Below are positions 1-43,582 of a stretch of DNA of 43,582 nucleotides, one piece after another; within the stretch, counting starts at the first letter, position 1; the number at the start of each line of letters is the position of its first letter. The DNA is from Desulfobulbaceae bacterium (GTDB lineage Bacteria; Desulfobacterota; Desulfobulbia; Desulfobulbales; SURF-16). The notes beneath the pieces are model-generated. The model did no database searches, had not been told where the DNA came from, and worked only from the letters and a program-made list of their open reading frames with translations. The position numbers and the translations under genes are program-made. The stretch lies in assembly GCA_002868945.1 (NCBI GenBank), contig PKTX01000072.1, forward strand, positions 1-43,582, in the 5' to 3' direction.

Positions 1-79
1 CATGATGGGTGCAATGGTTGATATTATGGAAACAATTCGCCGGGCGCACAACAAAAAGTTCGGAATAGCAAGCAGTTAA
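1..79 (+). CDS. C-terminal end of an unrecognised ORF cut by the window edge
   Basis: An open frame runs from the window edge to a TAA at 77-79. The last residues are a charged helix-like stretch around METIRRAHNKKFGIASS. I do not recognise a family. It is in the same frame as the DUF2235 remnant that follows, but a further TGA at 95-97 lies between them and the residues do not resemble the middle of a DUF2235 protein. It may be the tail of a separate gene or decayed sequence. Confidence 0.2.
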   Translation, partial: MMGAMVDIMETIRRAHNKKFGIASS

Positions 80-97
80 ATCAAGTCAGAAAGTTGA

Positions 98-757
98 GTC
101 TTTAAGAGTAAACTGGCCAAAAATCACCCTAAAGGCGAGGCTGCCACGCTTTTTCGGGAAAGACACTGTCACCCTTCCAGAAAGATACATTTTGTCGGCG
201 TCTGGGACACGGTTGGTGCCCTTGGCATACCCTTCAGCCTGATGGGACTCTTTGAGAGCCATGATGAATTCTATGACACCAAAATGGGTTCCAATGTGGC
301 TATCGCCCGACATGCCCTGGCAATTGATGAGCAGCGCGAGGACTTTGAGCCGACACTCTGGACCCCCAAGCCGGGCGTTGATTTGAAGCAAGTCTGGTTT
401 GCCGGGGTTCATTCCGATGTCGGCGGTTCCTATCCACCGGACAAAGATACAGGACTGCGGGCAGCGGACATCCCCCTGGCATGGATGCTGGACGAGGCCA
501 CACGCGGCGGATTGCACATCGAAGAACATATCAGAAACGGCCTGACAGATGACACCACGGCCAAACTGCACAAATCACGCAACCATGTCTACAGGTTTAA
601 GACACCTCTCCACCGACCACTGCTCCTGCCGGACAAACCCACCAAGATCCATCCCAGCGTCAAAAGCCGTTACCAAACCGACAGCGGCTATCGTCCCCGC
701 CAACTGAAAAAACTGGTTGAAGAACATGGTTGGCATAGCCTGCCGGTGGGCACATAA
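98..757 (+). pseudogene. DUF2235 / Tle1-like lipase remnant, C-terminal part only
   Basis: Reading in frame from the stop at 95-97 gives FVGVWDTVGALGIP (191-232) and then WFAGVHSDVGGSYPP (about 400-440). These are the two C-terminal hallmark motifs of the DUF2235 alpha/beta-hydrolase family, which includes T6SS phospholipase effectors of the Tle1 type. They carry the family's acidic and histidine residues. The N-terminal half with the GFSRGAY nucleophile elbow is missing: upstream of the WDTVG motif only about 30 codons are open before two stops (77-79 and 95-97). The first ATG (242) lies after the WDTVG motif, so any product would lack the catalytic serine. It is most simply a truncated, decayed gene. 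No T6SS, VgrG or immunity gene is visible, although the upstream side is outside the window. Confidence 0.7.
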
Positions 758-891
758 CCTGTGCGGCGCCTTCCACGAAAGGCTGCTATAAACACGTCGC
801 TGGCACGAACTCGCCATTGCCAACAGGCGCCATCCCCCGGCACGATTGCCTGCCTGCCTTGCCGTGCGCGAAGTTGATCTGCAACGCCTGC

Positions 892-1923
892 TCAGGCCCG
901 CCTTTCGGCCAGCAGTTCTCTGAAGGCCGGGGGCAGAAAGCTGCGTACCTTCCTGGTTATTCTTTCTTCATTCCTTTGCCAGAGCAGACCCAGATAGATA
1001 ATGGCCAGACCAATGGCGGTCAGGGCAAAGGGAAAGAGCCAGCTGTTCTCAAATACCTCGTTGGCAAGATGGCCCAGATAGATGGAGCAGCCCAACGCCC
1101 CGAAAATGACAAAAATGCGGCGGACGACAACCACGCCAATCCCGATGAGCAGCAGGTTGACGGTGAAGTAGATAAACTTGCCAAGCTCGCTGTCCGAATG
1201 CTGGGAGGTCAGGCCTCCCCAGAAGGCCATGACACCAAAGAGGTAGAGCCAAAAGGCGTAATCACCACTCTTTGCCGAGCGGATATCCACCCAGAAGGCA
1301 AAGAGTGCCATGGCCAGGCCGAAGTAGATGGAAACCAGGGCGCGCAGCTCAAAGTCCGGCCTGCCGCCGGCCAGCATGGCGGCAATGTCCATGGACATGT
1401 ACCAGAGGGTAACGGCAATCGGCATCTGCAGAAAGGGATAGCGATAGATAAAGGCGATGACAGCGCCGACTGCCAGGGTGCCCAGCTCCAGATAGAGCCA
1501 GTGCCACTTAATATAGCGGTGGTACTGACGATAAGTGCTGTCATCCGGCCACCAGCCCATGCCCTGCTGGAGGCCATATATTGCCAATGGCGCCAGTGCC
1601 ACCACAAAGGCCGCACAAATGCCGGCCGGCACCGCATATCCTTTTTTGTGAAAGGTGCCGGCCAGCTGCAAGGCTGCCCCGGCATATGCCACTGAAATAA
1701 AGAAGATCCCCCAGCCGCCGAAACTCTCCCAGCCCAGATTCATGAACAGGGTCATGGCACCAATAGCAATCAGGCCGCCCATGTAATAGAGGACATGGGT
1801 GAAGTCGAAACGTGGCCCGCTTGCCGGCTGCTCCTTCAGGAAATCAAGAAGACGCTCCGCCTGTTCCGGGGAAAGAATCTCTTCAACAACTGCCGAGTCT
1901 AGCTGTTTCCTGGTGACCTTCAT
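892..1923 (-). CDS. Polytopic membrane protein with about 10 TM helices, function unknown (DUF2157-like layout)
   Basis: The 343-residue product begins with a soluble segment of about 35 residues (MKVTRKQLDSAVVEEILSPE) that looks like a short helical domain, followed by about ten hydrophobic helices from residue 40 to 325. It ends in a basic tail. This arrangement of a short N-terminal helical domain and many TMs resembles DUF2157-type proteins, but I see no diagnostic motif and the family call is tentative. The ATG at 1923 is preferred over the in-frame GTG three bases upstream because GGGAG lies about 8 nt before it. It is a single gene, transcribed away from the uvrB group and not obviously in an operon. 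A role cannot be stated. Confidence 0.8.
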   Translation of the reverse strand: MKVTRKQLDSAVVEEILSPEQAERLLDFLKEQPASGPRFDFTHVLYYMGGLIAIGAMTLFMNLGWESFGGWGIFFISVAYAGAALQLAGTFHKKGYAVPAGICAAFVVALAPLAIYGLQQGMGWWPDDSTYRQYHRYIKWHWLYLELGTLAVGAVIAFIYRYPFLQMPIAVTLWYMSMDIAAMLAGGRPDFELRALVSIYFGLAMALFAFWVDIRSAKSGDYAFWLYLFGVMAFWGGLTSQHSDSELGKFIYFTVNLLLIGIGVVVVRRIFVIFGALGCSIYLGHLANEVFENSWLFPFALTAIGLAIIYLGLLWQRNEERITRKVRSFLPPAFRELLAERRA

Positions 1924-2099
1924 CACGTATCTCCCAAGGCTGAGGTGGAGGGGCCTTTTTGATCGGCAAGGTGTTCGGCCTGTGGCAAAAGAGCAGCAAT
2001 CTACGTTTTTACTCCGCAGTAATAACTGCCTCAGCCACTCGACCGTTGAACCAAACGAGAAATGTTACAAAAAATACGAAATTTCAAAACATTAACCAG

Positions 2100-2162
2100 G
2101 CTGAAAAGCCTAAGTTTCCATGCTTCTCAAACTCAAGGGTATTTTGCATAACAAGATAGCCA
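2100..2162 (-). repeat. Divergent fragment of repeat family B
   Basis: On the minus strand this stretch reads CTATCTTGTTATGCAAAAT, then ACCCTTGAGTTTGAGAAGC and ATGGAAAC. The second part matches the internal core shared by the copies at 12007-12178 and 37424-37540 (GTTCGA-C/G-TTTGA-A/G-AAG, then ATAG-G/A-AAA). The first part resembles the family end ATCTTGCATA. It is shorter and more diverged than the other two copies, so I treat it as a deleted or decayed member. Confidence 0.45.
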
Positions 2163-2217
2163 CATAATGACGAAATTCCGCGCCAGTCAGCAACCAAAGA
2201 AGGATACGCGGGGGAAA

Positions 2218-2346
2218 CTATGCCAGTACGGTCGGCATCAACAAGGCGCCGACAATGATCCCCACCAATAAGAGCCCCATACCGCCACGGGCGACGAGAT
2301 GGATCACCAGGGCCAACAAACCGAGTAAAAGCTGTATCCTGCGCAT
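2218..2346 (-). CDS. 42-residue hydrophobic peptide
   Basis: A short gene begins 14 nt after the stop of the acyltransferase. A strong ribosome-binding site GGAGGG lies at 2351-2356, 4 nt before the ATG. The peptide starts MRRIQLLLGLLALVIHLVAR and continues GGMGLLLVGIIVGALLMPTV to a TAG at 2218-2220. It has two hydrophobic stretches split by a basic and glycine turn, which suggests a hairpin membrane peptide. Its position suggests co-transcription with uvrB and the acyltransferase. I do not recognise a family. The good SD site and tight spacing support it being real, but 42 codons can arise by chance. Confidence 0.5.
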   Translation of the reverse strand: MRRIQLLLGLLALVIHLVARGGMGLLLVGIIVGALLMPTVLA

Positions 2347-2360
2347 CACACCCTCCTTTG

Positions 2361-3044
2361 TTATTCTGCATGCCCCTTCTTGTCGAACACGGCCCAGGCC
2401 CGGGCATAGGTCTCATCCAGGCGCTCCTGTAACTGTACACGATACTCCTCCAGCCCCTCGCTGTCCAATCCCTTGGGAACGTGCAGCGGCTCGGCGATCT
2501 GCCAGACCATCCGGCTGAAGGGCAGCGGCAGCAAGGTCTTGTCCCAGCTGCGAAAGAGCCTGTAGCGGCTGAAGGCCCAGTTCATGGCCAGGATGGGAAT
2601 ACCGCTGCGACCGGCCAGCATGACGGCGCCACCCTGGGCCACCCGGGCCGGGCCCTGGGAGCCGTCGGCAATAAGCACCGGACTCAGCCCTTGGCGCACC
2701 GCCTTGAGAAGCCCCTTGATAGCGCCGACGCCGCCCTTGCTGCGCGAACCGCGTACCGTGGCAATGCCGCGAGACTCCATGATCCTGGCAATGAATTCGC
2801 CGTCCTTGCTGGGGCTGACCATGGCGACCATGGGCAAACCACCGCCGCCTTTGGCGGCATAGAGGACATTATAATGCCAGAAGGTAATGATAAAGGGCCT
2901 GCCGGTGCGGACCTGGCGGGCAAAAAGTTCGCGGCCCGACCCCTCTTTACGGCAGGTGAACAGAATGGTGCCCACCAGCAGCTTGTAGAGGAGCGGTGCC
3001 AGGGCCAGCAAAAACCGATATTGCCAATCATACTTTACAGCCAT
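2361..3044 (-). CDS. DUF374 lysophospholipid acyltransferase-like protein
   Basis: The product has 227 residues. It carries the DUF374 signature in order: FWHYNVL (about 55-61) with the family histidine, [12 protein letters not shown] (77-88), [12 protein letters not shown] (98-109) and the acidic block [11 protein letters not shown] (126-136). DUF374 proteins belong to the glycerolipid acyltransferase superfamily and are thought to acylate lipid A-type or phospholipid acceptors at the inner membrane; the substrate here is inferred only. A hydrophobic N-terminal segment (residues 10-30) fits membrane association. The gene overlaps the 3' end of uvrB by 10 bp, which implies translational coupling. 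The length is normal and no catalytic residue appears to be missing. Confidence 0.85.
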
Positions 3045-5029
3045 GCCAGTTCCATCTCCTTGAGCATCTTGATCTCATCCCGCAGCAGGGCGGCCCTTTC
3101 AAAGTCCAGAACCTTGGCCGCAGCCAGCATCTCCTTGTCCTTGCTCTTGATGGCCTTGCGGATCTGATCCACGGATCGGTAGACCACCTCATCCTCGGCC
3201 GCTTCGGCCGGCAACGGCCCGGCCATGTCATAAACCGTTTCCATGACATTCTTGATGGCCGAGGTCACGGTGGTGGGGGTGATGCCATGCGCCTCATTAT
3301 AGGCCTGCTGGATGGCCCGCCTGCGGTTGGTTTCATCAATGGTATAGCGCATGGAGCCAGTGACCTCGTCGCCATAGAGGATAACCCGGCCCCCGGCGTT
3401 ACGGGCGGCGCGACCACAGGTCTGGACCAGGGCACGCGATGAGCGCAGAAAGCCCTCCTTGTCCGCATCCAGCACCGCCACCAGGGTCACCTCCGGGATG
3501 TCAAGGCCCTCACGCAAGAGGTTGATACCCACCAGGACCTGGTACTGCTTCTGACGCAGCTCGCGGACCAGCTGGACCCGCTCCAGGGTCTTGATATCGG
3601 AGTGGAGATAGCGCACCGCCACCCCCAGCTTCTCGTAATAGTCGGTGAGATCCTCGGCCATGCGTTTGGTAAGGGTGGTGACCAGCACTGCCTCGCCCCG
3701 TTCTTCACGGCTGCGGATCTCGGCCAGCAGATCATCCACTTGGTTGGTGGCGGGCCGCACCTCGATCTCCGGGTCCAGGAGGCCGGTGGGCCTGATGATC
3801 TGCTCCACCACATGGTCTCGGGCCCTCTCCATCTCAAAGGGGCCGGGCGTGGCCGAGACGTAAATGGCCTGATTGATGCGGCTGTCAAACTCCTCAAACT
3901 TGAGAGGTCGGTTATCCAGGGCAGAGGGCAGGCGAAAACCGAACTCCACCAGGGTGGTCTTGCGGGAGCGGTCACCATTATACATGCCGCCGATCTGGGG
4001 GATGGACATGTGCGACTCGTCCACAAAGAGCAGAAAATCCTCCGGAAAATAGTCAAGCAGGGTGGGCGGCGGTTCGCCGGGCTTGCGACCGGTGAGATGG
4101 CGGCTGTAATTCTCAATGCCATTGCAGTAGCCCAGCTCGCTGATCATCTCCATATCAAAGAGGGTGCGCTGCTCCAGACGCTGGGCCTCCAGCAGCCTTT
4201 TTTCAGTATTAAAGAAGTCGAGGCGTTCCTTGAGCTCCGCCTTGATGGTCTGCATGGCCCGATTCATGATCTCCCTGGAGGTGACAAAGTGGCTTGACGG
4301 AAAGATGGTGATCTCGTCAAGCTCCTCCAGGACCACGCCGCGCAGGGGGTCAACCAGGGTGATGGCATCGACGCTATCGCCGAAGAACTCCACTCGCACG
4401 CCCACCTCCTCCTCATAGGCCGGAAAAATCTCAATGACATCACCGCGCACTCGGAAGGTGCCGCGATGAAAGGAGAGGTCATTGCGCTCATAAAGCATGT
4501 GGACCAGGCGACGCTGCACCTGCTCCATGGCATACTCCTCATCCTTTTTAAAGAAGAGATGCATGTTCTTATACTCATCCGGCGAACCAAGGCCGTAGAT
4601 ACAGGAGACCGAGGCGACAATGATCACGTCGCGGCGGGTGAGCAGGGAGCGGGTGGCGGAGTGGCGCATCTTGTCGATGGCGTCATTGATGGCCGAGTCC
4701 TTTTCGATATAGGTGTCGGACTGGGGGATGTAGGCCTCGGGCTGGTAATAGTCATAGTAGCTGACAAAATACTCCACGGCGTTTTCCGGGAAGAGCTCCT
4801 TGAACTCGGCATAGAGCTGGGCGGCCAGGGTCTTGTTATGGGCCATGATCAGGGCGGGCCGCTCGGTGCGGGCTATGATCCGCGCCATGGTATGGGTCTT
4901 GCCGGAGCCGGTGACACCGAGCATGACCTGATCGCGCAACCCGGCCAGAACCCCTTGACTCAAGGCCTCAATGGCCTGGGGCTGATCACCGGCCGGCTCA
5001 TAGGCACTGTGCATGGTAAAAAGACTCAT
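3035..5029 (-). CDS. uvrB: Excinuclease ABC subunit B (UvrB)
   Basis: This is the damage-verifying helicase-like subunit of nucleotide excision repair, acting with UvrA and UvrC in the cytoplasm. The 664-residue product has Walker A GVTGSGKT at 38-45, the beta-hairpin region [12 protein letters not shown] near residue 91 used for strand insertion, and FVDESH near 335. [20 protein letters not shown] and the RARD-type motif of the UvrB family follow. The C-terminal UVR domain ([29 protein letters not shown]) contacts UvrC. Length is typical. A minus-strand terminator (5134-5160) about 105 bp upstream makes it the first gene of its own unit. I see no clear LexA-type operator in the 100 bp before the start. 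Confidence 0.98.
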
Positions 5030-5103
5030 TGCAACTTTCAGGTTTGAGATAAATATTCGATATTCTGCGAGTTAAAAGCCGTGCCGGACTTGTGAGTGCA
5101 CGA

Positions 5104-5124
5104 GAATTCAGAATTCAGAATTCA
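5104..5124. repeat. Three tandem copies of GAATTCA
   Basis: Three perfect head-to-tail copies of the heptamer GAATTCA lie just downstream (plus-strand sense) of the uvrB promoter region and beside the terminator at 5134-5160. Such short tandem repeats can vary in copy number. No function can be assigned. Confidence 0.8.
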
Positions 5125-5133
5125 GGAAACAGT

Positions 5134-5160
5134 AAAAAAAAGCTTGAAAATCAATCAAGC
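5134..5160 (-). terminator. Rho-independent terminator for the primase-helicase unit
   Basis: On the minus strand the sequence is GCTTGA, loop TTGATTT, TCAAGC, then eight T. This is a 6-bp stem and 7-nt loop with a clean U tract. It lies about 300 bp beyond the stop of the primase-helicase gene (5462) and before uvrB, so it separates the two minus-strand units. Confidence 0.7.
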
Positions 5161-5461
5161 CGGCTTCTGCATTTCGGCATGTTGGCAAAAACTTCACCAT
5201 GTTCACTATGAATCAACATAAATATCAACGAGGTATTAGAAGTCAGCGCCTCACGCCGCCTGCGGCGGCGATTTATCATTGAGTAACTATTTATCAAATT
5301 GTTGCCAAAAATAGCGCCCGAAACAGAAGAATGTGAAAAACGCAATTTCAACCAGTTACGATGAAGTTACTTGGAAGAAAGTTGAGTACATATGTAGCCA
5401 CGGAATCCTCGCAAGGCACGGAAAACTTTTTTTTGAGAGCATGCCGTGCACTGCGTGGCAA
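5161..5461. other. Non-coding spacer between primase-helicase and its terminator
   Basis: About 300 bp with no supportable gene; the short frames here lack ribosome-binding sites. It is AT-richer than its surroundings. It holds a GC palindrome GCCGCCTGCGGCGGC at 5255-5269 and a T8 run near 5430. It would form a long 3' untranslated region for the minus-strand unit ending at 5462. Confidence 0.5.
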
Positions 5462-7249
5462 TCAGCCGTCGCCTTGATCGTCCTGCAGCTCGCTGAAGCC
5501 CCAATAGGGAAAATCGAGATGGTAGCGGGCCACCAGGCCGGGCGGATTTTCGCGGCTGGCCACCAGCCACAGGGAGTTGACCCTATTATCGGCATTATTG
5601 GTGACCGCATCCCAGTCGGGCAGAAAGACCATGGCATTGTCGGCGGTGTACTCAATATCGCCGGAGCCCTTGAAGAGCCCCATGTGCGGCACGCCGTCAT
5701 AGCGGCCTCCCTCCTGACGCTGCAACTCGGAGATGACCAGAAAGGCGACATTGTAGTGATCGCGGATATCCTCCAGCTCGCGCAGCCAGGCATCAATACC
5801 GGTGCGCCGTTCGGAAAAATCCTTAAAGGGCAGCTTGTGCAGGGAGTCAATGACGATCACCGCATCGTCACGATGCGTCTCGTGGCGCAGGAAGTCGACA
5901 TGGCGCCGCATGATCTCCGGGTTGAGCTTGCGGTCATTGACCACCCGCAGCCAGGTCATCAGGCGGCGCAGCTCCTCCCGGCCCCGGCGAAGACGCTGCT
6001 CCTCCTCCGCCTCCAGCTCGCCGCTGAAGCGGGAGACGGCCACACGGCTAAGCCGGGCCAGGGTGCGCTGATAGATCTTCTGGCGGCCGTTTTCAAAGTC
6101 ATAGTAGATCACCGGCACCTCATTGGCGGCAAGCTGGCCGGCCAGCTGAATGGCCAGGCAGCTCTTGCCCGCCTTGGGGGCGCCGCCGATGATGTTAATG
6201 CCGTGCACGCCGCCCAGGGCCTCATCCAGGCGGGCCATGCCGCTTTGCAGGGCCTGATAGTCGCTGCTTCGGCGGCGCTCCAGGCCCTGGACAAAGAGGT
6301 CATACTCCCGCCTCGGCGTTTTAAAGGGCGAAAAGGAGCGGGAGGCGGCCACCAGCTTCTGCAGGGCAGTCCGAAAGTTGTCGCCCTCCTCCCGGGCCAT
6401 CCGAGCCAGGTTGAAGGCACGCGGCGCCTGGGCCGGCCAGCGCAGCAGCCTCACCTTAAAGCCGAGACGCGCCGCAAAGGCGCGGGCCGCGGCCTCTGAT
6501 TCCGGAGTGTAGTTCACCAGCAGAAAGAGGGTTTTAATGGCGGCAAAACGACCACTGTCCATTGCGGCCAGATCAGCGGCCCCGGAGACGGCAACACCGG
6601 GATAGCCCTGCTCGCGCAGGCAGAGAAGATTCTCCTCACCCTCAACAATAAAGAGGGCGCCATCCTGGCAGTGATTGATATCAGCCACGTTAAAGAGACG
6701 AAACTCCTCGGTGGCGAAATTCTCATCACCGTACCAGAACTCCTCGCCCGTGCCCTGGGGCGCCAAACAGTGGGCCGCATAGCAGCAGCCGTTCTCCTGA
6801 AAGTAGGGGTAGACAATGTAGCGGCCGTTAAAACCGATATGCAGCTCCTCCAGCACCGCAGCACTGACACCGATCTCGGCAAAGCCCTGGCGGATGGCGC
6901 TGGTCATGGAGTTTTGAAACTTGAGGACATCCTGATTGATATTCTTCAGGGGCCACTCCACCTGCTGGACATAGGGCTCTTGATCCGGATCATGGCCGGG
7001 CACGCTTTCCGGATCAAGCTGACGCAGGCGGGCAAAGTGGGCGGCAAAACCACCCGGCACGCAGCGGTTCAGACAGCGAAAATAGCCGGCAAAAAAGCCC
7101 TCGCCATTCAGAAAGGCCACCAGGGTACCAGCCTCCTTGCGACCCCGACCGCTACAAAAGGGGCACGGCGCCTTGAGCATGGTGCCTTCGATGACGGCGC
7201 CGGGCAGGTTGTCCTGATAGAATTGGGCAAATTTTTCATGAAGCGCCAT
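5462..7249 (-). CDS. Primase-helicase-like protein (zinc finger, TOPRIM, DnaB-type ATPase)
   Basis: The 595-residue product has the layout of phage T7 gp4 and mitochondrial Twinkle. An N-terminal zinc ribbon has Cys29, Cys32, Cys59 and Cys63 (CPFC, CLNRC). A TOPRIM-like segment has FIVEGEENLLCL near residue 200. A C-terminal RecA/DnaB-type ATPase has Walker A GGAPKAGKS near 350, Walker B VIVIDSLHKLP near 460 and a late DNAMVFLPD strand. The family unwinds duplex DNA and may prime. It is preceded by AAGGGGG 8 nt before the ATG and starts 11 nt after thiL, so it belongs to the ptsH-ptsI-thiL unit. No phage genes lie nearby, which points to a resident chromosomal gene. Primase activity is uncertain because the TOPRIM metal residues are only partly recognisable. 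Confidence 0.85.
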   Translation of the reverse strand: MALHEKFAQFYQDNLPGAVIEGTMLKAPCPFCSGRGRKEAGTLVAFLNGEGFFAGYFRCLNRCVPGGFAAHFARLRQLDPESVPGHDPDQEPYVQQVEWPLKNINQDVLKFQNSMTSAIRQGFAEIGVSAAVLEELHIGFNGRYIVYPYFQENGCCYAAHCLAPQGTGEEFWYGDENFATEEFRLFNVADINHCQDGALFIVEGEENLLCLREQGYPGVAVSGAADLAAMDSGRFAAIKTLFLLVNYTPESEAAARAFAARLGFKVRLLRWPAQAPRAFNLARMAREEGDNFRTALQKLVAASRSFSPFKTPRREYDLFVQGLERRRSSDYQALQSGMARLDEALGGVHGINIIGGAPKAGKSCLAIQLAGQLAANEVPVIYYDFENGRQKIYQRTLARLSRVAVSRFSGELEAEEEQRLRRGREELRRLMTWLRVVNDRKLNPEIMRRHVDFLRHETHRDDAVIVIDSLHKLPFKDFSERRTGIDAWLRELEDIRDHYNVAFLVISELQRQEGGRYDGVPHMGLFKGSGDIEYTADNAMVFLPDWDAVTNNADNRVNSLWLVASRENPPGLVARYHLDFPYWGFSELQDDQGDG

Positions 7250-7260
7250 AAGAGGCCCCC

Positions 7261-8298
7261 TTAGAGATCAGCTTTGTCTGGTGGCCGCCGGCCGCTGTCA
7301 GCGGCCGGCCTGAGGTGATGTTCATAGCCCTGAAAGGAGATGCAGCGCCTGCCGCCGTCCGCCTCGGTCAAAAAGACCTCGTTGTCGGCCGTGATGCGCC
7401 CTACCCGACTCAGGGTCAGGCCCAACTCCCGGGAGACCCGCTCGGCCAGCTCGGTGCCGGTGCCGGCCGCCGTGGTAAAGAGCAGCTCATAATCCTCGCC
7501 ACCGCTCAGGGCCCATTGACTCGCCTCACACTGGAGATAACGGGCCGCCTCCTTCAGTGTAGCAGAGAGGGGCAGACGCCGGCCATCAACATCGGCTCCG
7601 ACGCCGCTGGCCCGGCAGATATGGGCCAGATCCGTGGCCAGACCGTCCGAAAGGTCCATCATGGCATGAACCTGGTCGCAGGCAGCCAACAGACGACCCA
7701 GGGCAACACGGGGTTCCGGATCAAGATGGGCGCTGACCAGCTCGGCAAAGCGGTCGGAGAGCTGATCCGACTTTTCGCAGAGGGCCAGTCCGGCTGCGGC
7801 CCGGCCCAGAAAACCACTGACCCACACCTCGTCACCCAGCCGGGCAAGGCTGCGATAGCGCACCTGTCCCGCAGCCATCTCTCCCAGCAGGGTGACGTTA
7901 AAGACGGGCTGCGGCGCCGCCACTGTGTCGCCACCGATCAGCACCACGTCATGCTCGCCGAGCATGGCCGTAAAGCCGGCCATGAACTCCTCCAGGCCCT
8001 GCTCGGCCAGGGCGTCGTTCAAGGCCGCCGACAGCAGGGCATAACGGGGTTTGCCCCCCATGGCGGCAATGTCGCTGATATTAACGGCCGCCGCCTTGCG
8101 GCCCAGAAGATAAGGGCCATGCCAGGCAAGATTGAAATGGACATCCGCCACCAGGGTATCGGTGGTGATAAGCAGCACCTGATCGCCATCCCGGCTGAGC
8201 ACGGCGCAATCATCACCAATGCCGCGGATCAGACCGGGGGCATGGGAGGGGCTCATGGCAGCCACTGCCTTGATAAACGCCAGCTCCGAGTTACCCAT
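7261..8298 (-). CDS. thiL: Thiamine-monophosphate kinase (ThiL)
   Basis: ThiL phosphorylates thiamine monophosphate to the active cofactor thiamine pyrophosphate with ATP. The 345-residue product starts MGNSELAFIK and shows the family motifs: IGDDCAVL near residue 27, TTDTLVADVHF near 44, NISDIAAMGG near 72, GGDTV near 120, DLSDGLATDL near 210 and SGGEDYELLF near 262. I chose the ATG at 8296-8298. It forms a TGATG junction with the stop of ptsI, and GGAG lies 6 nt upstream; a longer start would run into ptsI. Translational coupling to ptsI is therefore likely. The length is typical and nothing appears to be missing. Confidence 0.96.
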   Translation of the reverse strand: MGNSELAFIKAVAAMSPSHAPGLIRGIGDDCAVLSRDGDQVLLITTDTLVADVHFNLAWHGPYLLGRKAAAVNISDIAAMGGKPRYALLSAALNDALAEQGLEEFMAGFTAMLGEHDVVLIGGDTVAAPQPVFNVTLLGEMAAGQVRYRSLARLGDEVWVSGFLGRAAAGLALCEKSDQLSDRFAELVSAHLDPEPRVALGRLLAACDQVHAMMDLSDGLATDLAHICRASGVGADVDGRRLPLSATLKEAARYLQCEASQWALSGGEDYELLFTTAAGTGTELAERVSRELGLTLSRVGRITADNEVFLTEADGGRRCISFQGYEHHLRPAADSGRRPPDKADL

Positions 8299-10088
8299 CA
8301 GCTCTCCACCCCGGTCTCGTGCCCCATGCCTTGCCACTCAAGGCCGTAGTGACTATGGAGATATGCCTTGAGCCGCTCCTGCAGGGCCTCAGTGGCAGGA
8401 CAGGCCAGCAGCTCGGCCGCCAGCTCCTCGGCCTGTTCCACATCGGTCAGGCGCACCATCTTCTTGATCCGGGGAATGGCCAGGGGCGGCATGCTCAACT
8501 CATCCAGCCCCAGCCCCAGGAGAACCGGCAAAATGGCGGCATCACCGGCCATCTCGCCACAGAGCCCGACCTCAATACCGGCAGCATGGCCCGCCTCCAC
8601 CACCTGGGCGATCATCCGCAGAATGGCCGGATGCAGGGGGGTATACATGTGGGCCACCTGCTCGTTGCCGCGATCAACGGCCATGGCATATTGAATAAGA
8701 TCATTGGTGCCGATACTGAAGAAATCCACCTCGCGGGCCAGGCTGTCGGCAATGGCGACAGCGCTGGGCACCTCCACCATCATGCCGATTTCCACTCCGT
8801 CGCCGTGCGGCAGTCCCTGGCTACGCAACTCGTCACGCACCTGTCGGACCAGGGCCTTGGCCGCCAGCAGCTCATTATAGGAGGTGATCATCGGTAACAT
8901 GATGCGCAGGGTGCCGTGTTCGGCGGCCCTGAACAGGGCACGCAGCTGGCTGATAAAGAGCTCCGGCTGCTGCAGGGAGAGGCGAATGGCGCGCAGCCCC
9001 AGGGCCGGATTCTTTTCCGGGCGGCCCCCATAGCCCTTGATAGGCTTGTCGCCCCCCACATCCAGGGTGCGCACCGTCACCGGAAAAGGATTGAAACTGA
9101 CGAGCAGATGGCTGTAGATGGAAAGCAGCAGCTCTTCGGAGGGCGGCCCATCCGGGGTAAGATAGTAAAACTCACTGCGAAAAAGGCCGATGCCGGCCGC
9201 GCCATACTGCATGGCCGGCTCCACCTCCTCAAGCATCTCCAGATTGGCCTCGATGGTTATTTTGCGGCCCTGTCTGGTTTCCGCCGGCAGATGGGCAAAA
9301 AAGGCCAATTCCCGCTGCTGCCGCTCCTGTTCCGCCTGCTCTTGTCGACAGGCGGCCAGGGCGCTGCTGTCCGGGTTGACCAGGACACGGCCGCGGTTAC
9401 CGTCCAGCACCAGGAGATCGCCGCTTGCCACCCGCCGACAGGCAGCCGCACAGCCCACCACGGCGGGCAGGCCGGAGGTGCGGGCCACAATGGCGGTATG
9501 ATCGGTGCGGCCGCCCAACTCATTGACAAAGCCCAGCACCAGATCGGGATCCATGGCCAGCACATCCTCCGGAGAGAAATCGTGCCCCACCAGAATGACC
9601 GGATCGTCCTGTACCGTCTCCTGCTCTGCCCCGGCCAGCCGGGCGGCGATCAGGTTGGCGACATGCCGGACATCCGCCACCCTTTCGCGCAGGTACTGGT
9701 CGCTTAGACCGGCAAGCTGCTCCTCCATGCCGGCCAGGGCCTGGCGCAGCGCTGTTTCGGCCGGCACCATGTGCTCGCCGATAAGGCATCGGGCCCGCTC
9801 AACAAACAGCGGATCTTCAAGAATGAGGAGGTGACCGGCAATAAGGGGGACAAACTGGCGGAACGAGGCCCGACAGGTGATCTGCAACTCCTCCAGGCCC
9901 TGGCCGGCCAGGGCAACCGCCCGGCGCAGACGCTGCTCTTCCACCTCGACCTCGGCCGCATCGCGCAGCGGCGCCCCGCCTTCCCACTGCTGTTCACCCA
10001 AGACAAGGGCGCGACCGACAACTATGCCCGGCGAGGCGGCAAGGCCCTGCAGGAGCTCGGTTTGGCTGGCAGTAACACTGCTCTTCAT
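8298..10088 (-). CDS. ptsI: PEP-protein phosphotransferase, enzyme I of the PTS
   Basis: Enzyme I takes phosphate from phosphoenolpyruvate onto a histidine and passes it to HPr. From the ATG at 10088 the product has 596 residues. It has the HPr-binding N-terminal domain, the phosphohistidine motif GGRTDHTAIVAR with His197, and the PEP-binding barrel with GGDKPIKGYGG, EIGMMVEVPSA, FFSIGTNDLIQY and the active-site cysteine motif GLCGEMAGD. The frame stays open for 32 codons upstream, but those codons run into a repeat element (10101-10288), and AGGGA precedes the chosen ATG. The gene is separated from ptsH by that element. No EIIB or EIIC sugar permease is nearby, so a regulatory or limited PTS is possible. 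Confidence 0.95.
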   Translation of the reverse strand: MKSSVTASQTELLQGLAASPGIVVGRALVLGEQQWEGGAPLRDAAEVEVEEQRLRRAVALAGQGLEELQITCRASFRQFVPLIAGHLLILEDPLFVERARCLIGEHMVPAETALRQALAGMEEQLAGLSDQYLRERVADVRHVANLIAARLAGAEQETVQDDPVILVGHDFSPEDVLAMDPDLVLGFVNELGGRTDHTAIVARTSGLPAVVGCAAACRRVASGDLLVLDGNRGRVLVNPDSSALAACRQEQAEQERQQRELAFFAHLPAETRQGRKITIEANLEMLEEVEPAMQYGAAGIGLFRSEFYYLTPDGPPSEELLLSIYSHLLVSFNPFPVTVRTLDVGGDKPIKGYGGRPEKNPALGLRAIRLSLQQPELFISQLRALFRAAEHGTLRIMLPMITSYNELLAAKALVRQVRDELRSQGLPHGDGVEIGMMVEVPSAVAIADSLAREVDFFSIGTNDLIQYAMAVDRGNEQVAHMYTPLHPAILRMIAQVVEAGHAAGIEVGLCGEMAGDAAILPVLLGLGLDELSMPPLAIPRIKKMVRLTDVEQAEELAAELLACPATEALQERLKAYLHSHYGLEWQGMGHETGVES

Positions 10089-10100
10089 ATCATCTTCCCT

Positions 10101-10288
10101 AACAGCCCGTTGAAAAATTACTGCTCGTGCCGCTGCGGCGCTCAAAATTCGGCTCACAATACCCCTGGCCCATGGAAACTGCACCCCAAGGGTACTCGGA
10201 GTGTCGCAGGCTCCCTTACCTCCTCCGGGCGGGCATTTTCCGCCTCATTTCTCCTTGTCTCAGCTAGACTCGCTACCTTTTTCAACGG
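10101..10288. repeat. Repeat family C, copy 1, between ptsH and ptsI
   Basis: The 188-bp segment begins AACAGCCCGTTGAAAAA and ends TTTTTCAACGG, which is an inverted terminal pair. Its right half (10197-10288) matches the reverse complement of 25905-26003 over about 95 bp at roughly 80 percent by eye, including GGAGTGTCGCAGGCTCCC. It fills almost the whole ptsH-ptsI spacer and stops 12 nt short of the ptsI start codon. It has no open frame of its own. It looks like a non-autonomous mobile or MITE-like element. Confidence 0.75.
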
Positions 10289-10331
10289 CCAGATTAAGAG
10301 GCGGCCGGGATCTTTGTGTCGCACAGGGGGC

Positions 10332-10601
10332 TCACAAACGCCGGATCAGCTCGGCCAGGCAGTTGACCACCTCTTTACTGTCGGCGCCCGTGGCGGACAG
10401 GGTAATCCTTGTGCCGGCCAGGCAGCCGCAGCTAAGGATCTCCAGGACAGACTTGCAGTCCGCCCGGATGCCGTTGGCCAGCAGGGCGACTTCCGCCTGA
10501 AAGCTCCTGGCCCGGGCCGCCAGCAGGGCGGCGGGCCGGACATGCAGGCCATGCTCGTTTACCAGGATAACATCCGCTTCATGGGAAATGTGCTCAAACA
10601 T
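10332..10601 (-). CDS. ptsH: Phosphocarrier protein HPr
   Basis: HPr is the small cytoplasmic phosphocarrier between enzyme I and downstream PTS proteins. The 89-residue product has the active-site motif EHGLHVRPAALL with His20, and Ser51 in CKSVLEIL at the place of the regulatory serine of the family (Ser46 in Bacillus). The C-terminal helix ends the fold. I prefer the ATG at 10601, which has GGAG 6 nt upstream, over a TTG four codons earlier. It follows the 120-residue hypothetical gene by 16 nt and precedes ptsI across a repeat element. The stretch SCGCLAGT after the regulatory serine is more cysteine-rich than usual. No HPr kinase is in the window, so serine phosphorylation is unknown. 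Confidence 0.93.
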   Translation of the reverse strand: MFEHISHEADVILVNEHGLHVRPAALLAARARSFQAEVALLANGIRADCKSVLEILSCGCLAGTRITLSATGADSKEVVNCLAELIRRL

Positions 10602-10617
10602 GCCCAGCTCCAAAAGC

Positions 10618-10980
10618 TTACTTGACCCGACGCAAGGTGGGCTTGCGGTCTTTAGTCACCTTGTCGGGCGGTGGCACAAGGGTCTCGTTGTCGAAATCAA
10701 CCGCTGCCACAAAACGCTTCTCGCCCCCCATGGTAAAAATCTCCTGACCGGTGAACTGGGCGGTGCGCAGGGTCCAGGTCACCTTTTGCGGCGGCACACT
10801 GAGAATCTGCAGTCCCACATGCCACCACTCGTCGCGCTTATTGTCGTCCCGCTCAAAATCGGTGACCAGGGCATAGGCCATGGAGGCCGGCTCCTCGGCC
10901 ACCACCAGCACCAGATCGCCGACCTCGGTGGTCGGTTTAAAACGAACAACCTTTTTCAACTCTTCGATAATCGCTTCCAT
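10618..10980 (-). CDS. Conserved-looking 120-residue protein of unknown function
   Basis: The product starts MEAIIEELKKVVRFKPTTEV and contains a likely beta-rich domain with VGDLVLVVAEEPASMAYALV, DEWWHVGLQILSVPPQKVTW and TGQEIFTMGGEKRFVAAVDF. It ends in a short basic tail (KDRKPTLRRVK). It has no signal peptide or TM, so it is predicted to be cytoplasmic. I do not recognise the family. The ATG at 10980 is chosen because a G-rich SD (GGGGGG) lies just upstream and the longer frame would extend into the divergent promoter region. It is the first gene of the minus-strand unit that continues into ptsH, ptsI, thiL and the primase-helicase. Confidence 0.75.
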   Translation of the reverse strand: MEAIIEELKKVVRFKPTTEVGDLVLVVAEEPASMAYALVTDFERDDNKRDEWWHVGLQILSVPPQKVTWTLRTAQFTGQEIFTMGGEKRFVAAVDFDNETLVPPPDKVTKDRKPTLRRVK

Positions 10981-11298
10981 ATATCCCCCCAAAACCGAAC
11001 AAAACAAAAGTTCGCGGCGACCGGCGCAAACAAAAAAATCCCTGTTACATTGCCAGATTTCGTCGGAAAACTCCACCTGTTTCCCGCCGCAGGCCCTTTT
11101 GAGAACGGCTGCCTTCCACCACTGCTGTCGACTGCTTTCTCTATCATTTTTTTTCTTTTTATTGTATTACCTTGATATTTACAGATTTTTTATTGTTTTG
11201 CTTCCTCTGTTTCGCTGGTTTGCCGGCAAGGGTCACCATCCCTCCTCCACATCGCCGCCCACACCTCTGCAGCACATATCAATTTCAGACCACTTTTT
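10981..11298. other. Divergent promoter region between the ptsH unit and the sigma-factor gene
   Basis: These 318 bp separate divergently transcribed genes. The right half is rich in T runs (11134-11215), which is unusual against the GC-rich background and typical of promoter DNA. I cannot fix -35 and -10 boxes with confidence. No gene is supported here. Confidence 0.5.
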
Positions 11299-11943
11299 AT
11301 GGAACTTTTCATTCTGCTTATTCCTCTTTTACTTATCACATCCCTCAGTGCCCCGGCACGACAGGAGGAGAGTGATGGCCCGGATGAGACAACCCTTCTG
11401 GTCCGAGCCGTGCGCCAGGGTGACAAGCAGGCCTTTAACCGCCTGGTTCTGCTCTATCAGAACCGTATTTACAACCTGGCCTTCAACTATGTAAAGAACG
11501 ACGAAGAGGCCAAAGACCTGGCCCAGGATATATTTGTTACCGCCTATCGGGCCTTACCTAAACTGCGGGAAGACAACAAGTTCGGCGCCTGGCTCTACCA
11601 GATCGGCCTCAACCATTGCCGCAACCGCTATAAGCGCCTGAAGAGAAGAGGTTTTTTTACCAACACATCATTGGATGACGACCAGTCGAGCCTGCAACTC
11701 TCCGGCAAAAGCAGCCCGGAAAAAGAGGTTGAGGAAAAACGAACCATCTCGATCGTTCGCCAGGCCATCGACACCCTGAAGGATTCGGAGAAAGAGATCC
11801 TCGTCCTTCGCGACTTGCAGGGTATGCCCTATGATGAAATTGGTGAAATTCTGGAAATTCCCCTGGGCACGGTGAAGTCAAAGCTGAGCCGGGCCAGGAC
11901 AAGCCTGAAGAATAAGTTGAAAAGCGTCTATCCCAAGCTGTAA
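11299..11943 (+). CDS. ECF-type RNA polymerase sigma factor (RpoE-like)
   Basis: ECF sigma factors direct RNA polymerase to stress promoters and are held by an anti-sigma factor. The 214-residue product has region 2 (QAFNRLVLLYQNRIYNLAFN..DEEAKDLAQDIFVTAY, about residues 42-90) and region 4 with the helix-turn-helix DEIGEILEIPLGTVKSKLSRAR (about 180-200). The only in-frame ATG before region 2 gives a hydrophobic first 19 residues (MELFILLIPLLLITSLSAP), which is odd for a cytosolic sigma factor and lacks an SD. A GGAGGAG site at about 11363 leads to an out-of-frame ATG, so the true start is uncertain. The next gene is a zinc-finger anti-sigma factor and the one after is DegP, giving an RpoE-RseA-DegP-like cassette. 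Confidence 0.92.
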   Translation: MELFILLIPLLLITSLSAPARQEESDGPDETTLLVRAVRQGDKQAFNRLVLLYQNRIYNLAFNYVKNDEEAKDLAQDIFVTAYRALPKLREDNKFGAWLYQIGLNHCRNRYKRLKRRGFFTNTSLDDDQSSLQLSGKSSPEKEVEEKRTISIVRQAIDTLKDSEKEILVLRDLQGMPYDEIGEILEIPLGTVKSKLSRARTSLKNKLKSVYPKL

Positions 11944-12006
11944 GCAGGGTGGGCGCTGCAAGCGGCCACCCCGGTAAGATGATGTGATCACGGTAGCCAT
12001 AAGGGT

Positions 12007-12178
12007 ATCTTGCATAATGAGATATTTCGGAGCTCGCCTACCTGTTCGACTTTGAAAAGCATAGGAAATAAAAACAGCAACATATCGAGCAGATGTGAGG
12101 TTTTTTGTTTTCACAGCGACGAAAAAATCGGCCAAGTATGCAAGCCTGCGAGACTCGGAAAGAGCACCTATGCAAGAT
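12007..12178 (+). repeat. Repeat family B, copy 1, between sigma and anti-sigma genes
   Basis: The 172-bp segment starts with ATCTTGCATA (12007-12016) and ends with the perfect inverse TATGCAAGAT (12169-12178). Its core (GTTCGACTTTGAAAAGCATA, then GGAAATAAAAACAGCAACAT) matches the copy on the other strand at 37424-37540, which lacks about 60 bp of the interior present here. It carries no coding frame that looks real. The preceding AAGGGT is also shared with the other copies. A non-autonomous mobile element is the simplest reading. Confidence 0.75.
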
Positions 12179-12211
12179 GGCCTCAAGAGAAATTCAAACC
12201 ATAAACTCACT

Positions 12212-13090
12212 ATGAATTGCATCGACTGCCAAAACCAATTCTCCGATTTTATTGATGATGAAATCTCTTCGGAAACTGCCCGTATCTTCAAGGGGCACCT
12301 GGCCAGTTGCCCAGCCTGCGCCGATGAATGGCACCTCTTCCGGCAGACCGTTCATGCCATGCACAGCTTCCCCGAACAAAAGGTGCCGGCTGACTTTATC
12401 ATCGGCATCAATGAAAAGCTGACGCCCCAGCCCTTTGCCAAACTGCGGGGCTGGCTCTCCCTCATGACCCAGCACAAGTTGACGGCCACCAGTGCCCTGG
12501 CCACCCTGGTGGTGGGGGTCATCAGCGCCGCTGTTTTGCAACTCTCACCAATGGATATGTACAAGAACGCCGTCAAGGAAGACCCGGGTCAGCAGAGCAG
12601 CGTCCAGACCCAGGCCACCAACCGCGATCGCACCAACTACTATCCCAACACCCCTTACCTGGCGGCCAACACCGAACCGAGCCGCACCCCCACCAACCGG
12701 GCCCGTGTCCAGTTTACCCCGGTAAAGCAGAGCAGTCCCACGATCAGCCAGCCCTCCCTCATTGATTCACGCGGATCGCCCAGCCTATCACATTTCGCCA
12801 CTGCCGCCCCCCCATTTTCCAGCCTGGGCAGCCTGACACCGGACCTGGTTGTCACTGTCCATGCCGACAACACGGCCTATCAGCATGCCCTCATCCGGCA
12901 GATGACCTCCAACCGCAACTGGCAGACCCATATCAGCGGCAACACCCTGCTGGTCACCCTGCCCTGCAGCCAGTTCAACACCTTCCAGCATCTCTTCGGC
13001 CCAGCCAACCCCCATATCAACACCAAGGAACTCTCCCGTATCCGCCGGTCGGCAACGAGCATGCTCACCGTGGCAGTGGCCTTCCACTGA
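12212..13090 (+). CDS. Zinc-finger anti-sigma factor, membrane-anchored
   Basis: The product (292 residues from ATG 12212) begins MNCIDCQNQFSDFIDDEI and has the ZAS-type motif HLASCPAC with His29, Cys33 and Cys36, preceded by Cys3 and Cys6. One TM helix (LTATSALATLVVGVISAAVL, about 90-112) follows. The rest, about 180 residues rich in Ser, Thr, Pro and Asn, should be periplasmic. This layout fits RseA-like sensors that hold an ECF sigma factor at the inner membrane. It sits 268 bp downstream of the sigma gene with a repeat element in the gap. The start lacks a strong SD. An in-frame ATG at 12170, inside the end of the repeat and after GGAAAG, would add 14 residues and may be used. Confidence 0.85.
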   Translation: MNCIDCQNQFSDFIDDEISSETARIFKGHLASCPACADEWHLFRQTVHAMHSFPEQKVPADFIIGINEKLTPQPFAKLRGWLSLMTQHKLTATSALATLVVGVISAAVLQLSPMDMYKNAVKEDPGQQSSVQTQATNRDRTNYYPNTPYLAANTEPSRTPTNRARVQFTPVKQSSPTISQPSLIDSRGSPSLSHFATAAPPFSSLGSLTPDLVVTVHADNTAYQHALIRQMTSNRNWQTHISGNTLLVTLPCSQFNTFQHLFGPANPHINTKELSRIRRSATSMLTVAVAFH

Positions 13091-13193
13091 GCCGCCTGAG
13101 CCGATCAGACTGCCTGAACAGCGGCATACCGGCCCCGAACAAGAGCGCCCCGGCACGCCCCACCACCGCGGGGCCGCCGATGGGCAATCCTGT

Positions 13194-13221
13194 TTGACAT
13201 TACGCGTCAACCCTATAAACT
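13194..13221 (+). promoter_or_regulatory. Candidate sigma-70-type promoter with overlapping inverted repeat, upstream of degP
   Basis: TTGACA (13194-13199) is followed after 16 nt by TAAACT (13216-13221). The -35 box is also one arm of an inverted repeat TTGAC-N7-GTCAA (13194-13210), which could be an operator. It lies about 140 bp before the degP start. The -10 box is weak, so this is a candidate only. Confidence 0.35.
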
Positions 13222-13357
13222 GGTATAGGATACCCTCTGGGCCGTGACTTTTTTCCACCCTGGAAAACAACGAACTTTTTTGCAATCGGCCATGTCTAGG
13301 GAGTGTTTACAATTGATTCCCATTGCCATAAACCTTTACCCATGAGGCACTTGAGAT

Positions 13358-14806
13358 ATGCGCACCCCCGTAACTATTCGCACCATACCCGATCCCCGTT
13401 TTGTCATGACCAGTTTGCTGGTCGCCTTTTTCTTGGTACTGCAACCCATGCTGGACCAGGCCCGGGCCGCCCGCCCGGAAAGCTTTGCCGACCTGGTGGA
13501 GAGCCACGGCGCCACCGTGGTCAACATCTACACCACCCAGACCGTCAAGGCCCCCACCCTGCCGCAGTTCAACTTCAAGGGCTCACCCCATGAACTGCCT
13601 GAACTCTTTGAGCGATTCTTCGGCAACCCGCACACAGCGCCCAACGGTAAACCGCGTACCCAAAAGCGCACCAGTCTCGGCTCCGGTGTACTTGTCTCAG
13701 TGGACGGCTATATCCTCACCAACAACCATGTTATCGAGAATGCCGATGAAATCCATGTCCGTTTTGCCGATCACAAGGAATTTGAGGCCAAGATCATCGG
13801 CCGTGACAAGATGACCGATATTGCCCTGATCAAGATCGATACGGAGGAGAGGCTGCCCTTTGTTAAATTCGGCAACTCCGAAAAGCTGCGCGTCGGCGAC
13901 TGGGTGGTTGCCATCGGCAATCCCTTCGGCTTTGAGCAGACTGTCACGGCCGGTATTGTCAGCGGCATGGGCAGAACCCTGGGCAACGGTGCCTACGACA
14001 ACTTCATCCAGACCGATGCCTCCATCAACCCCGGCAATTCCGGCGGTCCCCTCTTTGATCTTGATGGTAAGATGGTGGGCATCAACACCGCCATCTACTC
14101 CCGCTCCGGCGGCAATATCGGCATCGGTTTCGCCATTCCGGTAAACATGGTGAAAAACGTCATGGACCAGCTCCTTGAACATGGTCAGGTGACCAGGGGC
14201 TGGCTCGGTGTCCGCATTCAAACGGTGAACCAGGATATTGCCGCACAATTCGGCCTTGATCGTCCCTATGGCGCCCTGGTGGGGCAGGTAGACAAGGACA
14301 GCCCCGCCGACAAGGCCGGCATCCGTCAGGGTGATATCATCATCCGCTTCAAGGACAAGGAAATCTCGGAAATGACCATGCTGCCCACCATGGTGGCCCA
14401 GACCCCGGTGGGAGAGAAGGCCAAGGTCACTGTCTTCAGAAAGGGCAAGGAAAAAAACCTCACCGTGACCATCGGCAAGCTCAAGGAGGAGAGCGACCTG
14501 AGCCAGGCGGTGGAGGAAGAAACCGCCTCACTGGGCATGACCGTTCAGGAGCTCACGCCGGAGCTGGCCGAATCCCTGCAGCTTGGCCAGGCCACCGGCG
14601 TCTTGGTCAGCAATGTTGAAAGCGGCAGCCCGGCCGCCATGGCCGGTCTCAGGCGCGGCGACCTCATCACCGAGCTCAACCAGCAGGAGGTCTCCGATCT
14701 GGACAGCTTCAGCGCCTTGCTGAGCCAGGCCAAGGAGGCGGACAGAATTCTCCTGCTGGTCCAGCGCGGCGCCCAGAGCCGCTACGTGGTGCTCAAGACC
14801 AACTAG
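13358..14806 (+). CDS. degP: Periplasmic serine protease of the DegP/HtrA (Do) family
   Basis: DegP-type proteases degrade or refold misfolded envelope proteins. The 482-residue precursor has a basic N-terminus and a signal-like helix (VMTSLLVAFFLVLQPML, residues 16-32) with a probable cleavage after the ARA near 35-38. The trypsin-like domain shows His124 (LTNNHVIENADEI), Asp154 (MTDIALIKID) and Ser228 (NPGNSGGPLFD). Two PDZ domains follow (about 255-360 and 385-480), each with a GVLV or GALV-type carboxylate loop. The length matches the family. It follows the sigma and anti-sigma genes, so it is the likely target gene of that sigma factor. A strong bidirectional terminator follows at 14837. 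Confidence 0.96.
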   Translation: MRTPVTIRTIPDPRFVMTSLLVAFFLVLQPMLDQARAARPESFADLVESHGATVVNIYTTQTVKAPTLPQFNFKGSPHELPELFERFFGNPHTAPNGKPRTQKRTSLGSGVLVSVDGYILTNNHVIENADEIHVRFADHKEFEAKIIGRDKMTDIALIKIDTEERLPFVKFGNSEKLRVGDWVVAIGNPFGFEQTVTAGIVSGMGRTLGNGAYDNFIQTDASINPGNSGGPLFDLDGKMVGINTAIYSRSGGNIGIGFAIPVNMVKNVMDQLLEHGQVTRGWLGVRIQTVNQDIAAQFGLDRPYGALVGQVDKDSPADKAGIRQGDIIIRFKDKEISEMTMLPTMVAQTPVGEKAKVTVFRKGKEKNLTVTIGKLKEESDLSQAVEEETASLGMTVQELTPELAESLQLGQATGVLVSNVESGSPAAMAGLRRGDLITELNQQEVSDLDSFSALLSQAKEADRILLLVQRGAQSRYVVLKTN

Positions 14807-14836
14807 GTCTTATCGCACCACCGCCCGCCGTGCCAC

Positions 14837-14878
14837 CAAAAAAGGCCGCTTCCCAACAATGGGAGGCGGCCTTTTTTT
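14837..14878. terminator. Bidirectional rho-independent terminator between degP and trpF
   Basis: The stem AGGCCGC-TTCCCA pairs with TGGGA-GGCGGCCT around the loop ACAA. It is preceded by six A and followed by seven T, so it can stop transcripts from both sides. It ends degP on the plus strand and the trp unit on the minus strand, which are convergent. Confidence 0.88.
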
Positions 14879-14966
14879 GCCGGGAAGTATGAGGCAATCG
14901 CGGTGAGGAGTATAAAAACTGCCGCTGAGCAGATTTTTTTATCCCCGGCCGCACCAGAGAGATGCG

Positions 14967-15623
14967 CTATAAATCAATGGCTGCGCCGCACAGATTATCG
15001 GCCCGGGCAACCTGGCGAAACAGGGCGTCAATCTGTTCGGGATCCTTGCGGCCCGGACTGCTTTCAATGCCGGAATTGACATCCACGGCAAAGGGCTGGA
15101 CCTGGTCAATGGCAGCGGCGATGTTCTCGACCCCCAGGCCACCCGCCAGAATCAACGGCTTTTGCGGCTGCACTTTTTCCACCAGGGACCAGTCAAAGGT
15201 CTCGCCGGTGCCGCCGCCCATCTCTTTGTGGTAGGCATCAAGCAGGAAGCCCCACACCACGTCATTATAGGGCTCAAGGAGATCCGGCCCCATGTCGGGC
15301 CGCACCTGAAAGGCCTTGATGACCCGACGCGACATCATCTCGCAATATTCGGGCGGTTCCTGGCCGTGCAGCTGTACCACGGTGAGACCGCAGTAGTTGA
15401 CAATCTCACCGACCCCCTCCGGACTTTCATTCATAAAAACACCAACGGCATCAACAAAGGGAGGCAGTCCGGCAATAATCTCCCGGGCCTGCTCCGGATC
15501 AATAGCACGGGGGCTGTCCTTTACAAAAATAAAACCCAGGGCATCCACCCCTGCCTCAACCGCCTTTTCCACCTCCGAGGGTTCCGTCATACCACAGATC
15601 TTAACCCGTGTTCGCCCGGCCAT
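14967..15623 (-). CDS. trpF: Phosphoribosylanthranilate isomerase (TrpF)
   Basis: TrpF carries out the third dedicated step of tryptophan synthesis, an Amadori rearrangement of phosphoribosylanthranilate. The 218-residue product is a TIM barrel. It begins MAGRTRVKICGMTEP with the catalytic Cys in KICGMT, and continues with ALGFIFVKDSPRAI and the VQLHGQEPPEYC strand. LILAGGLGVENIAAAI and AVDVNSGIESSPGRKD form the phosphate-binding end. The start has a clear GGAGG site. It is the last gene of the minus-strand trp unit, but a 193-bp spacer with a large hairpin parts it from trpC. trpB and trpA, which usually follow, are absent: the next gene is convergent degP. Confidence 0.96.
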   Translation of the reverse strand: MAGRTRVKICGMTEPSEVEKAVEAGVDALGFIFVKDSPRAIDPEQAREIIAGLPPFVDAVGVFMNESPEGVGEIVNYCGLTVVQLHGQEPPEYCEMMSRRVIKAFQVRPDMGPDLLEPYNDVVWGFLLDAYHKEMGGGTGETFDWSLVEKVQPQKPLILAGGLGVENIAAAIDQVQPFAVDVNSGIESSPGRKDPEQIDALFRQVARADNLCGAAIDL

Positions 15624-15659
15624 TTATCCTTTGCCTCCTGTCATAGTATTCTATTCTTT

Positions 15660-15720
15660 CCACACACCACGCACTGACAGAGAGTGATTTCCGGGTGCTC
15701 TGCCCGTGAGTGGTATGTGG
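15660..15720 (-). other. Long hairpin in the trpC-trpF spacer
   Basis: CCACACACCACGCAC at the left pairs with GTGAGTGGTATGTGG at the right (13 of 15 positions). The top of the hairpin holds a smaller stem CGGG-TGCTCTG-CCCG (15692-15706). No U tract follows in either direction, so it is not a standard terminator. It could be an RNA-processing or stability element that sets trpF expression apart from the rest of the unit. Confidence 0.6.
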
Positions 15721-15816
15721 AACCTGTATCAGCCCCGCTTGAGATTCTCTCTTTGCAGGGGCTGCGTAAGATGCCGGACCGCAGAAACTGCCGCCCGAGC
15801 ATATAGTACAAAAAAA

Positions 15817-16578
15817 CTAACGCCCCATCAATTGCCGCAGCGAGCCCTGTCTGCCGCCGGCCCGCATCAGGGTCTCCCCCACCAACACGGCGCAGATATC
15901 ATGGGCGGCCAGCTCTTTGATATCATCCACCGAGCGGATACCTGACTCGCTCACCACCGGGATATCGGCAGGGATCTCTTTTTTCAGGCGCACGGTGGTG
16001 CCGAGATCAACCGTGAAGTCCTTGAGGTTGCGATTATTGATACCCACCAAGGGGCTGCCAATGGCCAGGGCCGTCTCCAGCTCCCTTTCGTCATGGACCT
16101 CCACCAAGACGTCCATGCCAAGCTCCCGGGCACAAGCCAGGAACTCGGCCATCTGATTGCGGCCAAGGATGGCGGCGATGAGCAGGATGGCATCCGCACC
16201 GTGGGCCCGGGCCTCCCTGATCTGCAGCTCGTCAATGGTGAAATCCTTGCGCAGTACGGGCAGTCTGACAGCGGTCCGCACCTGGGCAAGATAGTCGAGA
16301 TGGCCCTGGAAAAACTTCTCATCCGTGAGCACCGACATACACTGGGCACCCTCCGCCTCATAGCGCCTGGCTATCTGCACCGGTTGAAAATCTTCACAGA
16401 TGACGCCCTTGGAGGGTGAGGCCTTCTTGGCCTCGGCGATCAGGGCAATACCGCTATAGGAGGTCAGGGCTCGCTGGAAACCACGGGGCGGTTCAACCTC
16501 TTCCGGGGCACGGATACCCCTTTTCCTGAGCTGCGCCACCTCGATTTTTTTCTGCTCAACAATGGTGTCAAGGATCAT
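15817..16578 (-). CDS. trpC: Indole-3-glycerol-phosphate synthase (TrpC)
   Basis: TrpC closes the indole ring from carboxyphenylamino-deoxyribulose phosphate. The 253-residue product is a monofunctional TIM barrel with IAEAKKASPSKGVI (about 50-63, catalytic lysine), VLTDEKFFQGHLDYL, LRKDFTIDELQI (about 110-120) and the barrel end LVGINNRNLKDFTVDL. VVSESGIRSVDDI and AVLVGETLMRA follow. It is not fused to TrpF, which is a separate gene here. The ATG overlaps the trpD stop as ATGA, a sign of translational coupling. Confidence 0.97.
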   Translation of the reverse strand: MILDTIVEQKKIEVAQLRKRGIRAPEEVEPPRGFQRALTSYSGIALIAEAKKASPSKGVICEDFQPVQIARRYEAEGAQCMSVLTDEKFFQGHLDYLAQVRTAVRLPVLRKDFTIDELQIREARAHGADAILLIAAILGRNQMAEFLACARELGMDVLVEVHDERELETALAIGSPLVGINNRNLKDFTVDLGTTVRLKKEIPADIPVVSESGIRSVDDIKELAAHDICAVLVGETLMRAGGRQGSLRQLMGR

Positions 16579-17612
16579 GATGACGGACCGCCTGCCGCGC
16601 CGGAGAAAGCCACCAGCTCCTCCATCTTGGCCAGGGCGGCGCCGCTCTCGACGCTGCGCCGGGCCAATTCCACACCGCCCTTCAGATCAGGGGCCTTGCC
16701 GGCAGCCATCAGGGCGGCACCGGCATTGAGCAAAACCGTATCAAGGCAGGCGCCGGCCGTACCCTCCAGAATCTCACGGAGCTGCCGGGCAGAGAGCTCG
16801 GCAGTGGCGGCGCCCTTGATCTCTGCCAGGGTGGCCCGCGCCAAACCCGCATCCTCGGGGGTGATGGTATAGGTGGTCACCCGGCCGTCCTGGTAATCGG
16901 CGACCTTGGTAGGGCCGGTGATGGTGATCTCATCGATGTTGCCTTCACCACAAACCACCAGGGCACGTTTAACCCCAAACCTGCCCATGACATGGGCCAT
17001 GTTCTCCACCAGATCGGGGCTGAAGACACCGAGCAGATAGACATTGGCATTGGCCGGATTGGAAAGAGGCCCGAGAATATTAAAGATGGTGCGAATACCG
17101 ATCTGCTGGCGCGGCCCAATGGCATGCTTCATGGCGCCATGGAACATAGGTGCAAACATAAAGCCCACCCCCACCTGGCGCACGGCCCGCCCCACCTCGG
17201 CGGCGCTCAGGGCCAGGTTGACGCCCAGGGCCTCCAGAACATCGGCACTGCCGCAATGGCTGGAAACGGCCCGATTGCCATGCTTGGCCACAGGCACGCC
17301 GGCGCCGGCCACCACAAAGGCGGATGTGGTGGAGACGTTAAAGGTACCGGAGGAATCACCGCCGGTGCCGACGATATCCACCAGCACCTCGCCCTCATCG
17401 GCCGCGTCAACAACCGTGGCCTTGGCGCGCATCACCCGTGCAGCACCGGCAATCTCGTCAACGGTCTCGCCCTTGAGACGCAGGCTGGTGATAAAGGCAC
17501 CGATCTGGGCATCAGTGGCATCACCGCTCATGATCTCATCCATCACCGTTACCATCTCTTCCTCGGAAAGATCCTTGCCGTCGACAATCTTAGCAATGGC
17601 CTCTTTTATCAT
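16575..17612 (-). CDS. trpD: Anthranilate phosphoribosyltransferase (TrpD)
   Basis: TrpD transfers the phosphoribosyl group from PRPP to anthranilate. The 345-residue product has the N-terminal helical domain (SEEEMVTVMDEIMSGDATDA), the PRPP loop DIVGTGGDSSGTFNVST (about 81-97), KHGNRAVSSHCGSADVLEALG and the anthranilate-site region FMFAPMFHGAMKHAIGPRQQ. The downstream stretch ILGPLSNPANA completes the family pattern. It is a stand-alone enzyme, not fused to TrpG. A GAGG-type site precedes the ATG. The gene lies 115 bp after trpG and is coupled to trpC. Confidence 0.97.
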   Translation of the reverse strand: MIKEAIAKIVDGKDLSEEEMVTVMDEIMSGDATDAQIGAFITSLRLKGETVDEIAGAARVMRAKATVVDAADEGEVLVDIVGTGGDSSGTFNVSTTSAFVVAGAGVPVAKHGNRAVSSHCGSADVLEALGVNLALSAAEVGRAVRQVGVGFMFAPMFHGAMKHAIGPRQQIGIRTIFNILGPLSNPANANVYLLGVFSPDLVENMAHVMGRFGVKRALVVCGEGNIDEITITGPTKVADYQDGRVTTYTITPEDAGLARATLAEIKGAATAELSARQLREILEGTAGACLDTVLLNAGAALMAAGKAPDLKGGVELARRSVESGAALAKMEELVAFSGAAGGPSS

Positions 17613-17727
17613 CTCTCTTCACCCTCTCTACTCTTAATCCATAAAAAATAGACCGGCAGGCCGGCAGTGCCGCCCCCCCTAGATAATCATCGCTGCGGCA
17701 GCCTGCCATGCAGTGCCACCGAATCCC

Positions 17728-18318
17728 CTATTTGCCGCGCAGCATGGCCGGATAGTCGGGACTGACAAAGTTGCGCAGGAGCTGGACGCCATCCGGGGTC
17801 ATGATCGATTCGGGATGAAACTGCACCCCTTCCACCGGCAATTCCTTATGGCGCAGCCCCATGAGTTCGCCCTGATCGGTCTGGGCCGTGACCTCCAGGC
17901 AGTCGGGCAGGTCATCCATGGCCACCACCAGGGAGTGATAGCGCATGGCGGCAAAGGGCGAGGGCAGAGAGGTAAAGACACCTCTGCCGTCGTGGCTCAC
18001 CGGACTCGTCTTGCCGTGCATAATGCGCCCGGCCCGCACCACTGTGCCGCCAAAGGCCTCACCAATGGCCTGATGACCGAGGCAGACGCCCAGGATGGGC
18101 AGCTTGCCGGCAAAAGAGCGAATGGCTTCAATGGAAATACCGGCCTGCCCCGGTGTGCAGGGCCCCGGCGAGATCAAAAGACGATCCGGGCGCAGAGCGG
18201 CAATAAAGGCGATGTCCACCTCATCATTGCGAAAGACCTTGACCTCCTCGCCAAAGGCGCCGATGGTCTGCACGATATTATAGGTAAACGAGTCGTAGTT
18301 ATCGATAATAACAATCAT
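17728..18318 (-). CDS. trpG: Anthranilate synthase glutaminase component (TrpG/PabA)
   Basis: This class I glutamine amidotransferase supplies ammonia to TrpE. The 196-residue product shows [13 protein letters not shown] at the N-terminus, [14 protein letters not shown] near 50, the nucleophile elbow [12 protein letters not shown] with Cys near 79, and the His-Glu pair in [13 protein letters not shown] near 170. It lies 76 bp downstream of trpE in the same direction. In organisms with a single copy the protein also serves para-aminobenzoate synthesis; that cannot be judged here. Confidence 0.95.
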
Positions 18319-18394
18319 ACGTGTACGTGCTCCTGATGAGCCAAAAGATATCTCAACAAAAAATCCTCAACAGGCCGCGGCGGCGATCCGGACC

Positions 18395-19879
18395 CTAGAT
18401 GCCCTTTTCGGCCAGCTCCACGGCACGCCGCAGGCCCCGCGACTTGTTCAGGGTCTCCTGATACTCCATCTCCGGATCAGAGTCGGCGACAATACCGGCT
18501 CCGGCCTGGACCCAGAGATCAGTGCCGTGCATGACAAAGGTACGGATGGTGATACTGAAATCCATATTGCCGGAAAAACCAAAATAGCCCACGGCGCCGG
18601 CATAGGGGCCGCGCCGCTCCGGCTCAAGCTCCTCGATTATCTCCATGGCCCGCACCTTGGGGGCGCCGCTCACCGTGCCGGCGGGAAAACAGGCCCGTAC
18701 CACATCAAACTGATCGCAGCCCTCGGCAAGTTCACCGCGCACACCCGAGACAATATGCATGACATGGCTGTAGCGCTCAACAACCATCAGGTCATAGGTA
18801 TTGACCGTACCATACCTGGCCACCCGACCCACATCATTACGGCCCAGATCAACCAGCATCAGATGTTCGGCACACTCCTTGGGATCGGCCAGCAGCTCTT
18901 TCTCCAGGGCAAGATCCTCGGCCGCCGTCTTCCCCCGCGGCCTGGTGCCGGCAATGGGCCGCACCTCCACCTTGTCATCCTCCAGACGCACGAGAATCTC
19001 CGGCGACGAGCCGATCTGGATGGTATCGCCCATTCTGACATAGAAAAGATAGGGACTGGGATTGATATGACGCAAGGCCCGATAGAGAAGAAAGGGCGGG
19101 ATTTCGGTTGTCGTGTGAAAACGCTGGGAGAGAACCACCTGGATGATGTCGCCGGCCATGATGTACTCCTTGGCCTTACGCACCATGGCGCGGAAGGCCT
19201 CCGGCTCCATATTGGCGGTGAACTCGTGGGCGGAAAAGCTACTGTTGCCCTCCACCACGTCATAAGGCAACGGTCGCCTCTTGAGTCTGGCGATCACCGC
19301 ATCAATATCGCGCTGGGCCTGCTGGTATACCTGGTCAAGGTCATCGCCCGCCGCCACCTGTACACAATGGACCACACTCAGGGTCTGCCTGAGGTTGTCA
19401 AAAATCAAGACAAAGCGCGGCACCATGAAGGAGCTTTCCGGCAGCTCGTCCAACGGCGCATTCCTGGCGGGCAGACGCTCCATGAAGCGCACCATGTCGT
19501 AGCCGAGAAAGCCGACAGCGCCGCCGAAAAAGCGCGGCAGGAAGTCACTCTCCGTGCAGGCGTTAAAGGAATCAAGCAGCTTTTTGAGCTCTGCTAAGGG
19601 GTCGCCGCGCAATTCGGTGACTTGGTCACCCCGGCGGATTTTGATCAGGTTGTCCCGGCTCTCAAAGGTAAGGAGCGGATCGTAGCCCACAAAGGAGTAG
19701 CGGCCCCACGTCTCGCCCCCCTCCAGGCTTTCCAGCAAAAAGGCATGGGACTCATCACCGGCCAGCTTGGCAAAAACAGTGAGCGGCGTGTCAAGATCCG
19801 CCACCATTTCCCGACACACAGGAATCAAGCCCGCGCCCTTGGCCAGCTCTTTGAAATCTTGCAAACCTGGTTTATACAT
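18395..19879 (-). CDS. trpE: Anthranilate synthase component I (TrpE)
   Basis: TrpE makes anthranilate from chorismate. From the ATG at 19879 the product has 494 residues and starts MYKPGLQDFKELAKGAGLIP, matching the usual N-terminus of the family. The frame stays open upstream to a TTG at 19948, but that extension runs into the terminator hairpin. FLLES near residue 46 is the tryptophan feedback site. The chorismate-binding domain shows GDIIQVVLSQRF, SPEILVRLEDDKVEVRPIAGTRPRG, LMLVDLGRNDVGRVA, FPAGTVSGAPKVRAMEII and GYFGFSGNMD. It is first in the trp unit and is preceded by a terminator-containing leader. Confidence 0.97.
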   Translation of the reverse strand: MYKPGLQDFKELAKGAGLIPVCREMVADLDTPLTVFAKLAGDESHAFLLESLEGGETWGRYSFVGYDPLLTFESRDNLIKIRRGDQVTELRGDPLAELKKLLDSFNACTESDFLPRFFGGAVGFLGYDMVRFMERLPARNAPLDELPESSFMVPRFVLIFDNLRQTLSVVHCVQVAAGDDLDQVYQQAQRDIDAVIARLKRRPLPYDVVEGNSSFSAHEFTANMEPEAFRAMVRKAKEYIMAGDIIQVVLSQRFHTTTEIPPFLLYRALRHINPSPYLFYVRMGDTIQIGSSPEILVRLEDDKVEVRPIAGTRPRGKTAAEDLALEKELLADPKECAEHLMLVDLGRNDVGRVARYGTVNTYDLMVVERYSHVMHIVSGVRGELAEGCDQFDVVRACFPAGTVSGAPKVRAMEIIEELEPERRGPYAGAVGYFGFSGNMDFSITIRTFVMHGTDLWVQAGAGIVADSDPEMEYQETLNKSRGLRRAVELAEKGI

Positions 19880-19946
19880 AATACAGATATCCTCTTCACC
19901 GGCGGGCCGCGCCGCCATCTTTACCCGTACCACAAAAGTACCGCAC

Positions 19947-19988
19947 AAAAAAAGCCATGGAGCCGGGTTACGGTTCCATGGCTTTTTT
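19947..19988 (-). terminator. Terminator hairpin in the trpE leader (attenuator candidate)
   Basis: A 12-bp stem (54-65 with 71-82 of 19900) with a 5-nt loop is flanked by seven A on the left and six T on the right. On the minus strand it ends in seven U, 68 nt before the trpE start. It could simply end rpsT, but two upstream segments can pair with each other or with the terminator arm. On the minus strand these are GGAACCG at 20066-20060 and CGGTTC at 20045-20040; the terminator arm also holds GGAACCG, at 19977-19971. That is the layout of an attenuator. No tryptophan-rich leader peptide is present. Confidence 0.75.
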
Positions 19989-20194
19989 CAGAAAAAGAGT
20001 CGGCAGAGTTTGCCGCCGGAGAACGCCAAGCCTGGAGCAGAACCGAAAATGCACCCTAACGGTTCCTGTGGTCTTGCATCTCCTTCTGTTGCGGCCCGAG
20101 GTCTCATTGTTTCTTATGAAGCGGCAGCAGGCGCCACTGGATGAACCTCTTTGCTCAGATTATCTCTTAAAACATGCACTTGCCGGTGCACGGG

Positions 20195-20470
20195 CTAGGC
20201 GGCACTCTCGACAAACTTATTGACCCGCTTGGTGAGGCGAGAAACCTTGCGTGAGGCATTTTCCTTTTTCAGGGTGCCCTTGGAGGCGGCCTTCATGATT
20301 ACCGGCACAGCCTCTTTGAGGGCCTGACGGGCGTTATCCACGGAGTTTTCGGCAATGGCCGTATCAATCCGTTTGATGTGGGTCTTGACCTGGGTACGGA
20401 TTGCACGATTACGGGCCCGACGTACGGCATTCTGCCTGTTTCTCTTTAATGCTGATTTATGATTTGCCAC
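20195..20470 (-). CDS. rpsT: 30S ribosomal protein S20
   Basis: S20 binds 16S rRNA in the small subunit. The 91-residue basic protein starts at a GTG codon (20468-20470), giving the family N-terminus ANHKSALKRNRQNAVRRAR after the initiator residue. GAGG lies 7 nt upstream. It continues with KTHIKRIDTAIAE and ends in KGTLKKENASRKVSRLTKRV. A longer ATG-started frame exists, but the N-terminus and SD favour the GTG. The start codon lies inside the last codons of the upstream small membrane gene. A weak hairpin follows the stop. Confidence 0.95.
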   Translation of the reverse strand: MANHKSALKRNRQNAVRRARNRAIRTQVKTHIKRIDTAIAENSVDNARQALKEAVPVIMKAASKGTLKKENASRKVSRLTKRVNKFVESAA

Positions 20471-20678
20471 TATTTTTCCTCTTTGTGAAAAAAATCTGTT
20501 TAAGAGCCCTGCCAAACGGCCCGCGCCAACTCCATAAAGAGTGGAACAGGGCCCGGAAATCCAGCACCAGGATTCCTGCCATAATGGGCAGGGCCGTATT
20601 TATTGAAATATACTCATACCCGGCAGCCACAATAAAAACAGGTATGATCGTCAGCAAGGACGCACGAAACCCGAACAT
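20457..20678 (-). CDS. 73-residue membrane protein, function unknown
   Basis: The frame starts MFGFRASLLTIIPVFIVAAG, then YEYISINTALPIMAGILVLD, giving two hydrophobic helices, and ends in a basic tail FTKRKNSGKS. It ends with TAA at 20457-20459 and overlaps the GTG start of rpsT by 14 bp, an arrangement that could couple the two. I see no convincing SD site for it. The orderly TM-TM-basic tail pattern and overlap support a real gene, but I do not recognise a family. Confidence 0.5.
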   Translation of the reverse strand: MFGFRASLLTIIPVFIVAAGYEYISINTALPIMAGILVLDFRALFHSLWSWRGPFGRALKQIFFTKRKNSGKS

Positions 20679-20945
20679 ATAAATAACTTTTCAACAGGTG
20701 TCAAGACTATCCCCGGGACAAAAACAAAAAGACCTTACCCTGGTTGATCCTTTCTTGTTTCCACAAAACAGCGCCGGCCAACAAGGGGGGGGCGGCATGG
20801 CCACCGTTTACCATTTTTCTTATCCAAAAAACTCTTTCACCTCGCAATATGACCTGAAGTTCATTATGATAAAAAAATACGGGCATTTGCACGCTCCGAC
20901 CCCTGCGTCGGCCCGGGGCTCAACACATGACGTGAATTATTGTAC

Positions 20946-21755
20946 ATGACAGAAACCCTCTACCATCTTTTCAAATCATATCGGATACTTTTCGACCTAG
21001 CCGATATTTTCATCGTCGCCTTTATTATTTATCGGGGCATCCTGCTGATCCGGGGTACCCGGGCCGTACAAATGCTGGCCGGCATCATTGTTCTTATTGT
21101 CGCCTATTTCGTGGCCCGCGAACTGCAACTCCTCACCCTCTACTGGCTTCTTGGTCGTTTTTTAAGCTCCATCCTCCTTATCATCATTATTATATTCCAG
21201 CGCGACATCCGCCGCGCCCTTACCCAGATGGGCCAGACCCCCTTTGTCTCCAGGGTTGGCGAGGATGAGAGCCAGTCCCTGGACGAGGTTATCGGCGCCA
21301 GCGACTATCTTTCCAAACGCAGGATCGGCGGCCTCATCGTTATTGAACGGGAGACCGGCCTGCGCGACTACCTGGAATCAGCCGTCACCCTGGACGCCAT
21401 GCTCAGCAAAGAGCTGCTCATCAGCCTCTTCCACACCTCGTCACCGCTGCATGACGGTGGTGTTATTGTGCGCAAGGGTCGCATCCTGAACGCCCGCTGC
21501 GTCCTGCCGTTGACCAAGAATCCCTACATCAGCCGCTCCCTGGGCACCAGGCACCGGGCCGCCATCGGTCTCTCCGAAGAGACAGACGCCGTGATCATCG
21601 TCATCTCCGAAGAAACAGGTTCCATCTCCCTGGCCATGCATGGCGGTATTACCAGTGATCTCGACATCACCTCCCTGCGCAACCGCCTGGAAGCAATATT
21701 TGTCCCCAAAGAATTCCAGAGGAACATATGGAAAAACTGGTTAAGCAGAGCCTAA
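20946..21755 (+). CDS. cdaA: Diadenylate cyclase CdaA (c-di-AMP synthase)
   Basis: CdaA joins two ATP into cyclic di-AMP at the membrane. The 269-residue product has three N-terminal TM helices (about residues 15-85), then the DAC domain. The catalytic motifs are SPLHDGGVIVRKG (about 163-175; the DGA-type motif has a Gly here) and GTRHRAAIG (about 200-208, the RHR motif). The ATG at 20946 is taken; a TTG two codons upstream is less likely. It overlaps cdaR by 28 bp and is followed by glmM, the order known from Firmicutes, where CdaR and GlmM control the cyclase. It has its own 260-bp upstream spacer; TATGAT at 20865-20870 is a possible -10 box but no good -35 is seen. Confidence 0.95.
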   Translation: MTETLYHLFKSYRILFDLADIFIVAFIIYRGILLIRGTRAVQMLAGIIVLIVAYFVARELQLLTLYWLLGRFLSSILLIIIIIFQRDIRRALTQMGQTPFVSRVGEDESQSLDEVIGASDYLSKRRIGGLIVIERETGLRDYLESAVTLDAMLSKELLISLFHTSSPLHDGGVIVRKGRILNARCVLPLTKNPYISRSLGTRHRAAIGLSEETDAVIIVISEETGSISLAMHGGITSDLDITSLRNRLEAIFVPKEFQRNIWKNWLSRA

Positions 21756-22693
21756 ACCGCCTTTTCGGATCGTGGAAATGGCCGAAAAACTGGGTCCTGA
21801 AGCTCCTCAGCCTCTTTTTCGCCATTTTCTTATGGTACTTTGTGGCAGGCGAGGACAAGGTAGACATGACGGTGAAAATCCCGGTGGAGCTGATCAATCT
21901 GCCCCAGGACCTTATTGTTGCCAACGAGTATAAACGGGAACTGGAGGTCACGGTGAGCGGCCCACGCGGTCTTATCCGCAACATGGCCGGCGAGGTTACC
22001 CGCACCATTGATCTGGAAAAAGCCACCCAGGGGCCGGTGGTGATCAAAAACGACACTAAATCGATCCCCATGCCTTGGGGAGTCCAGGTCTTACGTGTCA
22101 AGCCTTCGGAAATGATCGTCCAGCTGGACAAACTCATTGAGAAAAAGCTGCCCATCCAGCCCGTTACCACCGGAAAGGTGCCGGAGGGCTACTCGCTGAT
22201 TTCCGTGTTGCTTGAGCCGTCGGAGATCACCATCACCGCCTCAGAAGCCATTATCGGCAAAAAGAACGTGATCCACACCCTGCCCCTTGACATAAGCGGC
22301 CTGACCGAACCGACCATAACCCATACATCCCTTGACCTGGTGCCGCAGGTCTCCGAGCTTATCGGTCACCCGGTGGTCACGGCCACCATTCTTATTGAAG
22401 AAAAGCAGGTGCACAAATCGGTCCGCAATATCCCCATTGTCGTGCCCGACAATAACAACGTCCCGACCCTGAAGCTGTCAAGCCGCCAGGTGACCGTGCA
22501 TGCCTCCATCCCCTACTCGCTGGCACAGACCACAAGCAACTACACCTCCCTGTTCGCCGCCACCATCACGGCAGAGGGTCTCCAGCCCGGAACCCATAAA
22601 ATAAAGGTGTTGCTCACACCGGCTGAAGGCGTCAAGATCCTCGAGGTTGAACCGGCAGAAGTGACGGTAAGCGTACCTGCCGCCAAAAAATAG
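21728..22693 (+). CDS. cdaR: YbbR-domain protein CdaR
   Basis: CdaR is the extracytoplasmic partner that modulates CdaA in Firmicutes. The 321-residue product has one N-terminal TM ([20 protein letters not shown], about residues 20-39) and then a periplasmic part of repeated YbbR domains. Each opens with a stretch like [20 protein letters not shown] and contains the family's VSGP or EPSEITI strands; three to four units can be counted. An AGAGGA site lies before the ATG inside the end of cdaA. Length is normal for a protein with three or four units. The role in this organism is inferred from the conserved gene order. Confidence 0.92.
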
Positions 22694-22736
22694 CGCCGGT
22701 ACTCATTTTTTTTCAACACACGTAACAGGCTTTATC

Positions 22737-24089
22737 ATGCGTAAATTATTCGGTACAGACGGCATCCGCGGTGTTGCCAACATACATCCCATGACCACCG
22801 AGATCGCCATGCAGGTCGGTCGCGGCATCGCCTTTCAAGTCAAGGACATGCGCCAGGGGCATCGCATCGTTATCGGCAAAGACACCCGTATTTCCGGCTA
22901 CATGCTGGAGAACGCCCTGGTGGCGGGAATCTGTTCCATGGGTGTTGACGTCATGCTGCTCGGCCCCATGCCGACACCAGGCATCGCCTTTATCACCACC
23001 AGCATGCGGGCCGATGCCGGCGTGGTGATCTCCGCCTCCCACAACCCCTCCCAGGACAACGGCATCAAGATCTTCTCCAGGGACGGCTTCAAACTGCCCG
23101 ACCAGAAGGAGATGGAGATCGAGGACCTCATCTTCTCCCAGAAGATGGAGGCGCTGCGGCCAGTGGCCGACGAGGTGGGCAAGGCCTTCCGAATTGATGA
23201 TGCCCGCGGCCGCTACATTGTCTTTCTGAAAAACACCTTTCCGCGCAAATATGCCTTGGACGGCTTTCATATTGTGCTCGACTGCGCCCAAGGCGCCACC
23301 TACGGCGTCGCCCCCCACGTCTTCGAAGAGCTGGGCGCCACAGTAACCGCCATCGGCGTCAACCCCAACGGCACCAACATAAACCAGGGATGCGGCGCTC
23401 TGCATCCCGAGGTGATGGCCGCCAAGGTCAGGGAGCTGGGGGCGGATATAGGCATTGCCCTGGACGGTGACGGTGACCGCCTCATTGTCTGCGATGAAAA
23501 GGGCAATATTGTTGACGGCGACCACATCATGGCCATCTGCGCCAAGGATCTGCTGGCCACCAAGAAGCTGAAAAAGAAGACCCTGGTCACCACGGTGATG
23601 AGCAATATGGGCCTGGAGGCGGCCATGGCCAGGATGGGCGGCCAGATGCTCCGCACCGCTGTCGGTGACCGATACGTGGTGGAGGAGATGCGCAGAGGCA
23701 AATACTCTTTTGGCGGCGAACAGTCGGGCCACCTCATCTTCCTTGATCATAATACCACCGGTGACGGCATCCTGGCCGCCCTGCAGGTGCTGGCCGTGAT
23801 GATCAAGCATGACAAGCCGATCTCCGAACTGGCCACCATCATGGAGACCTTTCCGCAGGTCCTGAAGAACGTTCGCACGGCCGAGCGCATGAACCTGGAT
23901 CTGGTGCCGGGCTTCAACCGCACCATGGCCGCCATGGAGGAGAAGCTGGGCAATGACGGTCGCATCCTGGTGCGCCATTCCGGCACCGAACCGGTGGTGC
24001 GTGTCATGCTGGAGGGCCAGAACCAGGCCACCATCAATGATATGGCCGATGAACTGTGCGAGCTCATTCGCAAGGCGGATGTCTCCTGA
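22737..24089 (+). CDS. glmM: Phosphoglucosamine mutase (GlmM)
   Basis: GlmM converts glucosamine-6-phosphate to glucosamine-1-phosphate on the way to UDP-GlcNAc for peptidoglycan and LPS. The 450-residue product starts [15 protein letters not shown] and has the phosphoserine loop [15 protein letters not shown] with Ser101, the metal loop [13 protein letters not shown] near 245, the sugar-binding [10 protein letters not shown] near 327 and the phosphate-binding [16 protein letters not shown] near 410. It closes the cdaA-cdaR-glmM unit, linking c-di-AMP output to cell-wall precursor supply. A long antisense frame (minus strand, 410 codons) is a composition shadow. Confidence 0.98.
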
Positions 24090-24289
24090 GGCGGCTCGAT
24101 GGCCGCAAGGAATGGGTATTGCACAAGAAGCTACGCTTTGGCTATTTTTAAAACGTCTTCATAGGTATAAGGCACGGCACTCTATCGGCAGCAGGGATAA
24201 AGATATCTTCGGCGATCTGTCGTTCCCTTCTCCGCATGCCGTGGCCTCCGCCACATTGTTCTCATTGTCCGCATAATTGGTTTGGTGCC

Positions 24290-25030
24290 ATGAAAACTCG
24301 TCTTGACAAATTATTGGTGGCCAAGGGCCTGGTGGAGAGTCGCCACAAGGCCCAAGCCGTGATCGGCAGCGGCCAGGTGCTGGTGAACGGCCGCATGATG
24401 GACAAGGCGGGCAGCCAGGTGGATGACGGCCAGGAAATAACCATCAAGGGCAAAACCTGCCCCTTTGTCAGCCGGGGCGGTCTCAAGCTGGCCAAGGCCC
24501 TGGAATATTTCCAGCTTGATCCGGACGGTTTGATCTGCGCCGATATCGGTGCCTCCACCGGCGGCTTCACCGATTGCCTGCTGCAAAATGGCGCCGCCCG
24601 CGTCTATGCCGTTGATGACGGTTACGGCCAGCTCGACTGGCAATTGCGCCAGGACCCCCGCGTGGTGGTCCTGGAGAGAACCAATGCCCGCTATCTCAGT
24701 GTTGATCAGATCCCGGAGCCCCTTGACCTGGCAGTAATTGACGCCGCTTTTATCTCCATCAAACTGCTCATCCCCGCCCTCATTCCCCTGTTTGGCGATA
24801 AGCCGGTACATATCATTTCCCTCATTAAACCGCAGTTTGAGGTGGGCAAGGGCAAGGTGGGCAAAGGCGGCGTGGTCAATGATCCGAACCTGCATGCCGA
24901 AGTCGTCGGCGAAATCAGGGCCTTTATCCACAGCCTGGGGCTTGCCGATAATGGCGTCACCGACTCACCCATCCGCGGCCCCAAGGGCAACAAGGAGTTT
25001 CTCATTGAGATCGGAGCAGCGCCCTGTTGA
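24290..25030 (+). CDS. tlyA: TlyA-family rRNA 2'-O-methyltransferase
   Basis: TlyA-type enzymes methylate ribose positions in rRNA with S-adenosylmethionine; in some species they act as haemolysins. The 246-residue product starts MKTRLDKLLVAKGLVESRHK, an S4 RNA-binding domain (residues 1-60). The FtsJ-type domain follows, with SRGGLKLAKAL, the SAM loop DIGASTGGFTDCLLQ near 85, DVAVIDAAFIS-like strand LAVIDAAFISIKLL, LIKPQFEVGKG near 180 and KEFLIEI at the C-terminus. The K-D-K-E set is present. The frame is open 18 codons upstream, but the S4 domain sets the start at 24290. No strong SD is visible. Confidence 0.93.
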   Translation: MKTRLDKLLVAKGLVESRHKAQAVIGSGQVLVNGRMMDKAGSQVDDGQEITIKGKTCPFVSRGGLKLAKALEYFQLDPDGLICADIGASTGGFTDCLLQNGAARVYAVDDGYGQLDWQLRQDPRVVVLERTNARYLSVDQIPEPLDLAVIDAAFISIKLLIPALIPLFGDKPVHIISLIKPQFEVGKGKVGKGGVVNDPNLHAEVVGEIRAFIHSLGLADNGVTDSPIRGPKGNKEFLIEIGAAPC

Positions 25031-25280
25031 GCATGAAAAGGCACGGAGGCTGGCCACGTGACGGAACAAAAAAAGAGCATCAGGAGTCTTTAAATTCTGT
25101 CCGGCACCGGCACGTGCCGCAGCTCTCTACGACCTGCGCTCCAGGACAAGGAGCTGCGGCCGGCCGCCCTCCCTGGTTGACTTGCGCTCGGCAGGATGCT
25201 ATTTTGTTATAAATTATCCTTAAAGCTCAACGCTTCCGTATTGTTACAGCCAATTCTTAATGACGGAGCAGTTCACCATC

Positions 25281-25742
25281 ATGAAATTTACCAAAAGATA
25301 TCCCCTTTTTTTTCTGGTCATGTGTGCCGTGTTTATCGTCTCCGGCCACGGTCGCATCTGTCTGGCTGCTGAATATGTCACGGTCATCAAGGATGGTGTG
25401 AATGTCCGCTCCGGCCCCTCCACCAAGAATGAGGTGCACTGGGAGGTGTTCAAGAATTTTCCCCTCAAGGTTCTGGAGCGCAAGGGCGACTGGGTCCACA
25501 CCGAGGATTTTGAGGGGGATACGGGCTGGATCTACGGCCCCCTTCTACAGAAGGATCGCCAGGTGATCGTCAAGGTCAAAAAGGCAAACCTCAGGGTGGG
25601 GCCCGGCAAGAACTACGAAATTGTTGCCACCGCCCTCTATGGCGTTGTCTTTACCCCCGGCCGCACCGACGGCAACTGGCTGCAGGTCACCCACCAGGAC
25701 GGCACCAAGGGCTGGATCCACAGCACCCTGGTCTGGCCCTGA
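25281..25742 (+). CDS. Exported protein with two bacterial SH3 domains
   Basis: The 153-residue product has a typical signal peptide (MKFTKRYPLFFLVMCAVFIV, with cleavage likely after CLA near residue 30). Two SH3b domains follow: VTVIKDGVNVRSGPSTKNEV (about 34-90) and VKVKKANLRVGPGKNYEIVA (about 95-150), each closing with GWIYGPLL or GWIHSTLV. SH3b proteins in the envelope usually bind peptidoglycan. An alternative ATG at 25260 adds seven residues (MTEQFTI); neither start has a well-placed SD. It has no catalytic domain. Its role is unknown, but the neighbours (cell-wall precursor genes) fit an envelope function. Confidence 0.85.
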   Translation: MKFTKRYPLFFLVMCAVFIVSGHGRICLAAEYVTVIKDGVNVRSGPSTKNEVHWEVFKNFPLKVLERKGDWVHTEDFEGDTGWIYGPLLQKDRQVIVKVKKANLRVGPGKNYEIVATALYGVVFTPGRTDGNWLQVTHQDGTKGWIHSTLVWP

Positions 25743-26126
25743 GCCGCCGTCCTCCCCGCCCTCTGCTGCCCAACCGACAAACACGGCACTAACGCGCCTG
25801 CCGCCTGAAAAGCATTGATATTGCCCCGATGTCAGGCGTCAGGCCGCAAATCCGCTACGCCGTTTTTTTACTACTCCCCCATAACGTCTCACCCTCGAAC
25901 AGCTAACAGCCCGTTGAAAAACGGTAGCAAGCGAAGCTGAGGCCAGGAAAAACGAGGCGAAAAAAGCGCACCCGCAGGAGGTAAGGGAGCCTGCGACACT
26001 CCGAAGTATCTCCTGCTTCAGGGCATCCTTCTGTTTTTTTTGGGGGGGAGTGAAACTTGCATATTTTGCGACCCATCCGTCACTTTCTTCTTGCCTCTAG
26101 GAACCGTTCAGTCATAAACTTGCTCT
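25743..26126. other. Spacer between the SH3 gene and folA, containing a repeat and a homopolymer junction
   Basis: No gene is supported here. The stretch holds repeat family C copy 2 (25905-26003) and, just after it, a run of eight T followed directly by seven G (26034-26048). Such a junction is rare in this sequence and could vary in length by slippage. It lies about 80 bp before the folA start. Confidence 0.6.
25905..26003. repeat. Repeat family C, copy 2
   Basis: Begins AACAGCCCGTTGAAAAA, identical to the left end of copy 1 at 10101. Read in reverse complement it matches 10197-10288 along its whole length, with the best run around GGAGTGTCGCAGGCTCCC and the end TTTTTCAACGG. Similarity may continue a little beyond 26003. 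Only one end of the element can be defined here. Confidence 0.75.
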
Positions 26127-26645
26127 ATGAGCACTCCTCGTTCCCCCATCATCCTGCTTGTTGCCATGGCTGAAAACCGCGCCATCGGCAAAGACAACAA
26201 AATCCCCTGGCATATCCCGGAGGAAGTCGCCCATTTCAAGCGTACCACCATGGGCCACACCCTGATCATGGGACGCAAGACATACGATTCCATCGGCCGG
26301 CCCCTGCCCGGCCGCACCAATATCGTTATCACCAGCCAGGCCGATCTTGCCATCCCGGGCTGCCGCATGGCGGCAAGCCTGCATGAGGCCATTGAGATAG
26401 GCAGAACATTGGCCAAAAAAATATTTATCATCGGCGGCGGCGACATATTTCGCCAATCCATGGTCCTGGCCGACAGCATCTATCTCTCCGTTATCCATCG
26501 CAATGTCGAAGGAGACGTCTTCTTCCCCGACTTTTCCGAAAGGGAATTCGTCAAAACCTCTTGCCAATATATTGAGGCCTCGGAACCCTATACCTTCGAA
26601 ATATATGAACGTCCCGACGCCCTCAAAATTGCAAAAGAAAGTTGA
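26127..26645 (+). CDS. folA: Dihydrofolate reductase
   Basis: DHFR reduces dihydrofolate to tetrahydrofolate with NADPH. The 172-residue product shows IILLVAMAENRAIGKDNKIP with the WHIPEEVAHFK loop carrying the catalytic acid (Glu in PEEVAHFK), GRKTYDSIGRPLPGRTNIVI for cofactor binding, and IFIIGGGDIFRQSM near 95. The C-terminal strands FFPDFSEREF and YTFEIYERP finish the fold. No thyA gene is next to it. It lies directly upstream of the hydrogenase block, and a possible promoter overlaps its stop codon. Confidence 0.96.
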   Translation: MSTPRSPIILLVAMAENRAIGKDNKIPWHIPEEVAHFKRTTMGHTLIMGRKTYDSIGRPLPGRTNIVITSQADLAIPGCRMAASLHEAIEIGRTLAKKIFIIGGGDIFRQSMVLADSIYLSVIHRNVEGDVFFPDFSEREFVKTSCQYIEASEPYTFEIYERPDALKIAKES

Positions 26646-26670
26646 CAAGCACCCAGCGTTCTCCTAAGGT
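26642..26670 (+). promoter_or_regulatory. Candidate promoter for the hyb operon
   Basis: TTGACA (26642-26647) is followed after exactly 17 nt by TAAGGT (26665-26670). The -35 box is perfect and overlaps the folA stop; the -10 box keeps only the first two and last bases of the consensus. It lies about 190 bp before hybO. Moderate to low support. Confidence 0.3.
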
Positions 26671-26857
26671 CAAACAATAGGTACTTCCACCTAGAAGACT
26701 TTTTTATTCTCTGCCGGTCCGCTCTCCATCTACCTGAAAAAGAGATCAGGACCCGGCGGAGATATGTAAGGGCTTCCTGGCGTCGCCCCTTGCAGGGCAG
26801 CACCACCTTGGGCCAGGGGCTATTCACAGCAAAGCCACACCTGCGATGAGGGAAACA

Positions 26858-27961
26858 ATGTCAAACCGGGATGCGACCATTTCCAGACTTGGAATCAACC
26901 GCCGCGACTTTCTCAAATTCTGCACGGCAACGGCAACGGCCATGGGATTGTCCACCTCTGTTGCCCCGCGCATTGCCGCAGCCATCACTTCCCCCAACAG
27001 GCCGCCGGTGATCTGGCTCCACGGTCAGGAGTGCACCGGCTGTACCGAATCCCTGCTGCGACCGTCGCACCCCACCCTGGACCACCTCATTCTCGACCTC
27101 ATCTCCCTTGATTATCACGAAACCCTGTCGGCCGGCGCCGGCCACCAAGCCGAGCATTTTCTGCACGAATCGGTAAAAGCCAATACCGGTAAATTCATCC
27201 TGGTCATCGAAGGCGCTGTTCCGGTCAAGGATGGCGGCGTCTATTGCCAGGTGGGCGGTCGTCCCTTTCTGGACATGGTCAAGGAATTAGGACCGCAGGC
27301 CGCCGCAGTGATCGCCATCGGCTCCTGCGCCTCCTGGGGCGGCATTCAATCGGCGCCACCCAACCCCACCGGCGCCACCGGTGTGCCAACGGTGCTCAAC
27401 GATATACCGGTAATCAGCATTCCCGGTTGCCCGCCCCACCCCCAGAACTTCCTGTCAACGGTTATCCACTACCTGACCTTTAAAAAACTACCGGCCCTGG
27501 ACGACAAAGGTCGGCCGCTTTTTGCCTATGGCCGTCTCATCCATGAAAACTGCGAACGCCGACCCCATTTTGATGCCGGCCGTTTTGCCGGCCGGTTCGG
27601 AGATGAGGGGCATCGCAAGGGGTACTGTCTCTTTAAGCTGGGCTGCAAAGGCCCCATCACCCATGCCAACTGCCCCAGTCAACTCTTCTGCGAGGTGGGC
27701 TCCGGGGCCTGGCCGGTGGGCACGGGTCATCCCTGCTTCGGCTGCACCGAGAAGGAAGTGGGTTTTCATGTGCCCCTCTTTACCCAGACCTATATCAGGA
27801 ATCCCACCCCGGCCGCGACACCGCCGCCGGTGGATGCCGAAAAGGAAAGCGGGCTGACCGCCGGCGGCGCGGCCGTGGCCGGTGCTGCGGTGGGCGCGGC
27901 GGTGGGTGCCACCATGATGGCAGGCAAAAAGGCGGCGGACAGCCAGGACGACGGAGAATAA
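26858..27961 (+). CDS. hybO: Hyb-type [NiFe] hydrogenase small subunit
   Basis: The small subunit carries three iron-sulfur clusters that pass electrons from the NiFe site. The 367-residue precursor has a twin-arginine signal (NRRDFLKF, Arg15-Arg16) and a hydrophobic stretch ending near residue 45. The mature part has HGQECTGCTESLLR (proximal cluster), AIGSCASWGG and PGCPPHPQNF. CERRPHFDAG, CLFKLGCKGP and GTGHPCFGCTE bind the other clusters. An Ala/Gly-rich hydrophobic tail (AGAAVGAAVGATMMAG) fits a C-terminal membrane anchor. ATG 26858 has GAGGG 5 nt upstream and is preferred over one four codons earlier. It heads the hyb operon. Confidence 0.95.
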   Translation: MSNRDATISRLGINRRDFLKFCTATATAMGLSTSVAPRIAAAITSPNRPPVIWLHGQECTGCTESLLRPSHPTLDHLILDLISLDYHETLSAGAGHQAEHFLHESVKANTGKFILVIEGAVPVKDGGVYCQVGGRPFLDMVKELGPQAAAVIAIGSCASWGGIQSAPPNPTGATGVPTVLNDIPVISIPGCPPHPQNFLSTVIHYLTFKKLPALDDKGRPLFAYGRLIHENCERRPHFDAGRFAGRFGDEGHRKGYCLFKLGCKGPITHANCPSQLFCEVGSGAWPVGTGHPCFGCTEKEVGFHVPLFTQTYIRNPTPAATPPPVDAEKESGLTAGGAAVAGAAVGAAVGATMMAGKKAADSQDDGE

Positions 27962-27964
27962 TCC

Positions 27965-28924
27965 ATGGCTATTACCAGGAGAAACCTCTTAAAGGCCTCA
28001 GCCTGCACAGGCGCCCTGCTGGCCTGCGGCTCCTCGGCCCAGGCAGCCAGAGAGGCGGCAATGCCGGCCGGCGCCCTGGGCATCCTCTACGACTCCAGCC
28101 TCTGCATCGGCTGCCAGGCCTGCATGGTGGGCTGCAAGCAGGCCAATGATATGGAGCCTGATCCCGAGGGCGGCCAGACAATCTGGGACAATCCGGCCGA
28201 CCTCTCCTCCCGCACCCTCACCGTTATCAAGAAGTATGAGGAGGGCAAAGCCCGGACCCGCAACCAGACGAAGGACGGTTTTGCCTTTGTCAAGCTGCAG
28301 TGCATGCACTGCGCTGATCCGGCCTGCGTATCGGCCTGTCCGGTATCGGCCATGACCAAGGATGCCGAAACAGGTATTGTTTCTTACAACAAAAAGGCGT
28401 GTATAGGTTGCCGCTACTGCCAGATCGCCTGCCCCTACAACATCCCCAAGTTTGAATGGCATAAGCCCCTGCCGCAAATCGTCAAATGCGAACTCTGCCG
28501 CCACCTCATTGCCAAGGGCGGCATTTCCGCCTGCTGTGCGAGCTGTCCCACCGGGGCCTCCCTCTTCGGACCGGTGGAATTGCTCAAGGAGGAGGCCCAC
28601 CGCCGCCTGCTCTATGAGGCCGGCCATTACTACGAATTCCCGCTGCACGACATCAGAAGCGGCAGGAGTGTCGTCCAACCCGCCGCCCTCTACAAACAAA
28701 AGCTTTACGGAGAAAAAGAGCTGGGCGGCAGCCAGGTCATGCTGCTCAGCGCTGTTGACTTCCACCACCTGGGTATGCCGGAGCTGCCGGACAAGTCCTA
28801 CGCCAGCACCACGGAAACCATTCAGCATACCCTTTACAAGGGTATGTTCCTTCCTGTCGCCCTACTTGGCGGCCTTGTCTATTTCGTTAAGAAAAACGCG
28901 GAGAAGCTTCACGATGACGAGTAA
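27965..28924 (+). CDS. hybA: HybA-like periplasmic ferredoxin of the hydrogenase
   Basis: HybA takes electrons from the small subunit and passes them to HybB. The 319-residue protein has its own Tat-type signal (ITRRNLLKASACTGALLACG) and four cysteine groups for four [4Fe-4S] clusters: CIGCQACMVGCKQAND (about 43-58), CMHCADPACVSACPVSAM (about 112-129), CIGCRYCQIACPYNIPK (about 143-159) and CELCRHLIAKGG..ACCASCP (about 172-195). A C-terminal TM (MFLPVALLGGLVYFV, about 297-311) anchors it. It starts 3 nt after hybO and overlaps hybB by 11 bp. Confidence 0.95.
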   Translation: MAITRRNLLKASACTGALLACGSSAQAAREAAMPAGALGILYDSSLCIGCQACMVGCKQANDMEPDPEGGQTIWDNPADLSSRTLTVIKKYEEGKARTRNQTKDGFAFVKLQCMHCADPACVSACPVSAMTKDAETGIVSYNKKACIGCRYCQIACPYNIPKFEWHKPLPQIVKCELCRHLIAKGGISACCASCPTGASLFGPVELLKEEAHRRLLYEAGHYYEFPLHDIRSGRSVVQPAALYKQKLYGEKELGGSQVMLLSAVDFHHLGMPELPDKSYASTTETIQHTLYKGMFLPVALLGGLVYFVKKNAEKLHDDE

Positions 28925-30065
28925 AACGGCCAAGCCCCTGGGCTCAAAAATAGTCAGCTGGCAATTTCTCGTTCTGCTCACCATTTTCTGCCTCAGCGTC
29001 TTCTTCATGATTAAGCGCTTCATGCTGGGCCTGGGCGCCGTGAGTAACATGAACGACGGCTATCCCTTTGGTATCTGGATCGCCATCGACGTGGTCGTGG
29101 GCACCGCCTTTGCCTGTGGCGGCTACACCATGGCCCTGCTGGTCTACGTGGCCAATCGCGGTAAATACCACCCCCTGGTACGGCCGGCCCTGATGGCCTC
29201 GGTGTTCGGCTACACCCTGGCCGGGGTCTCGGTGGTCATCGATATCGGCAGATACTGGCAGATTTACAATATGTTCCTGCCCCAGTTCGCCAACCCCAAC
29301 TCGGTCATGCTTGAGGTCGGTCTCTGCATCGCCGCCTATACCATGGTGCTCTGGATTGAATTCTCCCCTGTCTTCCTGGAGAAATTCGGGGCGGCAAGGG
29401 CAAAAAATTTCTTAAACAAGGTCCTCTTCTTTTTCATTGCCCTGGGTGTCCTGCTGCCCACCATGCACCAATCCTCCCTGGGCACCATGATGGTGATTGC
29501 CGGCTACAAGCTCTCACCCCTCTGGCAGACCGAGCTGCTGCCCCTGCTCTTTCTGCTTTCCGCCATATCCATGGGCTACGGCGTGGTTATCTTTGAAGGC
29601 ACCATTGCCGCCACCGAGTTCAACACGCCAAAGGAGACGAGGATTCTCTCCCAGGTCGCCTATGTCATGGACATCTCGCTGGCCATCTTCCTTATCTTTC
29701 GTTTCGGAGATCTGCTCAATCGCGGCGTGCTGCCCCTGGCCTTTAACGGCGACCTGGTCAGCAACATGTTTCTGCTGGAAAACGGCCTGCTGCTTATTGC
29801 CGCCGTTCTCCTCTTCTCCAGGCGGCTGCGGACCACGGCCTACGGCCAGTATATCGGCGCTGTTCTTCTCCTGGCCGGCGCCTCCCTGTTTCGCTACAAC
29901 ACCTATATTATCGGTTTTGATCCCGGCACCGGCCACCGTTACTTCCCGGCAGTGGGTGAAATCACCATTACCCTGGGCATCATCTCCCTGGAGCTCATGG
30001 CCTATTTGGTCTTTATTAAAACCCTGCCTGTCCTGCCCTCTCGCAGCAAAAGCACGTCAGGCTGA
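28914..30065 (+). CDS. hybB: HybB-like (NrfD family) quinone-reducing membrane subunit
   Basis: HybB is the integral membrane subunit that hands electrons to the menaquinone pool. The 383-residue product has about ten TM helices from residue 13 to 370, with the family's loops PFGIWIAIDVVVGTAFACGG (about 43-62) and LPTMHQSSLGTMMVIAGYKL (about 181-200). It starts at an ATG inside the end of hybA (11-bp overlap); a longer in-frame reading back to 28452 lies wholly within hybA and is not real. Charged residues (Glu, His, Asp) within the helices are typical of NrfD proteins that may move protons. It completes HybOABC. Confidence 0.95.
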   Translation: MTSKTAKPLGSKIVSWQFLVLLTIFCLSVFFMIKRFMLGLGAVSNMNDGYPFGIWIAIDVVVGTAFACGGYTMALLVYVANRGKYHPLVRPALMASVFGYTLAGVSVVIDIGRYWQIYNMFLPQFANPNSVMLEVGLCIAAYTMVLWIEFSPVFLEKFGAARAKNFLNKVLFFFIALGVLLPTMHQSSLGTMMVIAGYKLSPLWQTELLPLLFLLSAISMGYGVVIFEGTIAATEFNTPKETRILSQVAYVMDISLAIFLIFRFGDLLNRGVLPLAFNGDLVSNMFLLENGLLLIAAVLLFSRRLRTTAYGQYIGAVLLLAGASLFRYNTYIIGFDPGTGHRYFPAVGEITITLGIISLELMAYLVFIKTLPVLPSRSKSTSG

Positions 30066-30162
30066 ATGGTCGGAGCCGAGAAAAGAAACCTCCGCGAAAA
30101 TATTTTTTCCAGACTGCTTCTGACACAAAAAAACAACTCGTAAGGCACTAAGGAGTATTTCC

Positions 30163-31866
30163 ATGGCTAGACGAATCGTCGTTGACCCGGTCACCAGAAT
30201 CGAAGGCCACCTGCGCATTGAATGCGAGGTGGACAAAGGCCAGATCAGCAAGGCCTGGTCATCGGGCACCATGTGGCGCGGTATTGAGCTGATCCTCAAG
30301 GATAAGGATCCGCGCGAGGCCTGGATCTTTACCCAGCGTATCTGCGGGGTGTGCACCACGGTGCATGCCATTGCCTCGGTCCGGGCCGTGGAAAACGCCC
30401 TGAAGCTGGAGGTGCCGATGAATGCCCAGCACATCCGCAATATGATTATTGCGGCCCACGGCATTTTCGACCACATTGTTCATTTCTACCACCTCTCCGC
30501 CCTGGACTGGGTGGACATTGTCTCGGCCACCAAGGCAAACCCCAAGGCCGCCGCCGACCTGGCCGCCAAACTCTCGCCCTGGCCGGACAACTCGGCCCAC
30601 GGCTTAAAGGAGGTCCAGGATCGTCTGAAAAAATTCGTGGCCAGTGGGCAGCTCGGCGTCTTTGCCAGCGGCTACTGGGGCCATCCGGCCATGAAGCTGA
30701 GTCCGGAGGTCAATCTGCTGGCCACCAGTCACTACTTCCAGGCCCTGGACTATCAGCGCAAGATCAACCAGGTGGTGGCTATTCTCGGCAGCAAAACCCC
30801 CCATATCCAGAACCTGGCGGTGGGCGGCGTCTCCAATCCCATAAATCCGGACAGCCAATCCACCCTCACCGTGGAACGTCTCTACTACATCAAGACCCTG
30901 ATCGACGAAATCGGCGACTTCATCAATCAGGTCTACCAGGTGGATGTCGCTGCCATTGCGGCTTTTTATGCCGACTGGACCGGATATGGGGCAGGAGTCA
31001 CCAACTACCTGTCCGTGCCGGAATTCCCCCAGGACACCAAGGGTGAAAGCTTTGCCCTGGCCGGCGGCTACATTCCCGACAGGGATATCAGTGCCTTCAC
31101 TCCCATCTCCTCGTTTAATGACGACTTTTTCAACCAAGGGGTCAAGGAGAGTGTCAAACACGCCTACTATAAGGGTGACAGCAACCTGCACCCCTGGCAA
31201 GGCGTCACGGAACCCAACTTCACCGGTTTTCAAGACGACGGTAAATACTCCTGGGTCAAGGCCCCCACCTTTCAGGACAAGCCGGCCCAGGTCGGTCCCC
31301 TGGCCAATGTCCTGGCCATGTATGCCGCCGGCCATGAAGCCACCATCAGACATGCCAACAAGATTCTCAGCCAAGCCGGCGCCCTGGCCGGCAGCAAACT
31401 GGGCCTGGAGCTGCTGCACTCCACCATTGGCCGGCACGCCGGCCGAACCATACGCACCGGTGTTCTCCATGAGGTTCTTGCCGAGGAATGGCAATCCCTC
31501 ATGGCCAACATCGGCAGGGGTGACTACGCCACCTTTAATGAACCGGTCTTTCCCAAGGGTGAAATCCAGGGCGTTGGTTTTCACGAGGCGCCGCGCGGCA
31601 TCCTCTCGCACTGGGTGGTCATTGATAAAGGCAAGATAAAGAATTACCAATGCGTGGTGCCCTCCACCTGGAACGCCGGTCCCCGCAACGACAAGGATGA
31701 AATGGGTCCCTATGAAGCCTCCCTGGTGGGCAATCCGGTGGCTGATGCCGACAATCCCCTGGAGGTGCTGCGCACCGTGCACTCCTTTGACCCCTGTCTG
31801 GCCTGTGCTATCCATCTCTTTGACCCCAAGCACAACAGCCTTGTCAAGGTTCGCACCAATGGCTGA
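30163..31866 (+). CDS. hybC: Hyb-type [NiFe] hydrogenase large subunit
   Basis: The large subunit holds the NiFe(CN)2CO site that splits H2. The 567-residue precursor has DPVTRIEGHLRI at 9-20 and the first ligand pair RICGVCTTVHAI (Cys61, Cys64). The second pair is DPCLACAIH (Cys545, Cys548), followed by His551, after which the 16-residue tail LFDPKHNSLVKVRTNG would be removed by HybD. The ligands are all cysteine; there is no selenocysteine UGA. There is a 97-bp gap after hybB and an AAGGAG site before the ATG. Like other group 1 large subunits it lacks a signal and is exported with HybO by the Tat path. Confidence 0.97.
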   Translation: MARRIVVDPVTRIEGHLRIECEVDKGQISKAWSSGTMWRGIELILKDKDPREAWIFTQRICGVCTTVHAIASVRAVENALKLEVPMNAQHIRNMIIAAHGIFDHIVHFYHLSALDWVDIVSATKANPKAAADLAAKLSPWPDNSAHGLKEVQDRLKKFVASGQLGVFASGYWGHPAMKLSPEVNLLATSHYFQALDYQRKINQVVAILGSKTPHIQNLAVGGVSNPINPDSQSTLTVERLYYIKTLIDEIGDFINQVYQVDVAAIAAFYADWTGYGAGVTNYLSVPEFPQDTKGESFALAGGYIPDRDISAFTPISSFNDDFFNQGVKESVKHAYYKGDSNLHPWQGVTEPNFTGFQDDGKYSWVKAPTFQDKPAQVGPLANVLAMYAAGHEATIRHANKILSQAGALAGSKLGLELLHSTIGRHAGRTIRTGVLHEVLAEEWQSLMANIGRGDYATFNEPVFPKGEIQGVGFHEAPRGILSHWVVIDKGKIKNYQCVVPSTWNAGPRNDKDEMGPYEASLVGNPVADADNPLEVLRTVHSFDPCLACAIHLFDPKHNSLVKVRTNG

Positions 31867-32371
31867 ACCTGCCATTCTGATTCTTGGAGTGGGCAATATC
31901 CTCCTGGGCGACGAAGGGGTCGGGGTCAGGGTTGTTGAACAACTCCTGCAACACTATCACTTCAGCGACCAGGTGGAGTTGGTGGATGGCGGCACCGCGG
32001 GCCTGGAACTTCTCGCTTGCCTGGACGGTAAAAAGGAGATGATCATTATTGATGCCATGGCCGGCCACGAACCGGCCGGTACAGTCAAGAAAATGATCCT
32101 TGCCGATCCGCCCGCCTTTTTCCAGAACCGCATCTCTCCCCACCAGCTTGGCCTGTCCGAGATGCTCTCCTGCGCCGCCATGACCGACTCCCTTCCGGAA
32201 CATATCACCCTCTACGGCATTATTCCCCACTCCCTGGAGACCGGCTTGACCCTTTCCAGCCCGGTGACCGGGGCCATGCAGGAGGTCATGGCAAAGATCA
32301 TCGCCGACCTGTCGAACCTGGGGGTAAGTATGACGCCAAAAGAAGTGCAGATAGCCCTCAAGGCCACTTGA
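31859..32371 (+). CDS. hybD: Hydrogenase maturation endopeptidase
   Basis: This protease cuts the C-terminal tail of the large subunit after nickel insertion. The 170-residue product has ILGVGNILLGDEGVGVRVVE (about residues 6-25) with the nickel-binding Glu, MIIIDAMAGHEPAGT (about 59-73) with the Asp, and GIIPHSLETGLTLS (about 118-131) with the His. The ATG overlaps the end of hybC by 8 bp, so the two are translationally coupled, which fits their substrate relation. It is the last gene of the hyb operon; a long hairpin lies 150 bp downstream. Confidence 0.95.
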   Translation: MAEPAILILGVGNILLGDEGVGVRVVEQLLQHYHFSDQVELVDGGTAGLELLACLDGKKEMIIIDAMAGHEPAGTVKKMILADPPAFFQNRISPHQLGLSEMLSCAAMTDSLPEHITLYGIIPHSLETGLTLSSPVTGAMQEVMAKIIADLSNLGVSMTPKEVQIALKAT

Positions 32372-33066
32372 CTCCCAGGCACGCGGTTCTCCCCACGGCT
32401 GAGGCGTCATAAAAAGCAAATCACCTACCATCCATCCGTGCCACTTGCCGGCTGCCCCACTACCTTTGTAAAGATATGCCCCTCATATCTGTCCGGAAAG
32501 ACAAAATAGTCTCCGATTATAAGCGTATCTCAGCCTCTGCTCAGAGGTGAGATACGCTTTGCCCTCCATGACAAGGCCATAATTCTTCAAAAAATACTTT
32601 TTTGTTATCTCTGATCTCCCGCTTAAAAGAGTGCCATTTCATTTCTAAGCATGTCCCGTACTCTCGGCATTGTCGCCAATGCAGCTTGAGCACCTTGCCT
32701 GTTGTCACTCAAGCGGCCTGCGATCATAGGCCCATTATTCCCCATTCTGAGAATCATCACGCTATTAACAAGAGGCGTTTGCATCGTTTTAATAAGCGCT
32801 TACAGTTACTCGAAAGGATTAACAGGCTTTCCTGGGTTGCCGGACAGAGACCGCCTCCCCCAATCTTTCCTGACACCGGCTGAGGTTAAGTGCTACTCGA
32901 TTTGTGTTTAATCGTTTCCTTTGGATAGTTTTTTCCTATTTGACCAATCGGCGTACACCCTGTAAGAGTCGTGAAACTTACTCTTAGGAATACCGTTTGA
33001 AATGGAAAATATCAGATTCTCATCATACTGAACGTTGCGTCTAGTGAGCCGCCCGGTCCGGGCAGT
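32372..33066. other. Long non-coding spacer between hybD and the hdrA leader
   Basis: About 700 bp with no supportable gene. The frames here are short, in all readings, and lack SD sites. It holds the palindrome at 32521-32559. The segment is less GC-rich than the genes. The stretch 32600-33050 shows no repeat I can match elsewhere in the window. It must contain the promoter of the hdrA-mvhD unit, but I cannot locate it. Confidence 0.5.
32521..32559. other. Near-perfect 39-bp palindrome downstream of the hyb operon
   Basis: AAGCGTATCTCA is mirrored exactly by TGAGATACGCTT, and the centre CCTCTG-CT-CAGAGG continues the pairing with one unpaired G. The total stem is about 17 bp. No U tract follows, so a rho-independent terminator is not obvious. 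It may act as an operator, a 3'-end stabiliser or a rho-dependent stop. Confidence 0.7.
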
Positions 33067-33168
33067 GCAAAAGGCAGACGCGGTGTTTTCCCTCCGATCT
33101 GGTGATCTCTCTCCGTAGTTATGGGTTCAATCTCCCTGGGGGTTCAAATGCGTGTTGTCTGCCTTTGC
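33067..33168 (+). other. Structured 5' leader candidate upstream of hdrA
   Basis: GCAAAAGGCAGAC (33067-33079) pairs with GTCTGCCTTTGC (33157-33168) with one bulged A, closing a 77-nt loop. The loop holds two direct copies of GGGTTCAA (33123-33130, 33140-33147). A competing stem GTGTTG/CAACAC (33152-33157 with 33172-33177) cannot form together with the long stem. This lies 40 nt before the hdrA start and its SD site AGGAGG. It could be a regulatory RNA; I match it to no known riboswitch class. Confidence 0.45.
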
Positions 33169-33210
33169 TGGCAACACAAGCGTCTGATTCCCATACAGGA
33201 GGAACCCCTC

Positions 33211-36200
33211 ATGAATGCTGCAAGAACAAACAATAGCGCCACCACCAGCGGCGCGGTCATGGTGATAGGCGGCGGTGTGGCCGGCGTCCAGACCGCCCTT
33301 GATCTCACCGAACTCGGCTATAAGGTGTATCTGGTGGAGAAATCGGCCGCCATCGGCGGTGTGATGGCCCGTCTGGACAAAACCTTTCCCACCAATGACT
33401 GTTCACTCTGCATCCTGGCCCCCAAGCTGGTGGAGGCGGGCCGCGATCCGAACATCACCATCATCACCCTGGCCGAGCTTGAGGACCTCTCTGGTGAGCC
33501 CGGCCGTTTCACCGCCCGCATCCGGAAAAAACCTCGCTACATAGATGAAGAGGTCTGCACCGGCTGCGGTCAGTGTACCCTTTACTGCCTCAAGCAGATC
33601 GGCAACGACTTCAATGAAAACCTTGAAAACAGTCACGCCGCCCACATTGATTTTTCCCAGGCAGTGCCCACCTCTTACCACATTGATGCCAAGTCGTGCC
33701 TGCGGCTCAACCACGACACCTGCGGCCTGTGCGCCGTGGCCTGCCGCGCCGGGGCCATTCGTTTTGACGAGAAGGAAAAGATGCTGGACATTGCGGTGGG
33801 CGCCGTTGTCCTGGCGCCGGGCTTCGGCCGGGTGAGCGACGAGGTCATGGCCAAGTACGGCCTGGGTCGCTTCAAAGATGTAGTCACTGCCTTTGAACAC
33901 GAACGGCTTATGTGCGCCTCCGGCCCCACCGGCGGCGAGATCCTGCGCATCTCGGACAAGAAACATCCGAAAAAAATCGCCTTTCTACAGTGTATCGGTT
34001 CCCGCGACGAGACCTGCGACAACAATTACTGCTCCTCGGTCTGCTGCATGTATGCCATAAAGCAGGCCACCCTGGCGCGCGAACACGACCCGGACTGCGA
34101 GATCACCCTTTTCTACATGGATATCCGCACCCACGGCAAGGGCTTTGACGCGGCCCGCCAGCGGGCCATCAAGGAGAATAATTTCAGGGTAATCTATGCC
34201 CGGCCGCCCAAGGTGGAAAACGTCATCGATGGCGGCCTGCTGTTGACCTGGTCAAGCGAGGATGGCCGTCATCATTACGAGAAATTCGACCTGGTAGTGC
34301 TCTCCCAGGGCCTCGAAGCACCCCATGGCGCCGAGCAGTTAGCCGCGGCCAGCGGCATCGAGCTCAATGAGTATCTCTTTGCCGCCACCGCTAATTTCAC
34401 CCCCCTTGCCACCAGCCGGCCCGGCGTATACGTTATCGGCGCCTTCCAAGGACCCAAGGACATCCCCGATTCCGTAACCCAGGCGGGCGGCGCCGCAGCC
34501 CTCTGCGCCGGACAACTCGCCCCGGCCCGCGCCAGCGAGACCATCAAGGCCACCTTCCCGAAGGAACGTGACATTGAAGGCGAGGAGCCGCGCGTCGGTG
34601 TCTTTGTCTGCCATTGCGGCATCAATATCGGCGGCGTGGTCAACGTACCGGCCGTGGCTGACTATGCCGGCACCCTGCCCCATGTCGTCTACTCCTCGCG
34701 CAATCTGTACTCCTGCTCCCAGGACGCCCAGAAGATGCTGGTGGACACCATCCACGAACATAAACTCAACCGGTTGGTGGTGGCGGCCTGCACGCCGCGC
34801 ACCCATGAACCGCTCTTTCAGGCCACCATGCGCGAGGCAGGGCTGAACCGATCACTCTTTGAAATGGCCAACATCCGCGACCAGTGCTCCTGGGTGCACA
34901 TGCATGAGCCTGAGGCCGCCACCGAAAAGGCAAAGGATGCCGTACGAATGGCCGTGGCCAAGGCCTGTCACCTCACCGCCCTGGCCGAACAACAGCTGCC
35001 GGTCACCCCCGGCGCCCTGGTGGTGGGCGCCGGTCTGGCCGGGCTGACCGCAGCTTTGGCCATTGCCGACCAAGGCTTTGGCGTCACCCTGGTGGAGCGC
35101 TCGAAGGACCTAGGCGGAAAAGCGCTGCTTTTAAGCGCTGACCGTTACGGCAACAAGCCGGGCAAGTCCATGACCGAGGTTGTACAGCGGATCAATAAAC
35201 ACAAGAAAATCAAGGTACTAACCAACGCCCACGTCACGGCGGTGTCCGGCTATGTGGGCAACTTTTCCACCAGTGTGACCACGGCCCGAGGGACGGAGGT
35301 GATCAACCACGGCGTCACTGTCCTGGCCACCGGTGGCACCCCGTACCAGCCCAGCCAATACCTCTACGGTCAGTCTGCCAGGGTGCTGACTCAGCTTGAT
35401 CTTGAAAAACGACTGGGTACGGGCAAGCCCCTGCCCAGGTCCACCAGACAGGTAGTGATGATCCAGTGCGTCGGCTCCCGGGGCGAGGATCTTTCTTACT
35501 GCAGCAGGGTCTGCTGCGGACAGGCCCTGAAGAACGCCATCCGTCTCAAGGCCCTGGCGCCTGATCTGCGCATCACCATTCTCTACCGCGACATCCGGGC
35601 CTATGGTTTCATGGAGGATGATTACCGCCAGGCGCGAAAACTGGGTATCATCTTCAGCCGTTACGATATCGGCAACAAGCCCGAGGTCGCTCTGGGCAAG
35701 GGCAGGAACAGCCCACTGACAGTGAAGTATTTCGATCATCTGCTGGGTGACAGCGTGGAGATCGCCTGCGAAATGCTGGTGCTCTCCACCGGTATTGTGC
35801 CCGAAGACCCCACCGACTTGGCGAAAATACTCAAGGTCCCGGTAACTGCTGACAAATTCCTCCTGGAGGCCCATGTCAAGCTGCAGCCCGTGGACCTGCC
35901 GGTGGACGGCACCTTTGTCTGCGGCCTGGCCCACTCGCCGCGGTCCATGGACGAGACCATTGCCCAGGCCCAGGCCGCGGCGGGCCGGGCCTGCCAGCCC
36001 CTGGCCCGCGGCTTTGTCACTCCGGCTCCCATTGTCTCGCAGATCAACCCGGAAACCTGCATCGGCTGCGGGGCCTGCGAATCATTCTGCCCCTACAAGG
36101 CCATTACAATTTACAAGAACGGCAAGCAGCGCAAGGCCCGCACCATCACCGCCTCCTGCAAGGGCTGTGGTGTCTGCGCGGCCCGTTGCCCCACCCTGGC

Positions 36201-36270
36201 CATTGACATGGGACGCTTTACCTATGATGGCATCATGGCCCAGATTCACGCTTTTGGAGAACAAAAATGA
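33211..36270 (+). CDS. hdrA: HdrA-like flavin/iron-sulfur electron-transfer protein, tandem HdrA core
   Basis: HdrA proteins carry FAD and [4Fe-4S] clusters and are the flavin-based electron-bifurcating subunit of heterodisulfide reductase-type complexes. From ATG 33211 (AGGAGG 8 nt upstream) the product has 1019 residues. The first core has the Rossmann motif VIGGGVAGVQTALD near 17, a ferredoxin insert CTGCGQCTLYC and CGLCAVAC, and SSVCCMYAIKQATL. A second core follows, with VVGAGLAGLTAALAI near 605 and SRVCCGQALKNAI. Two C-terminal cluster motifs end the protein: CIGCGACESFCPYKA and CKGCGVCAARCPTLA. It is cytoplasmic. It is followed by mvhD with a 4-bp overlap. No hdrB or hdrC is in the window, so its acceptor is unknown. 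Confidence 0.93.
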   Translation: MNAARTNNSATTSGAVMVIGGGVAGVQTALDLTELGYKVYLVEKSAAIGGVMARLDKTFPTNDCSLCILAPKLVEAGRDPNITIITLAELEDLSGEPGRFTARIRKKPRYIDEEVCTGCGQCTLYCLKQIGNDFNENLENSHAAHIDFSQAVPTSYHIDAKSCLRLNHDTCGLCAVACRAGAIRFDEKEKMLDIAVGAVVLAPGFGRVSDEVMAKYGLGRFKDVVTAFEHERLMCASGPTGGEILRISDKKHPKKIAFLQCIGSRDETCDNNYCSSVCCMYAIKQATLAREHDPDCEITLFYMDIRTHGKGFDAARQRAIKENNFRVIYARPPKVENVIDGGLLLTWSSEDGRHHYEKFDLVVLSQGLEAPHGAEQLAAASGIELNEYLFAATANFTPLATSRPGVYVIGAFQGPKDIPDSVTQAGGAAALCAGQLAPARASETIKATFPKERDIEGEEPRVGVFVCHCGINIGGVVNVPAVADYAGTLPHVVYSSRNLYSCSQDAQKMLVDTIHEHKLNRLVVAACTPRTHEPLFQATMREAGLNRSLFEMANIRDQCSWVHMHEPEAATEKAKDAVRMAVAKACHLTALAEQQLPVTPGALVVGAGLAGLTAALAIADQGFGVTLVERSKDLGGKALLLSADRYGNKPGKSMTEVVQRINKHKKIKVLTNAHVTAVSGYVGNFSTSVTTARGTEVINHGVTVLATGGTPYQPSQYLYGQSARVLTQLDLEKRLGTGKPLPRSTRQVVMIQCVGSRGEDLSYCSRVCCGQALKNAIRLKALAPDLRITILYRDIRAYGFMEDDYRQARKLGIIFSRYDIGNKPEVALGKGRNSPLTVKYFDHLLGDSVEIACEMLVLSTGIVPEDPTDLAKILKVPVTADKFLLEAHVKLQPVDLPVDGTFVCGLAHSPRSMDETIAQAQAAAGRACQPLARGFVTPAPIVSQINPETCIGCGACESFCPYKAITIYKNGKQRKARTITASCKGCGVCAARCPTLAIDMGRFTYDGIMAQIHAFGEQK

Positions 36271-36881
36271 CTCATCACAATCCGAAAATATTAGGTTTTT
36301 TATGCAACTGGTGCTGCTATACCGCTGCTGATTCGGCAGGTGTCGGCCGTTACCAGTACCCCCCCAACCTGCGGGTCATACGCATGATGTGCACCGGTCG
36401 TCTTGATCCAAGCTTTCCCCTCGAAGGCCTGGCAGGCGGCGCCGACGCCATTTTCGTGGGCGGCTGCCATCCGGGCGAGTGCCATTACATCGACGGCAAC
36501 TACCACGCCCTGGTCTCCGCCGCCCTGGTCCACGAAATAATGGAGCGCCTTGGTGTCAGCCGCGACCGTTTTCTCATCGACTGGGCCTCGGCCGCTGAAG
36601 GTCCGAATTTCGTCAAGATCATCACGGCCTTCACCCAGAAGATCACCGAAATCGGCCCCTTGGGGCAGGCGGAAGACAAAAACGGCGCAGATCTGCGGCT
36701 GGAACTGGCCAATGCCGCCGAGGCGGCCCGCAGCCGCAAACTCCGTATCGGACTGATCAATGCCTCAAAAGAAATGATGAAATCCCGCCACTTCACCAGA
36801 CCGGTGGTCGCCGGTCTGGTCAGGGATAAATGCGCCAAAACCCTTGACACTCTCTTTGATAAAGGCATTGCTGCGGCATGA
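36267..36881 (+). CDS. mvhD: MvhD-type iron-sulfur adaptor protein
   Basis: MvhD links a hydrogenase or dehydrogenase to HdrA through a [2Fe-2S] cluster. The 204-residue product has the family cysteines: LGFLCNWCCYTAAD (about 9-22), VIRMMCTGRLDPSF (about 38-51) and VGGCHPGECHYIDGN (about 66-80). A longer C-terminal helical part (AEAARSRKLRIGLINASKEM) follows, so it is longer than minimal MvhD proteins of about 140 residues. It overlaps hdrA by 4 bp, and its TGA overlaps the ATG of the dead ferredoxin-like gene. HdrA and MvhD form a cytoplasmic pair. The partner supplying electrons is not shown here. Confidence 0.93.
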   Translation: MTHHNPKILGFLCNWCCYTAADSAGVGRYQYPPNLRVIRMMCTGRLDPSFPLEGLAGGADAIFVGGCHPGECHYIDGNYHALVSAALVHEIMERLGVSRDRFLIDWASAAEGPNFVKIITAFTQKITEIGPLGQAEDKNGADLRLELANAAEAARSRKLRIGLINASKEMMKSRHFTRPVVAGLVRDKCAKTLDTLFDKGIAAA

Positions 36882-37104
36882 AGGAGATTGTCCTGAACAT
36901 CGACGAAAACAGAGGCTCGGGTCGCGGCAGGACTCAGCATCAAGGAGGCGGTGCGCACCGCCGGCCTTGGAATCCCCGGCCTCTGCCACCTCTCCTGTCA
37001 AAGCGAAAAAGAGTCGCCTTGCCGACTCTACCTGGTTGAGGCGAACGGCCAACAGGTACGGGCCTGCAAGCCCAGGAGGAACCGGAGTTGGCGGTGCTAA
37101 CCAG

Positions 37105-37243
37105 TGCCTGTCCAGAAATGGCCCTTTCATCCGATCTCGGCGTCATGCTCAAAAAATAATGCTCGGAATATCAGATATATGCCTGCGCTTATTTTTCTCG
37201 CAGTCCTTGATCTCGAACGAAATGACCTATTTCTGGACAGACA
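37105..37243 (+). mobile_element. Repeat family A: 139-bp MITE-like element with 8-bp target duplication
   Basis: Both ends carry an inverted repeat: TGCCTGTCCAGAAATGGCCC at the left, and TGTCTGTCCAGAAATAGGTC as the reverse complement of the right. It is flanked by the direct repeat CTAACCAG at 37097-37104 and 37244-37251. Its removal restores the reading frame of the host gene. The inner part matches the copy that starts at 43487 on the opposite strand. It has no transposase, so it must have been moved by an element elsewhere. Confidence 0.9.
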
Positions 37244-37423
37244 CTAACCAGCAGTCAGGAATTAATCGCCCAGGGGATCAAACAACTGGAGGCGCTGGGC
37301 ACCAACCACTACGAGGACGAGCGCGCTCCATGCAGCTGGTATCTGCGGCTGCATGGCCGCCAGGTGACCATTTTTCGAGGCTACCCACTGCTTGGGTGGC
37401 ATGTCCTGGCAGGGCTCATGGAG

Positions 37424-37540
37424 ATCTTGAATAATTGCTCTTTTGCCCGACATGCTGCCGTTTTTATTTTCTATCCTTCTCAAACTCGAACAGATAAGCG
37501 AGCGAAGCGAGACTCTGAAATATCTAATCACGATACCCTT
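37424..37540 (-). repeat. Repeat family B, copy 2, inside the dead ferredoxin-like gene
   Basis: Read on the minus strand it starts AAGGGTATCGTGATTAGATA and ends AAGAGCAATTATTCAAGAT. It aligns with 12001-12178 across the core GTTCGAGTTTGAGAAGGATA and then GAAAATAAAAACGGCAGCAT, but lacks about 60 bp of that copy's interior and has extra bases (CTTCGCTCG) near its start. Insertion into the dead gene supports past mobility. I cannot define a target duplication with confidence. Confidence 0.72.
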
Positions 37541-37800
37541 ATCCTCTCTCAAACCTCCTGACGCCAACATCCAGCGGGTAATTGAACACATCACCGACCT
37601 GGGCAGCCATGTCCGCATCGAGCAAAGCTGGGGGAACCCACTGCCTGCCGGAGCGGGCATGATCGAACCCAAAGGGTGGTGGCAAAATCGCAGACCGCTG
37701 ATATTCGCTGGAAGAAAGTAGATTGACCTTTGCCTCTTATTGCAGGTAATGTGACCCTACACCCTACACCCGCCACCTTCCAGCAACACCCCCCACTGCC

Positions 37801-38040
37801 ATGTGCCTAGCCGTTCCAGGAAAACTTATCGAGATCTTTGACGAGGCCAGCCTCAAGATGGGCCGTATCGACTACAACGGTACTGTCACCAAGGCCTGTC
37901 TGGAGTATGTGCCGGAGGCCAGAGTTGGTCAATATGCCTTGGTCCATGCCGGTTTTGCCATTTCCATCCTTGATGAAGAAGAGGCCCGCCACAGCCTGGC
38001 CGCCTGGCAGGAGCTCAAGGAAAAGATGGAGGGCCTGTGA
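37801..38040 (+). CDS. hypC: Hydrogenase maturation protein HypC
   Basis: HypC works with HypD to carry the Fe(CN)2CO unit to the large subunit. The 79-residue product starts MCLAVPGKLIEIFDE, with the essential Cys2 and the MCLxxPG pattern, and contains the OB-like strands (MGRIDYNGTVTKACLEYVPE, VGQYALVHAGFAISILDEEE). The length is normal. The ATG at 37801 has no visible SD (the upstream bases are CAACACCCCCCACTGCC), possibly because the gene that once preceded it is dead. It overlaps hypD by 4 bp. It may be read from the hdrA-mvhD promoter or its own. Confidence 0.95.
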   Translation: MCLAVPGKLIEIFDEASLKMGRIDYNGTVTKACLEYVPEARVGQYALVHAGFAISILDEEEARHSLAAWQELKEKMEGL

Positions 38041-39137
38041 AGTATCTCGCTGACTTTCGTGACCCCGGCCTGGCCCGGGCCCTGCTGGCTGAAATAACGG
38101 CAAGCGTCACCAGGCCCTGGACCCTGATGGAGGTGTGCGGCGGCCAGACCCATGCCATTGTCCGCAGCGGTATTGATCAGCTCCTGCCCGCCTCTCTGAA
38201 ACTGGTGCACGGCCCAGGCTGCCCGGTGTGCGTCACCCCCATTGCATACATCGACAAGGCCGTGGAGCTGGCCGACCAGCCCGAGGTTATCATCCTCACC
38301 TTTGGCGATATGCTGCGCGTACCGGGCAGCAACGGCAACCTGCTGGACGCCAAGGCCAGGGGCGCTGATGTCCGCATGGTCTACTCGGTGCTGGAGGCCG
38401 TGGAGCTGGCCAGCCAAAGGCCGGACAGACAGATTGTTTTTTTCGGGGTCGGTTTTGAGACAACTGCCCCGGGAAATGCCATGGCCATCCTCCAGGCCCG
38501 TCGCCTGGGCCTTGCCAACTTCACCATCCTGGCCTGCCATGTTTTGGTCCCGCCGGCTCTGCGCGCCCTGCTGACCAGCCCGACAAACAGGGTGAACGGC
38601 TACCTGGCCGCCGGCCATGTCTGCACGGTGATGGGGCTGGCCGACTATCAGGAGATTGTTGATCAGTTTCAGGTGCCCATTGTTGCCACCGGCCTGGAGC
38701 CGGTGGACATCCTGGCCGGCATCCTGGCGGCGGTGCAACAGCTGGAAAAAGGCGAATATCGCTTGGAAAATGCATACCAGCGCTCCGTCACCACTACAGG
38801 CAACAGCCACGCCAGGGAGGTCATCGACCAGGTCTTTATGGTCTGTGACCGGATCTGGCGCGGTATCGGTTTTCTGCCAGCAAGCGGCCTGGCCATCCGC
38901 CCGGAGTTTGCCGCCTTTGACGCTGAACAGCACTTCCGGCTCAGGGCAACAGCAGAGCCGGATAACGGCTGCCAGGCCGGTCAGGTCCTGCAGGGTCTCC
39001 TTGTTCCCAGCCGCTGCCCCCACTTCGGTGGCCGCTGCAAACCGGAGCATCCCCTGGGCGCCACCATGGTCTCCAGCGAAGGCGCCTGCGCCGCCTACTA
39101 TCGATATCAGGGAGTCGTTGCCACCAATGAAGGATGA
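38037..39137 (+). CDS. hypD: Hydrogenase maturation protein HypD
   Basis: HypD is the iron-sulfur scaffold on which the Fe(CN)2CO group is built together with HypC and HypE. The 366-residue product starts at a GTG overlapping the hypC stop. It has MEVCGGQTHAIVRSG near 35, VHGPGCPVCVTPIAYID near 60, FETTAPGNAM near 140 and the cluster-binding end SRCPHFGGRCKPEHPLGA near 325. These are the invariant cysteine groups of the family. Length is typical. A longer frame in another phase runs into hypE but is a shadow. Confidence 0.97.
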   Translation: MKYLADFRDPGLARALLAEITASVTRPWTLMEVCGGQTHAIVRSGIDQLLPASLKLVHGPGCPVCVTPIAYIDKAVELADQPEVIILTFGDMLRVPGSNGNLLDAKARGADVRMVYSVLEAVELASQRPDRQIVFFGVGFETTAPGNAMAILQARRLGLANFTILACHVLVPPALRALLTSPTNRVNGYLAAGHVCTVMGLADYQEIVDQFQVPIVATGLEPVDILAGILAAVQQLEKGEYRLENAYQRSVTTTGNSHAREVIDQVFMVCDRIWRGIGFLPASGLAIRPEFAAFDAEQHFRLRATAEPDNGCQAGQVLQGLLVPSRCPHFGGRCKPEHPLGATMVSSEGACAAYYRYQGVVATNEG

Positions 39138-40173
39138 AATAACCGGTTTTCCCCGCCCCAGGCAAGGGCCGGCCGCCATCAGCCTGGCGCACGGCGCCGG
39201 CGGCAAGCTGTCGGCCCGCCTCATTGAGGAGTACCTGCTGCCCCGCTTTGCCAACCAGCACCTGAAACGTCTGGAGGATCAGGCCACCCTGGCCATCAGC
39301 ACCGGCCGGATAGCCTTTTCCACCGACTCCTATGTGGTTGCCCCCATCTTCTTTCCAGGTGGCGATATTGGTGAACTGGCGGTCAACGGCACGGTAAACG
39401 ATATTGCCATGGCCGGTGCCCGCCCCCTCTATCTCAGCCTGGCCCTGATCATTGAGGAGGGCTTACCCTTTACTGATCTGGAACGGATCCTCGACTCCGT
39501 GCAAAAGGCCGCCCGGCAGGCAGGGGTCGCCATTGTCACCGGCGACACCAAGGTGGTGGAACGGGGCAGCTGTGACAAGATCTTCATCAATACCAGCGGC
39601 ATCGGCATCCTGGCCGAGGATATTTGCCTCGGCGCCGAGCAGATCAGGGCCGGTGACAAAATCATTGTCTCCGGCAGCCTGGCAGACCACGGCATGACCA
39701 TTCTCACCAGCCGCCACCGGCTCGCCCTGGAAAACTCCCTGCAGAGCGACACCGCCCCCCTGGCCGACCTGGTACAGACTATGCTGGCAGCGGCCCCCAA
39801 TCTCCACGCCCTGCGCGACCCCACCCGCGGCGGAGTCGCCATGACCCTGAACGAATTCGCCGGCCAGAGCAAGCTCGGCATGGTGCTCCATGAAGAGAGC
39901 CTGCCCATACATGACACGGTGCGCAGCGCCTGCGAGATCCTCGGTATTGATCCTCTCTATGTGGCCAATGAGGGCAAGCTTCTTGCCATGGTGCCGGCCG
40001 CCGAGGCAGACGCCCTGCTGCGGGCCATGCGCGACCATCCCCAGGGCCGCGAGGCGGCCATCATCGGCGAGGTGAGCACTCAACACGCCGGTCTGGTCAC
40101 CATGATCACCGCCCTGGGCGCCAGCCGGGTGGTTGACATGCCGGTGGCGGATCAGCTGCCGCGCATCTGCTGA
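39127..40173 (+). CDS. hypE: Hydrogenase maturation protein HypE
   Basis: HypE turns a carbamoyl group carried on its C-terminal cysteine into thiocyanate, the source of cyanide for the active site. The 348-residue product starts MKDEITGFPRPRQGPAAISL and has LAHGAGGKLSARLIEE, FSTDSYVVAPIFFPGGDIGE, VNGTVNDIAMAGARP, IVTGDTKVVERGSCDKIFIN and DPTRGGVAMTLNE. It ends in PRIC, the required C-terminal Cys. It belongs to the same fold as ThiL. It overlaps hypD by 11 bp. HypF, which makes the carbamoyl donor, is not in the window. Confidence 0.97.
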   Translation: MKDEITGFPRPRQGPAAISLAHGAGGKLSARLIEEYLLPRFANQHLKRLEDQATLAISTGRIAFSTDSYVVAPIFFPGGDIGELAVNGTVNDIAMAGARPLYLSLALIIEEGLPFTDLERILDSVQKAARQAGVAIVTGDTKVVERGSCDKIFINTSGIGILAEDICLGAEQIRAGDKIIVSGSLADHGMTILTSRHRLALENSLQSDTAPLADLVQTMLAAAPNLHALRDPTRGGVAMTLNEFAGQSKLGMVLHEESLPIHDTVRSACEILGIDPLYVANEGKLLAMVPAAEADALLRAMRDHPQGREAAIIGEVSTQHAGLVTMITALGASRVVDMPVADQLPRIC

Positions 40174-40240
40174 AAGCAGCTCCTGTCCGGCCGGGTATCT
40201 TGAATAAAAACCGCAGCAGGTCGCCTGGCCGCAACAGGGC

Positions 40241-43132
40241 TTAAGGCGTCGTCAGCCGCAGGGGGCAGCGCACCATGTCACCTGCCTTGTTCCGAAAAAG
40301 AAGATGTTCGTTTTTCAGGGCAAAGAGGAAGAGGTCGCGGGTAATCTCCACATCCTGGCGGCAATAGCGAATGATCTTATCGATCCTGCCCTCCTTGTAC
40401 CACTTGAGGGCCTGCAGGCCGTCGGCGCTCTTTTGTACGCCCAGGGTCTGTTCCGCCAGCCGGTCAAGGCTGAGGCGATAGCCCAGCCGCTTTTTGACCT
40501 CTTCCAGGAGGTCGATGGTGGGCCGCAAATGCAGTTCGACATTGCCGTAGGCCGACAGCACCCGGTTATCAAAACGTTTATTGTTAAAGCCGACGATCAG
40601 TTCACGCCCGGCCAGATAGGCCAGCAGTTCAGCCATCTGCCCCTCCCGAAAGACCAGATAGTCATCTCTCTCACCATCATAGACCACGGCCACAGACACG
40701 CCCATGCGCTCTGCCCGGTGCCAGCCCCCCACCTCAGCGGCGGAACGTTGCGTCTCCACATCAAAGACGGCCCACTTGCGCGGCAGGACAAAGGCCGGCG
40801 CCCGGGCCTCGGGGCGGCGCACCGCCTTGCTCTCCTCCTGCAGCCGTACCTCCTGACGCCGGTTCGACCCGGCCAGTAATTCATCCAGGACCATCCGGGC
40901 CGCCGCCTTGTCAATGGGCCGATTGCCGGAACCGCATTTGGGTGAGTGGACACAGGAGGGGCAGCCGGTCTCGCAGTCGCAGGAGACAATGGCCTGTCGG
41001 GCAGCCAGCAGCAGGTCGTCGATGCAGCCGAAGGCCTGACGACAGAGGCCGATACCGCCGGGATAGCCGTCATAGATAAAGATGGCCGACCCCTGCAGCT
41101 GCGGATGAAAGGGATAGGAAATGCCGCCGATATCGTTGCGGTCGCAAAGCACGACAAGGGGGAAAACACCGATGGCGGCATGCTCCACGGCATGGATGCC
41201 ACCCATGAAATGGGCCTTGTCTTGCTGCATACGGCTCTCCAGACCGTCCGGCACGGCAAACCAGAGGCCATGGGTCTCAAAGACCTGGGGGGGCAGATCA
41301 AGCTGTTCGGTGGCAATGGTCTTTTGGCCGCGGATCAGCTTGCGCTGAAAACCGGTGACCTGATCCGTCACCTTGAGGCGGCCGAACCAGGCCTTGATAC
41401 CGCGCACCTCCACCTCCGCATAGGTGGCAAGGATCTCGGTCTCCTTGTTGGCCATGGCCCGGGTGAAATAGTTGGTGTCCTTGCGCCGGACCAGCACCTG
41501 GGCGGCATCCAGGTCAAGCTCCACCACCTCCCAGGTCCGGCCGTGATGGAGATAGAGGGCGCCGGGATGGCACTCCTTGAAACAGCGGCCCGCGTCAATA
41601 TCACCCAGCTGCCGGTTGTCATCCACCCTTCTAATCACAAAGGGCTGACCGCTGCCGCGCAGCTCCACCTGTCGGTGCGGATATTTGCGGACCGTGAAAA
41701 AGCGGTTGCCGCTCTTGGCCTCCAGAAGTTGGCCCTGGTCGCAGAGATCAGCCACCACCTTACTAACGGCGCTCATCCGCAGGAGCGGCTCGTCACCCTG
41801 CAGAGGCGCCTCGGCGGCCGCACAGATAAGCTGCCGGGCGCTGATCTCTTCATTATCGGGATTAAGGACGGCAGCCTCCACCGGCCGCTTGAAAAACTCG
41901 GCGGGATTCTTGAGAAAATAGTGGTCCAGGGCATCCTCCTGACCCACCAGGAGAACCAGACTCTCCTGCTGGCGTCGGCCCACCCGACCGCCGCGCTGCC
42001 AGGTGGACATGATGGAGCCGGGATAGCCCACCAGAATGCAGATATCCAGGGAACCGATATCAATGCCCAGCTCCAGGGCCGAGGTGGAGACCACCCCGAG
42101 CAGCTCGCCACTGGTCAGCTTCTGCTCAATGTCGCGGCGCTCCTCGGGCAGGAAACCGGCCCGATAGGCCGTGATTTTATGCCGCTGGTCCCCGAGCCGT
42201 TCTGCGGTCCACAGGGCAACAAGCTCGGTGATCTTGCGCGACTGGGTGTAGACAATGGTGCGCAGCCCGCGTTTCAAGGCGGCCTCCAGCATCTGGCTGG
42301 CGGCCAGGGCGGCCCCGTCCCAGGGGTCGAACAAAACAAAGTGACGCGGCGCCAGCGGCGCGCCGCTCTTGGTGAACACCTCGGGCCGCCTGCCGATGAG
42401 ACGCTCACCCAGCTCGGCCGGGTTACCGACCGTGGCGGAAAAGAGCAGAAACCGCGGCGCACTGCCGTACAGGGCACAGATCCGCACCAGCCGCCGCAGG
42501 ACCCAGGCCATGTGGGAGCCGAATACCCCCCGGTAGGAATGGACCTCATCAATGACGATATGACTCAGGTTGCTGAAGAACTCGGCCCATTTCTCATGGT
42601 AGCCGAGAAAGGAGAGATGGAGCATCTCCGGATTGGAGATGATGATATTGGTCGGCTTTTCGCGCAGCTTTTTGCGGCGATAGACGGAGGTATCACCATC
42701 ACAGACCGCGGCACTGAAACGCTTCGTCGCCGGAAGACGCTCGGCGATCTCCTCCAGGCGCCTGAGCTGATCCTGAGCCAGGGCCTTGAGGGGAAAGAGG
42801 TAGAGGGCCCGCTGCCGCGGCCGCGCCATGATACTCTCCAGCACCGGCATGTTGTAGATCAGGCTCTTGCCGCTGGCCGTGGGAGTAGCCACCAGAACAT
42901 CCTTACCGGCCCTGATACGGTCCATGGCCCGGGCCTGGTGGCTGTAGAGCCTGGCCGCCCCCTCCCTGGCCATAATGGCCCGGAGTTCGGCCGGCAGCGG
43001 CTCGGCCAAATCGTCATACTCCGCCTCCCGGCCGGCCAGAAACTCATGGTGGGCCACCTGCGGCCCGAAACGCGCCGAGGCCTTCAGGGCCGCTACATAT
43101 TCGGCCACAGTATGGGGGGAGGAGGGGGTCAT
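40241..43132 (-). CDS. Fused MrfA-like DEAD/DEAH helicase and MrfB-like DEDDy exonuclease
   Basis: The 963-residue product starts as a superfamily 2 helicase: VATPTASGKSL (Walker A, 81-91), VIDEVHSYRGVFGSH (DEVH box), FSATVGNPAEL and RGGRVGRRQQ. The middle part is DUF1998-like, with the zinc-binding cysteines CDCETGCPSCVHSPKCGSGN near 725. The last 178 residues are a separate RNase H-like fold: FDVET (Asp791, Glu793), FNNKRFDNR (Asp855) and YCRQD (Tyr923, Asp927), a DEDDy exonuclease set. In Bacillus subtilis the two activities are separate proteins, MrfA (YprA) and MrfB (YprB), in mitomycin C damage repair. Here they are in one chain. Function by analogy only. Confidence 0.9.
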   Translation of the reverse strand: MTPSSPHTVAEYVAALKASARFGPQVAHHEFLAGREAEYDDLAEPLPAELRAIMAREGAARLYSHQARAMDRIRAGKDVLVATPTASGKSLIYNMPVLESIMARPRQRALYLFPLKALAQDQLRRLEEIAERLPATKRFSAAVCDGDTSVYRRKKLREKPTNIIISNPEMLHLSFLGYHEKWAEFFSNLSHIVIDEVHSYRGVFGSHMAWVLRRLVRICALYGSAPRFLLFSATVGNPAELGERLIGRRPEVFTKSGAPLAPRHFVLFDPWDGAALAASQMLEAALKRGLRTIVYTQSRKITELVALWTAERLGDQRHKITAYRAGFLPEERRDIEQKLTSGELLGVVSTSALELGIDIGSLDICILVGYPGSIMSTWQRGGRVGRRQQESLVLLVGQEDALDHYFLKNPAEFFKRPVEAAVLNPDNEEISARQLICAAAEAPLQGDEPLLRMSAVSKVVADLCDQGQLLEAKSGNRFFTVRKYPHRQVELRGSGQPFVIRRVDDNRQLGDIDAGRCFKECHPGALYLHHGRTWEVVELDLDAAQVLVRRKDTNYFTRAMANKETEILATYAEVEVRGIKAWFGRLKVTDQVTGFQRKLIRGQKTIATEQLDLPPQVFETHGLWFAVPDGLESRMQQDKAHFMGGIHAVEHAAIGVFPLVVLCDRNDIGGISYPFHPQLQGSAIFIYDGYPGGIGLCRQAFGCIDDLLLAARQAIVSCDCETGCPSCVHSPKCGSGNRPIDKAAARMVLDELLAGSNRRQEVRLQEESKAVRRPEARAPAFVLPRKWAVFDVETQRSAAEVGGWHRAERMGVSVAVVYDGERDDYLVFREGQMAELLAYLAGRELIVGFNNKRFDNRVLSAYGNVELHLRPTIDLLEEVKKRLGYRLSLDRLAEQTLGVQKSADGLQALKWYKEGRIDKIIRYCRQDVEITRDLFLFALKNEHLLFRNKAGDMVRCPLRLTTP

Positions 43133-43486
43133 CGTTTAGCGGAACCACAAGGAAATATCCGCCCACGGCGGATTTTGACCAGCCGGCAAGGCGAGGTCGT
43201 CAAAAGAGCAATGCTGCTCTCTGCCCTTACCATATTCAGGCAGAGCCTGCCAAAAAAGTGGCGGCCGACCCTGGCCGGTCGGCTATAAGAGCACTCATCC
43301 AATATACCCTTTATTCTTTGCCACTGCCGTCTTCATATGATAGCAAGAAGGGAGTTCGTCTCTGTCGGGACACCGACCACTTTTCGGTGTCCCGACGCAA
43401 CAGCGGCCTGCACCCCGACTGGCGCCGGCTCCAATAGGTCGTTACCCAGCGAACAAAACGACAGACACCTTTTCACTCATAAATAG
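43133..43486. other. Non-coding region with strong hairpins upstream of the helicase gene
   Basis: No gene is supported. It holds two clean inverted repeats: GCCGACC-CTGGCC-GGTCGGC (43264-43283), and the longer 43364-43396 listed separately. The promoter of the helicase gene should lie at the left end, but I cannot define it. Confidence 0.5.
43364..43396. other. Perfect 13-bp hairpin
   Basis: GTCGGGACACCGA pairs exactly with TCGGTGTCCCGAC around the 7-nt loop CCACTTT. No U tract follows on either strand. It is far more perfect than chance would give. It could be an operator, an RNA structure or part of a repeat family not seen elsewhere in the window. Confidence 0.7.
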
Positions 43487-43582
43487 TGTCTGTCCAGAAA
43501 TAGGTCATTTCGTTCGAGATCAAGGACTGCGAGAAAAATAAGCGCGCCCTGAAAGAAGTGCCCTTGGGGTGCAGGCATATAT
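43487..43582 (-). mobile_element. Repeat family A, copy 2, cut by the window edge
   Basis: From 43487 the sequence TGTCTGTCCAGAAATAGGTC and the next 38 bases match the reverse complement of the right end of the element at 37105-37243 exactly, up to AAATAAGCGC. It then has about 25 bases not in copy 1 (43545-43569), and resumes the match with GCAGGCATATAT at the window edge. The other end and any target duplication lie outside the window. The upstream flank is CACTCATAAATAG. Confidence 0.85.

Follow-up and report, generated by a model that had tools for sequence, protein, structure and literature searches.

Introduction

Short, repeated, hairpin-forming elements have been described in several groups of bacteria. 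MITEs mobilised by IS5-family transposases have terminal repeats, 4-bp duplications, no coding capacity and a high copy number. The element analysed here shares all of these features, and it differs in having a core without clear similarity to the IS beyond the ends and in occurring phylum-wide with other ends. NEMIS (Correia) elements of Neisseria are short and hairpin-forming, as is the present element; they are described as often co-transcribed with neighbouring genes, and their processing by RNase III has been reported (PMC2229807, PMC10969869). Their termini carry TA (PMC2229807), whereas the present element lacks TA termini and has ends of the form GG.../GTG... (GGG.../...GGCC) with 4- or 6-bp duplications. 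For ERIC and YPAL of enterobacteria, the element RNA is reported to affect the stability of neighbouring transcripts (PMC2229807). Their sequence, ends and hosts are unlike those of the present element, for which a stability effect could be proposed only by analogy. Finally, a phylogenetically conserved RNA structure has been proposed for the CIR repeats of Caulobacter and Brucella (PMC2229807), and in this respect they resemble our element. CIR repeats are described there as having two arms, a linker and a GANTC motif, whereas the present element is one bulged hairpin with mobile ends.

The element between the sigma and anti-sigma factor genes

The DNA analysed (hereafter the window) is a stretch of 43,582 nucleotides from a Desulfobulbaceae bacterium. 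Its hydrogenase and HdrA-like genes suggest an anaerobe, possibly a sulfate reducer. The locus under study encodes, all on the plus strand, an ECF sigma factor (11299..11943; Pfam PF04542 and PF08281, Sigma70_r2 and r4_2), an anti-sigma factor with a zf-HC2 zinc-finger domain (12212..13090; supported by Pfam and by the loci of relatives) and, as downstream neighbour, a serine protease of the DegP/HtrA family (13358..14806; TIGR02037 and Pfam). The end of the sigma ORF at 11943 and the conserved anti-sigma ATG at 12212 leave a gap of 268 bp, exactly as the earlier note on this DNA had given it.

Comparison with the other members of its family identified most of this gap as a class-B MITE of 180 bp on the plus strand (12003..12182), an old copy with extra segments inside both arms. 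The left terminal inverted repeat, GGGTATCTTGCATA (12003..12016, plus strand), was delimited by comparison with other copies; the right one, TATGCAAGATGGCC (12169..12182, minus strand), has the reverse complement GGCCATCTTGCATA, which is identical to the left at 12 of 14 positions. The element is flanked by the target-site copies ATAA on the left (11999..12002, plus strand), which matches ATAAGAGAAATT at the empty site of the congeners G001 and G003, and TCAA on the right (12183..12186, plus strand), assigned from the sequence and the relatives and identical to ATAA at two of four positions. The earlier note had taken ATCTTGCATA (12007-12016) and TATGCAAGAT (12169-12178) as the ends. These 10-bp sequences are indeed perfect inverted copies, but on either side the element extends 4 bp beyond them. 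Inverted pairs of at least 10 bp occurred in 26 of 2000 Markov-simulated spacers, so a 10-bp repeat alone is mildly unusual and weak evidence; the element was accepted because of homology, that is, its many matches in the genome, and not because of the inverted repeat alone.

A stretch at 12020..12155 (plus strand) matches the whole length of the covariance model R1 (51.4 bits, E=2.1e-10 in the window; E=1.8e-8 in the genome-wide model search), and it corresponds to the better-folding strand, which has the same direction as the operon. Other copies in the same genome score up to 150 bits against 51 bits for the window copy. This low score and the decayed duplication indicate that the window copy is older than most. 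Its end variant ATCTTGCATAAT occurs at only four end sites in the genome (L228, L229, L230 and window position 12003); the C/G exchange is found in both arms of the window copy and in the left arm only of L230.

Orthologous sigma/anti-sigma loci were compared in 20 other genomes of the same family, three congeners and 17 more distant genomes. In the congeners G001 and G002, the spacers measure 79 and 83 bp (82 and 86 nt including the stop codon). The G003 contig breaks off within the spacer, leaving 59 nt before the anti-sigma gene, in which the same empty site is visible. All three congeners have (A/T)AAGAGAAATT where the window has ATAA, the element and TCAAGAGAAATT; the empty site reads AATAAGAGAAATT in G001 and G003 and AAAAAGAGAAATT in G002. 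An insertion between the sigma and anti-sigma genes is thus supported, since the congeners lack the element and show a matching empty site. The identity of the anti-sigma factor to those of the congeners is 57-62%, so that the empty site does not come from a sister strain. Among the 17 more distant loci, counted with the stop codon, the genes are 10-12 nt apart in ten and 24-91 nt apart in five; the remaining two spacers measure 315 nt (L054, in G012) and 351 nt (L066, in G014). The spacer of L054 resembles degenerate tandem repeats (gggtttatccaaac...).

The earlier note had proposed that the element split a tightly coupled pair of genes. Relatives free of the element do exist, but the congener spacers are already 79 and 83 bp long and spacings of 10-12 nt are found only in more distant genera. 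A spacer of about 80 bp was therefore already present when the element inserted, and no tightly coupled pair was split. The comparison with related loci that the note had called for thus found the element absent and the empty site present in congeners; neither a spacer common to all relatives nor a lack of repeats elsewhere was found.

The leader of the anti-sigma gene, AAGAGAAATT...TAAA (12183..12211, plus strand), is conserved in the three congeners. These approximately 30 nt before the ATG (L049, L050 and L051) contain no clear Shine-Dalgarno sequence, and the remaining spacer is not alignable by eye.

Copies of the element family

The proposal of the earlier note that a repeated mobile element, its "family B", lies between the two genes was confirmed by copies elsewhere in the genome and by relatives without the element. 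At least 41 matches to the 172 bp bounded by the 10-bp inversions were found in the same genome (40 of 171 first-look candidates scored), and the covariance model gave 136 matches (E<=0.01). The end pattern occurred at 287 sites, against none for the reversed pattern. Copies of class B have ends of the type GGSYATCTTGAATAAT. When compared with their flanks, they showed a basic form of 141 bp that ends in GGGTATCTTGAATAAT and, on the other side, in GGCCATCTTGAATAAT, and longer forms of about 165, 189-192 and 217 bp. Some copies, among them L009, L034 and the one in the window, have optional segments of about 24 nt (CGGAGTCTCGCAGGCTCGCTTACC and its near reverse complement) in one or both arms. 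The positions of these segments are fixed, and their presence accounts for the 165-bp and approximately 189-bp forms.

Of 72 class-B elements bounded by recognised ends, 46 are flanked by identical 4-bp sequences; after shuffling, the mean was 2.2 and the maximum 6. One of the 72 (L140 84-331) overlaps another. No other duplication length stood out. The 72 elements range from 64 to 248 bp. Coding capacity is absent: in any one frame, 0 to 7 of the 40 phylum elements are open over at least 44 codons. The family therefore has the properties by which MITEs are recognised, namely terminal inverted repeats, a duplication of fixed length and small size without a transposase gene. The gene context of the copies was not used, as a crude ORF caller left 9 of 30 loci unresolved, the window locus included.

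Possible further traces of the family were seen in the window. Segments at 37420-37538 (minus strand) and 43486-43582 (plus strand) match the covariance model weakly (19.1 and 16.4 bits), and 37185-37246 and 43484-43545 form a perfect inverted pair of 62 nt. Another inverted pair, of 87 nt and 84% complementary (10196-10282 and 25918-26004), probably represents further decayed copies, because parts of it match family elements. Elsewhere, the 1.7-Mb genome G037 has 269 end sites at no more than one mismatch, or about 160 per Mb.

The probable mobilising transposase

IS elements were reached through end-only matches in related genomes and a transposase-domain search. The IS5-family elements of these genomes are 1286-1334 bp long, plus one deleted copy of 952 bp, and have ends such as GGGTTCCTTGAAAAAT / GGGCACCTTGAATAAT. 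Exact 4-bp duplications accompany six of eight IS end pairs, and 17 bp of one IS end (L207) match the MITE end without a mismatch. The transposases score above the NCBIfam IS5_4 cut-off, and a search of 146 genomes of the order located such a transposase in 22 (E<=1e-20). Autonomous partners with matching ends are thus present in other genomes of the order. No clear similarity between the MITE and the IS was detected beyond the ends. We infer that the MITE was moved in trans by an IS5-family transposase.

No IS5 transposase of the matching kind was found in the element's own genome at E<=1e-20, so the active helper is either missing from the assembly or gone. A scan of 57 stretches of this genome for an autonomous partner returned end pairs that were nearly all short elements. 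The pairs L098 (about 2.4 kb) and L100 (about 1.7-2.0 kb) are wide and partly loose, and they showed no transposase-like ORF at a glance and no matching 4-bp flanks. In searches with DDE_Tnp_1 and DDE_5, the IS5-family element was reached only via G050, and the DDE_5 loci, considered as partners, had no such ends. Among the loci examined there were no end pairs of class A, C, D or E at a distance of 700-2600 bp.

The conserved core and its ends

Along their full length, 24 elements with 141-144 bp, taken from 19 genomes within the order, fold into a bulged hairpin of 42 pairs, 21 of which show compensatory changes; 93.5% of cells are paired, against 81.0% in shuffles and 36-51% when the alignment is slid. 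A covariance model built from this order-wide hairpin and searched in the own genome and in the phylum matched 50 of 297 genomes of the phylum, in 41 of 199 genera (E<=1e-5). All 40 phylum elements examined are 139-146 nt long. A core of about 109 nt has compensatory changes in 33 of 39 pairs (44 sequences from 40 genomes), with 94.6% of cells paired against 75.0% in shuffled and 40-54% in slid controls. By the measure of compensatory change applied to structured RNAs, the core therefore exceeds its controls. The hairpin of the window copy has a predicted energy of -48.7 kcal/mol (z -3.1). Rfam gave no match above the gathering score in the window and only sub-threshold matches in four loci, and no description of the approximately 109-nt core was recognised in a literature search.

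A palindrome kept only as double-stranded DNA is expected to show no strand preference. In the 40 phylum elements, the mean folding energy is -59.2 kcal/mol on the better-folding strand and -44.8 kcal/mol on the other, being lower in 40 of 40, which are not 40 independent trials because the elements are related; the z-score is lower on that strand in 35 of 40. For the core alone, the consensus folds of the two strands have -24.8 and -7.7 kcal/mol. A test on the pairs common to the folds of both strands gave a modest difference (14 G-U versus 5 A-C cells); parsimony changes gave a larger difference (46 versus 20), but one that depends on the plus-strand fold. The better-folding strand of the window copy runs in the direction of operon transcription (-48.7 versus -45.6 kcal/mol).

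The ends found with the core across the phylum are GGGTATCTTGAATAAT-like, of the CTCTAAAAAT type, or GTGTCCATCCAGAAAT, GAGACCTTTGAAAAAT and GGAGGCTGTCCGAGAAT. Exact 4-bp duplications flank 11 of 40 phylum elements, a count that mixes end types. The own genome carries the same core both in class B, with 4-bp duplications, and in class A, with ends GTGTCTGTCCAGAAAT and 6-bp duplications (14 of 19). One class-A MITE lies in the window (37104..37244, minus strand), with ends GTGTCTGTCCAGAAAT, a perfect 6-bp duplication TGGTTA and 109.7 bits to the covariance model. Duplications of 6 bp are unusual for IS5-family elements. The class-A and class-B cores of this genome are 64.5% identical (alignment score 84; mean 28.5 and maximum 52 in 500 shuffles), and of 16 positions their ends share 9 and 8. 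At 78% identity, the class-A core is closer to L267, an element with class-B ends from another family, than to the class-B core of its own genome. A tree of the cores requires at least 11 changes of end type, against a possible minimum of 5, and different end types occur together in groups with good support (97, 98). The class labels A-E in this tree were given by simple string rules, and only the split between A and B, which is backed by duplication length, is relied on, because B, C and D ends are alike and may belong to one transposase family.

Origin of the insertion and possible effect on the operon

We consider, with a probability of about 0.93, that 12003-12182 is an old non-autonomous MITE inserted by an IS5-family transposase. 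The transposase would have acted in trans on terminal repeats of about 16 bp and placed the element at ATAA in the existing spacer of about 80 bp, with 4 bp duplicated. This account builds on the observed repeat family, its ends, its 4-bp duplication, the empty site of the relatives and the presence, within the order, of IS5-family elements whose ends match. In favour of an ancestral long spacer with coincidental repeat-like ends, two of the 17 more distant loci (L054 and L066) have independently long spacers. These two spacers, however, have no significant match to family elements (best E 7.8 and 0.71), the complete spacers of the congeners are short, and the window segment matches a high-copy family over its full length; copy number and empty site already refute this reading, to which we assign next to no probability.

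The earlier note had also suggested that an ATG at 12170, inside the element end, could start the anti-sigma protein. This ATG is in frame and would add 14 residues (MQDGLKRNSNHKLT), but the start at 12212 and its leader are conserved in the congeners, and pairing with the anti-Shine-Dalgarno sequence (-3.5 kcal/mol, against a median of -3.0 kcal/mol for random 22-mers) makes it no better a ribosome site. ATG 12170 is therefore probably not the anti-sigma start, and an N-terminally extended protein appears very improbable. The region 11850-12300 showed no promoter- or terminator-like site. With such sites absent and ATG 12170 unsupported, a hairpin in the joint mRNA is the remaining route by which the inserted MITE could act on sigma and anti-sigma expression, as might be supposed from the analogous repeats. 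Read in its better-folding direction, the element would form a long hairpin in the sigma/anti-sigma mRNA, and RNase cleavage or altered stability at this hairpin could change the proportion of sigma factor to anti-sigma factor. The element might even have been recruited as a cis-acting RNA controlling this proportion, as a processing site, a stability element or a translation brake. Its sense orientation on the better-folding strand would fit such a role, as would its outer arms, which in spite of its age still pair perfectly over 10 bp, with C/G where the family has A/T. Yet it is one of more than 100 copies, scores far below typical ones, is absent from the congeners and brings no promoter- or terminator-like site, so that we regard co-option as unlikely.

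Significance

Bacterial MITEs are usually read as remnants that are defined by their ends. In the present case it is the middle that is conserved, in fold, length and strand, across a phylum while the ends differ, and in one genome the duplications differ in length. Throughout the phylum the core may act as a mobile RNA with a selected structure, or as a foldback specific to one strand: selection would maintain the bulged hairpin on that strand and the total length of about 141 nt, the ends would be exchanged, and different transposases would have spread it; we advance this tentatively, at somewhat less than even odds. If true, the core would be a cargo that changes its transposon and not the remnant of one. 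A conserved middle with differing ends makes two old questions testable, namely whether selection acts on MITE hairpins as RNA and whether different transposases can spread a single core. The window locus, with a hairpin between a sigma factor and its anti-sigma factor, is a natural experiment.

Follow-up and report, generated by a model that had tools for sequence, protein, structure and literature searches.

Terminators that precede the trp genes are central to several described regulatory systems, and both T-box trp leaders and TRAP-controlled trp leaders work through one. In the ribosome-mediated attenuator of the E. coli trpL type an intrinsic terminator lies directly before trpE, and the same arrangement is found in the window, by which we mean the whole stretch of 43,582 nucleotides from a Desulfobulbaceae bacterium (PKTX01000072.1) analysed here; however, in neither the window nor the Desulfobulbales as an order does a leader ORF contain Trp codons, and a conserved antiterminator is missing from both. 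The window also differs from T-box trp leaders in having no T-box match, and from TRAP-controlled leaders in that the TRAP gene (PF02081) was found in none of 58 genomes, with a positive result for the B. subtilis control. An ordinary Rho-independent terminator of a ribosomal-protein gene has in common with this locus a strong G+C stem, a T tract and order-wide conservation such as that seen for rpsI, but in the window's clade the hairpin forms part of the 5' leader of trpE, and no promoter was detected between it and the gene.

The trp genes of the window begin with trpE, followed by trpG, D, C and F, and the features considered here are listed in Table 1. TrpE retains the FLLES motif, which we take to be part of the Trp feedback site of this enzyme. 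The protein also aligns to solved anthranilate synthases (PDB 5cwa). The small hairpin directly after rpsT is a possible minor terminator for that gene and is not conserved. We note that a bidirectional terminator (AAAAAAAGGCCGC..GCGGCCTTTTTT) lies at 14838-14877, between the convergent trpF and degP-like protease genes.

Table 1. Positions of the genes and leader features discussed in the text (window coordinates).
Feature	Position	Strand	Remarks
degP-like protease gene	13358-14806	+	ORF; convergent with trpF
trpE (anthranilate synthase component I)	18395..19879	-	PF00425 and PF04715
T tract to trpE ATG, 67 nt	19880..19946	-	3' end is GAGGAT, ribosome-binding-site-like
Intrinsic terminator (predicted) AAAAAAGCCATGGAACCGTAACCCGGCTCCATGGCTTTTTTT	19947..19988	-	A tract, GCCATGGA stem, CCG/CGG upper stem, T tract
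Segment 3, GGAACCG in terminator 5' arm	19971..19977	-	Conserved in genus
Segment 2, CGGTTC	20040..20045	-	Not conserved
Segment 1, GGAACCG	20060..20066	-	Not conserved
Small hairpin GTGCAC..GTGCAT then GTTTT	20174..20191	-	3 nt past rpsT stop
rpsT (ribosomal protein S20)	20195..20470	-	PF01649, synteny; same strand, upstream of trpE

The larger hairpin has the G+C-rich stem and following T tract expected of an intrinsic terminator, with an energy of about -25 kcal/mol when the A and T tracts are included. We collected 110 trpE loci (certain genomes are represented twice), and in nearly all of those from the Desulfobulbales rpsT lies directly 5' of trpE with an orthologous hairpin at the junction between them. 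Pairing has been kept, as two-sided compensatory changes are seen at 8 of the 12 stem pairs, and the window terminator scores 54.1 bits with a covariance model made for the hairpin of this order (the model was partly built from it). From its sequence, we identify this hairpin as an intrinsic terminator that is conserved and separates rpsT from the trp operon; transcription is expected to end there. Conservation of the stem was also considered as proof of a special function, but this was overturned by the rpsI terminator used as a control, the stem of which (GGGAAG..CTTCCC) is equally well kept across the order. The exact GCCATGG..CCATGGC-T5 hairpin was found in the 58 genomes mostly at trpE (some 19 places) and at 8 other places; these adjoin unrelated genes (bamA/mfd, a ppaC-like gene, lpxC and others) and are unrelated single terminators, and the hairpin is therefore not a regulon element.

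The initial annotation had described a terminator with neither a Trp leader peptide nor a T-box, and this part of it holds, the terminator being a strong one. No ORF with tandem Trp codons is present in the gap upstream of the window terminator, and none of 91 Desulfobulbales loci has a Trp-rich leader ORF; an Rfam scan returned no family matches, including T-box, and the T-box core was not found before trpE. The TrpR gene (PF01371) was found in only two of the 58 genomes and not in genome G000. Our own motif search recovered clade-specific blocks and no leader motif common to the order, and a literature search found nothing on the trp leaders of this group among the papers covered.

Outside the order but within the same phylum, three or more Trp codons fall within four codons in 53 of 106 trpE leaders (in antisense, in none), compared with the 0/91 noted above. 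Terminators in this outgroup often begin with GCC(A/G)TGG. Run on 162 kb of outgroup trpE loci, the covariance model returned 93 matches, with 38 of 99 loci matched at E values up to 0.1; 185 kb of rpsT/rpsI loci gave 2. Inspection by eye of 28 rpsT genes from outside the order showed no such hairpin after any of them. The window hairpin resembles, on sequence comparison, the terminators of outgroup trpE genes and is unlike rpsT terminators elsewhere, and the matches at outgroup trpE together with their near-absence at rpsT/rpsI suggest that it came with trpE. It probably derives from an ancestral Trp attenuator, as the terminator nearest to trpE. It should be noted that only about 16 outgroup loci score above 30 bits, and that an ordinary terminator of the GGCC type, located 3' of trpF in the window, scores 27.9 bits with the same model; this and the conservation of the rpsI terminator mean that neither score nor stem alone proves homology or special function.

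Some 22 outgroup leaders have two tandem terminators, the second mostly 14-35 nt from trpE. An attenuator terminator followed by a GCC(A/G)TG-type terminator before trpE is seen at L165, L169, L170, L171, L178, L222, L224 and L227, and likewise at L236, L237, L239, L255, L258, L260 and L276. In such leaders the 3' arm of the first terminator pairs with the 5' arm of the second at -11.8 kcal/mol within the same genome versus -10.0 kcal/mol across genomes, and none of 5000 permutations gave as low a value as the former. These values agree with a relay, antitermination at the first terminator disarming the second as well, but would be expected equally from hairpin duplication or from genomes that are related.

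We lean towards an explanation in which the hairpin is a constitutive terminator left behind by a Trp attenuator that has lost its sensor, with read-through feeding the trp genes and feedback acting at TrpE. The sequences themselves show where the terminator lies and that it is conserved, that a Trp leader and conserved antiterminator pairing are missing, and that classical Trp leaders with similar terminators occur outside the order; how control works, the ancestry, and both termination and read-through are what we infer. A ribosome-mediated Trp attenuator in an ancestor would have lost its leader peptide and antiterminator, probably at the time when rpsT took its place upstream, and the hairpin is most likely its remaining terminator. 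Polymerase that enters from rpsT, or that starts at some undetected site in the gap, would mostly stop at the hairpin, which would act constitutively and end rpsT transcripts, and the fraction reading through would provide trp mRNA. Control by tryptophan would then be exerted mainly through feedback inhibition of TrpE. In two related families, f11 and f12, a new promoter below the hairpin would make it no more than a plain rpsT terminator. In this way one could trace how a textbook regulatory switch was lost, from a sample in which half of the leaders outside the order are Trp-coded to the Desulfobulbales where the terminator is all that is left. If read-through is constant, expression of the trp genes follows that of rpsT and control by tryptophan lies at the enzyme, but if it is not, there is a new sensor to be found.

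An alternative, which we regard as unlikely for the window, is that the hairpin is a plain rpsT terminator and that trpE has its own promoter within the 67 nt between the T tract and the ATG. The presence of rpsT immediately 5' in nearly all loci would suit this, and so would the f11/f12 loci, in which the hairpin lies close behind rpsT and, in most cases, over 60 nt upstream of trpE, and where many have a clear TGGACA-N18-TATGGT promoter or a close variant of it below the hairpin; from these sequences, a terminator for rpsT with a separate trp promoter looks to be the true arrangement in f11/f12. The initial annotation had named just such an arrangement as the one that would undo its proposal, and it applies to these loci but finds no promoter support in the window's clade. 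There, no sigma-70-like promoter scored above shuffles on either side of the window hairpin (p = 0.98 and 0.97, the latter for the 67 nt below it) in a scan using hand-set, E. coli-like weights by which other promoter types can be missed. The lack of a promoter hit on both sides of the window hairpin also counts against the explanation that we prefer. The hairpin is also near trpE in f1, f4 and others, with 16-22 nt between the T tract and trpE in most f4 loci and 11-54 nt in many other loci, several of f1 included, and as the shortest of these gaps have no room for a promoter, trp transcripts must pass the hairpin in those loci.

The hairpin might instead belong to an active attenuator, as the initial annotation had proposed, in which segments 1, 2 and 3 toggle between termination (1:2) and antitermination (2:3) under the control of some protein or small RNA. 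The hairpin and all three segments are where that annotation had placed them and agree with the minus-strand sequence, and three 6-mers with this geometry occur in only 0.35% of dinucleotide-shuffled window leaders, so the set is above chance in the window leader alone, though it was chosen post hoc from a 43-kb window. Other forms of Trp control could exist given that neither TrpR nor TRAP was found, and several clades have conserved blocks upstream of the hairpin. Against this, the set is present in the window only and is absent from the 42 other leaders that reach 75 nt or more (43 with the window), and segments 1 and 2 have no counterpart in L002, L003 and L004 from the same genus, which keep the GGAACCG-armed terminator; the conserved alternative pairings of a trp attenuator are thus lacking. 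The best fold of the window leader (1:2 plus the terminator) is -56.4 kcal/mol compared with -34.4 kcal/mol when 2:3 is forced, a penalty of 22 kcal/mol. The suggested comparison across related genomes bore out the terminator stem, which covaries, but not the leader-to-terminator pairing, which was not enriched over shuffled leaders (mean z +0.24 over 29 leaders whose hairpin lies near trpE; the rank is 0.10 for the window and 0.025-0.065 for three related f14 loci and L050). The mutually exclusive switch is not supported by these results, and its reading by a protein or some other RNA gains no support from them; the extra pairings look like a peculiarity of the window genome with no working switch, and we consider an active attenuator of this kind decidedly improbable. 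Still harder to credit is an attenuator with a leader peptide for something other than tryptophan, encoded by a 39-codon ORF (MRPRAATEGDA..., approximately 20110-19991) whose stop immediately precedes the terminator. L002 and L004 have an equally long ORF that opens at a matching ATG and likewise stops directly ahead of the terminator, but in L003 the frame continues past this stop position, in each of the six species pairs substitutions are about equally spread over the three codon positions, the ribosome-binding site in the window is weak, and the ORFs have no regulatory codon in common. We rejected it as coding because it has no codon-position bias.

Against the constitutive remnant terminator that we prefer stand the conserved block of f4 and a conserved CCCATGG upstream of the f14 hairpin, which could pair with the terminator arm, so that clade-specific control may exist. 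We give little credence to the wider proposal that in this order a new sensor reading the trpE leader has replaced classical Trp attenuation and acts on the retained terminator, for instance through the f4 block or through the hairpin and GCAATGACAGAGTCGA of genera g5-g7. The f4 block, TTGTGCCTCTTCCGNCGTGCGCAGGGATCAG..CCTGTATATTATGAAGAGTG, lies directly 5' of the trpE terminator in most loci of this family (L043-L049, L063, L084 and L308-L327) and is promoter-like or structured. In g5-g7 (L012-L016 and L018-L020) a CCCC..GGGG-type hairpin follows rpsT and is itself followed by the conserved GCAATGACAGAGTCGA, which is possibly a short ORF starting MTES with its ribosome-binding site inside the hairpin.
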